From an uncultured Dehalococcoidia bacterium (lineage in GTDB: Bacteria > Chloroflexota > Dehalococcoidia > Lucifugimonadales > Australimonadaceae): DNA of 64,000 nt. Location: NCBI GenBank assembly GCA_958295525.1, contig OY282355.1, positions 967,504 through 1,031,503 on the forward strand, read 5' to 3'. Below the pieces are notes generated by a model that worked only from the letters and a program-made list of their open reading frames with translations, did not search any database and was not told where the DNA came from. A program made the translations under genes and the position numbers. Below, piece by piece: positions 1 to 64,000 of this stretch; within the stretch, counting starts at the first letter, position 1, and every line of letters begins with the position of its first letter.

Positions 1-2862
1 CCAATCGCGCACGTCGTCCTCATGGGTGAAGAGAATTACTTGAGTTGACTCGCTGATTGCGAGCAGCGTTTCGAGCGCCGCGTGCTTGCGTTCGGCGTCG
101 GACGCGCCCACTGCGTCGTCGAGGATGAGCGGGCAGGTCTCGCGGCTGCCGGTGAGATGGCGGGCGAGCGCAAGCCGCAGCAAGAGATACACCTGCTCCG
201 CCGTTCCGTGCGAGAGAAGCGCGGCGTCTCTCCGCTGCCCGCCGTCACCGGCCACCTCCACCCGCAAGGTGGCGGGATCGACCCAGCAGTCCGTGTAGCG
301 CCCGCCGGTGACTTGGGATAGCCGCTCCAGCACGGTCGATCTCAGCGCAGGCGCGATGTCGTTGTGAACTGTTTCTTGCGCCGCCTCGAGAAACTGGATA
401 GTCGTTTTGAGCGTCTGGTCTAGTCGACTCAGTCGGTGGTATGCGCGCTTAGCCTCGGCAAGTTCATCTTCGGCGTCCGCCACGCTCGGAAGGCTCTTCT
501 CAAGTTCTTCGAGTTGGCCGCGCTCTTCGCGCCAAGCATCCTCAACCTGCTTCGCCTCGCTTCGCAACGACTCCAGCAGGTCGTCGGACGGTTGCTCCGA
601 CTCAGCCTGGGCAAGGACGTTTTCCCCAACGTCCGCCGCGCGTTTGTCCGCGTCCGCCCGCAGGCGCTCCGCGTCCGCCCGCAGGCGCTCCGCGTCCGCC
701 GCAACCTCTTCCAACGATTTTTCGCCCAAGAGTTGCTGCAACTCATCCCATCGCCTGCTCCGCTCCTCGGACTCGACGACGCTTTGCTTGAGCCGCTCCT
801 GCCATTCCCGCAAGGCTTCCGCCAAACCCTCCGAGTCATCCACTTCGACTTGCGCGGCATCCGCAGCGTTCGCGGCATCCGCAGCGTTACGGAGAGCGTT
901 CGCCGCCGCCTCAATGCGCTTGCGGTCGGCAAGGCGCTGCTCATCCGCGCTCCGGCGCCCGGCGCGGTCGCGCACCCAGGCAATGCGGTTCTCCTGAGTT
1001 TCCAGATCCAATTCGGCAAGGCGTTCGCTCGTAAGGTTCCGCTTGCGCGCATCCGCCAGCATTTCCGCATCGGCGGAATCAACGAGGGCCGCCGCATCCG
1101 CCCGCAGGCGCTCCGCTTCCTCCTCAACCTCTTTGAGCGATTTTTCGCCCAAGCGTTGCTGCAGGTCATCCCACAGGTTGCCCAGTTTCTCGTTCTTTCG
1201 CAGGGTCTCACGGCGCGCTTCTTGCCAGCCGCGCAGGGCTTGCGCTTGCTCCGCCGGTTCCGCGGCGCCGACGCCGCAGGCGACGGCGGCATTCTCAAGC
1301 GCTTTCAGCGCGCCGGAACGCTGCTCGATTTCAGCCCGATAGCGTCTCGCCTCATTGCGTCGGTCTTCGAGTCTCTGAACGATGCCGTTTCTACTGGCGT
1401 CGAGAACGGCCTGTTCCCTCGCCGCCTGCGCCTGCTCACGCGAGCGGGCGGCCATAGGCAAAACGAGCGCGCCAATCGCAACGACGACTCCTACCGCTAG
1501 GACGAGCAAGCCGACCGTTCGGAGGTCGGGGAGGAAGGCCGCGATTCCGATTCCCGCCGCGCAAGCAGCCAGCGCGGAAGCCGCCGCTATGAGCGAGATT
1601 CTTGGAGAGGGCGGGCGGAGCGCCGCTTTCCTGTCGAAATCCGCGAGTTCCGATTCGATCTTTTCCACGCTCGCCCCTGCCGGTTCGCTGGGAAGATGGC
1701 GCGCTTGCCAGTATTCCCAGTCCTTGAGGGCGTCGTGGACTTGCACGTCAATTGCATGGTCGGCGGCGGAGGGACGCGGCGGCTGGCCGTCGGGGAAATG
1801 GACGGACAGTTCGCGGACGCGCTCCAAACGCCGCTCGGCGTCTTGCGCCTCGCGTTCAGCGACGGCGGCTCTCGCCGCGACCAGTTGATCGTTGCTCTCG
1901 GCGATCCGGCGATCATACTCCTCCACCGTCGGGCCGGCGGGCTCGGTCGGACTAGGCCGCGATGTCCAAGTGGTTAGCGCTGCGGTCACCTGCTCCGCAA
2001 TCTCATTGCCCTCCGGCGACGGGCGAGGCGCGCCCTCCGGGAATTCGCTGTCCAATTCCCTAACGCGCTCGATTCGGCGCTCGGCGTGGACGGCCTTCTC
2101 TTCGATAAGCGCCGCTTCAACGGCGTCCGCTTTGCGCTGGGCGTCTTGCAAGTCTTGTTCTCGCTTATCCACGCCCGCGCGGCGTTGCAGGTAGGACTCG
2201 TGAGATTCTTGCGCCCTCTTCAAAGAACTCTTTGCTTGGCCGGCTCTCTCTTCCGACTGGCGCAGCGGTTTCGTTGGGGCACGGTTGGAGCCGACTGTGT
2301 CTCTGCGGTAGTCGGCGAGTCGCGCGAGGGCGCGAGCGGCGGTTTCATCCGCGCCGGCCGTCGCGGCGGCGCGCTGCATACCCTCTTGGAGCATCTCCGG
2401 ATTGGAGAGAATCCCTAGTATGTCCGCTTGCCGGACGCAGGCCACGCTGAGGAACGTGCGGCGATTCAGTCCAAGCCAAGCGGAGCCGTCGGGCGCGCCG
2501 TCCCTGATGATCTCGCTCGAGTAGTCGCGGCCTGCGCGATTGGCGTCCCGCGCCCTGCTGTCCACTTTCCCCGCAAGGTCGTGCCGCAATTCCACGACGC
2601 GGCCGTCGTCGAGGGCGACGACCGCGCCGACTTCCCAGCCGCCCCCCGCCCACGGCTCGTGGCGTTCAGCAAACGCGCGGTCGTCCTTTGTTAACCCACC
2701 CTTACCGCGGCGGGCGCCGCAGAGCCCGGCGTAGAGCGCGGCATGCCAAGAGGACTTGCCCGCCTCGTTCGGGCCGTAGACGACGTTCATACCCGGGGCG
2801 AGTTCCAGCGTCTCGTCTTGGAACGGCCCGAAGGCATGCGCTTTCACGGACTCAAACCGCAT
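1..2862 (-). CDS. YhaN/SbcC-like AAA ATPase with coiled coils and central membrane hairpin (3' end cut by window)
   Basis: Read from the ATG at 2862, the frame stays open to base 1, so at most a few C-terminal residues seem to be missing. The N-terminus carries a Walker A, GPNEAGKSS (about residues 30-38). The middle is long charged heptad-like helix, including repeated ERLRADA units. Near residues 420-460 two hydrophobic stretches (SLIAAASALAACAAGIGIAA and LLVLAVGVVVAIGALVL) form a hairpin as in YhaN-type proteins. The C-terminus has an ABC-signature-like LLSHGTAEQVYLLLRLALAR, a Walker B PLILDDAV and a following FTHEDD. SbcC/Rad50-type ATPases act on DNA ends with an SbcD-type nuclease, and here the partner gene lies directly upstream: its TGA and this ATG share one base (TGATG). 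The membrane hairpin suggests the YhaN branch rather than true SbcC. The exact substrate is unknown. Confidence 0.88.
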   Translation of the reverse strand, partial: MRFESVKAHAFGPFQDETLELAPGMNVVYGPNEAGKSSWHAALYAGLCGARRGKGGLTKDDRAFAERHEPWAGGGWEVGAVVALDDGRVVELRHDLAGKVDSRARDANRAGRDYSSEIIRDGAPDGSAWLGLNRRTFLSVACVRQADILGILSNPEMLQEGMQRAAATAGADETAARALARLADYRRDTVGSNRAPTKPLRQSEERAGQAKSSLKRAQESHESYLQRRAGVDKREQDLQDAQRKADAVEAALIEEKAVHAERRIERVRELDSEFPEGAPRPSPEGNEIAEQVTAALTTWTSRPSPTEPAGPTVEEYDRRIAESNDQLVAARAAVAEREAQDAERRLERVRELSVHFPDGQPPRPSAADHAIDVQVHDALKDWEYWQARHLPSEPAGASVEKIESELADFDRKAALRPPSPRISLIAAASALAACAAGIGIAAFLPDLRTVGLLVLAVGVVVAIGALVLPMAARSREQAQAAREQAVLDASRNGIVQRLEDRRNEARRYRAEIEQRSGALKALENAAVACGVGAAEPAEQAQALRGWQEARRETLRKNEKLGNLWDDLQQRLGEKSLKEVEEEAERLRADAAALVDSADAEMLADARKRNLTSERLAELDLETQENRIAWVRDRAGRRSADEQRLADRKRIEAAANALRNAADAANAADAAQVEVDDSEGLAEALREWQERLKQSVVESEERSRRWDELQQLLGEKSLEEVAADAERLRADAERLRADADKRAADVGENVLAQAESEQPSDDLLESLRSEAKQVEDAWREERGQLEELEKSLPSVADAEDELAEAKRAYHRLSRLDQTLKTTIQFLEAAQETVHNDIAPALRSTVLERLSQVTGGRYTDCWVDPATLRVEVAGDGGQRRDAALLSHGTAEQVYLLLRLALARHLTGSRETCPLILDDAVGASDAERKHAALETLLAISESTQVILFTHEDDVRDW

Positions 2863-3965
2863 CAGAGGACGTCCAAGTCTTTGCGCCCGTCCAGCGCGCG
2901 AAGGCCGGTGATCAGCGTCCGCCGCTCGTCTTCAGGGCTCAATCCCGCGTCCCGCACGTCCTTCACAAACTGCCCGCGCACCGTGGGTTCCTGACTGATG
3001 GCCTCAAGGTCATATCCAGGCCGCAAGTCGCCGCTGCGTATCTGCAAGGAATCAAAATCGCGCAGCGCGTCGCGCAGAACGTTCTCATCGAAGTCCAGGT
3101 CGGGATGGAGGTCGCCTTTCACCGTCAAGCGCGCTGCGCCGGACAAACCCTGCGTTTGCTCGGTCAAGCGGTCGCGTATCTGTTGCTGCGATTCGCAACC
3201 GGTGACGTCAATATCGAGGTCGTAGGCTTGCGTTACGGCGACGATGCGGCGTGCGCGCTCGACGGAGCCGTCGGCGTTGATCGTTGCAATCACCGCTCCG
3301 CGCTCTCCGTCTTCGCCGAACGCCAAAGGATCGGGGTTGCCCGGATACGTGTGGCGCGGCGCATCCTTTGGGCGGTGGTAGTGGCCGAGGAAGGCGTGAT
3401 GGAAGCCGGCCTGCTCGATATCCTCGGCGTCGAACGGCGCATGCGGCTCCTTGCCTTCTCCTTGCTCGGAAAACCAAGAGTTCTCCGAGCCGTGAAAGAG
3501 CGCGAGGTGCGTTCCCGCCCCCTCCGTTCTGAAGCCCTTGAGGAAGTTGGGCGTGTGGGCGGGAGCGCAGTGAGCGGCGCCCCAGAGCGTGACGCCGTCC
3601 GCAAGCGGCGCGCGCGTGAAGCGCGGCTCTGTAAAGACGTGGACGTTGGGGCTCCATTTCTGAGTTGCGTACACGCTGTCAGCGCCATAGTAATCGTGGT
3701 TGCCGGGCGCAAGGTAGACGCGGATCGGATCGAGCGATTCGAAGGTATCGCGCAGGAAAACGGCGGTGTCCGGCGTCACGCGCTCATGCTCGTAGAGGTC
3801 TCCGCCGCAGAAGAGCGCGTCCGCCCGCTCGTCGCGAGCGAGGTTCACGATGGCGCGGAGAACGTCGCGCAACGCTTGCCGCCTGCGGCGCGCGGCTTCC
3901 CGCGCCGCTCCGCACCAAGCAAACGCCGAATCGAGGTGGAGGTCTGCGAAATGGACGATTTTCAT
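2862..3965 (-). CDS. SbcD/YhaO-like metallophosphoesterase (DNA repair exonuclease family)
   Basis: This is a 367-residue calcineurin-like phosphoesterase. The five metal-binding blocks are visible in order: FADLHLDS (D-x-H), FCGGDLYE (GD), APGNHDYY (GNHD), HGSENSW and LGHYHRP (GHxH). The start MKIVHFADLHL is typical for the family; a longer in-frame upstream ATG exists but would overlap the MBL gene almost completely. The gene overlaps the upstream MBL gene by 4 bp (ATGA) and the downstream ATPase by 1 bp (TGATG), so translation is probably coupled. Family knowledge suggests a Mn-dependent DNA nuclease forming a complex with the ATPase encoded next. It resembles YhaO (partner of YhaN) as much as SbcD, so no symbol is given. 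Confidence 0.88.
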   Translation of the reverse strand: MKIVHFADLHLDSAFAWCGAAREAARRRRQALRDVLRAIVNLARDERADALFCGGDLYEHERVTPDTAVFLRDTFESLDPIRVYLAPGNHDYYGADSVYATQKWSPNVHVFTEPRFTRAPLADGVTLWGAAHCAPAHTPNFLKGFRTEGAGTHLALFHGSENSWFSEQGEGKEPHAPFDAEDIEQAGFHHAFLGHYHRPKDAPRHTYPGNPDPLAFGEDGERGAVIATINADGSVERARRIVAVTQAYDLDIDVTGCESQQQIRDRLTEQTQGLSGAARLTVKGDLHPDLDFDENVLRDALRDFDSLQIRSGDLRPGYDLEAISQEPTVRGQFVKDVRDAGLSPEDERRTLITGLRALDGRKDLDVL

Positions 3966-4750
3966 AATCGCGCGGGGCGCTCGATGACCATATCCTCGTA
4001 GCCCGGCTCCAAGTCCACTTGCAATTCCGACTGCAGCGCGGCGAGTTCCCGCAGCAGTTCGCTCTCCGTGCGAAGCGAGCGGTGGACGGCGATCAGCCGG
4101 GGAATCGCCAGCCCCGCCTCCCGCGCCGCGAGGATCTCTTGGCGCAGCATCGCGGGCGTCAGATGCCGCGCCTGCTCCGCCTGATCGCGCAGCCGGTCGG
4201 GCCAACTCACGTCCACCAGCAGAACGTCGGGCGGCGTCGGATGCGCGAAGAAGCCCATCAGCGCGCCGCCCGTGTCGCCGGAGAATCCGACGCGCCATCC
4301 GCCCGCGCTCACGATGTACCCCATCGTCGGGACGGGATGGTCAACGCGCAGGCCGGACGCCTCGTAGCCCAGGACCGTCCGCGTCTCGCCTGGAGCGAAC
4401 GGACGGAGCGCGAGGGGCGGGCGCCCCCCGGGCTCGCGGACGCTCGTGGAGTCGGAGTAGATGCGCCCGTCCAGCAGATGGGAGTAGATCACGCGGAGCG
4501 CGGCGGGCTCGCCGAGCGCGATCGCCGATCCGCCCCCGTCGCGCAGATTCAGGCCGAGCGTCGGCAAGTCGCGGCAGTGATCGTAGTGGGAGTGCGTGAT
4601 CAGAACGCCCTCCACGCGGTCTTGCTCGTCGAGGGCGAGCGCGCCCGTCAATCCGCCGGCGTCGACGGCGAGGCGGTCGTCAATCAGGAAGCAGGCGTGG
4701 CGGGCGCCTTGCGCCTCCATTTTGCGCGCGCCGAGGATGCGGACGTTCAT
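3962..4750 (-). CDS. MBL-fold metal-dependent hydrolase
   Basis: A 262-residue metallo-beta-lactamase-fold protein. The metal-binding motif is THSHYDHCRDLP (HxHxDH) near residue 53. Further ligands are probably the Asp in FSGDTGG and the His in IAVHRS near the C-terminus. The layout resembles class II cAMP phosphodiesterase/RNase Z-like hydrolases, but the substrate cannot be told from sequence. The ATG is preceded by GGAGG at 6 bases spacing. It lies 22 bp after the MetE-like gene and overlaps the SbcD-like gene by 4 bp, so it belongs to the same leftward operon. Its presence with a YhaN/YhaO-like pair suggests nucleic-acid or nucleotide chemistry, which is an inference from context only. 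Confidence 0.85.
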   Translation of the reverse strand: MNVRILGARKMEAQGARHACFLIDDRLAVDAGGLTGALALDEQDRVEGVLITHSHYDHCRDLPTLGLNLRDGGGSAIALGEPAALRVIYSHLLDGRIYSDSTSVREPGGRPPLALRPFAPGETRTVLGYEASGLRVDHPVPTMGYIVSAGGWRVGFSGDTGGALMGFFAHPTPPDVLLVDVSWPDRLRDQAEQARHLTPAMLRQEILAAREAGLAIPRLIAVHRSLRTESELLRELAALQSELQVDLEPGYEDMVIERPARL

Positions 4751-4772
4751 CGGAAGCCTCCGCCCGGGGGAT

Positions 4773-5918
4773 TCACCCCCAGAGGCGTTTAGTGGCGATG
4801 GCGGCGCCTTCGGCTTGCGCCTCCAGTTTGCGGAACACGATGTCCGGGTCCATCTTGCCGTAGCCCGCGAAGGTGCCGAATCCGCAGTCGGCGCCTGCGA
4901 TGACGCGCTCGCGCCCGACGATGGCGGCGAACGTCTCGATGCGCTGCGCGACGAGTTCCGGGTGCTCGACGAAGTTGCTCGTGGAGTCCAGCACGCCGGG
5001 AATGAGGATTTTGTCGTCGGGCAGGCCGGCGCCGCGCCAGTCTTTCCATTCGTGCGCGTGGCGGGGGTTGGACGCCTCGAACTGGATCGCCGACGGCTTG
5101 GCGCGCAGGATGATCGGCATTATCTTGGAGACGGGTATGTCGTGATCGTGCGGGCCTTCGTAGTTGCCCCAGCAGACGTGCATCCGAACGGACTCGGCGG
5201 GGATGTTGGCGAGCGCGCCGTTCAGCGTCTCGACGTGATGCTCGGCGCGCCGGAGGAAGGCTTCCTCGCTCAGTTCCTGAAAGCCGGTGTGGAAGGCCAT
5301 CGCCAAGTCGGGGCAGTCCACTTGCAGAACGAATCCCGCGCCGACGATGGCCTCGTACTCTTCCTTCATCGCCTCGCCGAGCGCGTCGACGTAGGCTTCG
5401 TGCGTGGCGTAATAGGCGTTGGGCATAAACATCGAGGCGACGCCGGGGGACGAGGAGGTCATAAAAGCGTCGGCGGCGCCCGCGCCGTCCAGCGCCGCCC
5501 TGAGGTTGGCGAGGTCTTTCTCCAGCGGGGCGCGGTCTTTCACCTGAACGGGGGCGACGCACTGCGGGCGGCGCATCGGCTGGTCGCCGGTCATTCGCGC
5601 CATCTTCTCGCGGAAGGCGGGGTACGGCGCCACGTCGAGGTTCGGGCGGCGGGGGCTGTCGCCTTCGAATCCGGTGAGCCGGTCTTTCGCATAGGTGGAG
5701 TAGGCGACTTTGCTCATTTCGCCGTCGCTCACGACGTCGACGCCCGCGCTCCGCTGGCGCGCGACGATCTCGGCGACGCCTTGCCGGACGAGCGAGTCGA
5801 GTTCGGCGGAGTCGTAGGGCTCCTCGCGCTCCTTCCGCAGGAGCAGCGCGGCCACGTCGTCGGGCCTGGGCAGACTGCCGACGTGCGTCGTGAGGATACG
5901 GTCGGTCGAGCGTTTCAT
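4773..5918 (-). CDS. Cobalamin-independent methionine synthase (MetE C-terminal domain)-like methyltransferase
   Basis: A 381-residue protein matching the short, single-barrel MetE/epoxyalkane:coenzyme-M-transferase-type family. It starts with TTHVGSLPRP, typical of these proteins. It keeps the zinc-ligand patterns MHVCWGN (H-x-C) and GADCGFGTF (Cys). The N-terminal half of classical MetE (about 750 residues) is absent, as in this subfamily. It is therefore a zinc-dependent thiol methyl- or alkyl-transferase; whether homocysteine, coenzyme M or another thiol is the acceptor is not evident. It is first in the four-gene leftward operon. A TATAAT box lies 32 bases upstream of the ATG. Confidence 0.85.
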   Translation of the reverse strand: MKRSTDRILTTHVGSLPRPDDVAALLLRKEREEPYDSAELDSLVRQGVAEIVARQRSAGVDVVSDGEMSKVAYSTYAKDRLTGFEGDSPRRPNLDVAPYPAFREKMARMTGDQPMRRPQCVAPVQVKDRAPLEKDLANLRAALDGAGAADAFMTSSSPGVASMFMPNAYYATHEAYVDALGEAMKEEYEAIVGAGFVLQVDCPDLAMAFHTGFQELSEEAFLRRAEHHVETLNGALANIPAESVRMHVCWGNYEGPHDHDIPVSKIMPIILRAKPSAIQFEASNPRHAHEWKDWRGAGLPDDKILIPGVLDSTSNFVEHPELVAQRIETFAAIVGRERVIAGADCGFGTFAGYGKMDPDIVFRKLEAQAEGAAIATKRLWG

Positions 5919-5949
5919 TGGAGGGCTCCCTCAGCGTGATGCCGCCGAG

Positions 5950-5978
5950 ATTATAGGCGATGGGGGCGTTAAACCCAA
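5950..5978 (-). promoter_or_regulatory. Sigma70-like promoter of the MetE-like operon
   Basis: On the minus strand there is a perfect TATAAT (plus-strand 5950-5955), a 17-base spacer and TTGGGT as the -35 (5973-5978). Transcription would start about 25 bases before the ATG at 5918. The -35 overlaps the tail of the terminator hairpin just upstream, so the operon is insulated from upstream transcription. Confidence 0.55.
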
Positions 5979-6104
5979 AGCCCTCCCGTTCAGGGAGGGC
6001 TAATGATGGGCGGTCGGCCTTGCAGGACTGGAGGGCCTAGCAACCCGTACCGTCAACGATCGCAATCCAAATGGGGCGCGGAAGAGCGCATCCACGCCGC
6101 ACGA
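5971..6104 (-). ncRNA. Candidate small RNA between a consensus promoter and a terminator
   Basis: A near-consensus promoter at 6111-6139 (minus strand) would start a transcript near 6104 that ends about 130 bases later at the hairpin terminator 5979-6001. No reading frame of useful length lies in it. It may be a free-standing small RNA. Alternatively it is a vestigial leader separated from the MetE-like gene by the terminator. I do not recognise its family; it lacks the SRP-RNA apical consensus. Confidence 0.35.
5979..6001 (-). terminator. Hairpin terminator (minus strand)
   Basis: A perfect 9-bp stem, AGCCCTCCC/GGGAGGGCT, with a 5-base loop. It is followed on the minus strand by TTGGGTTT. 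The plus-strand reading has no T-rich tail, so it acts leftward. It would end transcripts from the giant surface-protein gene or from the promoter at 6111-6139. Confidence 0.6.
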
Positions 6105-6110
6105 GCGGAG

Positions 6111-6139
6111 ACTCTACGCCTGCCCAGATAGGTTGTCAA
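6111..6139 (-). promoter_or_regulatory. Consensus sigma70-like promoter
   Basis: On the minus strand: TTGACA (plus-strand 6134-6139), a 17-base spacer and TAGAGT (6111-6116). It lies in the gap between the giant gene and the MetE-like gene. It would drive the candidate small RNA or a long leader. Confidence 0.5.
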
Positions 6140-6194
6140 TACTTTGGAAACGAATTTTTCGCAATTTCTTAACATTCCGCAGCGCCCCCCGCCC

Positions 6195-6373
6195 CGTCAT
6201 TCCCGCGCAGGCGGGAATCCCGCCCCCCATCTCCGTCGTTCCCGCGCAGGCGGGAATCTCGCATCCCCTATCGTCGTTCCCGCGTAGGCGGGAATCCCGC
6301 CCCTCAATTCGTCGTTCCCGCGCAGGCGGGAACCTCGCCCCCCAATTCGTCGTTCCCGCGTAGGCGGGAATCC
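6195..6373 (+). repeat. Cluster of five GTCATTCCCGCG inverted-repeat elements
   Basis: Five copies of the 25-bp element (consensus GTCRTTCCCGCGYAGGCGGGAATC) at about 6195, 6235, 6273, 6311 and 6349, all in the same orientation and spaced about 38 bases apart. Each folds as an 8-bp stem (ATTCCCGC/GCGGGAAT) with a short loop. They sit directly downstream of the stop of the giant gene. The spacers are short and resemble each other, so this is not a CRISPR array. Confidence 0.85.
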
Positions 6374-6407
6374 AGGCATCGGGGCGCAGCAGCGGCGCTC
6401 CCCTACC

Positions 6408-9400
6408 CTACGGGCGGCGGCGGCGCAGCGCGACGACGCCGACGGCGACGCCGATGATGACGACGCCAACGGCGAAGCCAATGACGATCGAGAGGAAGGC
6501 GTTGGCGCCTCCGGACGGCGCAGGCGGCGGCATTACGGCGGGCCCGGGGATGGGCGTGGCGGTAGGCGCGGGGATAGGCGTGGCGGACGGCGCGGGCGCG
6601 GGCGTGGCGGTGGGCGTGGGCGTGGCGGTGGGCGCGGGGATGGGCGTGGCGGTGGGCGCGGGCGTGGCGGTAGGCGCGGGCGCGGGCGTGGCGGTAGGCG
6701 CGGGCGTAGGCGCGGCGGTGGGCGCGGGCGGCGCGGTGGGCTCAGGCGTAGGCGCGGCGGTGGGCTCAGGCGTAGGCGCGACGGTCGGCGCGGGCGTAGG
6801 CGCGACGGTCGGCTCAGGCGTAGGCGCGACGGTGGGCTCAGGCGTAGGCGCGACGGTGGGCTCAGGCGTAGGCGTCGCGGTCGGCGCGGGCGTAGGCGTC
6901 GCGGTCGGCGACGGCGTAGGCTCGAGGGTCGGCTGCGGCAGCGGGACGGCGCCGCCTCCACCACCGCCACCACCGCCGCCTCCGCCGCCGCCGCCGACGC
7001 CGCCATCGCCGCCAATTGGCGGCGCAGGCGCGCGCCCGCGGGTCACGACGATGCGGTAGGTTCCCGTGATCGCGCCCGGCTCGTCGCTGGTTACGCTGAT
7101 GACGATGGTGTTCGCTCCGACGCCGAGGCGGATCGTGTGGCTGCGCTCGCCGCTTTGGGTGGACACGCCGTTGACCGTGATTCTCGATCCGGCGGCGGCG
7201 GTCGGCGTCACGGTCACCGACGAGACGCGGTTCAGCACGATGGAGGTGTATTCGAAGTGCGCCGGAGCGAAGCCGCCCGTTCCCGCGCCGCCGGATTTGG
7301 CGAGCGCGCCGCCCGCGAATCCCAAGCCCGTGAGCCGCACCGGAATCCCCTGCCGGTTGACGTTGACGGTGTACGTCTTCGTGGTCGGATTGCGCGAGGT
7401 GACGGAGATGCGGACGGGGTTGTCGCCGTGCTCCAGCGGGACGCTCACCTCGCCCATTGCGTTGACGGCGAGCGACGCGCCCCGGAGGGACACCCTCAGG
7501 CTCGCCATCGAATCGCTCGCCAGGGGCTTGAGCGTCAGCGTTTCCGTGTCGCGGTCGACGTCCGCCGTGTAGTCGGCCACGCGCGGGTCGTAGCCGTAGC
7601 GCATCGTTGAGGGGGCGAAGAGGCGGACGCCGGATTCGGCGATGGTTAGGCCGCGCAAGTCGGCGTTCGACCCGCCCTCGCGCCGGAAGGTGATTGCGTA
7701 GACGCGCGCGACGTCGGTGCGCCCCGTGGCGGTGACGTCGAAGCGGTTTTCGCCGACGGCGAGGGCGACCTGATGGCCCGCCGCTATCCCGTCCGCGTCG
7801 GTCGTCGAGTAGGCGAGCGTCGTGGTTGGCGGGTACTTGGCGGCTGCGGTGATCGTCGCGTCGGCCACGCTGTTGGCTACTTCGACGCGGTAGGCGTCCG
7901 CGTCGCCGGGGGGCGCGGCGAAGGCCGGCGCCAGCGTTCCGGCGGACACGGCGAGCGAGGCGAGGCTGGAGGTCGAGCCGTCGACCTTGTGGTCTGTGTC
8001 GGCGGCCAAGAGGCTCGTCGTTATGGTCGCGTCGGCCGAGGCGTCGTAGGCGTTCGTGATGCGCCCGCCGTTCAGTTCGAGCGCGTTCGCCGGAGCGGCG
8101 ACGCCGTCCGCATCGACGTCCGCCGCCTGCACGGTGTAGGCGAAGTAGAGCCGGACCCCGCTCGCGCGCTCGTATTCGGCGTACCGCGCGGCGGTTCCGA
8201 CCGTCAATTGGAGGCGGGGCGTCCCCCCGGACGTGTCCACGCGGACGGGCACATCGAAGGTCACAATTGCTTCAATCGTCTCGCCGTAGCCGTATTCGCC
8301 GGTCGCCGTTGGGGGCGTGGATTCAATCCTCGGGAAGGTCGCCGACGGGGCAGGGGTCAGAGCGCCGTTCACCTTGCGGGTCGCGTCGGCGGCGACGGCG
8401 GCGTGGTTCCGGTTGGCGTTGACGTTCGTCGAGACGGCGTGGGCGATTGTCGCGCCGCCGGGGAGGCTGATGGCGTTGGCGGGGATGCTGATCCCGTCCA
8501 CCACGTCCGTATCGCCCGCCTGCACTTGGTAGCGGAATTCCAGCGTCTTCCCCGAATTCCGAGTCAGGTTGTAGGCGGCGAAGCGCGTCTGGCCGCCGAT
8601 GCGAACCGCGATTCGCGGCGTTCCGGTCACCGTCACCTCGCGGCTGAACGTTGCGTGAACGCTGATGATCGCGCCGCGAACGTAGGTGTCCAAGACGGCG
8701 AGAGAAGGCACTCCATAGAACCGCGCCTCCGTCACCGTCGGCACGTCGTCGTCCCGGGCGATGACGGTCACCGGCGCGTCGGTGAAGTCTGCGTCGGCGC
8801 CGCTCTTGTTGGCGTATTCCGAGTCCGTGCTGGCGCCCGTGCTGTGCTCGACGGTCCGCGTTTCGCTGATGGCGTTGTCGTCGGCGGCGACGCTGACGGT
8901 GACGGTCTGCGGCGCGTCCCAATTCGAGTCCGTGAACGAGAGGCTCGTCGGGCTGAACGTGAGGCCGGTTCCCGCCGGCGTGACGGTCACGCTCCCGGAG
9001 GGCTGCGAGCCGAGCGTGAGGTTGTAGGTCCGGCCGGGGCCGCTCGTCGCTTCCTCCGTGACCGTGAGGCGCGCGGGATCGACGCGCACGCCGACGAAAT
9101 CGTCGTCGGCGACGGTGAAGGCGAGCGTTTGGCCGGGGAGGGCGTGGTAGGGGTCGGACGTGACCGTGCTGGAGAGCGTGTGGCTGAGCGTCGACGCTTC
9201 GTTGTCGTCGTCGCCGTCGCTCGCGGGCGTGACGGTGACGGTCTGCGGCGTGGAGGCGTTGGACGGCGTGAACGTGAGGCTCGTCGGACTGAACGTCAGG
9301 CCGGCGCAGGGCGTCGTGCATTCCGGCGTGACCGTGACGTTGCCGCCGGGCACCGTGGCGAGCGCGATGCGGTACGCTCCGGCCTGCCCTTCCGTGAGCG

Positions 9401-12400
9401 CGAGCGGCGGGAGGCTGCGTCCGTCCACGGCGGTGAACACCAAGCCGGGCGTGTCGTTGTCCACCAACGTCACCTCGAGCGACTCGCGCTGCGTCGCGCT
9501 CCATATCCCCGCGCCTGTCGCGCCGTGGCTGATCGTGGCCGTCTCGTGGTCGGAGTCCAGGTCTTCGGTTCCGCGCACCGTGAACGTCTGGGCCGTATTC
9601 CAGTTGCTCCTCGTGAACCTGCGGCTGGACGGACTGACGGTGATCGGCGCGCCCGCCGATATGGACGGCGTGACGGTCACGGTCGCGGTCGGCTGCGCCG
9701 TGAGTTTGACCTGGTAGGTCGCGGTTCCGCCCTCGTTGACGCTCAGGCTGGGGCTCGCGCCGGACGGGTCGGAGACGTCCACGCCGTCGGAGTCGTTGTC
9801 GGTCACGTCGACGGTCACGCTGTCAATCGTGAACGCGCCCACGCGGTAGTTCGTGTCCGTGCTGGAGAGCGTGTGGCTGAGCGTCGCCTCTTCGCGCTGC
9901 GCGTCCGGGTCGCTCGACACGCTCACGCTCACGGTCTGCGTCGCGCTCCACAGCGTCGAACTCGCCGGGTCGCCCGGTTGCGACGCGCCGGGCCGGAACG
10001 TGAGGCTCTGCGGGCTGACCGTGACGTCCGAGTTGTTGCTTCTGATGCTGATCGTCACGTTGGCGGAGGGCTGCGTGGTCAGCCGCGCAGTGTAGGTTCC
10101 TGCCGTCCCCTCCTCTATCACCGTCAGCGACGTCGCGCTGATCGTCACGCCGGGCATGTCGTCGTCCGTGATGGTCACGACGACGTTGGCGGCGGAGAAC
10201 GTCTGCGCGTTGTATTGCGTGTCCGCCGGATCGTTCGACGAGTCCACGCTGGCCACCGCGTGCGTGATCGTCCCCGTCCGCCGGCCGTCGGCGGCGCTGT
10301 TGTCCGTCGCCGTCACCATGACGTCCTGGGTCGTGTTCCAGTCGGTCGTCGTGAAGGTGAACACGCCGGACGTCCCGCCGGAGATCGTCAGCCCGGAGCA
10401 CGCCGGCGCCGACGCCGTGCATTGCGGCGTGACCGTGACGGGGTCCGACGGCTGCGTGGCGAGTTTCAGCGTGTACATACCCGCCGTCGCGCCTTCCGTC
10501 ACCCCGATGGCCGTCGAACTCACGACCAGCCCCGCGCTGTCTTTGTCGTCCACGGTGACGCTGTAGCCGCTGATGGAGATGTTGTTGTAGTCCGTGTCCG
10601 TGCTCGTGGCAGTGTGCGTGAGCGTCACGGCGTCGTCCCGCGCGTCAGTGTCGCTACCGGCGGTCACGGTGACCGTCTGGTTGGCGCTCCATATCCCCGC
10701 GCCCGCCGGATCGGTCGGTTGCCGCGCCGCCGGAGTGAACACCAGGCTCGTCGGGTTGACCGTGACCTCCGAGTTGTCGCTCGTGATGGCGATCGTCACG
10801 TTCGCGGTGGGCAGCGTGTTGAGTTTCACGCTGTAGGTCGACGTGTTCGTGTCCTCGTCCACCGTCAGCGACGCCGGGGTGAACGTCACTCCGGGCATAT
10901 CGTCGTCCGAGATGGTCGCAACGACGTTGGCGGCGGAGAACGACTGCGCGTTGTATTGCGTGTCCGCCGGGTCGTTCGACGAGTCCAGGCTGGAGACGCC
11001 GTGCGTGATCGTCCCCATCCGCTGGCCGTCGGCGGCCCTGTTGTCCGTCGCCGACACCGTGACTTCCTGGGTCGTGTTCCAGTTGGTCGTCGTGAAAGTG
11101 AACGCGCCGCTCGTTCCGCCGGAGAAGGTCAAACCGGCGCAGGCCGGAGCCGTCGCCGAGCATTGCGGCGTGACCGTGACGTTCGCGGACGGCTCGCTGG
11201 CGAGTTTCAGCGTGTACGTGTTCGTCGCGCCTTCCGTCACCGCTAGCGTGGTCGAACTCACGACCAGCCCCGCGCTGTCGTCGTCCGTGACGGTCACGCC
11301 GTAGGTGCCGGAGATGTTGTTGTAGCCGGTGTCCGTGCTCGCGGCGGTGTGCGTGAGCGTCGCCGCGTCGTTCCGCGCGTCGAGGTCTTCTCCGGCGGTC
11401 ACGGTGACCGTCTGGTTGGCGCTCCATATCCCCGCCCCCACCGGATCGGTCGGTTGCCGCGCCGCCGGAGTGAACACCAGGCTCGTCGGGTTGACCGTGA
11501 CGTCCGCGTTGTCGCTCGTGATGGCGATCGTCACGTTCGCGGTGGGCAGCGTGTTGAGTTTCACGCTGTAGGTCGTCGTGTTCGTGCCCTCGACCACCGT
11601 CAGCGACGCCGGAGCGAACGCCACGCCGGGCATATCGTCGTCCGTGATGGTCACGACGACGTTGGCGGCGGAGAACGTCTGCGCGTTGTACTGCGTGTCC
11701 GCCGGATCGTTCGACGAGTCCACGCTGGCCACCGCGTGCGTGATCGTCCCCATGCGCTGGCCGTCGGCGGCGCTGTTGTCCGTCGCCGTCACCATGACGT
11801 CCTGGGTCGTGTCCCAGTTGGTCGTCGTGAAAGTGAACACGCCGGACGTCCCGCCGGAGAAGGTGAGGCCGGCGCAGGCCGGAGCCGACGCCGTGCATTG
11901 CGGCGTGACCGTGACGGGGTCCGACGGCTGCGTGGCGAGTTTCAGCGTGTACATACCCGCCGTCGCGCCTTCCGTTACGGCCAGCGTGGTCGCGCTCACG
12001 ACCAGCCCCGCACTGTCGTCGTCCGTGACGGTCACGCTGTAGCCACTGATGGAGATGTTGTTGTAGTCCGTGTCCGTGCTCGTGGCGGCGTGCGTGAGCG
12101 TCACGGCGTCGTCCCGCGCGTCAGTGTCGCTACCGGCGGTCACGGTGACCGTCTGGTTGGCGCTCCATATCCCCGCCCCCACCGGATCGGTCGGTTGCCG
12201 CGCCGCCCGAGTGAACACCAGGCTCGTCGGGTTGACCGTGACCTCCGAGTTGTCGCTCGTGATGGCGATCGTCACGTTCGCGGTGGGCAGCGTGTTGAGT
12301 TTCACGCTGTAGGTCGACGTGTTCGTGTCCTCGCCCACCGTCAGCGACGCCGGGGTGAACGTCACGCCGGGCATATCGTCGTCCGAGATGGTCGCCACGA

Positions 12401-15400
12401 CGTTGGCGGCGGAGAACGTCTGCGCGTTGTATTGCGTGTCCGCCGGGTCCATCATCGCGTCCAGGCTGGAGACGGCGTGCGTGATCGTCCCCATCCGCTG
12501 GCCGTCGGCGGCCCTGTTGTCCGTCGCCGACACCGTGACTTCCTGGGTCGTGTTCCAGTTGGTCGTCGTGAAAGTGAACGCGCCGCTCGTTCCGCCGGAG
12601 AAGGTCAAACCGGCGCAGGCCGGAGCCGTCGCCGAGCATTGCGGCGTGACCGTGACGCTCGCGGACGGCTCGCTGGCGAGTTTCAGCGTGTACGTGTTCG
12701 TCGCGTTTTCCGTCACCGCTAGCGTGGTCGAACTCACGACCAGCCCTGCGGTCTCGTCGTCCGTGACGGTCACGCCGTAGGTGCGGGAGAGGTTGTTGTA
12801 GCCCGTGTCCGTGCTCGCGGCGGTGTGCGTGAGCGTCGCGGCGTCGTTCCGCGCGTCGAGGTCTTCGGCGGCGGTCACGGTCACCGTCTGGTTGGCGCTC
12901 CATATCCCCGCGCCCGACGGGTCGCCCACTTGCGGCGCGGCCGGGGTGAACACCAGGCTCGTCGGGTTGACCGTGACGTCCGCGTTGTTGCTCGTGATGG
13001 CGACCGTCACGTTCGCGGTGGGCGCCGTGGCGAGTTTCACGTCGTAGGTCGAGGTGGCGGTTCCTTCGTCCACCGTGAGCGACGCCGGGTCGAACGCCAC
13101 GCCGGGCATATCGTCGTCCGTGATGGTCGCGACGACGTTGGCGGCTGCGAACGTCTCGCCGTTGTATTGCGTGTCCTGCGGGTCCATCATCGCGTCCAGG
13201 CTTTGGACGGAGTACGTGATCGTCCCCATGCGCTGGCCGTCGGCGGCGCTGTTGTCCGTCGCCGTCACGGTGACCGTCTGCGCCGCGCTCCATATCCCCC
13301 AGTGGTTCGGATCGCTCGATTGCGGCGTGTCCGGGGTGAAGGTGAACCGCCCCTCATCTCCGCCGGAGAAGGTGAGGCCGGCGCAGGAGGGCGGCGACGA
13401 CGAGCATTGCGGAATGACCGTGACGTTGTGCGACGGCTTGCTGGAGAGCCGCAGGGTGTAGTCCTCCGCATCGCCCTCGTCTATGGCCAGCGTGGTCGCG
13501 CTCACGATCAGCCCCGCGCTGTCGTCCTCCGGGACGGTCACAGTGAGGGAGGCGGTGAGGCCCGCTGACGCCGCGTAGTCGGAGTCGCCGCCCGAGCCGA
13601 CGCTCGACGTGTGCGTGATCGTCGCCGATGCGTTGGGGCGCGCGTCGTCGTCCTGCGCCGCCGTGATCGTGATCGTCTGCGGCGTGCTCCACTCCGTCGA
13701 GCCCGCAGGATCGCCAGACTGCGGCGTGGCCGGCGTGAAGGTCAGATCGGTCGTCGGCGAGAATGTGACGTTGGCGGAGCCGGTCTTGGTGAGCCTGACC
13801 CTCACGTTGCTGGTGGGGGGCGTGTTGAGCGAGACGACGTAGGTGTTGTCCGGCGTGGTCGCGCCTTCGGTTACCGCGATCGTCGTAATGTCGGCGGTCG
13901 TGGCGGTTCGGCGGATGCGGATGCCGGGCGCGTCGTCGTCCGTAACGGAGACGGACACGCTTGGGGCGGCGACGCCGGCGTAGTTTCCGCCCGTCACGCT
14001 ATGCGCGATGGTGGCCGTCTCGTCGTCGCCGTCCGCGTCGGAGGCGACGCTGACCGTCACGTTCTGCGCCTGATTCCAGTTCGCTCTCGTGAACTCCAGC
14101 GCCGTCGCGGGGACGGTGACGCCGCAGTCCGTGCAGTCGGTGACGGACGGCGTGACGCTGACGTTCGCGGACGGCTGGGAGTTGAGTTTGACGGCGTAGG
14201 TCGCGGTGGCGGTCGCGTCGGTTTCGCGTATGGGGAGTTCGGTGGGCGTGACGTTGACGCCGCCGACGACGTGGACGGTGAACTGCAGCGTGGCGGTGTC
14301 GCCGTCGGTGTCTGTGGCGGTGAGCGTGACGGTGGCGCCGGCGTCGGGCGTGTTGGTCGTGGGCGTTCCGGTGAGTTCGCGCGTGTGGAAGTTGAGGGAG
14401 AGGCCGGCGGGCAGGCCGGTCGCCGTGTAGCGGAGGGGCCCCTGCCCGCCCGTCGCGGCGGGGAGCGTGACGGCGGCCGCCTCCTCGTCGCGGACGAAGG
14501 CCAGCGCGCTTTGCGACGCGACCCCGAAGTCCGGCTGCGTGTCGTCGGCGGCGTCGATGAAGGTCACCCTTGCGCCGCACCTGTTCGAGGCTTCATCGTC
14601 GCGGTCGTTCCACTCCAGAGTGCCGATCGTGGTGGCGGCGCCGGCGCTGCGGCCCGTTATCCCCAGCGCCGTCGTGAAGCCCGTCGCGTCGTCCCTCTCG
14701 TGCAGCAGGGAGAGGCCGGCGTCAACAGGGTGGAACCTGAATCCCGTCGTGGGTTCCCAGGGCTTCAACGGCTGGTTGCCGAACTCCGGGATCGGCATAA
14801 TGAACTTCACGTCCACGTTCCGCAGGAAAGTGACTTGGGGCACCACCTCGGGGCAGGTGGGCGCGCGGTTGTCCTCGAGCGTGATCGTGAGCGTGAGGTC
14901 GGCGATGTCGCCGTCGGCGTCGGTGGCGCGAATGGTGACGTCCTGGGGGCCCGCCGTGAGGGTGGAGGTGGGCGTTCCCGTGACACTGAGGCGGCTGAGG
15001 CCGCTCGTATCCGTAGTGCCGACGAACGTCAGTCCGGTCAGGTTCGAATTCACCGTCTGAAGGGAGTAGTTGATGGGGCGGTTGCCGCGCGTCGCCTGAG
15101 CATGGAAGATGGCGAAGTCGAGGTTCGGCTTCCCGATGGTGTAGGCGGCGGAGGCGGAGGAGGGCGAGAACGACGGCGGCATCGTGTCGTTCGTCACCGT
15201 GACGCTGAACGCGAGGTCGGCCTCGTCGCCGTCGGCGTCGGTCGCCCTGAGCGTGAGGTTCGAGACGACGTTCGCGTTCGTCGTGTTGGGGGGGGCGGTC
15301 CCGGAGAGGGTGTGCGTGCCGGCGTCGAACGAGAGCCCCATGGGGAGCGTTCCGACGATGGAGTACACCACGGGGGAGTTGCCCCCCGCGGATCCGGATG

Positions 15401-18400
15401 GGAGTCTGGGCAGCGTCGTCGCGCTGAGGGCTTGGCCCTCGACGACGCTTGGATTGACGGCGGAGGTCGATCCCCAAGCGGGCATGAGGTCTTGCTGGAC
15501 GGTGATGGAGAACGTGAGCGTCGCGGCGTCCGTGCCCGCCATGTCGTCGTCGTCGGAGTCATGCGCCGTGTACGTGACGGAGTAGGTCGTGTCGGCGGAG
15601 ACGACCGGCGTGCCGGAGAATTGGCGGAACGTCGCGGACTCCGGGTCGTCGTCGAACGAGAATTCGTCGGACGGCAGCGTCGGGGACGCGGTGACGCTGT
15701 AGACCGTGTCGCCGTTGCCGGCGGTCGTCACGGCGGGCAATGTGAGCGTCGTGATGGCGCTGCCGCTGATGTACGTCACGTCGTCGATGTCCGCGTTCGA
15801 GGCGAACGCGGGCTTGATGTTCGTCGCCCGAACGATGGTGAGCGTGAAATCGTCGGTGTCGCCGTCGGCGTCGGTCGCCGTGATGGTGTAGTCGGCCATT
15901 CCCTGCGTCGCCGTGGACGCCAGCGCTCCCGTGATTTCGCCGGAGGTCGAGAGCGCGAGGTTGGCGGGGAGCGGCGTCGCGTCGTCCACGGCGTAGGTGA
16001 TCTCGCCGTTGCCGCCGGTGGGCGTGGGAACCTGATATTCCTCGCCCGTAGGTTTGCCGAACCCGATGACGTAGGTCACGCTGCCCGTCTTGGGGGACGC
16101 GAACATAGGCGTCGTGTCCGCCTCGACGGTGATGGTGAACGACAGCGTCGCCGTGTCGCCGTCGGTGTCGGTGGCGACGATCGTGACGGTCGTGGCCGCC
16201 GTGACCGCCGTGGGCTCGCCGGAGATCTTGCGCGTCGCCGGGTCGAACGACAGGCCGGCAGGCAGCGGCGTACTCGTGGAGACGCTGTAGACGAGCGGGC
16301 CCTGGCCGCCGGTCGCGGCGGGAATGGCGGTCGCGTCCGCCGCATCGTAGTCTTGGTTCACCGTGTAGGTCTGATCATCGTACGTCTTGCCGGAGTAGTC
16401 CGGACTGGTGTCTTGCGTCCCCCGGAACGTGATGCTGCGCGACACGGAATCGCCGTCGCGGTCGGTGATGGTGATGGTTGTGAGAGAGAAGCCGCCGGTG
16501 CCTCTGAAGCTGCTTCCGCCGGTGGCAGTGAGCGTGACCGCAGTGAGCGGGCCGGTCGCGGGGGTTTTGGTGAGTCCGAGACCGGGCCAGGTGAATCCGA
16601 GGGAGACGTCGGCGCGCTGGTTGCCGAAATTGGAGATGGGAATCGTCCAACTGTAGGGCAAAGCGGAGGCAGCGCCTGCGATGTAGAGGGTCGACGGCAC
16701 GGCGCCGAACGCGGGCGTTTCGTTGTCCTCGACCGTGATCGTGAGCGTGAAGACGTCCGTCGAGCCGTCGCGGTCCTCCGCCGTGATCGTGACCGTGGTG
16801 TCGCCCGCCTCGAGCGCGTTGCCCGCGTCGGCGTTGATCGTTCCGCCGTTGCCGGACGTCGCGGCGGTGTAGGTCATGTCGTCCGGCAGGCCGGTCACGG
16901 CGTAGGTCAAATCGCCGTTGCCGCCGGAGGCCGCGGGAACTTCGTAGGCGTCCGTGTTCGCCTTGCCTTTCGTGAACGCCGCGCTCCCCGTCTTGGGGGA
17001 TGCGAACGCGGGCTGGTTCAACACGTCGGCCTCGAGCGTGATGGTGAGCGTGAGGTCGCCGGTCGAGCCGTCGCGGTCGGTCGCTCGAATCGTGACCGTG
17101 GCGCCCGTCCCTGACGGCGTTCCCGAGATTGCGCCGGAGGTCGAGAGCGTCAGCCCCGTCGGAAGCGCCGGCGTTCCATGCACGGCGTAGGTCACGGCGC
17201 CGTTGCCGCCGGTGGGCGCCGGAACCTGATAGGCCCGGTTCGCCCTGCCGGTGGTGAACGTCGCGCTCGCGGTCGAGGGCGAGAACGACGGCGCCGTGTC
17301 CGCCTCGATGGTGATGGTGAGCGTGAGGTCGCCGGTCGAGCCGTCGCGGTCGGTCGCCCGAATCGTGACCACGTGCACGACGGGGGCCAGCGCGACGCTG
17401 ATGTGCGGCGTTCCCGAGATTGCGCCGGAGGTCGAAAGCGTCAGCCCCGTCGGAAGCGCCGGCGTTCCATGCACGGCGTAGGTCACGGCGCCGTTGCCGC
17501 CGGTGGGCGCCGGAACCTGATAGGCCCGGTTCAGTCTGTTGGTGGTGAACGACGCGCTCGCTGTGTTCGGCGAGAACGACGGCGTCGTGTCCGCCTCCAC
17601 CGTGATATCGAGCGTCAAGTCATTCGTGTCGCCGTTGGCGTCCTCCGCTCTGATCTTGACGCCCGCCGTGGCGCCTGTGGCGGTGGCGGCTCCCGTGATC
17701 GTGCCGCCGTGATCGTCGCCCTGACTGGGCGCCGTGTAGGTCAATCCGGCGGGCAGGCTCACGGCGGTGGCGCCCGTGACCAGGGCGTAGGTCACGGGCG
17801 GGTCGCCGCCGTCGGCCTGCGGAACCTGATAGTCGTTGACGTTCGCGCGGTCCACCGTGAAGGAGGGGGTGACCGTGCTCGGCGAGAACGTCGGAGTCGA
17901 GTTGGTCACCTCAATCATGAACGTGTCGCTCGCCGTCTGGCCGTCCAGGTCGGTGGCCGTGACCGTGACGCTCACGGCGGCCGCGACCGTGGTCGGCGCT
18001 CCGGTTATGGCGCATTCGTTCGTGTTTTTCAGCGTCAGCCCGGTGGGCAGCGGCGTCGTGGAGTCCACCTCGCACGTCAGCGGAAGGTTGCCGCCGCTGG
18101 GCGCGATGCTGAGGCCGTCGCTCCCCAGGTCAACGTTCCGCGGGAGGTTCTGGTCGTCGATCAGCGCCCCCGTGTAGGTGGGCGCCGAGTCGTCCACGAT
18201 GGTGAGGGAAACCGTTGCGGTGGCCGTGCTGCCGTCGCGGTCGGTCGCGGTCACCGTGAAAGTGACCGTCCCCTTGGAGCCTGGCGTTCCGGCGATGTGG
18301 CCGCCGTTGCCGGACGTCGCGGGGTTGTAGGACAGGCCGCGCCCGCCCGCCGGAACGACTTCGGCGCTGTAGGTTATCGGGAGGTTGAGGTCGCTGCCCG

Positions 18401-21400
18401 TGGCCTCCGGAATCTGAATGGCGTTCCCTATCGCCGTGGTGAGCGGTCGCATCAGCGCGTTGTCCGCCGTGTAGGCGGGCGCCGCGAGCGTCGGCGTCGT
18501 GTCCGTCTCGATAGTGACGGTCACCGTGTGCGTCGCCGTGTCGCCGTCGCGGTCGGTCACCGTGATGGCGTAGGCGGTCGCCGCGGCGCTCGCCGCGCTG
18601 CTGTTGTTGATCGTTCGCGTCCCGACGTCGAAGGACAGGCCGGCCGGCAGCGCCGTCGCGTTGTAAGTGAACGGGGGGTTGCCGCCGGTGGGCGCCGGAA
18701 CCGTGTATTCGTTGCCCGCCGTGTTCGGCTTGCCGGCGGTGAACGTCACGGATCCCGTGGCGTCGTCGGACGGGAACGACGGCATGCTGTTCGCGACGAC
18801 GGCGACGGTGAACGACAGCGTCGCGGTGTCGCCGTCGGTGTCGGTGGCGACGATCGTGACGGTCGTGGCCGCCGTGAGCGTGTCGGGCGTGCCCGTGATC
18901 TTGCGCGTATCCGGGTCGAATTCCAGGCCGTTCGGCAGCGGCGTGCTCGAGGAGAGGCTGTAGACGATCGGGGTCTGGCCGCCGCCGCCGGTCATTACGG
19001 CGGGAATGGCGGTCTCGTTCGCCGCCGAGTAGGTTTCGTTTTGCGCGTAGACCTGATTGGGGTGCATCACGCCGGAGTACGACGGGCTGCTGTCGGTGAC
19101 GGGCTCGATGCTGAATTCGGCGGTCACGGCGTCGCCGTCGCGGTCGGTGAGCACGACGCGGGAGGTCGTCGCGGGCTGTCCGTCGGCGGTCGTCGGCGTT
19201 CCGCTGATCGTGATCGCCGTCACGTCGCCTGTCGCGGGCGACGCGGCGACGGCGAGCCCGTCGGGAAGCGCGTTCGCCGCCGGCGCCGTCGGCGACGAGA
19301 CCGAGGCGCGCTGGTTGCCGAACCGCGTCACGGGAATCGTCCACGAGAACGGCTGGTTTTGAGCGGCCTGCAGCGTCTGCGCGCCGGTGAAGGCGAACGC
19401 AGGCGTATCGTTGGCCTCAATCCTGATACTGAGCCTGAATTCCGCCCTGTCGGGGTTGACGGCGTCGCTGTCGGTCGCGGTGATGACGTATACGCCGCCG
19501 TGGTCGACGTCCGTAAGCGTGTTGTCCGCCACCGCGTTGATCGTTCGCGTCAAGGCGTTGAAGGCCAGGCCGGACGGCAGGCTGGTCAGGCCGGACGGGA
19601 AGCCGGTCACCGCGTAGGTCAGCGTTCCGTCGCCGCCGGTGGCCGCGGGAACCTGGTAGGCGACGGTGTTCGCCTTGCCGATCGTGAACTCCACGCTCCC
19701 GCTGCTCGGCGAGAAACTCGGCATAGCGTCTGCTTGGACAACGTATGAGGCGCTCGTGCTCGTGTCCGTCTCGCCGTCCAGGTCGGTGGCGGTGATCGAG
19801 ATGTTCGCGGGCGAGGTCGTGAGCGTGGTCGGCGTTCCGCTGATCTGGCAGGTATTCGCCCCCGTGCCCAAACTCAGGCCGACGGGGAGCGCGTCGGAGC
19901 CGGACGCGAGCGCGCAGGTCACCGGAGCGTTGCCGGTGTCGCCGGGCGCGACGCTGAACGCCGTCACCGGCGAGTTCCGGCCGAACACGCGGTTCTCGAG
20001 GGCGTTCGGCGGGTCGTAGTCGGGCATCGAGTTGTCGACGATAGTGAGCGGAACGTCCACGGTGGCCTGGCTGCCGTCGCGGTCGGTGACGGTGACGCGG
20101 AAAGTGACGGAGGCGGGCCGCGTCGCGGCGCTGGGCGTGCCGCTGATGATTCCGCCGTGCGTATCGCCCGCCTCGGGCGCCGCGTACGTGAAGCCGCTCA
20201 CGTCGGCGCCGGAGTACGTGAGCGGCGCGTTGCCGCCGGCTCCCTGCGGGATTTCGATTTGCCCGGTCGTGGTGATCGCGCGGCCCGTCGCGTGACTGAC
20301 GTGGTAGGAGGTCGGCGCCGCGAGCGTCGGCCCCGCGGCGTCGTCCTCGAGCGTGATCGTGAGCGTGAATTCGTCGGTGTCGGGGTCACCGACGGTGTCG
20401 CTGTCGGTCACCGTGATGACGTATTCGCCGCCGTGGTCGGCTTGCGTGAGCGCGTTGCCCGCCGTCGCGTTGATCGTTCCGCCGTTGCCGGACGTCGCGG
20501 CGGTGTAGGTCAGGCCGGGCGGCAGGGCGGTCAGGCCAGACGGGAAGCCGGTCACTCTGTAGGTCAAATCGCCGTCGCCGCCGGTGGCCGCCGGAACCGT
20601 GTAGACGTTGCTCGCCGTGTTGGCCCTGCCGATGGTGAACGACACGCTGCCGGTCGCGGTCGTGAACACCGGCGATGAATCGTCGGCGCGCACGGTCGCC
20701 GTCACCGAGGAGATCGCGCCGTTGACCGTCCCGACGGCGCGCACGCTGAACGTGTACTCCGTGCTCGCGAGGAGGCCGGTGGTCACCGAGGCGCTCGTGG
20801 TCGCCCGGGTGCTGCCGTCCACGTCGCCCCAGCCGGAGTGGGACGCGCCGCAGGGGTTGTCCACCCCCGCCGTCTCCGTCGTCTGATGGCAGACCTGCCA
20901 TTTCGAGATATCGCTGTCGCCGTCCTCCTCCCAGGAGAGGTCCATCCTCCTATTGACGGTCGCGCTCGGCGTGGCCGCCAGGTTGCGGGGCGCGATGGGC
21001 GCGGCTTGATCGCCCGACGTCCCGTGCGACACCGTGATCGTGATCGTCCGCTTCGGCCGCACGTTCTGGAGCGGGGCGGCCACTGTAATCTCGATATCAG
21101 TCTCGCCCGCCGTCGCCGTTTCCACCTTCACTTCATTCTCATCCTCGCCGACCCCCCCCTCCACCGTCGCCTCGCCGGAGTTCGCGGCGACCGACGGGAT
21201 GACCGTGAGGAAGCGGTCTCCGCCCGTTCGGACGGTCGCGGTGTAAGTGTCCGTCCCCGCGCTGAAACCGGTGAGCGACCCCGCCCGCATCAGCGTGATC
21301 TCGTCGCCGCCCGTGTATTTCAGCGTCAGCCCGCTCAACTTGCGGTTCAGCATCCGCCGCTGGCGCGCCTGCTCGTCCGCGCTGAAGCCGAGCGTCAGAA

Positions 21401-24400
21401 TCGGATACTCCGTCGCGTCGCCGAAGTCCCACGGCATGAGATTGCCCGCCGTGCCGTCCATGTTGTGCACGCCGTTCTCGTTGTAATTGTTCCACTCCTC
21501 GTAGGGGGCGCTGTAGGAGGAGCCGGTCGGCGCCGGATCCACGTTCGCAGTCCAGGGATCAAATCCACCGCGCGAACCCTGGCCTATGTAGCCCCACTTG
21601 ACGTGGCGCCAATTGCCGAGAGAGCAGGTGCCGCACGGGTAATCAAGGCCGAAGCTCCAACTGGCCGCGACTACCCCGCCGGTATGCCAGCCGACCAGCG
21701 CGCCTCTCGTTCGGTTCCCGACCACGCCGTTCGATACGGAGTAGGAGGCGGTTATCGTTCCGCTGCTCCTGCCGACGAGCCCGCCGACGAAGCGAAACGC
21801 CCTAACCGTGGCGTGGGAGTAACTGGCTATGATGCTGCCCTCGTTCCGGCCCACGAGCCCGCCCGCCACGGTGTTGTCGGCGACGGGCTGCGCCCCCTGC
21901 TGCAGGGACGACAGCACGGACACCGCGCCGGTGGAGAACGAATAGCGGACAACGCCTCCGGCTTTGACCGTGCCCGCGACCGCGCCCACCGCCGTCCCGC
22001 CATCATTCCGCCAGCCGCGCGTGCCCGTCCCCGTGACGCTCGCGTTCACCAGGCCGACCTTCTCCAGCGTGCCGGTGACCACGCCGAACAGCCCGACGTC
22101 GTTCACTCCGGTCACCGTCGCATTGGAGATCGTGAAGTAGTCCGTCCCCGTTCCGCCGGTGAAGAAGCCGGAGAAGGCCGCCGACGGCGTTCCGATGGGC
22201 GTCCAGTTCCCGCCCGTCGCAAGGTCGAGGTTCTCGCGCAACTCGTAGCCTCTGCAGACGGGCTGATCGGCCGTGTTCGCGTCGTTGTCGTGGTCAACGG
22301 CCTGGCAGCCCATTCGCGTCGCGCCGGTTCCCGGCATCGGGTTGGGGAACGCGGCGAGGTAGTTCGTCGTGTCGGTTCCCGCGGCGACCACGCCGTCGGT
22401 GTTCAGGTCGTAGCGTATGGCGTTCAACTGCGCGCGCGTCCGCACGTCGATGAGCCCGTCATCGTCGGCGTCGTAGTCAATGGGCGGCGTCAGGGTGAAC
22501 GTGTACGTCTTCTTAATGAGTTCGAGGGGGGCGGAGACGACGATCTTGAACGTCGTCGGGGCGGTGGTGGAAACGGCGATCTGGAAGCCGAGCGCGGTTC
22601 CGTCCGCGTCGGTCAGCGCCGTTCCCGCGTTGTCCTGATAGGCGACCGTCGCGCCGTCGCTCGCGCTCGCGGCGATGGGGGCGGCGGTGATTTGCGTCAC
22701 GCCTGAGCCGAGGAGCGCCGCGTATTCGGTCGTCGCGGCGGCGAACGTCGGCGGGTCGAGCGTGAGCGTCACGGGCGGCGTGGCGACGGTTTGGAGCGTG
22801 ACGCCGCTGAGGTCGGGGTTCTGCAGCGCGGCCTGCAGCGTGAACTGCGCCGCCGCGTTGTGCCCGCCCGCCTTCAGCACGGGATACTGCGACGTCGTTC
22901 CGAAATTCCACGCGTCGTCGTTGTTCCCGTCGCCGTCCACGTCGCGGTCGTCCCACGCCGCGTAGATGTCGGTCGACCCGGTTCCGTAGGCGGTCGGCGT
23001 TTGCAGATCGGAGGTCGACTTCGCCGTGCCCGTCCCCGCCGCGCCGCGGCCGGCCGTTCGCGGGTCGTGGTAGGAGTTTTCGATGATCGCGCCGGCGTCA
23101 TCATTGACGCCGACCACGCCGCCCACGTTGCTGGACACCCTATCCCCCACGTGCCCGAGGGAGTAAGAGGCGTAGACGCTTCCTCCGCTGAGGCCATAGT
23201 TGCGCCCGACCAGCCCGCCGACGCCCGAGTTGAGTCCCGTGGATTGGACATTAGCGGCGGACCAGACGGAGTGGACCGTTCCCTGGTTAAACGCCACGAC
23301 GCCGCCCGCCGCGACGTTGCCCGAAACTCTTCCGGTGACGTAGACGTTGCGCACCGTGCCCTGGTTGTCGCTCACCACGGCGCCGACGGGGCCGGGACTG
23401 GTGTTGGTGTAGACGTTCACGTTGGTGAAGCCGATTCCCTCGATGACCCCGCCGCCGCCGAGCGTGGCGACGAACCCCACTCCGGAGATCGTCATATTCC
23501 TGACCACGTGGCCGTTCCCCCGCAACTTGCCCGTGAAAAACGCGGAGACGAAATCTCCAATAGGGGTGAAATTCGAGTCTTCCCCCTCAGCAGGATCGGG
23601 AATGTCGATGTCCGCCCGCAGTTCGTAGCCCTCGCAGACGGGCTGATCGGCCGTGTTCGAGTCGTTGTCGTGATCCTTGAGCGGGCATCCCATCCGCGCC
23701 GCGCCGGTTCCCGACAATTGGTTGGGGAACGCCAAGCCGTAGTTCATCGCGTCGCCATCGGCGACCACGCCGTTCGTGTCGAGGTCGTAGCGTATGGCGC
23801 TCAACTGCTCGTGCGTCCGCACGTCAATGTAGCCGTCGTCATCGTCGTCGTAGTCCATCGTGATCGGCGACACGGTGAACGTGTACGTCTTCTGAATGGC
23901 GCTGATGGGGGCGGAGACGACGATTTTGAACGTCGCCGCGCCGTCGGTGAGGGCGATCTGGAAGCCGGTCGCGGGGTCCGCGTCGGCGAGCGTCGTTCCC
24001 GCGCCGTCCTGCCAGGCGATCGTCGCGCCGTCGCCTGCGGCGGTCGCGGCGACGGTGATCTGCGTCACGCTCGAGGAGACGGTCGCCGTGTATGCGGTCG
24101 TCGCGGCGGCGAACTCAGGCGAGAGCGTGAGCGTCACGGGCGGCGTGGCGGCGGTTTGGAGCGTCGGCTCGCTGAGGTCGGCGTTCTGCAGCGCGAACTG
24201 CGCCGCCGCGTCGTGCCCGCCCGCCTTCAGCGCCGGATACTGCGACGTCGTTCCGAAATCCCACGCGTCGTCGTTGTTCCCGTCGCCGTCCACGTCGCGC
24301 TCGTCCCACGCCATGTAGATGTCGGTCGCTCCGGTTCCGTAGGCGGTCGGCGTTTGCAGGTCGGAGGTCGATTTCGCCGTGCCCGTTCCCGCCGGGCCGA

Positions 24401-26888
24401 GGCCGGACGTCGCGGCGTCGTGGTAGGAGGCGGTGACGCTCGCGCCGGTGTCATTGGCGCCGAACACGCCGCCCGCTACAGCGGACGTCACGCTCCCAAG
24501 AGCGTAGGAGGCGTCGACGGTTCCCCCGGTGAGGGTGGCAGGAAGGTAGCCGTTGCGCCCGACCACCCCGCCGGCCCCCTGCGAGGCCGCCGTGGCGGTG
24601 ACCGAGGCGGCGGACCAGACGGAGTCGACCGTTCCGGCGTTATACCCTACGACGCCGCCCACCGCGTCGCGGCCGCTAACGCTTCCGGTGACGTAGACGT
24701 TGCGCACGACGCCGTGGTTGTCGCCCGTCACCGCGCCGACTTGGTCGCCGGCGTGGTTGACGTTCACGTTGGTGAGGGCGACCCCCTCGATGACCCCGCG
24801 GGAGAGGAGTTCGCGGATCAACCCCCTCCCTGTCGTGATCATATTCGTGACCGCGTGGCCGTTCCCCCGCAACCTGATCAAGGCGCGTGGGAACATCGTG
24901 AAACTCCCGAGTTCAATGTCCGCGCGCAACTCGTAGCCCACGCACGTCGAGGACGCGCAGCCGAACCGCGCGCCGCCCGTTCCGTCCAGCCGGTTGGGGA
25001 ACGCGCCGAGGTTGGCGTTCGCCGCGTCGCCGTCCGTGAGGGAGTCCCCGAGGTCGTGCCGGATGGCGTCGAACTGGTCGCGCGTCCGAACGTCAATGTA
25101 GCCGTCGTCATCGTCGTCGTAGTCGTAGCGAATGTCGAACGTGTAGTCCTTCGTCGCCGATCCTTCCGTGACGCGGACGATGAGGACGGTCCCGACGTCG
25201 GCCTGATGGCCTGCGGCGGTCGCGTTGGCGTCGGTGTGCAGGACGGCGTCCTCGCGGTAGGAGATCGTCGCGGAGGAGACGAACGCCGTCGGCGTGAACG
25301 TCACCTGCCCGCCCGTGACGCCGGCGGTCACGCTGAGCGTGTAGGAGACGACGTCCGGCGAGAACGCCGGAGAGAGCGTCGGCGCGGGGTCGATGGTCGC
25401 GCCCGTGTTGTCCGTGAACGCAATGGACTTGAGCGCGCCGGGCCGCTGCCTCGCCGCGCTGTGCCCGCCCGCCTTCAGCACGGGGTACTGCGACGACGTT
25501 CCGAAATCCCAAGCGTCGTCGTTCCCCGTCATGCCGTCCACGTCGTAGTCGTCCCACGTCGAGTAGATGTCGGTCGCTCCGGTTCCGTAGGCGGTCGGCG
25601 TCTGCAAGGCGATGGTCGACTTCCCTGTGCCGACGTCGGCTGTCCCGACGCCGGACGTCGTGACGTCGTGGTAGGAGGCGTTGGCCGTGCCGCTGTAGGT
25701 GAGGCCGCTGCAGCCCGATACGCTGTCGCCCTCGAGCCCTCCGATGCAGGATTCGTAACCCACCTGCAGGGCGACGCTTCCGATGGAATACGAGGCGTTG
25801 ATCGTCCCGGCGTTCCGCCCGACGAGGCCGCCCGAGTAGCCGTCGGTGGCGCCCGTCGCCCTCGCCACGCTGACGTTGGCGTAGGAGGCGGTGATCGTTC
25901 CGCCTGTGGCGTACCCGACGAGGCCGCCCATCTCGCTGCCTCCCGTGACCGAGCCGGTGGCGTACACGTTGCGGATCGTCCCGCCGGTCAATTGGAACGC
26001 CACCGCTCCGCCGCCCCCCTGAGCGTTCGTGACGTTGACGCCGGTCAGCCCGAATCCCTCGACCACGCCTCCCGTTTGGATGAACTCGAAGAGTCCGAAT
26101 CCGACCCCGGTCCCAGTGCCGGCCGTCCCGTCGTTCAAGCCGGAGATGACGTGCCCGTTCCCCCGGAACTTGCCCGTGAATTGCGAACTTTGGGTTCCAA
26201 GCGGCTCCCACTCGCTGTTGGCGCCCGAAAGACTAATGTCTTCGCGCAATTCGTAGCCCACGCACCCCGAGGACGGGCAGCCGAACCGCGCGCCGCCCGT
26301 TCCCGTCAGCGCGTTGGGGAAATCCGTGATGGCGGCCTGATCGCCGTTCGTGTCCGTATCGCCGTCTATGGCGGCCAGTTGCGCGCGCGTCCGCACGTCG
26401 ATGTAGCCGTCGTCATCGTCGTCGTAGTCGTAGCGGACGTCGAACGTGTAGTCCTTCGTCGTCGTGTCCGTCGCCGTGACCCGGACGACGACGTCGGCGG
26501 TCACGCCCGCGTCGATCTGATGGCCTGCGGCGTCCGCGTTGGCGTCCGCGAGCGCCGCGAGCGGGGAGCCGCTGAGGTAGGAGATCGTCGCGCCGGAGTC
26601 GCTCGCCGTCGGCGTGAACGTCACCTCGCCGCCCGGGACGCCGGCGGTCACGGTGAGCGTATAGGAAGTGGTGGCCGCGGCGAACGGCGTCGGGCTGAGC
26701 GTCGGCGCGGGCATGATGGCCGCGCCCGTGTTGTCCGTGAACGTGATGGACGCGAGGTTGGCGTTGTCCGCCGTCTGCGCGAGCGCCGCCCCCGGCGCCA
26801 GCAGCGCGGCGAGCAGCGCCCCGCCTGCAAGCGCGAGGCGAATTGTCCGGTGAGGAACGCGGAGTTGCGCCATATTGCGCCTAACCAT
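6408..26888 (-). CDS. Giant (about 6,826 aa) cell-surface repeat protein with C-terminal membrane anchor
   Basis: A single open frame of about 20.5 kb. I chose the ATG at 26888 because AGGAG precedes it and a signal peptide follows (hydrophobic [20 protein letters not shown]); ATG 26873 is an alternative. Order of parts, in approximate residues: signal peptide 1-38; four large modules with an Asp-rich DDDDDG loop, GLUG-type repeats (GGLVG...ASY) and cadherin-like strands 45-1950; one fibronectin-III-like domain 1967-2067; many putative-Ig/cadherin-like domains ([18 protein letters not shown] type) 2070-4220; Calx-beta-like repeats 4227-6043; two SwmB-like units 6050-6300; three cadherin-like sandwiches to 6620; a run of glycines; a Pro/Thr stalk of TPxPTxAP repeats; a final membrane segment ending in RRRRP. 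This architecture fits a calcium-stiffened adhesin anchored in a single membrane. No LPxTG motif was seen. The ligand is unknown. Confidence 0.9.
10600..13050 (-). repeat. Tandem 735/741-bp repeats inside the giant surface-protein gene
   Basis: The string GACCGTCTGGTTGGCGCTCC recurs at 10671, 11406, 12147 and (one base changed) 12882, that is at intervals of 735, 741 and 735 bp. The surrounding blocks are nearly identical at DNA level. Each unit encodes about 245 residues, made of two Calx-beta-like halves. The low divergence points to recent duplication or ongoing homogenisation. Confidence 0.85.
17116..17533 (-). repeat. Near-identical 291-bp-offset domain duplication inside the giant gene
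   Basis: Bases 17116-17243 and 17407-17533 match almost base for base. The offset of 291 bp equals one 97-residue Ig-like domain. This is the clearest recent duplication in the Ig-like section. Confidence 0.75.
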
Positions 26889-26969
26889 ACACTCCTGCGC
26901 GAGGGCGGCGCAATACGCTAGCGGGGCGCGAATCGCGCCTATTCGCATGGGGCGCGGGAGGGGGGGAAT

Positions 26970-26994
26970 CGTCATTCCCGCGCAGGCGGGAATG
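26970..26994 (+). repeat. Single GTCATTCCCGCG inverted-repeat element
   Basis: One copy of the element in the divergent gap between the giant gene (leftward) and the small membrane-protein gene (rightward). Confidence 0.8.
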
Positions 26995-27071
26995 CAGGCA
27001 TCGGGCGAGGGGGGGGGAATTTCGGAGGATGCGACGCTTGGCAATTGAAAGAGGAAAGGAACCGGAGTAGC

Positions 27072-27308
27072 ATGGAGCAAATCGGACGAGCGGAGGCGAG
27101 GATGACAACCGAGTATGTCCCGTGGAAGGATTTCTACGAATACGCGAGTAGGAACGGGGCGGAGCACGGCGAATTGGCCAAGGGTTTGGCGCGCCTGGAC
27201 GACCGGGTGAAAACGCTGATGTGGGTCATCGGGGGCGTTGGGACGGCGATCCTCGCTATGCTTGGCATCTTGCTCAACGCCGTCATCGCCCTTGCCCGTT
27301 CCGTCTAG
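27072..27308 (+). CDS. Small membrane protein, XhlA-like layout (hypothetical)
   Basis: A 78-residue protein. GGAG lies 4 bases before the ATG at 27072, so I prefer this start to an in-frame ATG 27 bases upstream. The N-terminal half is polar and probably helical ([16 protein letters not shown]). The C-terminal third is one membrane helix ([20 protein letters not shown]). This layout, a short coiled region followed by a single C-terminal helix, is that of phage haemolysin XhlA and other small accessory membrane proteins, but sequence identity to any family cannot be claimed. It is transcribed divergently from the giant surface-protein gene about 180 bp away. Confidence 0.65.
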
Positions 27309-27343
27309 CGCGCGCGGCGCATCGCTCTACCCGCCCCCCTTGC

Positions 27344-27485
27344 CGTCGTTCCCGCGTAGGCGGGAATCTCGCCCCCCCTGCCCCGTCATTCCCGCGCAGG
27401 CGGGAATCTCGCAGCCTGTCCCGTCATTCCCGCGCAGGCGGGAATCTCGCATCCTTGTCCCGTCATTCCCGCGCAGGCGGGAATC
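27344..27485 (+). repeat. Cluster of four GTCATTCCCGCG inverted-repeat elements
   Basis: Four same-orientation copies at about 27344, 27384, 27422 and 27461, filling the space between the small membrane-protein gene and the stop codon of the GIY-YIG gene. Confidence 0.85.
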
Positions 27486-27491
27486 TCGCCC

Positions 27492-27800
27492 CTACAGGAT
27501 GTCCTCGTAGAGGTCGCGCCACGACGGATTGGACTCCTCGATCAGCCGCGCTTTCCAAGCCCGATTCCACCTCTTGATAGCCTTCTCCCTGCGGATTGCG
27601 CTTTCCATATTCTCGTGCTGCTCATACCACACAAGCCTAGCGATGTTGTAGCGATGAGAGAAACCCTCTGCGGCGCTGGACTTATGCTGCCAAACGCGCT
27701 GGACGAGGTTGGAGGTGACGCCGAGGTAAAGCGCTCCGCCGGGTCTGCTCGCAAGGATGTAGACGCATGGCAGGCGCGGCGAACGGCGAGGCGGAGTCAT
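27492..27800 (-). CDS. GIY-YIG nuclease-domain protein (UPF0213-like)
   Basis: A 102-residue single-domain protein. The motif CVYILASRPGGALYLGVTSN is the GIY-YIG core in its VYIL...LYLG form. The downstream Arg in LVQRVWQH and the Glu in MESAIRREKAIKRW match the usual catalytic positions. The start at 27800 (MTPPRRSPRL) is chosen because a further 34 upstream in-frame codons read through a copy of the inverted repeat and look spurious. Stand-alone proteins of this size are common, and most have no known role. The gene is flanked on both sides by inverted-repeat elements, which suggests a mobile or recently rearranged locus. Confidence 0.85.
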   Translation of the reverse strand: MTPPRRSPRLPCVYILASRPGGALYLGVTSNLVQRVWQHKSSAAEGFSHRYNIARLVWYEQHENMESAIRREKAIKRWNRAWKARLIEESNPSWRDLYEDIL

Positions 27801-27830
27801 AATCCGCGCACCATACCAGTTTGGGATACG

Positions 27831-28145
27831 AGATTCCCGCCTACGCGGGAATGACGAAGGAGGAGGGTGGCGGACATGGGGGAACAAAAAAGGAGACTGC
27901 ACGCGAGCCCCAGCGCCCCCCCTGCCCCGTCATTCCCGCGTAGGCGGGAATCTCGCCCCCCCTGCCCCGTCATTCCCGCGTCGGCGGGAATCTCGCATCC
28001 TTGACAATTCCTCAAGAAGCGCCGTAACGTATGTCCTGACTCCCCCGGACGCTGAGGCTCCGGGTAGCGAGGCCGCTCTTCGGAGCGGTCGTCGCATTTA
28101 AAGGCCGCCTTGCAGACCAACGTCATTCCCGCGTAGGCGGGAATC
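27831..28145. repeat. Four dispersed GTCATTCCCGCG elements and a hairpin-rich spacer
   Basis: Copies at about 27831-27856 (minus orientation), 27920, 27968 and 28121 (plus). Between the last two lies a non-coding stretch with TTGACA at 28001 and two adjacent hairpins. No gene is apparent in this stretch. Confidence 0.75.
28040..28092. other. Two adjacent GC-rich hairpins (possible structured RNA)
   Basis: The first hairpin pairs CCCGGA (28044-28049) with TCCGGG (28059-28064). The second pairs GGCCGCTC (28071-28078) with GAGCGGTC (28083-28090) around a TTCG tetraloop. TTGACA lies about 40 bases upstream, but the -10 is poor. There is no T-run, so these are not obvious terminators. Confidence 0.3.
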
Positions 28146-28184
28146 TCGTAGCCCTACCCCCCTCCCCCCGCCCTGCCCGCCCCC

Positions 28185-28922
28185 CTACCGCCCCTCGCCG
28201 AGGCGGACGATGAGCCACTCCGGAAGGTCGGCGGCCTCCATCGCGCGCTGGGTGGCCCGAATATCGTAGGCGGCGCTGCGGAGCGACAGCGTTCCCGCGC
28301 CGCTGTCGTAGACGGCGTAGGCGGCGCGAGGGTCGCCGTCGCGGGGCTGGCCGACGCTGCCCGGGTTCACGATGAGCCGTCCGTCGCCGCGCTCCGCAGT
28401 CCGCTCGGGCCGGACGGGATTCCGCCTTAGCCCGCCCTCGAACGCGCCGTCGCGGTTGACGAATTGGAAGTGCGAGTGGCCGACGAGGACGTCGGGCGTG
28501 GGCGCGAGGTCGAGCGCCTCCTGCGCGTCGGACGTGAAGCCCAGGTAGTCCCACAGCGGAGCGGCGGGCGAGCCGTGGACGAGCGTGAAGCCGTCGGACT
28601 CCAGCGTTTCGGGGAGGGCGAGCAGGAACTCGCGCGTCTCATCGTCCAGCCGGCTTGCGTTCCATTCGTCGGCGATGCGGCAATCCTCGTTGAAGTCGGC
28701 GAGGCTGATGCGCCCGACCGTTCCGGCGTCGTGGTTGCCCATAACGCAAGCCGCGCCCAGCGAGCGCAGCAGGCGGACCGTCTCGACCGGCCGCGGGCCG
28801 TACCCTACGACGTCGCCCATGCACCACGCGCCGTCGAGCGGCCCGTCGGCTTCGGCGGCGCGGATGACGGCCTCGAGCGCGGCGAGGTTGCTGTGGATGT
28901 CGCTGACGATGAGCGTTCGCAT
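28185..28922 (-). CDS. YfcE/MJ0936-type metallophosphoesterase
   Basis: A 245-residue calcineurin-like phosphodiesterase. Motifs in order are VSDIHSN (D-x-H), MGDVVGYG (GD), MGNHDAG (GNHD), LVHGSP, VGHSHFQF (GHxH) and NPGSVGQPRDGD. The NPGSVG block is characteristic of the small phosphodiesterase branch that hydrolyses cyclic nucleotides or model phosphodiesters; the natural substrate is unknown. A TATAAT lies only about 10 bases before the ATG (28932-28937), so the transcript may have a very short leader; I saw no good -35. It is transcribed divergently from uvrA. Confidence 0.88.
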   Translation of the reverse strand: MRTLIVSDIHSNLAALEAVIRAAEADGPLDGAWCMGDVVGYGPRPVETVRLLRSLGAACVMGNHDAGTVGRISLADFNEDCRIADEWNASRLDDETREFLLALPETLESDGFTLVHGSPAAPLWDYLGFTSDAQEALDLAPTPDVLVGHSHFQFVNRDGAFEGGLRRNPVRPERTAERGDGRLIVNPGSVGQPRDGDPRAAYAVYDSGAGTLSLRSAAYDIRATQRAMEAADLPEWLIVRLGEGR

Positions 28923-29181
28923 AGCGGAGGCATTATATCGCCGCGCTGATGCGCGGCCGCGGAATCAGCCGGATATGCGCGATGGACGCCGGCTTCCGCC
29001 GGTTCCCCTTCCTGTCGGTTACGGCGCCGCGACTCCTTCCGCCGTCCGGGAGGGGCGCGTCTGGGTGCGCGCGCCCGGCGAGCGCCCCATCCCCCGAACG
29101 CTGCCCGCGCAGTGATACCATAGCCCCTAGCGGCGCGGCATCGCGCCCGCCGCGACACCCGCCCCGTGGCGCACAGGTTCT

Positions 29182-32142
29182 ATGGCCCTCGAAAGCATCG
29201 TCGTTCGCGGCGCGCGCGAGCACAACCTCAAAAACGTCGACGTCACCATCCCGCGCGGCAAACTCGTCGTCGTCACCGGCCCGTCAGGCTCCGGCAAGTC
29301 CACCCTCGCCTTCGACACCATCTACGCCGAAGGCCAGCGCCGCTACGTCGAGTCGCTCTCCGCCTACGCCCGCCAGTTCCTCGGGCGTATGGACAAGCCC
29401 GACGTCGAGTACATCGAGGGGCTCTCCCCCGCCATCTCCATCGATCAGAAGGGCGTCTCCAACAACCCGCGCTCCACCGTCGGCACCGTCACCGAAATCT
29501 ACGACTACCTGCGTCTGCTGTTCGCCCGCGTCGGCCAGCCCCACTGCCACCGCTGCGGCAGGCCCGTGCAACGGCAAAACGCGCAGCAGATCACAGAGGC
29601 CGTCCTCGCGCAGCGGGGCGCGCGCCTGATGCTCCTCGCCCCCCGCGTCGTTCATAAAAAGGGCGAGCACAAGGACGTGCTGGACGACGCCCGCGCCGCC
29701 GGATTCGTCCGCGTCCGCGTCAACGGCGAGACGCGCTCGCTCGACGAGACGATAGAACTCAACAAGCAGCGGTGGCACACCATCGAGATCGTCGTGGACA
29801 GGCTCGTGCTGGACGGCGAAACGGAGCGCAGCCGCGTCGTGGACTCGGTCGAGACCGCCCTCCGCTACGGCGAAGGCCAAATGCTCACGGTGGACGCGGA
29901 CTCCAGCGAGGAGCGCGTCTACTCGGAGCAGTTCGCCTGCGCGTGGTGCGGCGTCAGTTTCGCCGAAATTGAGCCGCGCACCTTCTCGTTCAACAGCCCG
30001 CACGGGGCTTGCGGCGCCTGCTCAGGGCTCGGCGTCCGCCTCGTCGTCGACCCCGAACTCATCGTGCCGGACGCGAGCCTCAGCTTGGAGGACGGCGCGA
30101 TCAGCCCGTGGTCGCGCGTCGGCTCCAGCACGGCGTGGTACTTCAGCGTGCTGCGCGGCGTCGCCCAAACCGAGGGCGTGGCGATGCATACCCCCTGGCG
30201 GAAGTTGCCGGAGGACGTTCAGCGCACGCTGCTCTACGGCTACCCGGACAAACGGAAAGTCAAGGTTCGCCACCGCACGCAGGCGGGCCGCGTTTTCGAG
30301 TGGCAGGCCGGCTACGAGGGCATCATTCCCAACTTGGAGCGCCGCTACCGCGATACGCAGTCCGACTATATGCGCGCCGAGATCGAGCGCTATATGACCG
30401 CCCTCCCCTGCGAATCCTGCGGCGGCGACCGCCTGCGCCCCGAGGCCCTCGCCGTCACCATCGCCGACCGCTCCATTATGCAAGTCGCCGGCCTCTCCGT
30501 CGGCGAGGCGAGCGCGTGGGCGCAGGCCGTGCAAGGGCTCGCGCCGATGCCCCCCGCCGAGCCCCGATGGCCCGACCATCTCGACCCTCCGACGCTGAGC
30601 GACCGCGAATTGACCATCGCCAACCAGATCCTCAAGGAGATCGATTCGCGCCTCTCCTTCCTCCTCAACGTCGGGCTGGAGTACCTCTCGCTCTCCCGTT
30701 CCGCCGGAACGCTCAGCGGAGGCGAGGGGCAACGCATCCGCCTCGCCACGCAGATCGGCTCCGGCCTGATGGGCGTGCTCTACGTCTGCGACGAGCCGTC
30801 CGTCGGCCTGCATCCCGTGGACAACGAGCGGCTCATCAAAACGCTCAAGAACCTGCGCGACCTCGGCAACACGGTGCTCATCGTCGAGCACGACGAGGCG
30901 ATGATGCGCTCCGCCGACCACATCGTCGACCTCGGGCCCGGCGCCGGCGAGCACGGCGGCTGGATCGTCGCGGAGGGCGGCGTGCGCGACATCGAGGAGA
31001 GCGAGGCGTCGCTCACCGGCGCGTACCTCTCCGGCAGACGCGAGATCCCCGCGCCGCTCGCCCGACGCTCCGGCAACGGCAAGCGCCTCCGCGTCAAGAA
31101 CGCCCGCGCCAACAACCTCCGCAACGTCGACGTCGACTTCCCCCTCGGCAAGTTCATCTGCGTAACCGGCGTCTCCGGCTCCGGCAAGTCCACGCTCGTC
31201 TACGAAGCGCTCTACAAGTGGCTCGCCCAGCGCCTCTACCGCGCCAAAGACCGCCCCGGCCCCAGCGACGGCGTGGACGGCCTCGACAACGTCGACAAGG
31301 TCGTCAACATCGACCAGTCGCCCATCGGGAGAACGCCGCGCAGCAACCCCGCGACCTACACCGGCGCGTTCACTCCCATCCGCGAAATCTTCGCCTCGCT
31401 GCCGGAATCCAAAGCGCGCGGCTATATGCCGGGGCGCTTCTCGTTCAACGTCAAGGGCGGGCGCTGCGAAGCCTGCCAGGGCGACGGCTACGTCCAGATA
31501 CAGATGCAGTTCCTGCCCGACGTGACCGTCCCCTGCGAAGTGTGCAACGGCAGGCGCTACAACGAGGACGCCCTCGAGATCGGCTTTCGCGGCAAGAGCA
31601 TCGCCGACGTGCTGGAGATGACCGTCACCGAAGCGCACGCGCTGTTCGCCAACATCCCCCGCGTCAAGTCCAAACTCGAAACGCTGGAGGCCGTGGGGCT
31701 GGGCTACATCCGGCTCGGACAGCCCGCGACCACCATCAGCGGAGGCGAGGCGCAGCGCGTCAAACTCGCAACCGAACTCTCGCGCCGCGCCACCGGCAAA
31801 ACGCTCTACATCCTCGACGAGCCCACCACCGGCCTCTCGTTCGAAGACGCCGCCCATCTCCTGCGCGTCCTCCACCGGCTCGTGGACGGCGGCAACACCG
31901 TGCTCGTCATCGAGCATCACCTCGACGTGATCAAAAACGCCGACTGGGTGATAGATATGGGCCCGGGTCCGGGGATTCACGGCGGCCAGGTCATCGCCGA
32001 GGGCCCGCCGGAGCGCGTCGCGGCGCATGCCGAATCGCGCACCGCCGAGTTCCTGCGCGCCGCGCTCGCCCGGCACGGCGTCGCCCCGTCCGCCGCTCCT
32101 GGGCCCAAGCCCCGCAAACGCGCCAAAGCGGGCGCCGCGTAG
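29182..32142 (+). CDS. uvrA: Excinuclease ABC subunit A
   Basis: At 986 residues it is full length for UvrA, the damage-recognition ATPase of nucleotide excision repair. The N-terminal nucleotide-binding half has GPSGSGKST (about residues 33-41) and the family-specific [17 protein letters not shown]. The second half has GVSGSGKST near residue 665. Zinc-module cysteine pairs are visible at CHRCG, CAWCG...CGACSG and CEACQGDGY...CEVCNGRRY. Both ABC signatures ([12 protein letters not shown] and [12 protein letters not shown]) and Walker B strands are intact. The start [19 protein letters not shown] is canonical. uvrB and uvrC are not in the window. The gene is a clean example of the CATG-avoiding codon choice: Tyr is TAT only where Met follows. 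Confidence 0.98.
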
Positions 32143-32292
32143 CGCAAGATTAGGCGCCAAATTGGCGCTCCGCGCCTGCCGGACTCCTCCTAACGTGGTC
32201 GCCGGTTAGTCGCCGGTTAAGCGGCGCAAGCCCACAGCAGCCGCCCTTCTTCCTGTAACATACCCCCATACCCTACGCGCGGGAGGTCGGCT

Positions 32293-33192
32293 ATGAGCGG
32301 CGTCGGACGCCTCGTAACCGCGATGGTCACGCCGTTCGACGCGGCGATGGAAGTGAACTACGCCCAAGCGCGGCGCCTCGCCTTAGCCCTCGTCGAATCC
32401 GGCAGCGACGCCCTCGCCGTCACCGGAACGACCGGCGAGAACCCCACCCTCGCCCACGAAGAAAACCTGCGCCTCTGGACGGAGGTCAAGGAAGCCGTCG
32501 GCGACTCCGCCGCCGTCATCGCAGGCTCCGGCGTCAACAGCACGGGCGAAACGCTGCGACTCGCGCGAATGGCCGAGCAGGCCGGCGCCGACGCTCATCT
32601 CCTCGTCGTCCCCTACTACAACAAGCCCACCCAAGAGGGGCTGTACCGCCACTTTATGGCCGTCGCCGAAAGCGCAAGCATCCCCTGCATCCTCTACAAC
32701 GTCCCCAGCCGAACCATCGTCAATATGACCGCCGAGACGACCCTCCGCATCGCCCGCGACGCCCCCAACGTCGTCGGCATTAAGGAAGCGTCCGGCGACC
32801 TCGCCCAAATCGCCGCCATCATCCGCGACGCGCCCGACGGCTTCCGCGTGTGGAGCGGCAACGACAGCGACACCTTCGCCGTCGTCAGCCTCGGCGGATG
32901 GGGCGTCGTCAGCGTCGCCTCCCACCTCATCGGGCGGCGGATCGCGCGCCTCATAGAGATGACCGCCGCCGGCGATCTCGCGGGCGCGGCGGCGGAGCAC
33001 AAACGCCAACTCCCCCTGGCGACCGGCCTCTTCACGCTCTCCAACCCCATCCCCGTCAAATACTGCCTGAACCGCGCGGGATTCGACGTCGGCGGCCTGC
33101 GCCTCCCCCTCGTCGAGGCCGACGCCCCAACCGCCGCCTTCCTCGACGCCCTCCTCGCCCAATACGAAATAGACCTCCCCATCCCCGCGTAG
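32293..33192 (+). CDS. dapA: 4-hydroxy-tetrahydrodipicolinate synthase
   Basis: A 299-residue (beta/alpha)8 aldolase of the DapA family, which condenses pyruvate with aspartate semialdehyde in lysine/diaminopimelate synthesis. The pyruvate-binding signature is VTGTTGENPTL. The catalytic Tyr is in LYNVPSRT (Y135) and the Schiff-base Lys in GIKEASGD (K164). GGGAGG precedes the ATG by 7 bases. Related lyases (N-acetylneuraminate or KDG aldolases) share the fold, but the YNVP and GIKEASGD motifs favour DapA. A remnant of a parD-type gene begins immediately after its stop codon in the same frame. Confidence 0.93.
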   Translation: MSGVGRLVTAMVTPFDAAMEVNYAQARRLALALVESGSDALAVTGTTGENPTLAHEENLRLWTEVKEAVGDSAAVIAGSGVNSTGETLRLARMAEQAGADAHLLVVPYYNKPTQEGLYRHFMAVAESASIPCILYNVPSRTIVNMTAETTLRIARDAPNVVGIKEASGDLAQIAAIIRDAPDGFRVWSGNDSDTFAVVSLGGWGVVSVASHLIGRRIARLIEMTAAGDLAGAAAEHKRQLPLATGLFTLSNPIPVKYCLNRAGFDVGGLRLPLVEADAPTAAFLDALLAQYEIDLPIPA

Positions 33193-33393
33193 GCGCTTAC
33201 GCTCTTGGACGAGCACGACGAACGCTTATCCCTCGCCGAGGACGACCTCCGCGCCAAAATCGAGGAGGGCATAGAGGCCGCGCGGACGGGCGACTACACC
33301 GACTACACCGACGAGACGCTGCCTCGTCTGGTCGAGGACGTCTCGATGCGGGCGAAGGAGAGGGCGAGGTTGGGCGAGAAGCGGCGCGCGTAA
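33193..33393 (+). pseudogene. 5'-truncated ParD-like antitoxin remnant
   Basis: The frame directly after the dapA stop reads ALTLLDEHDERLSLAEDD and then LRAKIEEGIEAARTGDYTDY. This matches the C-terminal half of ParD antitoxins (the LRxxIxEGxxxA region that wraps the toxin), but the N-terminal ribbon-helix-helix DNA-binding part is missing. A TTG at 33205 could in principle start a 62-residue peptide. The truncation point coincides with the end of dapA, so a deletion probably removed the promoter and 5' half. Family assignment is by eye only. Confidence 0.5.
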
Positions 33394-33398
33394 GCAAA

Positions 33399-33527
33399 AT
33401 GGCGACCTACCGGCTTGCCGCGCCTGCGGCGCAGGACTTGGACTGCACGGCAGCCGCGACCTTGCGCGGCTCTTCGTCTGACCAGCGAACGCTTGACCTA
33501 AGGGCTAGAATGACAGCCGCCCTATGA
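33399..33527 (+). pseudogene. Broken ParE-like toxin remnant
   Basis: Five bases after the ParD remnant an ATG opens MATYRLAAPAAQDLD, which looks like the N-terminus of ParE/RelE-family toxins. The following residues no longer fit the family and the frame ends at 42 residues, against about 95 for an intact toxin. Position and order (antitoxin then toxin) support a decayed parDE locus. The stop overlaps the start of the RNase D-like gene by 4 bases. Confidence 0.45.
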
Positions 33528-34648
33528 ACTCCCACGCGCTCATTGACTCCCAGCGCGGCTTGAACGCCGCCGTCGCCGCCCTCGCGTCCGCCCCCGCGCT
33601 CGCCGTCGACACGGAAGCCGACAGCCGCCACCGCTACCCGGAGAAGGTCTGCCTCATCCAACTCTCCGACGGCGCCGAGACCTACCTGGTGGACGCGCTC
33701 GCCGACCTCGACTACCGCGGATTGGGCCGCGCCTTCCGCGACCCCCGCGTCCAAAAGATCCTGCACGGCGGCGACTACGACCTCCGCTGCCTCGACCGCG
33801 ACTTCGGATTCGCCTTCGTCAACTGCTACGACACCTCCATCGCCGCCCGCTTCGCCGGACTCGAACGCTTCGGCCTCGCGCCGCTCCTCGAAGACCTCCT
33901 CGGCGTCAGCATCCCCAAAGACCAGAAACTCCGCCGCGCCGACTGGTCGCGCCGCCCGCTCTCGCCCGACGCCCTCGCCTACGCCGCCGCCGACGCCTTG
34001 CACCTGCCCGCCCTCCGCGACGCGCTCGACGACCGCCTCCGCTCGCTCGGCAGACAGGATTGGGTCGCCGAGGAGAACGCCCGCCTCGCCGAAGTCCGCC
34101 ACGCGCCCCCCGACCCGGAAACCGCGTTCCTCTCCGTCAAGGGAGCGAGCGCGCTCGACGAACGCGCCCTCGCCATCCTCAAAACGCTTTGCGCCTTCCG
34201 CGAGAGCGAGGCGCGCCGGCTGAACCGCCCGCCCGGCTACATCCTTTCCGCGCAAGCGCTCGTCTTCCTCTCGGCCAACCCCGACGCCGACCTTGCGAAA
34301 GCGCCCGGCCTCGGCCCCGTTCTCGTCCGCCGCTACGGGCGCGCCATCCGCGCCGCGCTCGCCGAGGGCAAAGCCGCCCCGCCCGAGCGCCGCCCGCGCC
34401 CCGAAGGGCCGTTCGCCCCGCGAATGACAAAGACTGAGAGCGCCGCGCTCGCCCGCCTCAAGAAATGGCGCGCCAACCTCGGCGCCGACTTGCGCCTCGA
34501 CCCCTCGCTCCTCTGGCCGATGCGAAGCCTCGAGCGCCTCGCCCGCGCCCCGCAGTCGCTCGACGCCGAACTGCAAGCCCCTGAAATCCGCGCCTGGCAG
34601 CGCAAGCAATTCGCCGCCGCCCTGCGCGCCGCCCTCCCCCGCCATTAA
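33524..34648 (+). CDS. rnd: Ribonuclease D-like 3'-5' exonuclease with HRDC domain
   Basis: A 374-residue protein. The DEDD exonuclease residues are seen at AVDTEAD (Exo I, D-x-E), HGGDYDLRCL (Exo II) and YAAADALHLPAL (Exo III). An HRDC-type helical region follows from about residue 205 (LCAFRESEARRLNRPPGYIL) and a second helical region lies at the C-terminus. RNase D trims 3' ends of stable RNA precursors such as tRNA. Length and domain order fit bacterial RNase D. It follows the broken toxin gene with a 4-base overlap. Confidence 0.88.
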   Translation: MNSHALIDSQRGLNAAVAALASAPALAVDTEADSRHRYPEKVCLIQLSDGAETYLVDALADLDYRGLGRAFRDPRVQKILHGGDYDLRCLDRDFGFAFVNCYDTSIAARFAGLERFGLAPLLEDLLGVSIPKDQKLRRADWSRRPLSPDALAYAAADALHLPALRDALDDRLRSLGRQDWVAEENARLAEVRHAPPDPETAFLSVKGASALDERALAILKTLCAFRESEARRLNRPPGYILSAQALVFLSANPDADLAKAPGLGPVLVRRYGRAIRAALAEGKAAPPERRPRPEGPFAPRMTKTESAALARLKKWRANLGADLRLDPSLLWPMRSLERLARAPQSLDAELQAPEIRAWQRKQFAAALRAALPRH

Positions 34649-34682
34649 CCCCCCGCCACGCCGCTCTTCCCCCTACTGCAAT

Positions 34683-34929
34683 CGTCATTCCCGCGTAGGC
34701 GGGAATCCAGTCGGCGCGCAAGCGCCGGACGATGCGCGTAGCGCATCGTCTCCAAATCACCCCCGGGGCCCCGTCATTCCCGCGTAGGCGGGAATCCTCG
34801 CCCCGGACGATGCGCGTAGCGCATCGTCTCCAAACCACCCCACGCGCCCCGTCATTCCCGCGTAGGCGGGAATCCAGTCGGCGCGCAAGCGCCCCCATTG
34901 CCCCGCCATTCCCGCGTAGGCGGGAATCT
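34683..34929 (+). repeat. Composite repeat cluster between the RNase D and methyltransferase genes
   Basis: This gap of about 420 bp holds four GTCATTCCCGCG elements (about 34683, 34772, 34850, 34904). Two copies of a second palindrome, GGACGATGCGCGTAGCGCATC, lie at about 34727 and 34804, both followed by GTCTCCAAA. The two families alternate, and a similar composite occurs at 39000-39112. The rest of the gap, to 35066, is C-rich and shows no gene. Confidence 0.8.
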
Positions 34930-35066
34930 CGCCCCCCTTGCCTCATCCTCCCCCCCCCCCCCGCGACATCCGCCCCTTGCGCCCCCTCCCTCCTCTCCCC
35001 TACGATTGCCCGCGCCATCGTTCGCGCAGCCAAGCATCCCGCAGCCATTCCTAGACGGAGAAAGCA

Positions 35067-36893
35067 ATGGCCTCAACCATAGAAGTCCCAGACGGCGTCG
35101 ACCTCAACGGCCCCCTCTACGTGACCAACGGCGCGCCGGTGATGAACCGCACCCTCGTCATCAGCGACAACCTCCCCGCCCTCCGCGCGATGCCCGACGA
35201 TTGCGTCGACCTCATCTACCTCGACCCGCCTTTCAACTCCGGCGCCGACTATCTCAACCCCATCGGCTTGCCCGAGGCCGAGGCGCGAGGCTTGCAGTAT
35301 GACCTCAAAATGCCCGTCCCCGGCGCCAACGAGCCCTACCAGACCGGCTTCCGCGACCACTTCCATATGAACGAATTCAACAAAGACGGAACGCCGAACG
35401 ACAACTGGAAGCCCGAGTGGGTGCGCGAGGTCGGACGCGTCGTTCCCTCGCTCCCCAGCGTCATTGCAATGGCGGGCTCCGCGCACTCCCCCTCTATGCA
35501 AGGCTACATCGCGTTTATGGCCATACGCCTCATCGAAATGCGCCGCGTGCTCAAGCCGAACGGCTCCATCTACCTCCACTGCGACGACACCGCGTCCCAC
35601 TACCTCAAGTCTGTGATGGACGCCATATTCGGAGCGCGCCGCTTCGTCAACAACATCATCTGGAAGCGCGCCATCGCGCACAACGACAAGCGCGGCCTCG
35701 GCCGCATCGCCGACCACGTCCTCCTCTACGCCAACGGCGACGACTTCACGTGGAATATGGAATCCCCGCTCGCCCGGAAATCCAACGCCGAGATACGAGC
35801 GACGTACCCCGAAACGGACGACGTGGGATGGTACCGCAGCGCCGACTTGACCGGCGCGGGCGCGCGCGGCGAGGAGTCCGTCCTGCCATGGAAAAACTAC
35901 GACGTCGCGGCGCGCGGCAGACATTGGGCGCCCCCTCTCCGCGACGGAACCTACGCCGACTACATTCAAGAGCATTTCATTCCCGACTACAAAGACATCG
36001 CGGGCGTTCACGCGCGCCTCGACGCGCTCGACGAAGCGGGCTTGATTCATCACCCGAAGGAAGGCGGCGTTTGGCCCGGCCTCAAGCGCTACGCCGACGC
36101 CGACCGCGGCTCCACTATCCAAAACATCATCGTCAGCCCCACCGGCTTCACCAACTACACCGCCCGGCGAGGCAGGGGCGGCGAGTACGTCGGCTACAAA
36201 ACGCAAAAACCCCTCAAACTGATCGAAATCTTCATCAAAGCGTCCAGTAACCCGGGCGACATCGTGCTCGACCCCTTCTGCGGATGCGCCACCACTCCCA
36301 TCGCCGCCGAGAACCTCAAGCGCCGCTGGATCGGCATGGACAGAGGCGTCGAGGCGTACCGCCAAGTGATCAACCGCATCCGCAAAACCTTCCCCGATAT
36401 GGCCACCGAAGGCGAGTCCGCCCTCGTGGAAAACCGCCGGTTCCACCGGGTCGACGCCCTCCCGGGACAGGACAACGACGCCCCTGTCGCCATCCCTATG
36501 GACGAGCCCGAGCCCCCGGAGCCCAAGTTGGAGTTGACCAAAGCCCAGCGGCGCGAACTGCTTGGTCGGCAGGAAGGCTTCTGCCTCGGTTGCGGCAACA
36601 AGCCCGATATGGAGCTCATGGAAGGCGACCACATCGTCCCCAAGATTATGAGCGGGCCTGAGGATATGGTGAACTTCCAACTCCTCTGCGGCTTCTGCAA
36701 CAACCGCAAGCGAACCAAGCCGATGCGGGACCTCTGGGACAAGAACGAGCGGGAGGGCTACCTCGTCTTTCGCCTCCGGATGGAGAACCTCTACAACGAG
36801 CGCGAAACCGAACGCCTCGCCGACCCTCGAATGGCCGCCCTCCGCGACTTCTGGCGCCCGGCCCCTCCCAACAACGCCCACCGCCGCCCCTAA
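35067..36893 (+). CDS. DNA methyltransferase (beta class, Mod-like) fused to a C-terminal HNH nuclease domain
   Basis: A 608-residue fusion. The methyltransferase has motif IV as LIYLDPPFNSG (residues 49-59) before motif I, VLDPFCGCATTPIAAE (about 401-416), the beta-class order of type III Mod and related N6-adenine or N4-cytosine enzymes. A linker rich in Pro and Glu (about 470-490) leads to an HNH domain: CLGCG (about 505), EGDHIVPK and LLCGFCNNRKRTK, which gives two zinc-binding CxxC pairs and the HNH His-Asn core. Methylation and cleavage activities on one chain would be a compact restriction-modification-like enzyme; alternatively the HNH part nicks or senses DNA. GGAG precedes the ATG. 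Repeat clusters flank it, and the next gene is a phage-type terminase. Confidence 0.9.
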   Translation: MASTIEVPDGVDLNGPLYVTNGAPVMNRTLVISDNLPALRAMPDDCVDLIYLDPPFNSGADYLNPIGLPEAEARGLQYDLKMPVPGANEPYQTGFRDHFHMNEFNKDGTPNDNWKPEWVREVGRVVPSLPSVIAMAGSAHSPSMQGYIAFMAIRLIEMRRVLKPNGSIYLHCDDTASHYLKSVMDAIFGARRFVNNIIWKRAIAHNDKRGLGRIADHVLLYANGDDFTWNMESPLARKSNAEIRATYPETDDVGWYRSADLTGAGARGEESVLPWKNYDVAARGRHWAPPLRDGTYADYIQEHFIPDYKDIAGVHARLDALDEAGLIHHPKEGGVWPGLKRYADADRGSTIQNIIVSPTGFTNYTARRGRGGEYVGYKTQKPLKLIEIFIKASSNPGDIVLDPFCGCATTPIAAENLKRRWIGMDRGVEAYRQVINRIRKTFPDMATEGESALVENRRFHRVDALPGQDNDAPVAIPMDEPEPPEPKLELTKAQRRELLGRQEGFCLGCGNKPDMELMEGDHIVPKIMSGPEDMVNFQLLCGFCNNRKRTKPMRDLWDKNEREGYLVFRLRMENLYNERETERLADPRMAALRDFWRPAPPNNAHRRP

Positions 36894-36905
36894 CCCGCCC
36901 CTTAC

Positions 36906-37024
36906 CGTCATTCCCGCGTAGGCGGGAATCTCGCCCCCATGACGGAGCGCGCAGCGCATCGCCGTTCCCGTGTAGACGGGAATCCCGCCCTCCCCCGCCC
37001 GTCATTCCCGCGTAGGCGGGAATC
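36906..37024 (+). repeat. Three inverted-repeat elements between methyltransferase and terminase genes
   Basis: Copies at about 36906, 36960 (a variant, CCCGTGTAGACGGG, whose stem changes are compensatory) and 37000. A GACGGAGCGCGCAGCGCATCG element lies between the first two. The compensatory substitution suggests that the hairpin itself is maintained. Confidence 0.8.
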
Positions 37025-37098
37025 TCGCCCCCACCCCATCCCCATAATGCGACACATGCCCCTATTGCATTCCCCAATTAGTTGCGATACTGTCAACT

Positions 37099-38979
37099 AT
37101 GAGTCTCATCGCCAAACTCTTCAACCGCCCACAGCGCGACGCTCGCCCCAAGCCTCGCAGAGGCCGCGACGCGACGCGCTGCGCCTCCTGCGGCCACCAG
37201 CCGTCGCGCCCTGACCGCGAACGCAGGAAGGGCGCCACGCCCGCCCTCGCCCAGTTCCGCGACGACCCCGCCGGCTTCATCGCGCACGCCCTCCCTAACG
37301 CAGGCCAACCCTACGCCAAGCAGATCGAAATGCTCGACCTCGTCGCCAACCACCGCCGAATCTCCATCGTCGGTTGCAACGGCTCCGGCAAAGACTGGGC
37401 AGCAGCGCGCATCATCCTCTGGTGGCTCGAAACCCGCCCCGCCGCCAAAGTTGTCGTCCTCGCGCCGACGCAACGCCAAATCGAGTACATCCTCTGGCCC
37501 GAAATCGCAACCGCCGTCGCAAACGCCGACGTGCAACTCTCCGGCAAACTCACCAAGAGCCGCTACACCATCTCCGCCGACCGCTTCGGCGTCGCGTTCT
37601 CCACGAACAAACCCGACCGCGTGCAGGGCTTCCATTCGCCGCAACTCCTCGTCATCGTAGACGAGGCGCACGGCGTGGAGCAACCCTACATTGACGCGGC
37701 GATCCGCCTCAACCCCACGAAATTCCTGATGATCGGCAACGCCCTCTCACGCCCAGGCGAGTTCTACGATTCGCATCACGCCAAGCAGGTGGCCTACGCC
37801 CGCCTTCGCATCTCCGCCCTCGACACGCCGAATCTGATCGAAGGCGCCGAGCCTGTCCCCGGCCTCATCACGCCGGAGGACATCGCCGACAAAGCGCTCA
37901 TCTGGGGCGAAGATCACCCGCTGTTCCGCTCCTCCGTCTACGCCGAGTTCCCGGACGCCGAGGACAACTCGCTCGTGGGTCGCAAGGCCGTTGAGACCGC
38001 GATGGCGGAGTCCGCTCCGTCCGGCGCAGGCGCCCCCACGGAAGAGGACGATGCCCGCGAGCCCGTGTACATCGGCGTCGACGTCGCGCGGTTCGGCGCC
38101 GACAAGTCCGTGCTGATCGCAAGGCGCGGTCAGCGCGTGATCGCGACGAAATCGCTCGACCGCGAGATGGACACGATGCGCGTCGCGGGCGAGACGGCGC
38201 TGATGGCGAACGACCTCAACGCCGAGGCGGTGTTCGTTGACGAGAACGGAGTCGGCGGAGGCGTGTGCGACCGCCTGAAGGAGGTCGGCGCGCCCGTCTA
38301 CGGCGTGCAATTCGGACGCCGCGCCCCGCATCCGACGCGGTTCGCCAACCTGCGCTCCGAAATCTTCTGGGAGTTGCGCCGCTTGATGAACGACCATCTC
38401 ATCGCCCTCCCGCAAGACGAAATCCTCGCCGCGCAACTCCTCTCTTTGCGCTACGACGTCACGAGTTCCGGGCAAGTGAAGTTGGAGAGCAAGCGCGAAA
38501 CGCGCAAGAAAGGCGTGCCCTCTCCTGACCGCGCCGACGCTTTGGCCTTGGCGTTTATGCGCCCGCCGTCCCTCCAGATTTGGACGGGCTACGAGCCCTT
38601 CCTGCGCGCTCGCGCCCCTGCCGGCGTCCCCCTCCCGCCCCCCGCCCCTGACGACCCGCCAGACGACGATGATGATGGCGATGATGGTGGTGACCGTCAT
38701 TCCCGCGAAGGCGGGAATCCCGCATCCGTGACGGAGCGCGCAGCGCATCGTCATTCCCGCGAAGGCGGGAATCCCGCATCCCATAACGCCTCGCCGGGCG
38801 CCGCAAGCGCCTACGGAGATCGTCATTCCCGCGAAGGCGGGAATCTCGCCCCCGTGACGGAGCGCGCAGCGCCCCGTCATTCCCGCGTAGGCGGGAATCC
38901 CGCATCCCCTGACGCGGACGCGAACGCAGACGCCGCCTACGCGGAGGAAATCGCCCGCAACAGGTTCTTCGTAGGATGA
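37099..38979 (+). CDS. Phage-type terminase large subunit-like protein with repeat-encoded C-terminal tail
   Basis: A 626-residue protein. The ATPase half has a Walker-A-like GCNGSGKDW (about 92-100), motor strands KVVVLAPTQRQ and Walker B LLVIVDEAHG (about 184-193). The nuclease half starts at YIGVDVARFGADKS (about 324), has the second acidic cluster VDENGVGG, and ends near PDRADALALAFM. Terminase large subunits package phage DNA. Residues from about 515 are different: a Pro/Asp linker, then four in-frame copies of the inverted repeat read as RHSREGGNPA and RHSRVGGNPA, separated by VTERAA from the second repeat family. The tail is therefore repeat-derived. No portal, capsid or small terminase gene is nearby, so this is an orphan or domesticated gene. 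Confidence 0.85.
   Translation: MSLIAKLFNRPQRDARPKPRRGRDATRCASCGHQPSRPDRERRKGATPALAQFRDDPAGFIAHALPNAGQPYAKQIEMLDLVANHRRISIVGCNGSGKDWAAARIILWWLETRPAAKVVVLAPTQRQIEYILWPEIATAVANADVQLSGKLTKSRYTISADRFGVAFSTNKPDRVQGFHSPQLLVIVDEAHGVEQPYIDAAIRLNPTKFLMIGNALSRPGEFYDSHHAKQVAYARLRISALDTPNLIEGAEPVPGLITPEDIADKALIWGEDHPLFRSSVYAEFPDAEDNSLVGRKAVETAMAESAPSGAGAPTEEDDAREPVYIGVDVARFGADKSVLIARRGQRVIATKSLDREMDTMRVAGETALMANDLNAEAVFVDENGVGGGVCDRLKEVGAPVYGVQFGRRAPHPTRFANLRSEIFWELRRLMNDHLIALPQDEILAAQLLSLRYDVTSSGQVKLESKRETRKKGVPSPDRADALALAFMRPPSLQIWTGYEPFLRARAPAGVPLPPPAPDDPPDDDDDGDDGGDRHSREGGNPASVTERAAHRHSREGGNPASHNASPGAASAYGDRHSREGGNLAPVTERAAPRHSRVGGNPASPDADANADAAYAEEIARNRFFVG
38695..38900 (+). repeat. Four inverted-repeat elements inside the terminase coding sequence
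   Basis: Copies at about 38695, 38749, 38821 and 38875, all in frame and coding for HSREGGNP-type peptides. TGACGGAGCGCGCAGCG elements lie between them at about 38728 and 38855. The spacings keep the frame open to the stop at 38979. Confidence 0.85.
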
Positions 38980-38999
38980 GCGCCGCGATGAAAATTACG

Positions 39000-39200
39000 C
39001 CCTGCCCGCGAAGGCGGGAATCCAGACGGCGCGCAAGCGCCGGACGATGCGCGCAGCGCATCGTCTCCAAACCACCCCACGCGCATCGTCATTCCCGCGA
39101 AAGCGGGAACCTACTGGGAAGCGCACCCACGCAAAAGCGGGGAACCTGTGGTCCCGCCGGGGCGCGACGGGGGCGAGATTCCCGCCTTCGCTGGAATGAC
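39000..39200. repeat. Repeat-filled gap upstream of tldD
   Basis: Between the terminase stop and tldD (about 320 bp) are a partial element at 39000, the GGACGATGCGCGCAGCGCATC palindrome at about 39043, an element at 39087 and an inverted, slightly degenerate copy at about 39176. The final 100 bases before tldD hold AGGAG 9 bases before its ATG; no gene is seen. Confidence 0.75.
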
Positions 39201-39301
39201 GATAGGGGGGCGCACGCGCCGCGCAGGATCGGAATATGCGCCGCGGGGCGTAATCCGCTAAACTTGACGCCGCCGGGGAATTCCCGCAGGAGCCAAAACC
39301 T

Positions 39302-40678
39302 ATGGACGACCGGATGCGCGACCGCATCGAAGCCGCTCTCAAAGAGGCGGGCGGGCAGTACGTGGAAGTGCATATCGAGGAGGCGTCGTCCTCCACGATC
39401 CGCTACCGCGGACGCGACCTCGAGGAGATCGGGCGAGGCGCCGCCGTCGGCGGCAACGTCCGCGCGCTCGCGGGAGGCGGCTGGGGATTCGCGTCGTTCA
39501 ACGACCTCGACAGCCTCGAGGCGAAAGCGCGGCAGGCCGTCGAGCAGGCGCGCGTCATCGGCGGCGAGCGGATCGAACTCGCCGAGACGCCCCCCGTCGT
39601 CGACCGCGTGCCCCCCGTCATCGGACGCGACCCCGGCGCGCTGCCCCTCGCCGACAAAAAGGCCGTGCTCGACGAGTACGCCGACGCGATGATGAGCGTC
39701 GAGGGCGTGCAATCGTGCGCCGTCGGCTACGCCGACGCGCGGCGGCGGATGGTCTACGCCAACTCCGAAGGCTCCTACGTCGATCAGGAGCGCGTGGACG
39801 TGAGCCTCCGCCTCAACGCGCAGGCGCGCAACGGCGCGGACGTCCAGCAGTACGGCGTGAGCCTCGGCAGTTTGGGCGATTTCGAGTTCGTGACGAATCT
39901 GCGGGAGCGCGCGCAGGAAGCGGCGGAGAAGGCCGTCGCCCTGTTGGACGCGCCCGAGGTGAAGGGCGGCGAGTACACCGTCGTCCTCGACCCCGTGCTC
40001 GCGGGCGTGTTCATTCACGAGGCGTTCGGCCACCTCTCGGAGGCCGACCACATCTACGCCGAGCCCCGCCTGCAGGAACTGATGCGGCCGGGCAAACGCT
40101 TCGGCGGCGCGCACCTCAACGTCAAGGACGGCGCGACCGTTCCGCGCCCCACGCTGCGCGGCTCCTATCTCTACGACGACGAGGGCGTGCAAGGGCAGGA
40201 AACCGACCTCATCCGCGAGGGCGTGCTCGTCGGGCGGCTGCATTCCCGCGAAACCGCCGCGAAACTCGGCGAGCGCCCCACCGGCAACGCCCGCGCCCTC
40301 AACTACCGCTTCGCCCCCATCGTCCGAATGACCAACACGTTCATCGTCCCCGGCGAGGCGAGCGTGGACGACCTCTTCGCCGGCGTGGAGGACGGCCTCT
40401 ACGTCAAGAACTGGTACGGCGGCCAGACTTCTATGGAGATGTTCACCTTCTCCGCCGGAGAGGCTTACCGCATCCGCAACGGCGAAATCGCCGAACTCTG
40501 CCGCCCCGTGATGCTCTCCGGCAACGTCTTCGCCACTCTCCACAATATAGACGCCATCGCCAACGACTTGGATATGAACGAGGGCGGCGGATGCGGCAAA
40601 GCGGGGCAAAGCCCGCTCCCCGTCTCCAACGGCAGCCCGCACGTCCGCATCCGCAAGTGCCTCATCGCGGGGGCGTAG
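39302..40678 (+). CDS. tldD: TldD metalloprotease subunit
   Basis: A 458-residue TldD. The zinc-binding HEAFGH (HExxxH) is at residues 239-244 and the C-terminal cysteine region is GGGCGKAGQSPLP. With TldE (PmbA) it forms a hetero-oligomeric protease that degrades unstructured peptides and, in other bacteria, trims microcin- or CcdA-type substrates. The tldE gene follows with a short overlap, so the pair is complete. AGGAG lies 9 bases before the ATG. No obvious ribosomally made peptide precursor is present next to it. Confidence 0.95.
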   Translation: MDDRMRDRIEAALKEAGGQYVEVHIEEASSSTIRYRGRDLEEIGRGAAVGGNVRALAGGGWGFASFNDLDSLEAKARQAVEQARVIGGERIELAETPPVVDRVPPVIGRDPGALPLADKKAVLDEYADAMMSVEGVQSCAVGYADARRRMVYANSEGSYVDQERVDVSLRLNAQARNGADVQQYGVSLGSLGDFEFVTNLRERAQEAAEKAVALLDAPEVKGGEYTVVLDPVLAGVFIHEAFGHLSEADHIYAEPRLQELMRPGKRFGGAHLNVKDGATVPRPTLRGSYLYDDEGVQGQETDLIREGVLVGRLHSRETAAKLGERPTGNARALNYRFAPIVRMTNTFIVPGEASVDDLFAGVEDGLYVKNWYGGQTSMEMFTFSAGEAYRIRNGEIAELCRPVMLSGNVFATLHNIDAIANDLDMNEGGGCGKAGQSPLPVSNGSPHVRIRKCLIAGA

Positions 40679-42015
40679 CCATCGCTTCCCCGGAACAGGC
40701 CAGGGCCGCGGCGGAGCGGATACTCGAAACCGCGCTCCGCTCCGTGGGCGACGCGGAGGTCTTCTACGTCGAGTCGTCCAGCGTTCCCGCGCGGTTCGAG
40801 GCGAATGCGGTCAAAGGCGTGGACGCGAACGACTCGGCGGGCGCCGCTCTCCGCGTCATCAAGGACGGGCGCGTCGGATTCAGCAGCGCGTCCAACCTCG
40901 CCGATCCTCAAGCGCTCGTGGACGCCGCCCTCGAGACCGCTCCGTTCGGAGCCGAGGCGCGCTTCGAGTTCCCGCCGGCGCAGACTTGCCCCGACGTCAG
41001 TCCCTACGATCCCTCCGCGGGCGAGACGACGCTCGAGGAGATGGTCGCGCTCGGCGAGCGCGCCGTCGCCGAAATCCGCGCCTACTCTTCCGACGTCCGG
41101 GTCGAGGGCGGCGTCGGCAAATCCGACTCCGTCATCGCCATCGTCAACAGCAGAGGCGGAGGCGCGGCCTACCGGCGCTCGCGCTTTCAGATCGGCTTCG
41201 AGGGGACGGTCATACGCGGCGAGGATATGCTCTTCACGGTGGAGAGCCGGAGCGGCGTCGCCGCGATAAGCGACCCCTCGCCCATCGTCGCGTCCATCAT
41301 CCGCCAATTGGAATGGGCGAAAGAGACCGCCGACGCCGAAACCAAGACGATGCCCGTCATTCTGATGCCCACCGCCGTCCGCAGCATCATCCTCGCGCCG
41401 CTCCTCGCCGGACTCAACGGACGCGCCGTCTTCCGCGGAACGTCGCCTCTGATCGGCCGGCTGGGCGAGCGCGTCGTTGACGAGCGCTTCACGCTCCTGA
41501 ACGACCCCGCCGCGTCCGGCGCGCCGAACGCCCGCCCCGCCGACGACGAAGGCGTCGCAAGCCGCCGCTTCCCGCTCATCGAGCGCGGAATCGCGTCCGC
41601 TTTCTTCTACGATTTGCAGACGGCGGGATTGGCGGACGCGGAGAGCACGGGCTCCGGCGAGCGCGGTCTCGGCTCCCTCCCGGAGCCCGGAACGAGCGTC
41701 CTCCTCGTGGAGGAAGGCGAGGCCGCGTTGGACGACCTCATCGCGGATATAGACGAGGCGCTGATCGTGGAGCGTCTGCTGGGCGCGGGGCAAGGCAACC
41801 TGCTGGGCGGCGACTTCAACGCGAACGTGCTGCTGGGCTACAAAGTGGAGCGCGGGAAAGTCGCGGGCCGCGTGAAGAACACGATGGTCTCCGGCAACGT
41901 CTACCGCGCCCTGAGCGACCTCATCGCCGTCGGCGGCGAGGGCCGGTGGGTCGGCGGCGGCCTCTACGCTCCGCCCATCGCCTTCGGCGGAATGGCCGTC
42001 GCCAGCAAGGAGTAG
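40657..42015 (+). CDS. pmbA: TldE/PmbA protease subunit
   Basis: About 452 residues from a GTG at 40657, which overlaps the end of tldD by 22 bases. No ATG is available before the conserved N-terminus (EQARAAAERILETAL), so GTG is the best start, though its ribosome site is weak. The protein has the TldE pattern: no HExxxH, and the family stretch GLNGRAVFRGTSPL...ERVVDERFTLLNDP and LLGGDFNANVLLGYKVERG. TldE is the non-metal partner of TldD. Its stop is followed after 3 bases by the GTG of the HEAT-repeat gene. Confidence 0.9.
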   Translation: MPHRGGVAIASPEQARAAAERILETALRSVGDAEVFYVESSSVPARFEANAVKGVDANDSAGAALRVIKDGRVGFSSASNLADPQALVDAALETAPFGAEARFEFPPAQTCPDVSPYDPSAGETTLEEMVALGERAVAEIRAYSSDVRVEGGVGKSDSVIAIVNSRGGGAAYRRSRFQIGFEGTVIRGEDMLFTVESRSGVAAISDPSPIVASIIRQLEWAKETADAETKTMPVILMPTAVRSIILAPLLAGLNGRAVFRGTSPLIGRLGERVVDERFTLLNDPAASGAPNARPADDEGVASRRFPLIERGIASAFFYDLQTAGLADAESTGSGERGLGSLPEPGTSVLLVEEGEAALDDLIADIDEALIVERLLGAGQGNLLGGDFNANVLLGYKVERGKVAGRVKNTMVSGNVYRALSDLIAVGGEGRWVGGGLYAPPIAFGGMAVASKE

Positions 42016-42018
42016 CCG

Positions 42019-42939
42019 GTGCCCGTCGGCGACCTCATCCCCCGCCTCGCGGACCCCGGATGCGAACTGACGCCCGCGCTCGTCAGTCGGCTCAGCGGCC
42101 TGCTTCCCGACGAGCAGCGGGAACTCGCGGAGCGCTGGCCGGAGATTCCCCCGGCGCGGCGGCTGATGATCGTCCGCGCCGCCGCGGGGATGGCCGACGA
42201 GAACGTCACGCTCGAGTTCACCTCCGTCCTCTGCGCCGCGCTCTCCGACGCCGACCCCGCCGTGCGCGCGGGCGCCGCCGCCGGACTCTGGGAGACCTGC
42301 GACCGCGCCGTCATACGTCCGCTCGCCGAGATGCTGGAGCGCGACGAATCGCCCGACGCCCGCGCCGCCGCCGCAAGCGCGCTCGGCCACTTCGCGGAGA
42401 TGGCCGAGTCCGGCGGCCTCATCGAGCGCGACGCCGGCCTTCTGCGGGACGCTCTCCTCGGCGCGATCGAGAACGACGAAGAGGAGACGGAGGCGCGCCG
42501 CGCCGCGCTCGAAGCCGCCGCGCCTCTGCGCCGCCCCGAGGTCGCGGAGCGGATCCGGTGGGCGCACCGGAGCGGCGACGCGCGCCTGCGGAGGAGCGCC
42601 GTTTGCGCGATGGGGCGCAGTTCCGACGCCGCGTGGCTGCCGATCATCCTCGCCGAATTCTCGAGCGGCCTGCCGGAGATGCGCCTGCAAGCCGCCGCAG
42701 CCGCGGGCGAACTCGCCGACCCCGCCGCCCTCCCCGGGCTCCGCGACCTCACGGACGACGACGATCCCGACGTGGCCGCCGCCGCCGTCCGCGCCATCGC
42801 CGGCATCGGGGGCGCGGCGGCCCGCAAACTGCTGAGGCGGTGCGCCGAGCGCGGCGATCCGCCCGTCAACGACGCAGCGCGGGAAGCCTTGCGCGCCCTC
42901 GAGGAAGAGGAAGGCGCGCTGTCCGTGATGGAGCGCTGA
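42019..42939 (+). CDS. HEAT-repeat protein
   Basis: A 306-residue protein starting at a GTG; AAGGAG at the end of tldE provides its ribosome site. It consists of repeated helical pairs with Ala-rich cores (DPAVRAGAAAGLWE, SPDARAAAASALGHFAEM, EMRLQAAAAAGELADPAAL, DPDVAAAAVRAIAGI). These are HEAT or PBS-lyase-type repeats, which usually bind proteins. There is no catalytic motif or signal peptide. Its place in the tldDE operon suggests a scaffold for a partner encoded nearby, but this is inference. Confidence 0.8.
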   Translation: MPVGDLIPRLADPGCELTPALVSRLSGLLPDEQRELAERWPEIPPARRLMIVRAAAGMADENVTLEFTSVLCAALSDADPAVRAGAAAGLWETCDRAVIRPLAEMLERDESPDARAAAASALGHFAEMAESGGLIERDAGLLRDALLGAIENDEEETEARRAALEAAAPLRRPEVAERIRWAHRSGDARLRRSAVCAMGRSSDAAWLPIILAEFSSGLPEMRLQAAAAAGELADPAALPGLRDLTDDDDPDVAAAAVRAIAGIGGAAARKLLRRCAERGDPPVNDAAREALRALEEEEGALSVMER

Positions 42940-42941
42940 CG

Positions 42942-43388
42942 ATGCCCAGCGATCCGCGCTTCCCCGAGGCGGTGTCCGCAGGCGGCGTCGTCTACGAGCG
43001 GGCGTCCGGCGGGCTGCGCGTCGCCGTCTGCGGGCGCGAGGCGTCCGGCCTGTGGGCGCTCCCCAAGGGCACGCCGGACGGCGGCGAGACGCTGGAGCAG
43101 ACCGCCCTCCGCGAAGTCCGCGAGGAGACCGGCCTGCAAGCGGAGGTCGAGGCGCCGCTGGGCAGCATCGAATACCGCTTCACCCGGGAAGGAACGCTCA
43201 TCCGCAAGCGCGTCCACTTCTACCTGATGCGCCCCGTCGGCGGCTCGTTCGATCTCCACGACCCCGAGTTCGACGTCGCGCAATGGATGGCCGCGGACGC
43301 CGCGCTCGCCGCGCTGACCTACCCCTCGGAGCGCGACGTCGTGCGCCGCGCCCTGGACGCGCTCGCCGGGCGGGAGGCCGTCCGATGA
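42942..43388 (+). CDS. Nudix hydrolase
   Basis: A 148-residue Nudix protein. The Nudix box G-x5-E-x7-REVREETGL is complete (about residues 43-65). SAGGVVYERASGGLRVAVCG is the usual first strand pair. LWALPKGTPDGGE resembles diadenosine polyphosphate or (di)nucleotide hydrolases (MutT/Ap4A group), and the substrate cannot be narrowed further. The ATG is 2 bases after the HEAT gene, and its TGA overlaps the next ATG (ATGA). Confidence 0.9.
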   Translation: MPSDPRFPEAVSAGGVVYERASGGLRVAVCGREASGLWALPKGTPDGGETLEQTALREVREETGLQAEVEAPLGSIEYRFTREGTLIRKRVHFYLMRPVGGSFDLHDPEFDVAQWMAADAALAALTYPSERDVVRRALDALAGREAVR

Positions 43389-43915
43389 CGATCGCCATCG
43401 AGCGCGGCGCGCAAGTCGTCCTGCGCGACAAAGTCCTCGCCGACGGCCATGACGACCACCGCTGGCGCTCCGACGAGGAACTCGCCGAACTCGACGCCGC
43501 GCCCAGGCTCCGCCAGCCTTTGATGGACTTCCTCCGCGACTATGAGATCGAGTTGAGCAATCCCACGCCGTGGACGCGCCGCTACGCCATAGACACGCTC
43601 GACGGCGTCCACATCGGCAACTGCATGCTCTACGACATAGACACGGTCAACGGCCAATGCGAAATCGGCATCATCCTCGGCGACCGCGACTACTGGAGCA
43701 AAGGCTACGGGCGCGCCGCCCTCCGGCTGCTCATCGCCAAATGCTTTGAGATGCCCTCGATGAAACGCCTGTATCTCCACACGCTGGAATGGAACGCTCG
43801 GGCGCGCCGCGCGTTCGCCGCCTGCGGCTTCCGCGAGGCGCGGCCCGTGCGCCGCGGCGGGCGCAACTTCATCAGAATGGAAATCGCCCGCGCCGATTGG
43901 CAGGCGCCGCGCTAG
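43385..43915 (+). CDS. GNAT-family N-acetyltransferase (RimJ/RimL-like)
   Basis: A 176-residue acetyltransferase. The acetyl-CoA-binding motif A is DYWSKGYGRAALRLLI, preceded by the beta strand CEIGIILGDR. RLYLHTLEWNARARRAFAACGF is the motif B segment typical of RimJ/RimL-like enzymes. It overlaps the Nudix gene by 4 bases and ends the five-gene operon. The substrate (protein N-terminus, antibiotic or small amine) is unknown. Confidence 0.88.
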   Translation: MTIAIERGAQVVLRDKVLADGHDDHRWRSDEELAELDAAPRLRQPLMDFLRDYEIELSNPTPWTRRYAIDTLDGVHIGNCMLYDIDTVNGQCEIGIILGDRDYWSKGYGRAALRLLIAKCFEMPSMKRLYLHTLEWNARARRAFAACGFREARPVRRGGRNFIRMEIARADWQAPR

Positions 43916-44107
43916 GAGGCGGGCGCTGTCTCGTATGCGCGGAACGAGTCCGCCCCTTGCGCGTTCCCCTAACGCCGCCTACGATGATTCCCGCGCCGCA
44001 GGGGAACGGCGTCAATGGACCCGAAAAGCGCGGTCTTCCCGCGAAAATCGCCGCAGACCCGCCCGCGAGGGCGGACGAAGCGGAAACGAAGAACGGAGGA
44101 ACGAACG

Positions 44108-44845
44108 ATGCGAGGACTCGAAGGGCGCGTCGCGGTGGTCACCGGAGGCGCGCGCGGACTGGGCAAAGCCGCCGCTGAGCGGCTCGCGGAAGAAGGCGTG
44201 AAGGTCGGCGTCCTCGACCTCCGCGAGGACGAGGCGCAAGAGGTCGCGCAAGCCATCGGCGGCGCGGCGTTCCGGTGCGACACGACGGACGAGGCGCAAC
44301 TCGCCGCCGCGTTCGAGGGCGTCAACGCGCGGTTCGGCGGCGTGGACACGCTCGTCAACAACGCCGGCCTCATCGCTCCGCGCAAAGATTGGACGTCGTG
44401 GACGAAAGAGGAAGTCGAGCGGTTCGCGCAGGTGAACTACATCGGCTACTTCCTCGCCATCAAAGCCGCGCACCCCTACCTCAAGGCGAGCGGACGCGGG
44501 CGCGTCATTAACGTCGCCTCTCGCACCTTCTTTATGGGCAACCCCGGGCAGACGCCCTACGTCTCCGCGAAGGGCGCCGTCATCGGCCTCAGTTGGAATA
44601 TGGCGAAAGAACTCGGCGGCGACAACATCACCGTCAACGCCGTGATGCCGGGGCAGGTCGCCACGCCCGGCACGCTGGAATACAACGACGAGGCGATGTT
44701 CGAGCGCACGATGCAGAACCAGGCGATCAAGAGCCGCGTTTACCCGGAGCACCTCGCCGCGCTCATCGCGTTCCTCGCCAGCGACGACGCCGCGATGATC
44801 TCCGGCCAGTCGATCGTCGTGGACGGCGGCGGCCTCCTCCACTAG
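44108..44845 (+). CDS. Short-chain dehydrogenase/reductase (SDR)
   Basis: A 245-residue classical SDR. It has the nucleotide-binding TGGARGLGK, VNNAG and the active-site Ser and YxxxK (INVASRTFFMGNPG then YVSAK). GGAGG lies 7 bases before the ATG at 44108; an in-frame ATG 31 codons upstream gives only Arg-rich junk and is rejected. DLRE after the second strand suggests NAD(H) preference, which is an inference. The substrate is unknown. Confidence 0.9.
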   Translation: MRGLEGRVAVVTGGARGLGKAAAERLAEEGVKVGVLDLREDEAQEVAQAIGGAAFRCDTTDEAQLAAAFEGVNARFGGVDTLVNNAGLIAPRKDWTSWTKEEVERFAQVNYIGYFLAIKAAHPYLKASGRGRVINVASRTFFMGNPGQTPYVSAKGAVIGLSWNMAKELGGDNITVNAVMPGQVATPGTLEYNDEAMFERTMQNQAIKSRVYPEHLAALIAFLASDDAAMISGQSIVVDGGGLLH

Positions 44846-44931
44846 GGCGGGACAACTGGGCGGCGGCGCGGCGCGGCGCGGCGCCCATCCGGACGGTGTA
44901 ATATGGCTCCGCGTGAACGTGGGAACCGCTG

Positions 44932-45000
44932 ATGACGACCACCGCCCAACGCCTGAGCCGCGAGGAAGACGCCTCGCCTGACGGTGGGCGGATGAAGTAG
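44932..45000 (+). pseudogene. 22-codon ORF, possibly the broken N-terminus of a Uma2-type gene
   Basis: A short frame reading MTTTAQRLSREEDASPDG. The first dozen residues resemble the start of Uma2-family (PD-(D/E)XK-like) proteins, which commonly begin MTTT...T.EE. It stops after 22 codons and nothing similar continues in other frames. It may be chance. Confidence 0.2.
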
Positions 45001-45016
45001 AAGGAGCGCCTTCCGA

Positions 45017-45793
45017 ATGCCTTTCGGCGAATTCATAAGCCGGTTGTGGCGAGGCGATTTTGCCCCGCGCGCCGCAGTCGCTCCTAGCGCGCAGCCTGAC
45101 GTCAAGCGCATCGTCTGCCTGGCGAATTCGCGCAAGAGAGGCGGACGGTGCATCGCAGGCAAAGAACTTCTCGCGGACGGCGTTGCTGGCGATTGGGTGC
45201 GCCCCGTCAGCAGTCGGCCCGACGAAGAAGTGTCTGACCGAGAGCGCAAATACGCGAACGGGAAGGAGCCCGGCTTGCTCGACGTTATCGACGTGCCGGT
45301 TCAGACCCCCTGCCCGCGCGGCTACCAGCAAGAGAACTGGCGCATCGAACCGCAGCGCCGCTGGGCGAAAGCGCGAGGCTTCGACCGGAGCGCGGTTGAC
45401 CAGTTGCTGGACCCCGTGTCTCCGCTCTGGATCAACGGGCGCAGCACGAGAGACGGCCTTAACGACTGGTTCCCGCTCGAAATCGCTCACTCGCTCGACA
45501 GTTCCCTGCGGCTCATTAAGGTTGCCAGCCTCCAGTTGGTCGTGTCGCAACCCGGATTGAACTACGGCGATGACGCGAAACGCTTGCGCGGGGAATTCCT
45601 GTACGCCGGAGATGAGTATCGCTTGTCGGTCACCGACCCTGCATACGAGCAATCGCACCGGCAGAGGCCAAATGGGTCGTATTCCGTGAGCGAAGCCTAT
45701 CTGACCATCAGCCTCGGAGAACCGTTTCAGAATCCCAGCAGCGGAGAGTGGGGCGTATACAAACTGATCGCAGGAGTCATAGAGAAGAGATGA
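45017..45793 (+). CDS. Possible dual-OB-domain protein, first gene of a DUF488 cassette
   Basis: A 258-residue soluble protein with no classical catalytic motif. The conserved-looking core begins at KRIVCLANSRKRGGRCIAGK and GDWVRPVSSRPDEEVSDRER, then LLDVIDVPVQTPCPRG and YQQENWRIE. A second half from about residue 165 (LRLIKVASLQLVV, YRLSVTDPAYEQ, YLTISLGEP) looks like another beta barrel. From memory this resembles proteins annotated as dual-OB-containing that occur beside DUF488 genes; I cannot verify that here. OB folds usually bind nucleic acid. AAGGAG precedes the ATG. Its TGA overlaps the ATG of the first DUF488 gene (ATGA), so the proteins are probably made together. Confidence 0.6.
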   Translation: MPFGEFISRLWRGDFAPRAAVAPSAQPDVKRIVCLANSRKRGGRCIAGKELLADGVAGDWVRPVSSRPDEEVSDRERKYANGKEPGLLDVIDVPVQTPCPRGYQQENWRIEPQRRWAKARGFDRSAVDQLLDPVSPLWINGRSTRDGLNDWFPLEIAHSLDSSLRLIKVASLQLVVSQPGLNYGDDAKRLRGEFLYAGDEYRLSVTDPAYEQSHRQRPNGSYSVSEAYLTISLGEPFQNPSSGEWGVYKLIAGVIEKR

Positions 45794-46455
45794 GCCGGCG
45801 GCCGTTTCCTATCTACACCATCGGCCACTCCAACCACCCCCCGGAGGCGTTCATCGCGCTCTTGCGGCGACACGGCATTGAGGAAGTGGCCGACGTTCGT
45901 TCGTCTCCGTACAACCGCAGCCCCTACACCGCGCACTTCAACAAAGACGCGCTGGAGGAATCCCTCAGCGAGGAAGGCGTTCGCTACGTCTATATGGGCG
46001 CGGAACTCGGCGGACGGCCTGCCGACCCCTCTTGCTACGACGCAGGGCGCGTGCGGTACGACCGCGTGGCGCGAACCGACGAATTCCTGTTCGGGGTGCA
46101 AACCCTCCTCCGCGACGCGGGCGAGCGCAGAGTCGCGCTGATGTGCGCCGAGAAAGAGCCGCTTGACTGCCACCGCGCGCTGCTGGTCGCGCATGCCTTG
46201 ACCACCGAGTACGAACTCGACCGCGAATCCGTGCGCCACATATTCGCCGACGGGAGGGAAGAGTCCCACGCCGACGTTGTGAGCCGCTTGCTCGATAACC
46301 CGAAAGCCCTTCAATACGATCTGTTCGCGTCTCCCGTGGGCGCGGACGCAATGGGAGAAGCGTTGGAAAGAGCAATCCGCCAACGGGCCGACAAAGTGGC
46401 TTACGTGAGCAGATGGCCAAGCCTGGCGGGAGAACAAGGAGAGGATGAGTTTTGA
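45790..46455 (+). CDS. DUF488 protein, larger form
   Basis: A 221-residue DUF488 protein. Signature blocks are YTIGHSNHPPEAFIALL, VADVRSSPYNRSPY, YVYMGAELGGRP and, most striking, CAEKEPLDCHRALLVAH. The C-x-E-x5-C-H-R core is the likely functional site of the family. No biochemical activity is firmly established that I know of. The start at 45790 overlaps the preceding stop (ATGA). The TGA overlaps the TTG start of a second DUF488 gene. Confidence 0.88.
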   Translation: MSRRPFPIYTIGHSNHPPEAFIALLRRHGIEEVADVRSSPYNRSPYTAHFNKDALEESLSEEGVRYVYMGAELGGRPADPSCYDAGRVRYDRVARTDEFLFGVQTLLRDAGERRVALMCAEKEPLDCHRALLVAHALTTEYELDRESVRHIFADGREESHADVVSRLLDNPKALQYDLFASPVGADAMGEALERAIRQRADKVAYVSRWPSLAGEQGEDEF

Positions 46456-46907
46456 AGATATACACGGCGGGCTTCACCAAGAAGTCGGCGGAGGAATTCT
46501 TCACCCTCCTCAGGGAGTCGGGCGCGGAACGCCTAGTGGATGTCCGGTTGCGGCCCGACGGCGGCCTCGCCGGATTCGCCAAGAAGAACGACCTCCAATT
46601 CTTCCTGCGCGAGTTGTGCGGAATGGAGTATGTCCATGTCCCCGACCTCGCGCCGACGAAGGAGATGCTGGACGCTTACCGCAAGGAGCACAAGGATTGG
46701 GAGATCTACGAGCGCGATTTCCTTGCGCTGCTGGAAGAGCGGGAGATCGAGAAGACGTTCTCCCCGGAAGTCGCCTCAGGCGGATGCTTGCTCTGCAGCG
46801 AGCACGAGCCTCGCCATTGCCACCGGCGACTCGTCGCCGAATACCTGCGGCGACATTGGGGGGACATCGAAATCGCGCACTTGCCAACGCCTCCTAGCCC
46901 CTGCTAA
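46452..46907 (+). CDS. DUF488 protein, smaller form
   Basis: A 151-residue DUF488 protein beginning at TTG (46452), which overlaps the previous stop (TTGA). It opens KIYTAGFTKKSAEEFFTLL, has LVDVRLRPDGGLAGFAKKND, and carries the same core as its neighbour, CSEHEPRHCHRRLVAEYL (C-x-E-x5-C-H-R). The two paralogues are quite diverged, so this is an old pair rather than a recent duplication. Its 3' end overlaps the convergent MoaD-MoaE gene by 14 bases. Confidence 0.87.
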   Translation: MKIYTAGFTKKSAEEFFTLLRESGAERLVDVRLRPDGGLAGFAKKNDLQFFLRELCGMEYVHVPDLAPTKEMLDAYRKEHKDWEIYERDFLALLEEREIEKTFSPEVASGGCLLCSEHEPRHCHRRLVAEYLRRHWGDIEIAHLPTPPSPC

Positions 46908-47640
46908 GCGCAGGCTCTCCCTCGCGCTCCGCGAGAAAGCCCGCGTAAGGAGCCTCGGAAAGGTGCAGCGCGTGCGTCTCCGGGTCGCAAGCCGCCCCAA
47001 CCCAAACCTCGCCGTCGGCGAAATGCTCCTTCTTCCAAACGGGAACGATGTGCTTGATGCGATCAACGACGTACAGCCCCGCGAGGAACGCCTCCGTCCG
47101 GTGCGGCGCGCCCGCCGCCACCACGAGGCTCACGTCGCCGATCTCGAGCCGCCCGACGCGGTGGCGCGCCGTGATCGCCGGAACGCCGAACCGCGCCATC
47201 GTCTCGACGAGAATCCGGCCAATCGCCTTTTCCGCCATCCGCTCGTCCGCCTCGTACTCCAAACGCAGCACGGGGCGCCCGCCCGTGTTGTCGCGCGTCG
47301 TTCCCTCGAACGTGACGACCGCGCCGTTGAACGAGCGGCGAACGGCGTCGGCGGCCTCGCGGGCGTCCAGAGGCGCCGTTCCCACCAGCGCGTCCGCGCC
47401 GCCGCTCACGGGGGGGTAGAGCGCCACGTCGTCGCCGTCGCTCAGCGGATAGGCGGGATTGGCGAACTCCTCGTTGACCGCGATGAGGTGCGGGCGGAAG
47501 TCGCGGGGCAGCGACGGCGCGGCCTCGAGCAGCGCGGCGACGGCGTCGGCGACCGTCGCGCCGCCGGAAAGCGACACGCGCAGGCGGTCGAGCCCCGCAG
47601 TCTCGCGGTAGGAGGCGTACAGCCGCACGAGGACATCCAT
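46894..47640 (-). CDS. MoaD-MoaE fusion, molybdopterin synthase
   Basis: About 248 residues from the ATG at 47640. The N-terminal 80 residues are MoaD (LVRLYASYRETAGLDRL, AVNEEF, LSDGDDVALYPPVSGG). MoaE follows: FEGTTRDNTGGRPVLRLEYEA, HRVGRLEIGDVSLVV and the catalytic-site VWKKEHF. Molybdopterin synthase inserts two sulfurs into precursor Z. MoaD normally needs a free Gly-Gly end; here that Gly-Gly is internal, so the chain must be cleaved or work differently, as reported for other MoaD-MoaE fusions such as mycobacterial MoaX. No other moa gene is in the window. Confidence 0.92.
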   Translation of the reverse strand: MDVLVRLYASYRETAGLDRLRVSLSGGATVADAVAALLEAAPSLPRDFRPHLIAVNEEFANPAYPLSDGDDVALYPPVSGGADALVGTAPLDAREAADAVRRSFNGAVVTFEGTTRDNTGGRPVLRLEYEADERMAEKAIGRILVETMARFGVPAITARHRVGRLEIGDVSLVVAAGAPHRTEAFLAGLYVVDRIKHIVPVWKKEHFADGEVWVGAACDPETHALHLSEAPYAGFLAEREGEPALSRG

Positions 47641-47686
47641 AAGCGGGATTATACGCAACGGCAGCAGCAGGCGCTAACCTGCCCGA

Positions 47687-49141
47687 ATGATGAGACGCGG
47701 CATGCGGAGCGATCAGACGCTGTTCGAGCACGGACGGCGCGGACGCGAGGGGGAGAACGCCCCGCTCGCGGCGCGGATGCGCCCCCGAACGCTCGGCGAG
47801 TTCGTCGGGCAGCGCCATTTGCTGGGCGAGGGGCGCATGCTGGAGCGCGCCCTCCGCGACGGCCAGCCGCCCTCGATGCTGCTCTGGGGGCCGCCCGGGT
47901 CGGGCAAGACGACGCTCGCCCAACTCATCGCCGGCGCAACGAAATCGCGCTTCATCGGCGTCTCGGCGGTCACGTCGGGCGTCGCCGACCTGCGGAAGGC
48001 CGTCGAGGAAGCCCGCGAACTCCGCGCCACGGAAGACCTGGGCACGATTCTGTTCATAGACGAAGTGCACCGCTTCAACAAAGCGCAGCAGGACGTGATT
48101 CTCCCGCACGTCGAGAACGGGACGGTGACGTTCATCGGCGCGACGACCGAGAACCCGTCGTTCGAGGTGATCCCCGCGCTCCTGTCGCGCGCCCGGGTGC
48201 TCACGCTGCAGCCGCTGACCGGCGACGAACTGGCGCGCGTCATCCGCAACGCGCTCGCCGACAAGGAGCGCGGGCTCGGCTCCGAGCGCGCGTCGCTGGA
48301 GCCGGACGCGCTTGCCTTTCTGCAGGATGCGGCGTCCGGCGACGCCCGCGTCGCGCTGAACGGGCTGGAACTGGCCGTCGAGATCGCGCAGCCGTCCCCG
48401 GACGGCGCGAAGCGGGTGGACCGCGCGCTGATGGAGGAGGCGCTCCAACGCCGCGCTCCCCGTTACGACAAAGCCGGCGACGCGCACTACGACACGATCT
48501 CCGCGTTCATCAAGTCGGTGCGCGCCTCCGACCCGGACGCGGCGGTCTACTGGCTGGCGCGGATGCTGGAGGCGGGCGAGGATCCGCTGTTCATCGCGCG
48601 GCGCATCGTGATTCTCGCGGCGGAGGACGTCGGCATGGCCGACCCGATGGCGCTGCCCGTGGCGGTGGCGGCGCAGCAGGCGGTTCACTTCGTAGGGCTG
48701 CCGGAAGGGGCGATACCGCTCGCGCAGGCGACGGTTCACCTAGCGGCCGCGCCGAAGAGCAACGCCTCCTATATGGCGCTCAACCGCGCGATGGCGGAAG
48801 TTCGGGAAGGGCGTCAGCATCCCGTCCCCTTGCATCTTCGCAACGCCGCGACCGGCCTGATGCGCGGGCTCGGCTACGGCAAGGACTACAAGTACGCGCA
48901 CGACTACAAGGGGCATTTCTCCGGCCAGCGGAATCTGCCCGACGAAATCGCTGGGATGCGGTTCTACGAGCCGGGCGATCAAGGCTACGAAGCGACGGCG
49001 CGGGAGCGGTTGGATGCGTTGTGGGGCAAGGCGAAAGCCCCCGGCGGCGGACGGGCGGAAGGCGGGCGCGCCGGTCCTGCGGACGGGGGCGCCGCGCGGC
49101 GGGACGCGGATAGGCGGGACGCGGATAGCGGAGATTCGTAG
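47687..49141 (+). CDS. rarA: Replication-associated recombination ATPase RarA/MgsA
   Basis: A 484-residue clamp-loader-type AAA+ ATPase that acts at stalled replication forks. RPRTLGEFVGQRHLLG is the family N-terminus. Walker A is GPPGSGKTT (about 68-76), Walker B FIDEVHRFNK, and sensor region GATTENPSFEV. The C-terminal tetramerisation part contains HYDTISAFIKSVRASDPDAA and YGKDYKYAHDY, typical of RarA. A low-complexity Gly/Arg/Asp tail of about 40 residues follows and is unusual. It is transcribed divergently from the MoaD-MoaE gene with a 46-bp gap. Start could also be the ATG 15 bases later. Confidence 0.95.
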   Translation: MMRRGMRSDQTLFEHGRRGREGENAPLAARMRPRTLGEFVGQRHLLGEGRMLERALRDGQPPSMLLWGPPGSGKTTLAQLIAGATKSRFIGVSAVTSGVADLRKAVEEARELRATEDLGTILFIDEVHRFNKAQQDVILPHVENGTVTFIGATTENPSFEVIPALLSRARVLTLQPLTGDELARVIRNALADKERGLGSERASLEPDALAFLQDAASGDARVALNGLELAVEIAQPSPDGAKRVDRALMEEALQRRAPRYDKAGDAHYDTISAFIKSVRASDPDAAVYWLARMLEAGEDPLFIARRIVILAAEDVGMADPMALPVAVAAQQAVHFVGLPEGAIPLAQATVHLAAAPKSNASYMALNRAMAEVREGRQHPVPLHLRNAATGLMRGLGYGKDYKYAHDYKGHFSGQRNLPDEIAGMRFYEPGDQGYEATARERLDALWGKAKAPGGGRAEGGRAGPADGGAARRDADRRDADSGDS

Positions 49142-49204
49142 CGATCCGGCGCCTCCGCGCGGGGAACCGCCGGAAAATTGGTTAAAAATTCGGTTCCACA
49201 GGGG

Positions 49205-49233
49205 TTGCGCTCCCGTCGGCGATGGTTTACGAT
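49205..49233 (+). promoter_or_regulatory. Promoter of the structured-RNA unit
   Basis: TTGCGC (49205-49210), a 17-base spacer, then TACGAT (49228-49233). The same two hexamers with the same spacing occur before the SDR gene at 57527-57555, which supports both. Confidence 0.5.
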
Positions 49234-49312
49234 CAGAGTTGACCTGGGACGGCGGATGAGGCGGGAGGCGCCTTTAGCCGTCGGGACGCCATAGGGCGAA
49301 AGGAGGCACGCC

Positions 49313-49384
49313 ATGCGGATACGAGCCGTCTACGTAACGCTCCACCAGTGGCGCTTCCCTAGTTCGGCCCTCGCAGCGGCGTAA
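49313..49384 (+). CDS. 23-residue micro-protein ORF with a strong ribosome site
   Basis: AGGAGG lies exactly 6 bases before the ATG, the best Shine-Dalgarno in this region. The product reads MRIRAVYVTLHQWRF and ends PSSALAAA. The stop codon sits in the loop of a strong hairpin, an arrangement seen for the tag reading frame of tmRNA and for some leader peptides. The terminal ALAAA recalls the ALAA degron of tmRNA tags. Whether it is translated as a leader or is functional itself is unknown. Confidence 0.45.
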   Translation: MRIRAVYVTLHQWRFPSSALAAA

Positions 49385-49540
49385 GCGCCGCTGAGGGAGG
49401 GCAGCCGGAAACCGGAAGCTCCGCGCGATTAGAGCAGGCGGAACCTGCAAGCGATAAGCAGAGGCCTGAGTCCGGCAATGCATGCCGGGAGCGGCGACGG
49501 AGCGGAAGGCGAGCCCCGCGACTCGCGGGGCGCAACACAC

Positions 49541-49579
49541 AGCGCCGGAGAGGTCATTGGCCGCTCCGGCGCTTTCTTT
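49541..49579 (+). terminator. Rho-independent terminator
   Basis: A 10-bp stem, AGCGCCGGAG (49541-49550) with CTCCGGCGCT (49564-49573), followed by TTTCTTT. It is the most canonical terminator in the window and closes the structured-RNA unit. Confidence 0.8.
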
Positions 49580-49636
49580 GCGGCGATAGCGCCTAACTGC
49601 TGCGGGTGCCCCCTACCCTACCCCGCCCGCCGCCCC

Positions 49637-49828
49637 TTCGTCATTCCCGCGCAGGCGGGCGTGGCGTTTCCAGTAGGTTCCCGCTTTCGCGGGAATGACG
49701 GGGCAGGGGGCGCTTTGGAGACGGGGCGCTGCGCGCCCCGTCCGGGGGCGAGATTCCCGCCTTCGCGGGAATGACGGAGACCATGGGAGACGCGCAGCGC
49801 AAACGCCACGCCCGCGTAGGCGGGAAGG
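49637..49828. repeat. Mixed-orientation inverted-repeat elements
   Basis: Elements at about 49637 (plus), 49676 (minus, loop TTTC), 49749 (minus) and a partial one at 49808. A GACGGGGCGCTGCGCGCCCCGTC palindrome of the second family lies at about 49718. Nothing else is seen between the terminator and the DUF429 gene. Confidence 0.75.
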
Positions 49829-49833
49829 AAAGC

Positions 49834-50682
49834 CTAGCCCTCTTCCTCAGGAGCGTCCGCCGGCGGCGACGGCATCACGACGTAGCCCTCGCGGATGACG
49901 CCCGCGCCGTCGAGCGAGGGCGGCTCGCCCACGGCGTCCGCCTCGCCGACCCACAACTTGTGCGCCGTCCACGCCGCGACCGCCGCGTCCAACTGATCGT
50001 CGGTCGGCGCGGCGCCGTCCGGCAATCGCATGCCCAGCCCCGCCAGCATTTCGGCGCGGACGCGGCGCCCCTCCGCCGTGCGCTTCGCGGGCAGGCGCGC
50101 CCCGTCCGCCAGCGCCTTCCACGCGCCCCCCGGAAACGCCTCGATCAGCGTCGCGTCGGACGCCGGCGTTCCGTTGAGCCCCAGCAGACGAAACCGGCTG
50201 CCGCTCGCAACCAGCGCGGCGAACAGCCGAACCGACCCGGCGATCAGCCCCGCGTAAGGAGCGCTCCCCGGCTCCGGCAATGCGTAGGGCGTCCGCCCGG
50301 GCGCGCGAACGAGCCGCTCCGACTCCCGAACCTTCACGTCCGGCGCGCCGGCCAGCCCCTGCGGCCCGTCCACCGCCAAAATGAAGGAGCGGCCAATCGC
50401 CTGATCGGGAATGATTCGCGCGCCGTCCTCCCGGTACTCCCACTGGCCGAACGCGCAAACCAAATCCGCGTCCATCACGGCGTAGTCGCACGGGCGGGGA
50501 TTCCGCGCCGTCGGATCCGACAGATCGAGGCCGATGAAGCAAGGCCCGCCGGCGCCCCCGCGCTCGCCGACGCTCCGCATCGTGCGCCGCCGCCGCCACT
50601 TGGCGACGTACCGCACCGTCACCGCCGCCGCGAGCGCCGACGCTCCCGCCGCGCTGTAGATTCCCGTGCGCCGCATTCGCAT
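49834..50682 (-). CDS. DUF429 protein, predicted RNase H-like nuclease
   Basis: Up to 282 residues. The DUF429 core starts at CFIGLDLSDPTARNPRPCDYAVMD (first acidic residue of the RNase H-like fold in GLDLSD). It continues with SFILAVDGPQGLAG, SERLVRAPGRTPY and a C-terminal TDDQLDAAVAAWTAHKLWVGEAD, where the final acidic residues lie. Nuclease activity is only predicted for the family. The chosen ATG at 50682 adds a 34-residue Ala-rich, possibly membrane-inserting leader (YSAAGASALAAAVTVRYVAK); the ATG at 50580 would give a soluble protein. Neither start has a clear ribosome site. Confidence 0.75.
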   Translation of the reverse strand: MRMRRTGIYSAAGASALAAAVTVRYVAKWRRRRTMRSVGERGGAGGPCFIGLDLSDPTARNPRPCDYAVMDADLVCAFGQWEYREDGARIIPDQAIGRSFILAVDGPQGLAGAPDVKVRESERLVRAPGRTPYALPEPGSAPYAGLIAGSVRLFAALVASGSRFRLLGLNGTPASDATLIEAFPGGAWKALADGARLPAKRTAEGRRVRAEMLAGLGMRLPDGAAPTDDQLDAAVAAWTAHKLWVGEADAVGEPPSLDGAGVIREGYVVMPSPPADAPEEEG

Positions 50683-50801
50683 ACGCGGTAGTCTACCCTA
50701 TCGCTGCGAGCGGCGGGGCAAATCCGTTCCTTGTGAGCGTTTGCGCAACGCGGACGCATGTCCCCTAGCCCCCAAACTGCCCCCAAAACCCGCCGCGCGG
50801 T

Positions 50802-50830
50802 TTGACAATTCGCCGCGATGCTGGTATGTA
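50802..50830 (+). promoter_or_regulatory. Promoter of the branched-chain amino-acid transporter operon
   Basis: TTGACA at 50802-50807, 17 bases, then TATGTA at 50825-50830 preceded by TG one base before it (extended -10). It would give a leader of about 60 bases before the ATG at 50898. Confidence 0.5.
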
Positions 50831-50897
50831 TTGCGCCGTCCGCGTCCGCGCTTCGCGGAAGGCGCGGAGCCAGCAACAGGATATGAGGGAGGATCCG

Positions 50898-52175
50898 ATG
50901 CACTTGGGACTCGTTCGCTCCAGACTTCTCCTTGCGTTCGCGGCGCTTGCGAGCGTCGCGCTCGTCGCGGCCGCGTGCGGCGCGGATCCGACCGCCACCC
51001 CCCGGCCAACCAACACGCCGCCGCCGGCGATGGCCGAAGCCACCGCGACGCCGGTTCCGCCCACTCCGACGCCTGAGCCCCAAGAGCTCAAACTCGGATT
51101 CACCGTGCCGCTCTCCGGCAGTTACGCCCGGTGGGGGCGCCTCGTTTCCGCCATGCAGTGCGCGATCGATGAGATCCACGCCAGCGGCGAACTCGGCTCC
51201 ACGACCATCGAACTCCTCCCCGAGGACTCGAAGGCCGACCAGGCGGAAGGCGTCTCCGGGCTCCGCAAACTCGCCACCGTCAACGACGCCCCGGTCATTA
51301 TGACCATCTTCACCGGCATCGGCCTCGCGCAGAAGCCCGTCGCCGAAGAACTCGGCGTCGTTCTCTTCTCCTCCGGCATTCAGAACCCCGCCTTCGCCGC
51401 CGACAATCCCTGGGTCTTCCGCAACGCCCTCAACACGATATGGAACGCCGACGCCCTCGTCCGCTACCTCAAAGACGAGGCGAACGAGAATCTCGACGGC
51501 CTCCGCTACGCCTACATCAAGGAAGAGGGCAACGACTCCATCGACCTCCAGGTCACGCGGCTGAAGAGGCTCGCCGAGGAATTCGGCATTGATATCGTCG
51601 CCGAAGAGACCTTCCAGAAGGACGACGTCTCCTTCGACACGCAGGTCACGAAGATCCGCCGCGCCGACCCCGACGTCGTGCAGGTGATGTCGCTCGGCAA
51701 GGAGATGGGCCTCATCATCAACACGATGGCGCAGCAAGGGGTGAATCCCAAGTACCGGCTCTCCGGCGGCGGCGCCGAGGGCAACACGGAACTCATCCGC
51801 GTCTCCGGCGAGGCCGCCAACGGCATCCTCTACTCCGCTCCCGGCAGCGCCGACACCAGCGCCGACCCCCGCGCCCAGCGCTTCACGGAGTGCTACTCGG
51901 CGCAGCAAGGCGGCAACACGCCCGACACCTACGACGCGTCCTTCTACGACGGCACGCTCGCCATCGCCGAGGCGCTGAAGATGGGCGCCGACCCCACCGA
52001 CGCGGTCTCGATGCGCGACACGCTCGCACAGGTGCGGAGCGTGGATGGCGTCTCCGGCCGCTGGGACTACGACGACGGCGGCGACGCCTGGGCGCCCGTC
52101 TCCATCGGCCAAGTCCAAAACGGCAAGTTCGTCAAGGTCATCCCGCAGATCGAGCCGTTCAACGACATCCGGTAG
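50898..52175 (+). CDS. livK: Branched-chain amino-acid ABC transporter, substrate-binding lipoprotein
   Basis: 425 residues. GGAGG lies 5 bases before the ATG at 50898. The signal peptide ends in a lipobox LVAAAC with the lipid-bearing Cys at residue 27, so the protein is membrane-tethered. A Pro/Thr linker (TPRPTNTPPPAM) leads to the periplasmic-binding-type domain that begins LKLGFTVPLSGSYARWGR, typical of LivJ/LivK-type type I receptors. DASFYDGTLAIAEALKMG near the end is also characteristic. The ligand could be leucine/isoleucine/valine or another amide or amino acid such as urea. It heads a complete five-gene transporter set. Confidence 0.9.
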   Translation: MHLGLVRSRLLLAFAALASVALVAAACGADPTATPRPTNTPPPAMAEATATPVPPTPTPEPQELKLGFTVPLSGSYARWGRLVSAMQCAIDEIHASGELGSTTIELLPEDSKADQAEGVSGLRKLATVNDAPVIMTIFTGIGLAQKPVAEELGVVLFSSGIQNPAFAADNPWVFRNALNTIWNADALVRYLKDEANENLDGLRYAYIKEEGNDSIDLQVTRLKRLAEEFGIDIVAEETFQKDDVSFDTQVTKIRRADPDVVQVMSLGKEMGLIINTMAQQGVNPKYRLSGGGAEGNTELIRVSGEAANGILYSAPGSADTSADPRAQRFTECYSAQQGGNTPDTYDASFYDGTLAIAEALKMGADPTDAVSMRDTLAQVRSVDGVSGRWDYDDGGDAWAPVSIGQVQNGKFVKVIPQIEPFNDIR

Positions 52176-52245
52176 GCGGCGTCAGCAACGGGGCTCCTCC
52201 GCTTGGAGGAGCCCCAACTCCCACGCCCAACCGGGGAGGGCCAGG

Positions 52246-52273
52246 CGAGATTCCCGCCTACGCGGGAATGACG
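52246..52273 (-). repeat. Single inverted-repeat element between livK and livH
   Basis: One copy in minus orientation in the 141-bp gap. As a hairpin within an operon it could act as a processing or attenuation point between the binding-protein and permease messages. Just before it lies a small GGGGCTCCTCCGCTTGGAGGAGCCCC hairpin (about 52190-52216). Confidence 0.75.
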
Positions 52274-52316
52274 GATAGTCACGGAGATCCGGCGCGGCGA
52301 CGGAAGACGCGATTCA

Positions 52317-53228
52317 GTGGAAACCTTCATACAAATCAGCATCAACGCCCTTGCGCTGGGCTCGATCTACGCGCTCCTGTCGCTCGGTTTCGCGGTGATC
52401 TACAACACCGTCCGCATTTTCCACGTGCTGCACGGCGCGGCCTTCCTCATCGCGGGCTACGCGACTTGGTGGCTCGCGCAGGAGCAGGGGTGGCCGATCT
52501 ACCTCGCCGCGTCCACCGCCGTCATCCTCGCCGGAGCGTCCGGCGTCTTTATGGAACTCGCCATCTACCGCAGGCTGCGCGTTCGCGGCGCGGGCTTCCT
52601 TGTCTCCTTCCTCGGATCGCTCGCCGCGCTCTTCTTCTTCGAAGGTCTGCTCCTCACGCTGGCGCGCACCGCGACCCGCCTTCCACGCGCCGGAGGCCCG
52701 CTCCCGACGCTCCATCTGCAGAGCGACGCGCTGGGGATTGACCTCTTCATCAAGTGGCACTCCGTCTACACCATCGTCCTCGTCGCCATTCTCGTGGTCG
52801 TGGTGACGCTCTTCTTCCGCTACACGAAGTGGGGGCGGATGATCCGCGCCATCGCGTCCAACCCCGACCTCGCCGTCGCCGTCGGCATCAACGCATCCAG
52901 CGTCTACTTGCTCGTCTTCGTGCTCGGCTCGACGCTTGCGGGCGTCGGCGGCGTGATGCAGACCTACGAGGGCGGCGTTATCCCCAATGTCGGCATCCGC
53001 TTGGCGATCACGGCGGCGGGCGGCGTCATCATCGGCGGCATCGGCAGCATGCCCGGCGCGGTCGTCGGAGGGCTCGCGCTCGGCGCCGCCCAAACCATCG
53101 CAAGTTACTATTGGGGCGGCAACTGGGCGATACCCGCAGGCTTTATGCTGCTGCTGCTCGTCATCCTCTTCCGCCCTTACGGACTGCTCGGAACGCGCGA
53201 GCACCGCGAACTGCGGAGGCTGTTGTGA
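52317..53228 (+). CDS. livH: Branched-chain amino-acid ABC transporter permease LivH
   Basis: A 303-residue polytopic permease starting at GTG (52317). The family N-terminus is INALALGSIYALLSLGFAVI. The EAA-like coupling region is RYTKWGRMIRAIASNPDLAVAVGIN, and GGVIIGGIGSMPGAVVGGL and LILFRPYGLLG-type C-terminus are present. About eight membrane helices are expected. Its TGA overlaps the GTG of livM (GTGA). Confidence 0.93.
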   Translation: METFIQISINALALGSIYALLSLGFAVIYNTVRIFHVLHGAAFLIAGYATWWLAQEQGWPIYLAASTAVILAGASGVFMELAIYRRLRVRGAGFLVSFLGSLAALFFFEGLLLTLARTATRLPRAGGPLPTLHLQSDALGIDLFIKWHSVYTIVLVAILVVVVTLFFRYTKWGRMIRAIASNPDLAVAVGINASSVYLLVFVLGSTLAGVGGVMQTYEGGVIPNVGIRLAITAAGGVIIGGIGSMPGAVVGGLALGAAQTIASYYWGGNWAIPAGFMLLLLVILFRPYGLLGTREHRELRRLL

Positions 53229-54511
53229 CGACCACCGGCGCGCAGGAACCCGAACCCCAAACGCTCGGCGGCGGACTAGCCGCCGGATCGGGGATCGGCG
53301 CGGAGGCGGAGCAGGCCGCAGCGCCCTCGCAGGGCTGGCAGGCCGTCCTCACGCCGCAGCGCGTCGCCGTTGCGTTCGGCGCGTTCCTCCTCCTGACGCT
53401 CGCCCCGTTCGGACTCGGCTGGATAGACGGCGCCGTGCTCACCGTTCTCTACGCCTTCGCCAGCGTTGCGGTCCTCGCCGCCGCCGGCCTCCAAAAGCGC
53501 TACGGGCTCGCCGCGTTCGCCCTCTTCGTCCTCGCGCTGTCGCTCCTCTGGCGTTTCGACATCCTCAGCGACAACTACATGGCGAGCCTCATCGTCGTCG
53601 CAAGCATCTACGCGATCCTCGCCACCTCGCTCAATATGTCCGTCGGCTACACGGGGCTGATGAGCCTCTCGCACGCCGGATTTATGGGCGTCGGCGCCTA
53701 CACGTTCGCCATCCTCACGACGCAGACCAGCAACCCCCCGCGAGGGGCGGAGGTGTTCAACCTCCCCTACTGGCCCTCCATCGTCGCCGCCGGGCTCGTC
53801 GCCTGCGTCGTCGCGCTCATCGTCTCGCCGATCCTGCGGCTGCGCGGCCACTTCTTCGTGCTCGCCACCGTCACCGTGATGCTCAGCCTCTCGCAGATCA
53901 TTCTCGCCTTCGGATGGCTCACCAACGGCTCCCTCGCCATCCGCGACGTGCCCCGTCCCGTCCTCTTCGGCTTCTCTTTCGACACCGCCGAAAAATTCCT
54001 CCTCTTCAGCATCCCCGTCGCCATCCTCTGCATCCTCATCATCCGCCAATTGGTGGAGTCTCCCTATGGGCGCGTGCTGACCACCATCCGGGCCAACCCG
54101 GCGGTCGCCTCCAGCATCGGCAAAAACGTCGGCTTCGTGCGTTTGCGCGTCTACGTCACCACCGCCTTCTTCGCGGGAGTCGCCGGAGCCGTCTACGTCT
54201 CCTACTTCACCGTCGCCGCCCACTCCAACTATCTCGTCGAGTTCAGCACCTTCCTCCTGATAATGGTCGTGCTGGGCGGCTCCGGCCGCTGGCTCGGCTC
54301 CGTGATCGGCGTCATCGCCTACCTCGCCGTATCCGAGTCCGTCCGCTTCCTCCCTGACGTCACTGAGTGGATGCATTCTTACGCATCCTTCCTGCCGGTC
54401 ATCACGGTCGAGAAGGTCGGCGGCGTCACCACGATGCTCTGGGGCGCGCTGCTCTTCTTCGTGATGCTCTTCAGACCGCAGGGCATCATCGGCAGGTACC
54501 GGCTGGAGTAG
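53225..54511 (+). CDS. livM: Branched-chain amino-acid ABC transporter permease LivM
   Basis: 428 residues from a GTG that overlaps the livH stop. After a polar N-terminal extension of about 40 residues it has the LivM helices, with the family stretch NMSVGYTGLMSLSHAGFMGV and the coupling loop SPYGRVLTTIRANPAVASSIGKN. The C-terminus, FFVMLFRPQGIIGRYRLE, is typical. It pairs with LivH as the membrane channel. Confidence 0.93.
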   Translation: MTTTGAQEPEPQTLGGGLAAGSGIGAEAEQAAAPSQGWQAVLTPQRVAVAFGAFLLLTLAPFGLGWIDGAVLTVLYAFASVAVLAAAGLQKRYGLAAFALFVLALSLLWRFDILSDNYMASLIVVASIYAILATSLNMSVGYTGLMSLSHAGFMGVGAYTFAILTTQTSNPPRGAEVFNLPYWPSIVAAGLVACVVALIVSPILRLRGHFFVLATVTVMLSLSQIILAFGWLTNGSLAIRDVPRPVLFGFSFDTAEKFLLFSIPVAILCILIIRQLVESPYGRVLTTIRANPAVASSIGKNVGFVRLRVYVTTAFFAGVAGAVYVSYFTVAAHSNYLVEFSTFLLIMVVLGGSGRWLGSVIGVIAYLAVSESVRFLPDVTEWMHSYASFLPVITVEKVGGVTTMLWGALLFFVMLFRPQGIIGRYRLE

Positions 54512-54517
54512 CGCGCA

Positions 54518-55291
54518 ATGGCCATCCTCGAAGTCAGCGGCGTCTACAAGAGTTTCGGCGGCAACCTCGTCCTCGAGAACGTCGGAATGCAAGCCGAGTT
54601 GGGGCAAGTCACGAGCCTCATCGGCCCCAACGGCGCGGGCAAGTCCACCCTCCTCAACATCATCTCCGGCTTCCTCAAGGCCGACTCCGGCGCCGTCCGA
54701 ATGAACGGGCGCGAGATCGCAGGCTACCCCCCATTCAAGTGCTTCAAAGCCGGCATCGCCCGCACCTTTCAAGACTCCCAAGTGCTCCCCTATATGACCG
54801 GGCTGGACAACGTCGTCGTCTCCTCTCCCGGACAGCGCGGCGAAATGGAGCACAACGCCCTCTTCCGCCCCTGGGTAGTCGCCGCCGAAGAGCGCGAGCG
54901 GCGCGCCGAGGCGATGGCGCACCTCGCCAGCCTCGACATCGAGTCGAAAGCGGCCAGCCTCTCGCAGGCCCTCTCCTACGGCCAGCAGAAACTCCTCGAG
55001 TTCGCCCGGATGCTCAACTCCCGCGCCCAAGTCTTCCTGCTGGACGAGCCGATGGCCGGCATCCACCCCGACCTCATCGAAGGGCTCAGCAAAATGATCC
55101 GCGCCGCCGCGACCGAGCACGGCAAGGCCGTCATCCTCGTCGAGCACAACCTCAAAGTCGTGATGGACGTCTCCGACTACGTCGTCGTCGTGCGCGGCGA
55201 GGTCGTCGTCGAAGGCCCGCCCTCCGAAGTCGAAAAAGACGAGCGCCTCGCCAGCGCGTTCCTGGGATTCGTGTCCAATGCCGCTACTTGA
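54518..55291 (+). CDS. livG: Branched-chain amino-acid ABC transporter ATPase LivG
   Basis: 257 residues. Walker A GPNGAGKST, Q-loop RTFQDSQVL, signature LSYGQQKLLE, Walker B VFLLDEP and switch His VEHN are all intact. The ATG is 6 bases after livM. It overlaps livF by 14 bases. Confidence 0.93.
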   Translation: MAILEVSGVYKSFGGNLVLENVGMQAELGQVTSLIGPNGAGKSTLLNIISGFLKADSGAVRMNGREIAGYPPFKCFKAGIARTFQDSQVLPYMTGLDNVVVSSPGQRGEMEHNALFRPWVVAAEERERRAEAMAHLASLDIESKAASLSQALSYGQQKLLEFARMLNSRAQVFLLDEPMAGIHPDLIEGLSKMIRAAATEHGKAVILVEHNLKVVMDVSDYVVVVRGEVVVEGPPSEVEKDERLASAFLGFVSNAAT

Positions 55292-55988
55292 GACCCGCGA
55301 CCTCCTCGTCTCCTACGGCCCCAAGCAGATCCTCAACGGGGTCAGCCTCGGCGTGGACGAGGGCAAAGTCACCACCATCATCGGCCACAACGGGGCCGGC
55401 AAATCCACCCTCATCAAAGGCGTCTACGGCATCGCCCGAGTGACCGGCGGCGCCGTCGTCTTCGACGGGCGGGACATCACCAACCACGCGCCCTACGACA
55501 ATATCAAAGCCGGCGTCGGCTACCTCGCGCAAGGCGGCCAGGTCTTCGCCGACCTCTCCGTCGAGGACAACCTCAAACTCGGCGGCTACGCCCTTCCCAA
55601 CGACCTCGTGCCGGAGCGTATGGAGCAGGCGTACCGAATGTTCCCCATCCTCGACCGCCGCCGGCGCTCCGACGCCGACACGCTCTCCGGCGGCGAGCGC
55701 CAGATGCTCGCGCTCGGAATGACGCTGATGCTCAAGCCCAAACTCCTCCTGATGGACGAGCCCACCGGCGCGCTCGCGGGCCCCGTCATCGAGCAAATTA
55801 TGGGAACCATCCGCAGCCTCGTCGAAGAAATGGGCGTCGGCATCCTCCTCGTTGAGCAGAACGTGGACGTCGGCGTCAGGCTCGCCGACGCCGTCCACGT
55901 CGTCGAGGCCGGCAAAGTCATCTTCAGCGGCGATCCGCAGGAACTGCGCGACCCCGAGGCGCGCCGCCGCCTGCTCGGGCTCGCCTGA
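55278..55988 (+). CDS. livF: Branched-chain amino-acid ABC transporter ATPase LivF
   Basis: 236 residues. Walker A GHNGAGKST, Q-loop YLAQGGQVF, signature LSGGERQML, Walker B LLLMDEP. The switch-loop position is VEQN, as usual in LivF. It overlaps the end of livG and completes the transporter. Confidence 0.93.
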   Translation: MPLLETRDLLVSYGPKQILNGVSLGVDEGKVTTIIGHNGAGKSTLIKGVYGIARVTGGAVVFDGRDITNHAPYDNIKAGVGYLAQGGQVFADLSVEDNLKLGGYALPNDLVPERMEQAYRMFPILDRRRRSDADTLSGGERQMLALGMTLMLKPKLLLMDEPTGALAGPVIEQIMGTIRSLVEEMGVGILLVEQNVDVGVRLADAVHVVEAGKVIFSGDPQELRDPEARRRLLGLA

Positions 55989-55999
55989 CGCGGAAGCGA

Positions 56000-56153
56000 T
56001 GACGCATTCTCGCGCAGGCGGGAATCCAGTCGGCGCGCAAGCGCCCCCTGCCTCGCCCCGCCCGCCTACGCAGGAACCTCGCCCTCATGTCCGTCATTCC
56101 CGCGTAGGCGGGAATCTCGCCCCCTGTCCCCATCATCCCCGCGCAGCCGCGAA
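56000..56153 (+). repeat. Degenerate inverted-repeat elements downstream of livF
   Basis: A divergent copy at about 56008 followed by the CAGTCGGCGCGCAAGCGCC extension seen at 34705 and 39025, a good copy at about 56092 and a decayed one at about 56128. No terminator with a T-run is visible after livF. Confidence 0.7.
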
Positions 56154-56179
56154 TCCTCGCCCCTGACGGGGCGCGTCCC

Positions 56180-56539
56180 CTACCCAATCTCCAGCGTGCG
56201 GAACGCCCCGCGCTGAAGCGCGGCAGTGGCGAGCAATTGCTGCAGGACGACCTGCGCCTCAGGGCGGCGCAAGTCGAGCGACGACGCGCCGATTGCGCGG
56301 TAGAGCGCTCCGGTGCCCACGCTCGTGGACGACTCCCCGCCGACTTCCCGCGGCAGATCCACCCCCAGCGCGTCGGCCATCGCTTGCGCCTGCAGCGCGC
56401 CGACCCCGGATGCGTGCGTTTTCGTCAGCGCGCGGCGGTTGTGCAGCAGCGTGTAGCCGTTCTTGTTGCGCCTGATCGTCACCGGCGTTTCGCCTCGCGG
56501 ACGGTTGATGAGCCGCTCGGCGTAGTCCAACGCTTTCAT
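56180..56539 (-). CDS. Hypothetical protein
   Basis: 119 residues from the ATG at 56539; a GTG five codons earlier is possible. I do not recognise it. It is soluble, has no signal peptide, begins MKALDYAERLINRPRGETPV and has an internal VTIRRNKNGYTLLHNRRALT segment that looks like beta strands. The C-terminal third is Ala/Leu-rich helix. It lies 36 bp after the SDR gene on the same strand and may share its transcript. Confidence 0.55.
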   Translation of the reverse strand: MKALDYAERLINRPRGETPVTIRRNKNGYTLLHNRRALTKTHASGVGALQAQAMADALGVDLPREVGGESSTSVGTGALYRAIGASSLDLRRPEAQVVLQQLLATAALQRGAFRTLEIG

Positions 56540-56575
56540 TCGGGAGAGAGCCACAGGCGGCTTCCGGCGGCGCGG

Positions 56576-57481
56576 CTAGAGCGTTCCCGCGGCGCGGGCG
56601 GCCTCGACGTCGGGCGCATGCCCCCACGTCTCGAATCCCCCGAGTCCGTTCCGCTCGTTCCACTCCATGCAACTGATCCAGCGCCCGGTGACGCCGCTCG
56701 CGTCCTGCTCGGCGAGATGGAGCGCGAGCGGCACGACGTTGTCGGCGCGCACGCGGCGCGGCGTCCAATTGGACGTCTCCTGGCCGAGGCGCATCCGAAT
56801 CTCGTGGCGGACGGCTTCCTGCTCATCCGAGCCCGTCGTGGCCGTGTGGCCCGGCATCATCAGGTTCGCCGCGACGTTGTAAGGCTTGAGTTCCTGCGCG
56901 AGGTAGATCGTCATCGAGCCCATCGCGGCTTTCGCGGGCTGGTACGCGCCCTCGCGGCTGAGCCCGTAGAAGACGGCCTCGCCCTGTCCGGCGGCGTGCG
57001 CGTTGAGCAGCATACTCGACGAAGAGTTGATGATGCTCCCGCTGCGCTTCTCCAGCATCGGCTGAACGAACCGCTTGATGACGCGGAAGTTGCCGAACAC
57101 GTGCGTGCTGAACATCCGCTCCCACTCGCTCACGTCGGTTTCCAGCACCGTGATGCTTCCGTGCGTATCGAGGTAGAGGTCGCGCTGGCGGGTTCCGCCG
57201 TTGTTGACGATGACGTCCACCGTGCCGAACCACTCGATCGTCTTCTCGTACACGGCGTCCACGTGCGACTGCAGCGTGATGTCCATCGTCGCGGCGAGCG
57301 CGTTGGGGTTGCCCTTGATCTCCTCGAGGAAGTCGTAGTCGTCGTTGGAGACGCCGGTGGGCGCCCACGAGAGGTCGGTCGCCACGACTTTGGCGCCCTC
57401 GTTGAGGAAGGCGCGAACCAACTCGCGGCCCATTCCCCGCGCGCCGCCGGTGATCAGCGCAACTTTGCCTGCCACGGACAT
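56576..57481 (-). CDS. Short-chain dehydrogenase/reductase (SDR), divergent
   Basis: 301 residues. It has TGGARGMGRE, the Asp of ATDLS, VNNGG in place of the usual NNAG, a Ser-rich active-site strand (INSSSSMLL) and YQPAKAAM as the YxxxK motif. The family's catalytic Ser, Tyr and Lys are therefore present. AAGGAGG lies 6 bases before the ATG. The promoter, leader and first five codons (MSVAG) are nearly identical to those of the membrane-protein gene at 59629, which shows a shared duplicated segment. The substrate is unknown. Confidence 0.88.
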   Translation of the reverse strand: MSVAGKVALITGGARGMGRELVRAFLNEGAKVVATDLSWAPTGVSNDDYDFLEEIKGNPNALAATMDITLQSHVDAVYEKTIEWFGTVDVIVNNGGTRQRDLYLDTHGSITVLETDVSEWERMFSTHVFGNFRVIKRFVQPMLEKRSGSIINSSSSMLLNAHAAGQGEAVFYGLSREGAYQPAKAAMGSMTIYLAQELKPYNVAANLMMPGHTATTGSDEQEAVRHEIRMRLGQETSNWTPRRVRADNVVPLALHLAEQDASGVTGRWISCMEWNERNGLGGFETWGHAPDVEAARAAGTL

Positions 57482-57526
57482 CGCCTGCCTCCTTGCCGTC
57501 TTGAGGTTCCGCCGCTTCCAGCGCCT

Positions 57527-57555
57527 ATCGTATCGGGGCGGACGCTCCGGCGCAA
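57527..57555 (-). promoter_or_regulatory. Promoter of the SDR gene
   Basis: On the minus strand TTGCGC (plus 57550-57555), a 17-base spacer and TACGAT (57527-57532), about 46 bases before the ATG. The hexamers and spacing are the same as at 49205-49233. Confidence 0.5.
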
Positions 57556-57583
57556 CGGCGCGCGGCGCGATCCCGCGTTCGCC

Positions 57584-59629
57584 TCACTCCTCGAACCGAA
57601 CCGTCGTCTCCCAAATCTCCCCGTCGCCGCGAATCCATTGCCCTGTTCGGACGCTTGCAATCGGATAGTTGGGCAATGGAACTTGCGCCGCGCACTTGCC
57701 GTCGAACACGGCGCCGAGGAAACGGAAAACGAAGTCTAGGTTGTCGAAGCCGAATTCCCGCCGGTCTTGGGGCAGGTCGCTCTCGCGCTCCGGATCGACG
57801 TGCAGAAAGAATTTCCTCTCGACGTCGGACACGGCGCACGGCTCCTTGACGTAGGTCAGCATGCGCTGATATTTGTCGAGATAAATATCGAAGGCGGCGC
57901 GGGCGTCCGGCTCGCGGGATGCGGCGGAGTCGTAGGCTGCGCGGAGAAGTTCCACCGGTTCGGCCTGCGCGTGAAGGAACAGGATTTCGTTTTCCGGCGT
58001 AAGCAGACGCAACCGCTCATCGCGGTGAGGCAAGATAACGAAGCGCTGTAGAGGCAAGGCGTCGCCTTGGCGCTGGATAAGGCTTCCCGAAAGGGTGAAA
58101 AGCAACGGTCCGATGTGGACCCCAAGAACGGGATCGGGTCTAAACCCTGCTCGGATAGCGACAATGTTCCCACGAGCCGCCTTGCGGATGTTTGTCATAT
58201 CGGAGAATAGCGCTTCTTGGCGCGCAACCGTCTCCGCCGGGCGCGGCGCGAACGCTTGGAAAGCCGAGAGCGCGAAAACGAGCAACGCAAGAGCGGCCGC
58301 GCCCGGAAGAAAGCGAGCCGCTCCCAGCCTGCCCGCTCCTAGCAGAAGCAGCGTGACGAGCGCGAGAGGGATCCCGACGTAATAGAGAGCATCGAAATCA
58401 TGAGTCGGCAGGAATGCATGGTTGCGCATAGGCAATGCCCAGAAGAACCCCGACAGCGCAAGGGCAGCCAGCGGAAGCCTGTGGCGTCTGACGAACAGCA
58501 GGCCGGCGACGGATGCTCCGGCCAAGAGGACACCAGCGGCCACGAGCGGAAGCGGCGGGCTGTTTGGAGGCTCCTCCAGCGAGGCTCCCGGCCAGTCCGC
58601 GATCGCCTCAGGGATACTGGCTCCAGTGACGCGGTAGAATTGACGCGGAAGGAAGAGTCCCCAAGCGCGCGTGGCGCGCGGGCCCACCACGGGGTAGGAC
58701 GCACTATCCGCATCCAAACCGGTGCGTCTGAGCATTGATTGGAAGGTAGGCAATTCGTTCAGAGGGAGTTCCCCGTTGAATGCGTCATATTCGCTGATCA
58801 AGTTGAAAGCGAGGACTGCGGCGCCGAACAGCAGCGCGGCGGCTCCGAGCCTCATGTAACGGCTGCGTATGAGAATCGAAGCGATTCTTCTCCTGGCTGA
58901 ATGGCTAAACCCTGGCGCTGAAGATTCACGGCGCGCTTTCATGGCCGTGATGAGTTCGCCCGCAAAGCCGAAAAGCACGAACGGAGCGATAAGCGCGTAG
59001 ACAGGCCAGTTGATCAGCAGCGCGACGCAGGTTTTGATCAACAATTGGCGGAACCGTCCCTCTTGGACGAACACGGCCATCCCGTGGAACGTCAGCATCA
59101 GGGCGAAGATGGTCATCATAGTTTCAATGTCAATCTTCTTGCTGTAATGCAGAACATAATACGACGAAAAGGCGACGAGCGTCGCGGTGACGGCGATCCA
59201 TTTGTTGGAGGCGATTCGCGCGATAGCGTGATAGGCCAAGAATGCGGCTGCGCTGAGGAACGCCAGCATCAGCATTCGCGCCGCGAAGACTTTCAAGGCG
59301 AGGTCGTCGCCGAAAGGAAGGATGGCCAACTTGATCAGCACGAAGCCGCCGATGGGGAAGCGGTTGTACATCTCGTAGGCCGTTGCGCCGTCGCCGGTCA
59401 GATACGCCCGCAAGAACATTCGGAAATTATGCTGGGGAGAGAGGTTCTCGGCAATCGCCAACTTTCTGCCGCTGTCCCCTTCTAGTTCGGCGTAGAAACT
59501 CTCCCTGTCGCTATTGAGCGCGAACGCCGCCGCCATAGCCAGCGCGAGGAGCGCCATCGGCGTCCAGGCGCGGAACTTCCCCGCCAGCGAAGGAGGGCGA
59601 GGGGGGGACGGGTTGCCTGCCACAGACAT
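57584..59629 (-). CDS. Polytopic membrane protein, possible GT-C-type glycosyltransferase (paralogue B)
   Basis: 681 residues from the ATG at 59629 (AAGGAGG upstream; an in-frame upstream start would run through the promoter). About ten membrane helices are followed by a soluble C-terminal part. The first loop after helix 1 has LNSDRESFYAELEGD and later YNRFPIGGFVLIKL; together with the helix pattern this recalls RgtA/ArnT-like GT-C enzymes that use lipid-linked sugars. That function is tentative. The C-terminal domain (about 130 residues, VKEPCAVSDVERKFFLHV to the end) also occurs twice in the neighbouring paralogue. Its roughly 60% similar partner lies immediately upstream. Confidence 0.75.
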   Translation of the reverse strand: MSVAGNPSPPRPPSLAGKFRAWTPMALLALAMAAAFALNSDRESFYAELEGDSGRKLAIAENLSPQHNFRMFLRAYLTGDGATAYEMYNRFPIGGFVLIKLAILPFGDDLALKVFAARMLMLAFLSAAAFLAYHAIARIASNKWIAVTATLVAFSSYYVLHYSKKIDIETMMTIFALMLTFHGMAVFVQEGRFRQLLIKTCVALLINWPVYALIAPFVLFGFAGELITAMKARRESSAPGFSHSARRRIASILIRSRYMRLGAAALLFGAAVLAFNLISEYDAFNGELPLNELPTFQSMLRRTGLDADSASYPVVGPRATRAWGLFLPRQFYRVTGASIPEAIADWPGASLEEPPNSPPLPLVAAGVLLAGASVAGLLFVRRHRLPLAALALSGFFWALPMRNHAFLPTHDFDALYYVGIPLALVTLLLLGAGRLGAARFLPGAAALALLVFALSAFQAFAPRPAETVARQEALFSDMTNIRKAARGNIVAIRAGFRPDPVLGVHIGPLLFTLSGSLIQRQGDALPLQRFVILPHRDERLRLLTPENEILFLHAQAEPVELLRAAYDSAASREPDARAAFDIYLDKYQRMLTYVKEPCAVSDVERKFFLHVDPERESDLPQDRREFGFDNLDFVFRFLGAVFDGKCAAQVPLPNYPIASVRTGQWIRGDGEIWETTVRFEE

Positions 59630-59675
59630 CGCCTGCCTCCTTGTCGTCTTGAGATTCCGCCTGCTTCCGACGCCT

Positions 59676-59704
59676 ATCTTATCGGGGCGGACGCTCCGGG
59701 GCAA
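59676..59704 (-). promoter_or_regulatory. Promoter of membrane-protein gene B
   Basis: TTGCCC (plus 59699-59704), 17 bases, TAAGAT (59676-59681). It is the duplicated counterpart of the SDR promoter; spacer and leader are nearly identical. Confidence 0.45.
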
Positions 59705-59722
59705 CGGCGCGAGGCGCTTACC

Positions 59723-62122
59723 TTACTCTCCCAACCGGACCACGGCTCCCCATAGTTCGCCCCCGCCCCGCACCCATTGTCCGGTTCGGACGCTGGAAAC
59801 CGCGTACTCCGGCAGCGGAACTTGCGCCGCGCACTTGCCGTCGAACACTGCGCCGCGGAGGCGGAAGTCGAAGTCCAGGTTGTCGAAGCCGAATTCCCGC
59901 CGGTCTTGGGGCAGGTCGTCCACTCGCTCCGGAGCGACGTGCAGGAAGAAAGGGCGCTCGACATCGGACGCCGCGCACGGCTCCTTGACGTAGGTCAGCA
60001 TGCGCTGATCTTTATCGAGATAGATATCGAAGGCGGCGCGAGCGTCCGGCTCGCGGGATGCGGCGGAGTCGAAGGCTGCGCGGTAAGCGTCGGGGTCCAA
60101 CGGGAAGGCCGCATTCCATAGTTCGCCGTCCTCGCCGAACTGTCCTGTTCTGACGCTCCTAATCGCGTAGTCGGGCAGCGGAACCGACGCCGCGCACGCG
60201 CCCTCGATCGAGACGCCCCACAGCGGGAACTCGAAGTCCAGGTTGTCGTAGCCGTGCCGCTTGCGCCAGTCGGGCAAGTCGTCCGCGCTTTCAGGGAAGG
60301 CGTGCAGGAAGAATTCCCTCTCGACGTCGGCGGCGCCGCACGGTCGTTTGAGGTAGACCAGCGCGGAGCCTGAAGGGGAGACGGAGACGTCGTAGACGGA
60401 CCGTGCGGCGGGCTCGTCCGAAGCGCTCGACGCGATGGAATCGAACTGCGCGCGCAGGAGGTCGGCGGGGTCGGCGTCGCCGTAGAGGAACACGATCTTG
60501 TTGCCGGGCGTGAGCGAAGGGGCCGTTTCGCCGCGGTGGGGGATGAGAACGAAGTCATAGCCGTCCGGCGAATCCTCGGCGTATTGCAGGCGGCTTCCGG
60601 CGAGATGGAAGTCTAAGGCTTGGGCGTCTCCGTACAAGAGGTCCCTCGCCTCCATTCTCTGGGCGACAAAAACGTTTTGCTCCCCGGTGATCTTTCTGAT
60701 GGCCGCTAAGTCGGCGAACACCGCTTGCTGGCGGTCGGCTTCCCGTTCGGCTTCGGAGCCTCTCACGATTATCTGGGAAGCCGAGAGCGCGAAGACGACC
60801 AATGCGGCGACGGCCACGCCAGGGAGAACGCGCTCGGCTCCAAACCGGCGCGCTCCGACCAGGAGCAGGGTGACGAGCGTGAGCGGAACGCCGACGTAGT
60901 AGATGGCCTCGAATTGATGGCCGGGGAAGAACGTGTTGTTGCGAACAAGCAGCGTCCAGCAGAAGCCGGACGCCGCCAGCGTTCCGAGGAGAAGCCTGCC
61001 GCGGCGGATGAACAGCAGTCCGGCCAGGGACGCGCCGGCCGCGAGGACTCCGACGATGACGAGCGGGAGGGGCGGGCTGTTCGGGGGCTCCTCCAACCGA
61101 ATTCCAGGCCAGCCTGACAACGCAGGCGAAACGGATCCCGCGACCCGGTAGAATTGCGCGCGCAGGAAATCGCCCCAGGGAAAGCCGCCGTCACCATCGG
61201 ACCCGAAACTCAATTTGCCTGTTATGGAATTGACGGACGGCAACTCGGTCAGCGGCGTCTCGCCGTTCAGCGCGTCGTATTCGCTGATGACGTTGAAAGC
61301 CAAAATCGCCATGCCGAACAGCAGCGCGGTTGCGCCAAGCCTCAGATAGCGGCTCCGCAGCGGAACCAACAGCAGCGCTTTCGTTCCGGCGCGCGTCATT
61401 TCCCGGCGCCGGAACGCTATTGCGTTGACGAGTTCACGCCCGAACCCCAAGGCGATGAAGGGCAGCAGGAATGCGTACACATGCCAGCCGATCAGCAGCG
61501 CGACGCAGGTCTTGATCAACAATTGGCGGAAGCGCCCCTCTTGGACGAATACGACCATCCCGTGGAACGTGAGCATCACGCCGAATAGATCCATCATAAA
61601 TTCGTTGGAGACCTCGTTGTGGTAATAGAGGACGTAGTACGTCGAGAAGGCGGTCAGCGCCGCCGCCGCCGCGATCCATCCGTTGGAGACGACCCGCGCG
61701 ATGGCGTGATACGCCAAGAATGCGGCGGCGGCGAGGAAGGCCAACATCAGCATTCGCGCCGCGAAGACTTTCAAGGCGAGGTCGCCGCCGAAAGGAAGGA
61801 TGGCCAACTTGATCAGCGCGAAGCCGCCGACAGGGAAGCGACTATAGGGCTCGTAGGCCGGCTCGCCGTCTTCTCCGAAGGACAGCCGGGTGAACATACG
61901 GAAGTTATGCTGCGGGGAGAGGTTCGCGGCGATTGAGAGATTCTTCGCAGTGTCGTGCAGAAGAGGCGCATAGTAGCGCTCGCGGTCGCTGTTGAACAGG
62001 AACAATGCCGCCATAGCCAGCGCGAGGAGCGCCATCGGCGTCCAGGCGCGGAACTTTCCCGCCAGCGAGGGAGGGCGCGGGGCGGCGTCCGGGGCGGAGG
62101 GGTCGCCAGGCGAGGCGCGCAT
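59723..62122 (-). CDS. Polytopic membrane protein, possible GT-C-type glycosyltransferase (paralogue A) with doubled C-terminal domain
   Basis: 799 residues, homologous to the 681-residue neighbour through the membrane part (shared AGKFRAWTPMALLALAMAA, NLSPQHNFRMF, FVQEGRFRQLLIKTCVALLI). It is longer because the C-terminal soluble domain is present twice: one copy from KRPCGAADVEREFFLHAF, the second from KEPCAASDVERPFFLHVA. The second copy is closer to paralogue B's domain than to the first copy. Function is uncertain: probably transfer of a sugar from a lipid carrier to a surface polymer. The start at 62122 lacks a clear ribosome site. Confidence 0.72.
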   Translation of the reverse strand: MRASPGDPSAPDAAPRPPSLAGKFRAWTPMALLALAMAALFLFNSDRERYYAPLLHDTAKNLSIAANLSPQHNFRMFTRLSFGEDGEPAYEPYSRFPVGGFALIKLAILPFGGDLALKVFAARMLMLAFLAAAAFLAYHAIARVVSNGWIAAAAALTAFSTYYVLYYHNEVSNEFMMDLFGVMLTFHGMVVFVQEGRFRQLLIKTCVALLIGWHVYAFLLPFIALGFGRELVNAIAFRRREMTRAGTKALLLVPLRSRYLRLGATALLFGMAILAFNVISEYDALNGETPLTELPSVNSITGKLSFGSDGDGGFPWGDFLRAQFYRVAGSVSPALSGWPGIRLEEPPNSPPLPLVIVGVLAAGASLAGLLFIRRGRLLLGTLAASGFCWTLLVRNNTFFPGHQFEAIYYVGVPLTLVTLLLVGARRFGAERVLPGVAVAALVVFALSASQIIVRGSEAEREADRQQAVFADLAAIRKITGEQNVFVAQRMEARDLLYGDAQALDFHLAGSRLQYAEDSPDGYDFVLIPHRGETAPSLTPGNKIVFLYGDADPADLLRAQFDSIASSASDEPAARSVYDVSVSPSGSALVYLKRPCGAADVEREFFLHAFPESADDLPDWRKRHGYDNLDFEFPLWGVSIEGACAASVPLPDYAIRSVRTGQFGEDGELWNAAFPLDPDAYRAAFDSAASREPDARAAFDIYLDKDQRMLTYVKEPCAASDVERPFFLHVAPERVDDLPQDRREFGFDNLDFDFRLRGAVFDGKCAAQVPLPEYAVSSVRTGQWVRGGGELWGAVVRLGE

Positions 62123-62218
62123 CGCCCTAGCGGGGCGCTGCTGTCAGAGCGGGCGCCCGCATCCCCAAGCGCCCCAGCGGAGCGCTGTCGGGGCGGACGC
62201 TGCGGCCCCCGCGGCGCG

Positions 62219-64000
62219 CTACACCGCGCACTCGCCCTCTCCGCGCTCCACCTTGTAGAGGATCGTCTTGCCCCAGTCTATGTAGGAGTCGAGGTTCTCT
62301 TTGTTCAGCGCGCCCACCTCGCGGTATTTGGCCGCGATCTCCTCGAACGGCGCCGTGCCGGAGCGGTCGACGAAGTCGTTGAACGTCTCGCCGTCCCCCC
62401 GGTTGGACCGGTAATGCGAGAGAACGTCGTTGAGGAACGCCGGCGCGCGCTTGGCGGGCACTTTGCTCTTGACGCGGTGGCCAAACCTCGCCGGGTCCTG
62501 GTTCCCGTAGTTGCCCGCGAGAAACACTTCGTAGGCGGGCGCCTGGTTGCCGTCGCCCTTCATCGCCGCGCCGTGGAAGCCGATGTTGGCGATGTGATGC
62601 CGCGAGCATCCGTTGGGGCAGCCGCTCACCTTGACGTGCAGATTCTTGACGAGCGGGTCGTCCGCGCCGTACTCGCGGATGCTCTTCCTCAGCGCCTCCG
62701 CGACGCCCATCGAGGAGGTGATGCCCATCTTGCAACTGTCCGTGCCGGGGCAGGCGACGACGTCGGTGATGGAGTTCGCGCCGTCCTCGGCGAGGCCGAT
62801 GGCCTTGAGTTCCGTCCAAACGTCGTGCAGTCGCCCCTCGGGAACCCAGCGGTAGAGCAGGTTCTGCTCCGTCGTGGCGCGGACGCCGCCCGCGCGCTTC
62901 CGCGCGATCTCCGCGAGAACGGGGAACTGGCGCTCGTAAATGTCGCCGAGCGGCAGCGTCACGTAGACGACGCAGTAGCCCTCCTGCTGCTGCGGCCGGA
63001 CGTTGGACTCGCGCCACGCCAGGAAATCCGGCTCGTCATGGGAGGCGTCCACGGGAACGAGCGGCGGCGGCTGGTCGATCATCTCCGGCGGCAACTCCAT
63101 CCAAGGCGCGGGGTCGAAGTCGGCGTTCGCCCACTCGCCCTCCAGTTCCTTCTCGACTTCGGCGCGGAAGGCTTCGATGCCGACGCGGTCGACGTAAAAC
63201 TTGATGCGGGCGCGCATCCGGTTTTTGCGGAGTTCGTCGGTGCGGTGGAACACCCGGATGGCGGCCTCCGCGACTTTCAGGTACTCGGTGACCGGAACGA
63301 ACTCGTAGAGCGTCCAGGCGAGGCGCGGCATTATGGAGGTGCCGCCGCCGATGCGGATTTCGAAGCCCTTCTCCGGCGGGCTGCCGTCCTCGGGGTCACG
63401 CAGTTTGGGAATGAACGCGAGGTCGTGGATGTCGGCCACCACCTCGTCGTCGCCGCCGCTGGAGAACGACGTCTTCCATTTGCGGGGGAGCGCTTGCGTG
63501 TACTCGTGGCGCAGGAAGTAGCGGGCGTAGGCGGCGAGGTAGGGCGCGACGTAGAAGGGCTCCTCGGGCTTCACGCCGGAGAGCGGGTCGCCCGCGACGT
63601 TTCGCACCGTGTTGCCGCACGCCTCGCGCGTGACCAGCCCGGCGTCGCCGAGGATTCGCATCACGTCGGGGGTGTCGGCGAGCGGGATGAAGTGAATTTG
63701 CATATTCTCCCGCGTCGTGATGTGCCCCTTCTTCAGCGGGGCGTGCTTGGCGACGACCTCGCCGAAAGCGTCGAGTTGGTCCGCGGTGAGCGCGCCGCCG
63801 GGGACCTTGATCCGCATCATCTGGACGTCGGGCTGCCGCTGTCCGTACACGCCCCGCACGAGGCGGTACATAATGAACTGCTCTTCGGTGGGCCACTCGC
63901 CGTTGAGGAAGCGGGTCGCCTCCGTCTCGAAGTCGTCGGCCTCCTCCGGCAGGTAGGGGAGAACGCTCTTGGCGTAGTCGTAGGTTTTCTTTTCCGCCGG
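62219..64000 (-). CDS. Nitrite/sulfite reductase, siroheme-[4Fe-4S] type (5' end cut by window)
   Basis: The frame runs in from base 64000, so the N-terminus is missing; about 593 codons are visible. The [4Fe-4S]/siroheme cysteine motifs are VACPGTDSCKMGITSS (C-x5-C) and VSGCPNGCSRHH (C-x3-C). Earlier family blocks include VPGGALTADQLDAFGEVV, TTRENMQIHFI and REACGNTVRNVAGDP. This is the six-electron reductase family (sulfite reductase or assimilatory ferredoxin-type nitrite reductase, NirA). Sequence alone does not separate the two substrates. No ferredoxin or siroheme synthesis gene is within the window. Confidence 0.92.
   Translation of the reverse strand, partial: PAEKKTYDYAKSVLPYLPEEADDFETEATRFLNGEWPTEEQFIMYRLVRGVYGQRQPDVQMMRIKVPGGALTADQLDAFGEVVAKHAPLKKGHITTRENMQIHFIPLADTPDVMRILGDAGLVTREACGNTVRNVAGDPLSGVKPEEPFYVAPYLAAYARYFLRHEYTQALPRKWKTSFSSGGDDEVVADIHDLAFIPKLRDPEDGSPPEKGFEIRIGGGTSIMPRLAWTLYEFVPVTEYLKVAEAAIRVFHRTDELRKNRMRARIKFYVDRVGIEAFRAEVEKELEGEWANADFDPAPWMELPPEMIDQPPPLVPVDASHDEPDFLAWRESNVRPQQQEGYCVVYVTLPLGDIYERQFPVLAEIARKRAGGVRATTEQNLLYRWVPEGRLHDVWTELKAIGLAEDGANSITDVVACPGTDSCKMGITSSMGVAEALRKSIREYGADDPLVKNLHVKVSGCPNGCSRHHIANIGFHGAAMKGDGNQAPAYEVFLAGNYGNQDPARFGHRVKSKVPAKRAPAFLNDVLSHYRSNRGDGETFNDFVDRSGTAPFEEIAAKYREVGALNKENLDSYIDWGKTILYKVERGEGECAV

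Follow-up and report, generated by a model that had tools for sequence, protein, structure and literature searches.

The DNA analysed here carries a member of what is, with near certainty, a new family of RNAs that are at once coding and structured, a family absent from Rfam. The gene lies on the forward strand of the window, by which we mean the whole stretch of 64,000 nucleotides, and specifies an RNA of about 340 nt with a multi-stem fold. Comparison of related copies points to the layout of a transcription unit, a micro-ORF selected as far as a Pro codon at position 13-16, a covarying stem spaced from that codon, and a covarying core. The reading that we favour, albeit tentatively, is that of a free-standing dual RNA in which a ribosome pausing on the ORF before the stem sets the fate of a trans-acting RNA.

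Read from the sequence, the unit starts with a promoter-like site (49205-49233) consisting of TTGCGC (49205-49210), a 17-nt spacer and TACGAT (49228-49233). The hexamers of the predicted promoter are thus in place; as a promoter they are weak, matching the consensus at 3/6 (TTGCGC) and 4/6 (TACGAT) positions, and a consensus scan reported none at the locus. The position of the site is shared with relatives, which have TTGCAT..TTACATT within the genus and TATAAT or TATACT in G027, G059 and G060. Fold and alignment place a 5′ leader with local stems at 49239-49300, the sequence of which is unconserved beyond the genus. Direct reading confirmed the predicted Shine-Dalgarno sequence AGGAGG (49301-49306), the ATG six bases further on at 49313, and the ORF of 23 codons, MRIRAVYVTLHQWRFPSSALAAA (49313-49384, with the TAA at 49382-49384). 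GGAGG(U) is retained in nearly all copies, ORF-less paralogues included. Downstream of the ORF follow a large stem (49367-49402), a conserved box with the sequence CCGGAAACCGGA (49405-49416), for which relatives have CGGAAGCCGGA, the core, and an aligned GGAAGGCGAG box with a CCCCGCG/CGCGGGG hairpin (49505-49532); this hairpin is missing from some relatives. An intrinsic terminator (49542-49580), recognized from the fold, closes the unit with a stem at approximately 49542-49573, which covaries in relatives, and the tail TTTCTTT. At least two further hairpins and a terminator had been predicted, and core helix, core hairpin and terminator stem are indeed present, but a strict scan found no terminator at the locus. 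The RNA of the window folds at -187.4 kcal/mol, with z = -4.0 against dinucleotide shuffles, and two relatives gave z = -4.4 (L004) and -4.0 (L006).

BLASTN recovered the element from four congeneric genomes and fragments of it from others. Two covariance models, R1 for the core alone and the wider R2, were searched across the order, and 27 of 247 genomes matched at E <= 0.05. On inspection, 23 of the 27 carry the element with the micro-ORF and four lack it; the 23 span 11 families, and in public records the relatives carry the labels Dehalococcoidia, SAR202 or Chloroflexi MAGs. The loci were mostly found via the RNA core alone, and the convincing new ones all have the ORF, save second copies beside an intact one. 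The ortholog in G012, which R1 missed, was first located by synteny with rarA. Outside the order, samples of the class and the phylum gave no convincing covariance-model hits, the weak ones being without ORF; among 84,980 species, a core pattern produced hits in Acidimicrobiales and Streptomyces that are ascribed to chance, and no viral contig. A strict nucleotide pattern of Shine-Dalgarno plus HxWHFP matches the genus only, because wobble and Shine-Dalgarno variants break it. Close relatives, G008, G009, G010 and G013 among them, lack the element, and this patchy occurrence argues that it is dispensable. In these searches, the family was found in one order-level group within Dehalococcoidia.

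The motif [LI]-[YF]-[VE]-x-x-H-x-W-x-[FY]-P is encoded in 24 copies, with the Pro at residue 13-16; in the window, the conserved residues are 4-16, ending at the Pro of HxWx[FY]P. Examples are MGIRAVYVLHHRWHFPCTALPAA from the genus, MRRIALYVLSHRWHFPILSPTEA (G011), MVKLFVIYHAWLFPRVGPR (G027), MVKLFVANHKWIYPC (G051), MVRIYVIYHKWHFPQDRLISSQGSVI (G058) and MRRFELNHSWHFPCGAIAGRGT (G221). The peptides measure roughly 15-25 amino acids across the family, the ORF of G051 having 15 codons, and in 20/20 aligned peptides the distance from start to Pro is 13-16 residues, followed by a free tail of 1-25 residues. Over 13 codons, the substitution score in the ORF frame lay at z 24.7 above neutral simulation compared to -1.6 and 2.4 in the other two forward frames; as the sequence pairs are non-independent, these z values are to be compared with the other frames rather than taken as probabilities. 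Because H, W and P were used as the anchor, their invariance is partly built in; the seven codons before the anchor motif gave z 10.5, and the six codons past the Pro z -0.2. Consistent with these scores, pS was 0.69 and pN 0.30 for the micro-ORF. One reverse-strand frame reached z 7.8, yet stops interrupt the reverse frames in most relatives, and the reverse-strand ORFs were rejected on this ground. These comparisons indicate that the micro-ORF is a real peptide gene, with protein-level selection in one frame only that ceases at the Pro. No match to the peptide was obtained among Pfam and NCBIfam profiles, which have low power on 23 residues. The other frames contain stops and lack consistent conservation, leaving no conserved downstream frame, and a programmed frameshift element was rejected since the codons that precede the stem differ between copies (UUU CCU, UAC CCU, UAU CCA) and form no slippery site. 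The ortholog in G166 (L127, ~4020-4362) encodes RIFVQNHRWHYP in frame; its sole possible start after the Shine-Dalgarno sequence is ATT, and we tentatively suggest that this copy needs an ATT start.

In 20/20 compared ORF copies, 2-8 nt (median 6; 6 in the window) separate the Pro codon from the large stem, the dG of which ranges from -19 to -41. The 3′ end of the stem usually lies 0-4 nt from the covarying core, and in the window 3 nt before the core box. The two arms pair better within species than across species (-31.8 versus -25.4 kcal/mol, 0/5000 permutations). The original prediction described a 12-bp hairpin presenting the stop codon in its loop. The TAA of the window does lie in the loop of a stem, but the hairpin around it has 8 bp and is part of a longer interrupted stem. 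Nor did the stop-in-loop hold up as the key arrangement: among relatives the stop codon can fall in the loop or within the stem, and in G051 and G024 it precedes the stem altogether. This variable placement makes the stop-in-loop a by-product, the constant being how far the stem lies from the final conserved codon. Pairing of the Shine-Dalgarno sequence with the WxFP codons was rejected; the two appear complementary, yet the codons of other species fit equally well. The near-fixed spacing between Pro codon and stem points to an RNA made to engage a translating ribosome.

A nascent chain of 13-16 residues is still within the exit tunnel, and the conserved residues can therefore influence the ribosome in the way that arrest peptides do. 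From this geometry and the end point of selection we infer ribosome arrest. A ribosome translating HxWx[FY]P would pause or arrest there and sit right before the stem, which would be placed at the mRNA entrance of the ribosome on that Pro. Pause versus read-through would then decide whether the stem opens and, with it, how the RNA folds, how stable it is or how it is processed. The resulting RNA would act in trans, with a possible contribution from the released peptide. This proposal presumes a signal, an action in trans and a target.

Further evidence for structure comes from the core (49418-49504). Its closing helix GCTCCG/CGGAGC is paired in 98% of the cells of 32 aligned rows, with compensatory changes, and the covarying core hairpin CCGGC..GCCGG (49473-49490) in 95%, with double changes at 4/6 pairs. 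For the core as a whole, double changes were observed at 12/17 pairs, with 65 such cells compared to 21.7 in shuffles, in an alignment that was fitted to the covariance model and leans towards it, 3 of the 32 rows being weak hits. The comparison with related genomes proposed in the original prediction accordingly yielded both compensatory changes in the stems and conserved codons in the ORF. A candidate pseudoknot, GGAAGCC/GGCUCC, would join the conserved box at 49405-49416 with the sequence just 5′ of the core hairpin; 76% of its cells are paired with almost no double changes, and it might possibly form. A switch between terminator and core helix was rejected, as by inspection CGGAG is common only to the window's own family.

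Two boxes, GGAAGCC and GGAAGGYGAG, are conserved in the RNA, and together with a stand-alone gene ending in a terminator they would also suit a classical dual-function sRNA of the SgrS/SgrT type, in which core or loops pair with mRNAs and the peptide takes a related second role, with no arrest involved. That interpretation would give no role to the fixed distance between Pro codon and stem, and we consider it unlikely.

Six extra copies have no conserved peptide frame: one each in G006, G011 and G014, two in G015, and a tandem copy in G016. They retain the SD-like box, the core and the terminator, and each of their genomes also holds an intact ORF copy. The two RNA copies of G016 (L125:5438-5988) are arranged in tandem, and of these it is the second that encodes the conserved peptide, the first lacking it. 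Since ORF-less copies exist, the RNA may also function without translation, and their keeping the RNA hints at an action independent of the peptide. One somewhat doubtful possibility is that an arrest-peptide RNA parks the ribosome at the stem and senses or alters the state of the ribosome in trans, with the ORF-less copies as competitors or effectors. An ORF-less copy in L058 (1899-2010, minus strand) is found 208 nt upstream of a gene on the same strand (84-1691, minus strand), which encodes an ABC-F-like ATPase with two ABC_tran domains and ABC_tran_Xtn. ABC-F genes are often under the control of ribosome-sensing leaders.

Strong protein-level selection and a good Shine-Dalgarno sequence in nearly all copies might alternatively speak for a peptide gene first and foremost, with an active peptide of 15-25 amino acids (a regulator, a signal or a membrane-active peptide) and stems that merely protect and regulate its mRNA. 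This is not probable in our view: selection ceases at the Pro and the tail varies between 1 and 25 residues, neither a signal nor a membrane segment is evident, the roughly 190 nt of covarying RNA past the ORF exceed the needs of an mRNA tail, and the RNA is kept where the ORF is not.

In the window, the gene follows rarA (plus strand, ending at 49141) and faces a convergent gene (49834-50682, minus strand). The latter encodes a DUF429 protein (Pfam PF04250). The same-strand location downstream of rarA, in some cases with inserted genes, is shared by the window, the genus, G007, G006, G011, G014, G012, G015, G027 and G059; in G051, G063, G221, G016, G166 and others the element does not lie by rarA. 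At almost all ORF-bearing loci that could be evaluated, the gene that follows is convergent; the exceptions are contig ends and G060 with a same-strand ORF 149 nt downstream. These convergent neighbours vary by lineage and comprise a beta-eliminating lyase, an MFS transporter, a MobA-like protein and GTP cyclohydrolase I, as well as aminotransferase V, homocysteine methyltransferase and DUF429. A next gene that is convergent and lineage-variable argues for a free-standing gene and not for a leader. Two features of dual-function sRNAs are found here, namely a stand-alone gene with its own promoter and terminator, according to sequence and context, and a conserved ORF, according to selection on the predicted peptide. 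A palindromic 25-bp repeat, CGTCATTCCCGCGNANGCGGGAATC, has 32 copies in the window when up to 3 mismatches are allowed, where none would be expected, for example at 6195-6372, 27344-28145, 34683-34928, 38695-39201 and 49639-49776, with some copies directly after the RNA gene.

This context bears on a cis-acting leader, in which translation of the leader ORF would control the terminator; an unusual leader had also been suggested originally. A short ORF, stems and a terminator do make up the anatomy of an attenuator, and the ORF-less paralogue in L058, 208 nt before the ABC-F-like gene, and the same-strand ORF at 149 nt in G060 would be in keeping with one. However, the same-strand downstream gene that a leader-peptide attenuator requires is missing at nearly all ORF-bearing loci, where the next gene is convergent and differs by lineage. 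The attenuator was rejected for this reason and is largely refuted; we regard it as very improbable. A spurious origin, with a GC-rich intergenic stretch folding by chance around an accidental ORF, is refuted and has next to no probability: GC-rich DNA does fold readily and chance hits to the core occur elsewhere, but z values around -4, covariation, protein conservation in one frame and 23 genomes stand against it.

The RNA of the window has no match among known RNA families. A search with Rfam covariance models, the check proposed at the outset, gave no match to the RNA of the window at the curated gathering thresholds and only chance-level hits at relaxed thresholds. With covarying stems and an ORF conserved at the peptide level, this bears out the suggestion of a new structured RNA class or dual-function sRNA. 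The resemblance to tmRNA that had been remarked upon proved superficial. In line with the original prediction, no tRNA-like ends were found, ARAGORN reporting none in the window; RF00023 does not match, the stop-in-loop is unconserved, and the tmRNA gene of this genome lies elsewhere (G000:C1:797396-797746), so that this identity was rejected. RNase P RNA was likewise rejected, with no match to RF00010 and its gene located at G000:C1:1098910-1099305. 6S RNA was rejected as RF00013 has no match in the window and the multi-stem fold differs from a long hairpin with a central bubble. In 25 genomes of the order (G000 and 24 relatives) RF00013 gave no match, while several control genomes matched; 6S RNA appears to be absent from the order or very divergent in it. 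The 6S gene is possibly linked with rarA, and a literature search on this link found no paper.

Conserved ORFs occur on few small RNAs, and arrest peptides are familiar from leaders that regulate genes in cis. If our reading is true, nascent-chain sensing would control an RNA instead of a downstream gene. As the shortest peptides have about 15 residues, cell-free translation tests would be possible without culturing the organism.

The arrest-peptide leaders TnaC, SecM, ErmCL and SpeFL each control, in cis, a gene that lies downstream. They resemble the present RNA in their short ORF, in conserved residues that end near the peptidyl-transferase centre and in an RNA structure just downstream; in contrast to their control in cis, the gene described here stands alone, and its arrest is putative. 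It may operate like an arrest-peptide leader, yet it lacks what defines a leader in cis. The dual-function sRNAs SgrS/SgrT, SR1/SR1P and VcdRP likewise combine one small RNA and one conserved small ORF with an own promoter and terminator. To our knowledge, a stem at a fixed distance from the conserved codons is not known for them, whereas such a distance is found here. tmRNA (RF00023) is similar in size, internal short ORF and many stems, but the RNA described here has neither a tRNA-like domain nor an Rfam match. We class the RNA as a new family and as a variant of the dual-function kind. In Sinorhizobium meliloti, the trp attenuator RNA rnTrpL and its leader peptide peTrpL act in trans (PMC7298713). 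As in our case, a very short ORF is located on a small, structured and terminated RNA, and for peTrpL/rnTrpL the product was shown to act in trans (PMC7298713). There the attenuator precedes a biosynthesis gene, whereas the RNA described here has no gene behind it, and the two systems are unrelated in peptide, core and phylum. Among known systems, peTrpL is the nearest functional precedent.
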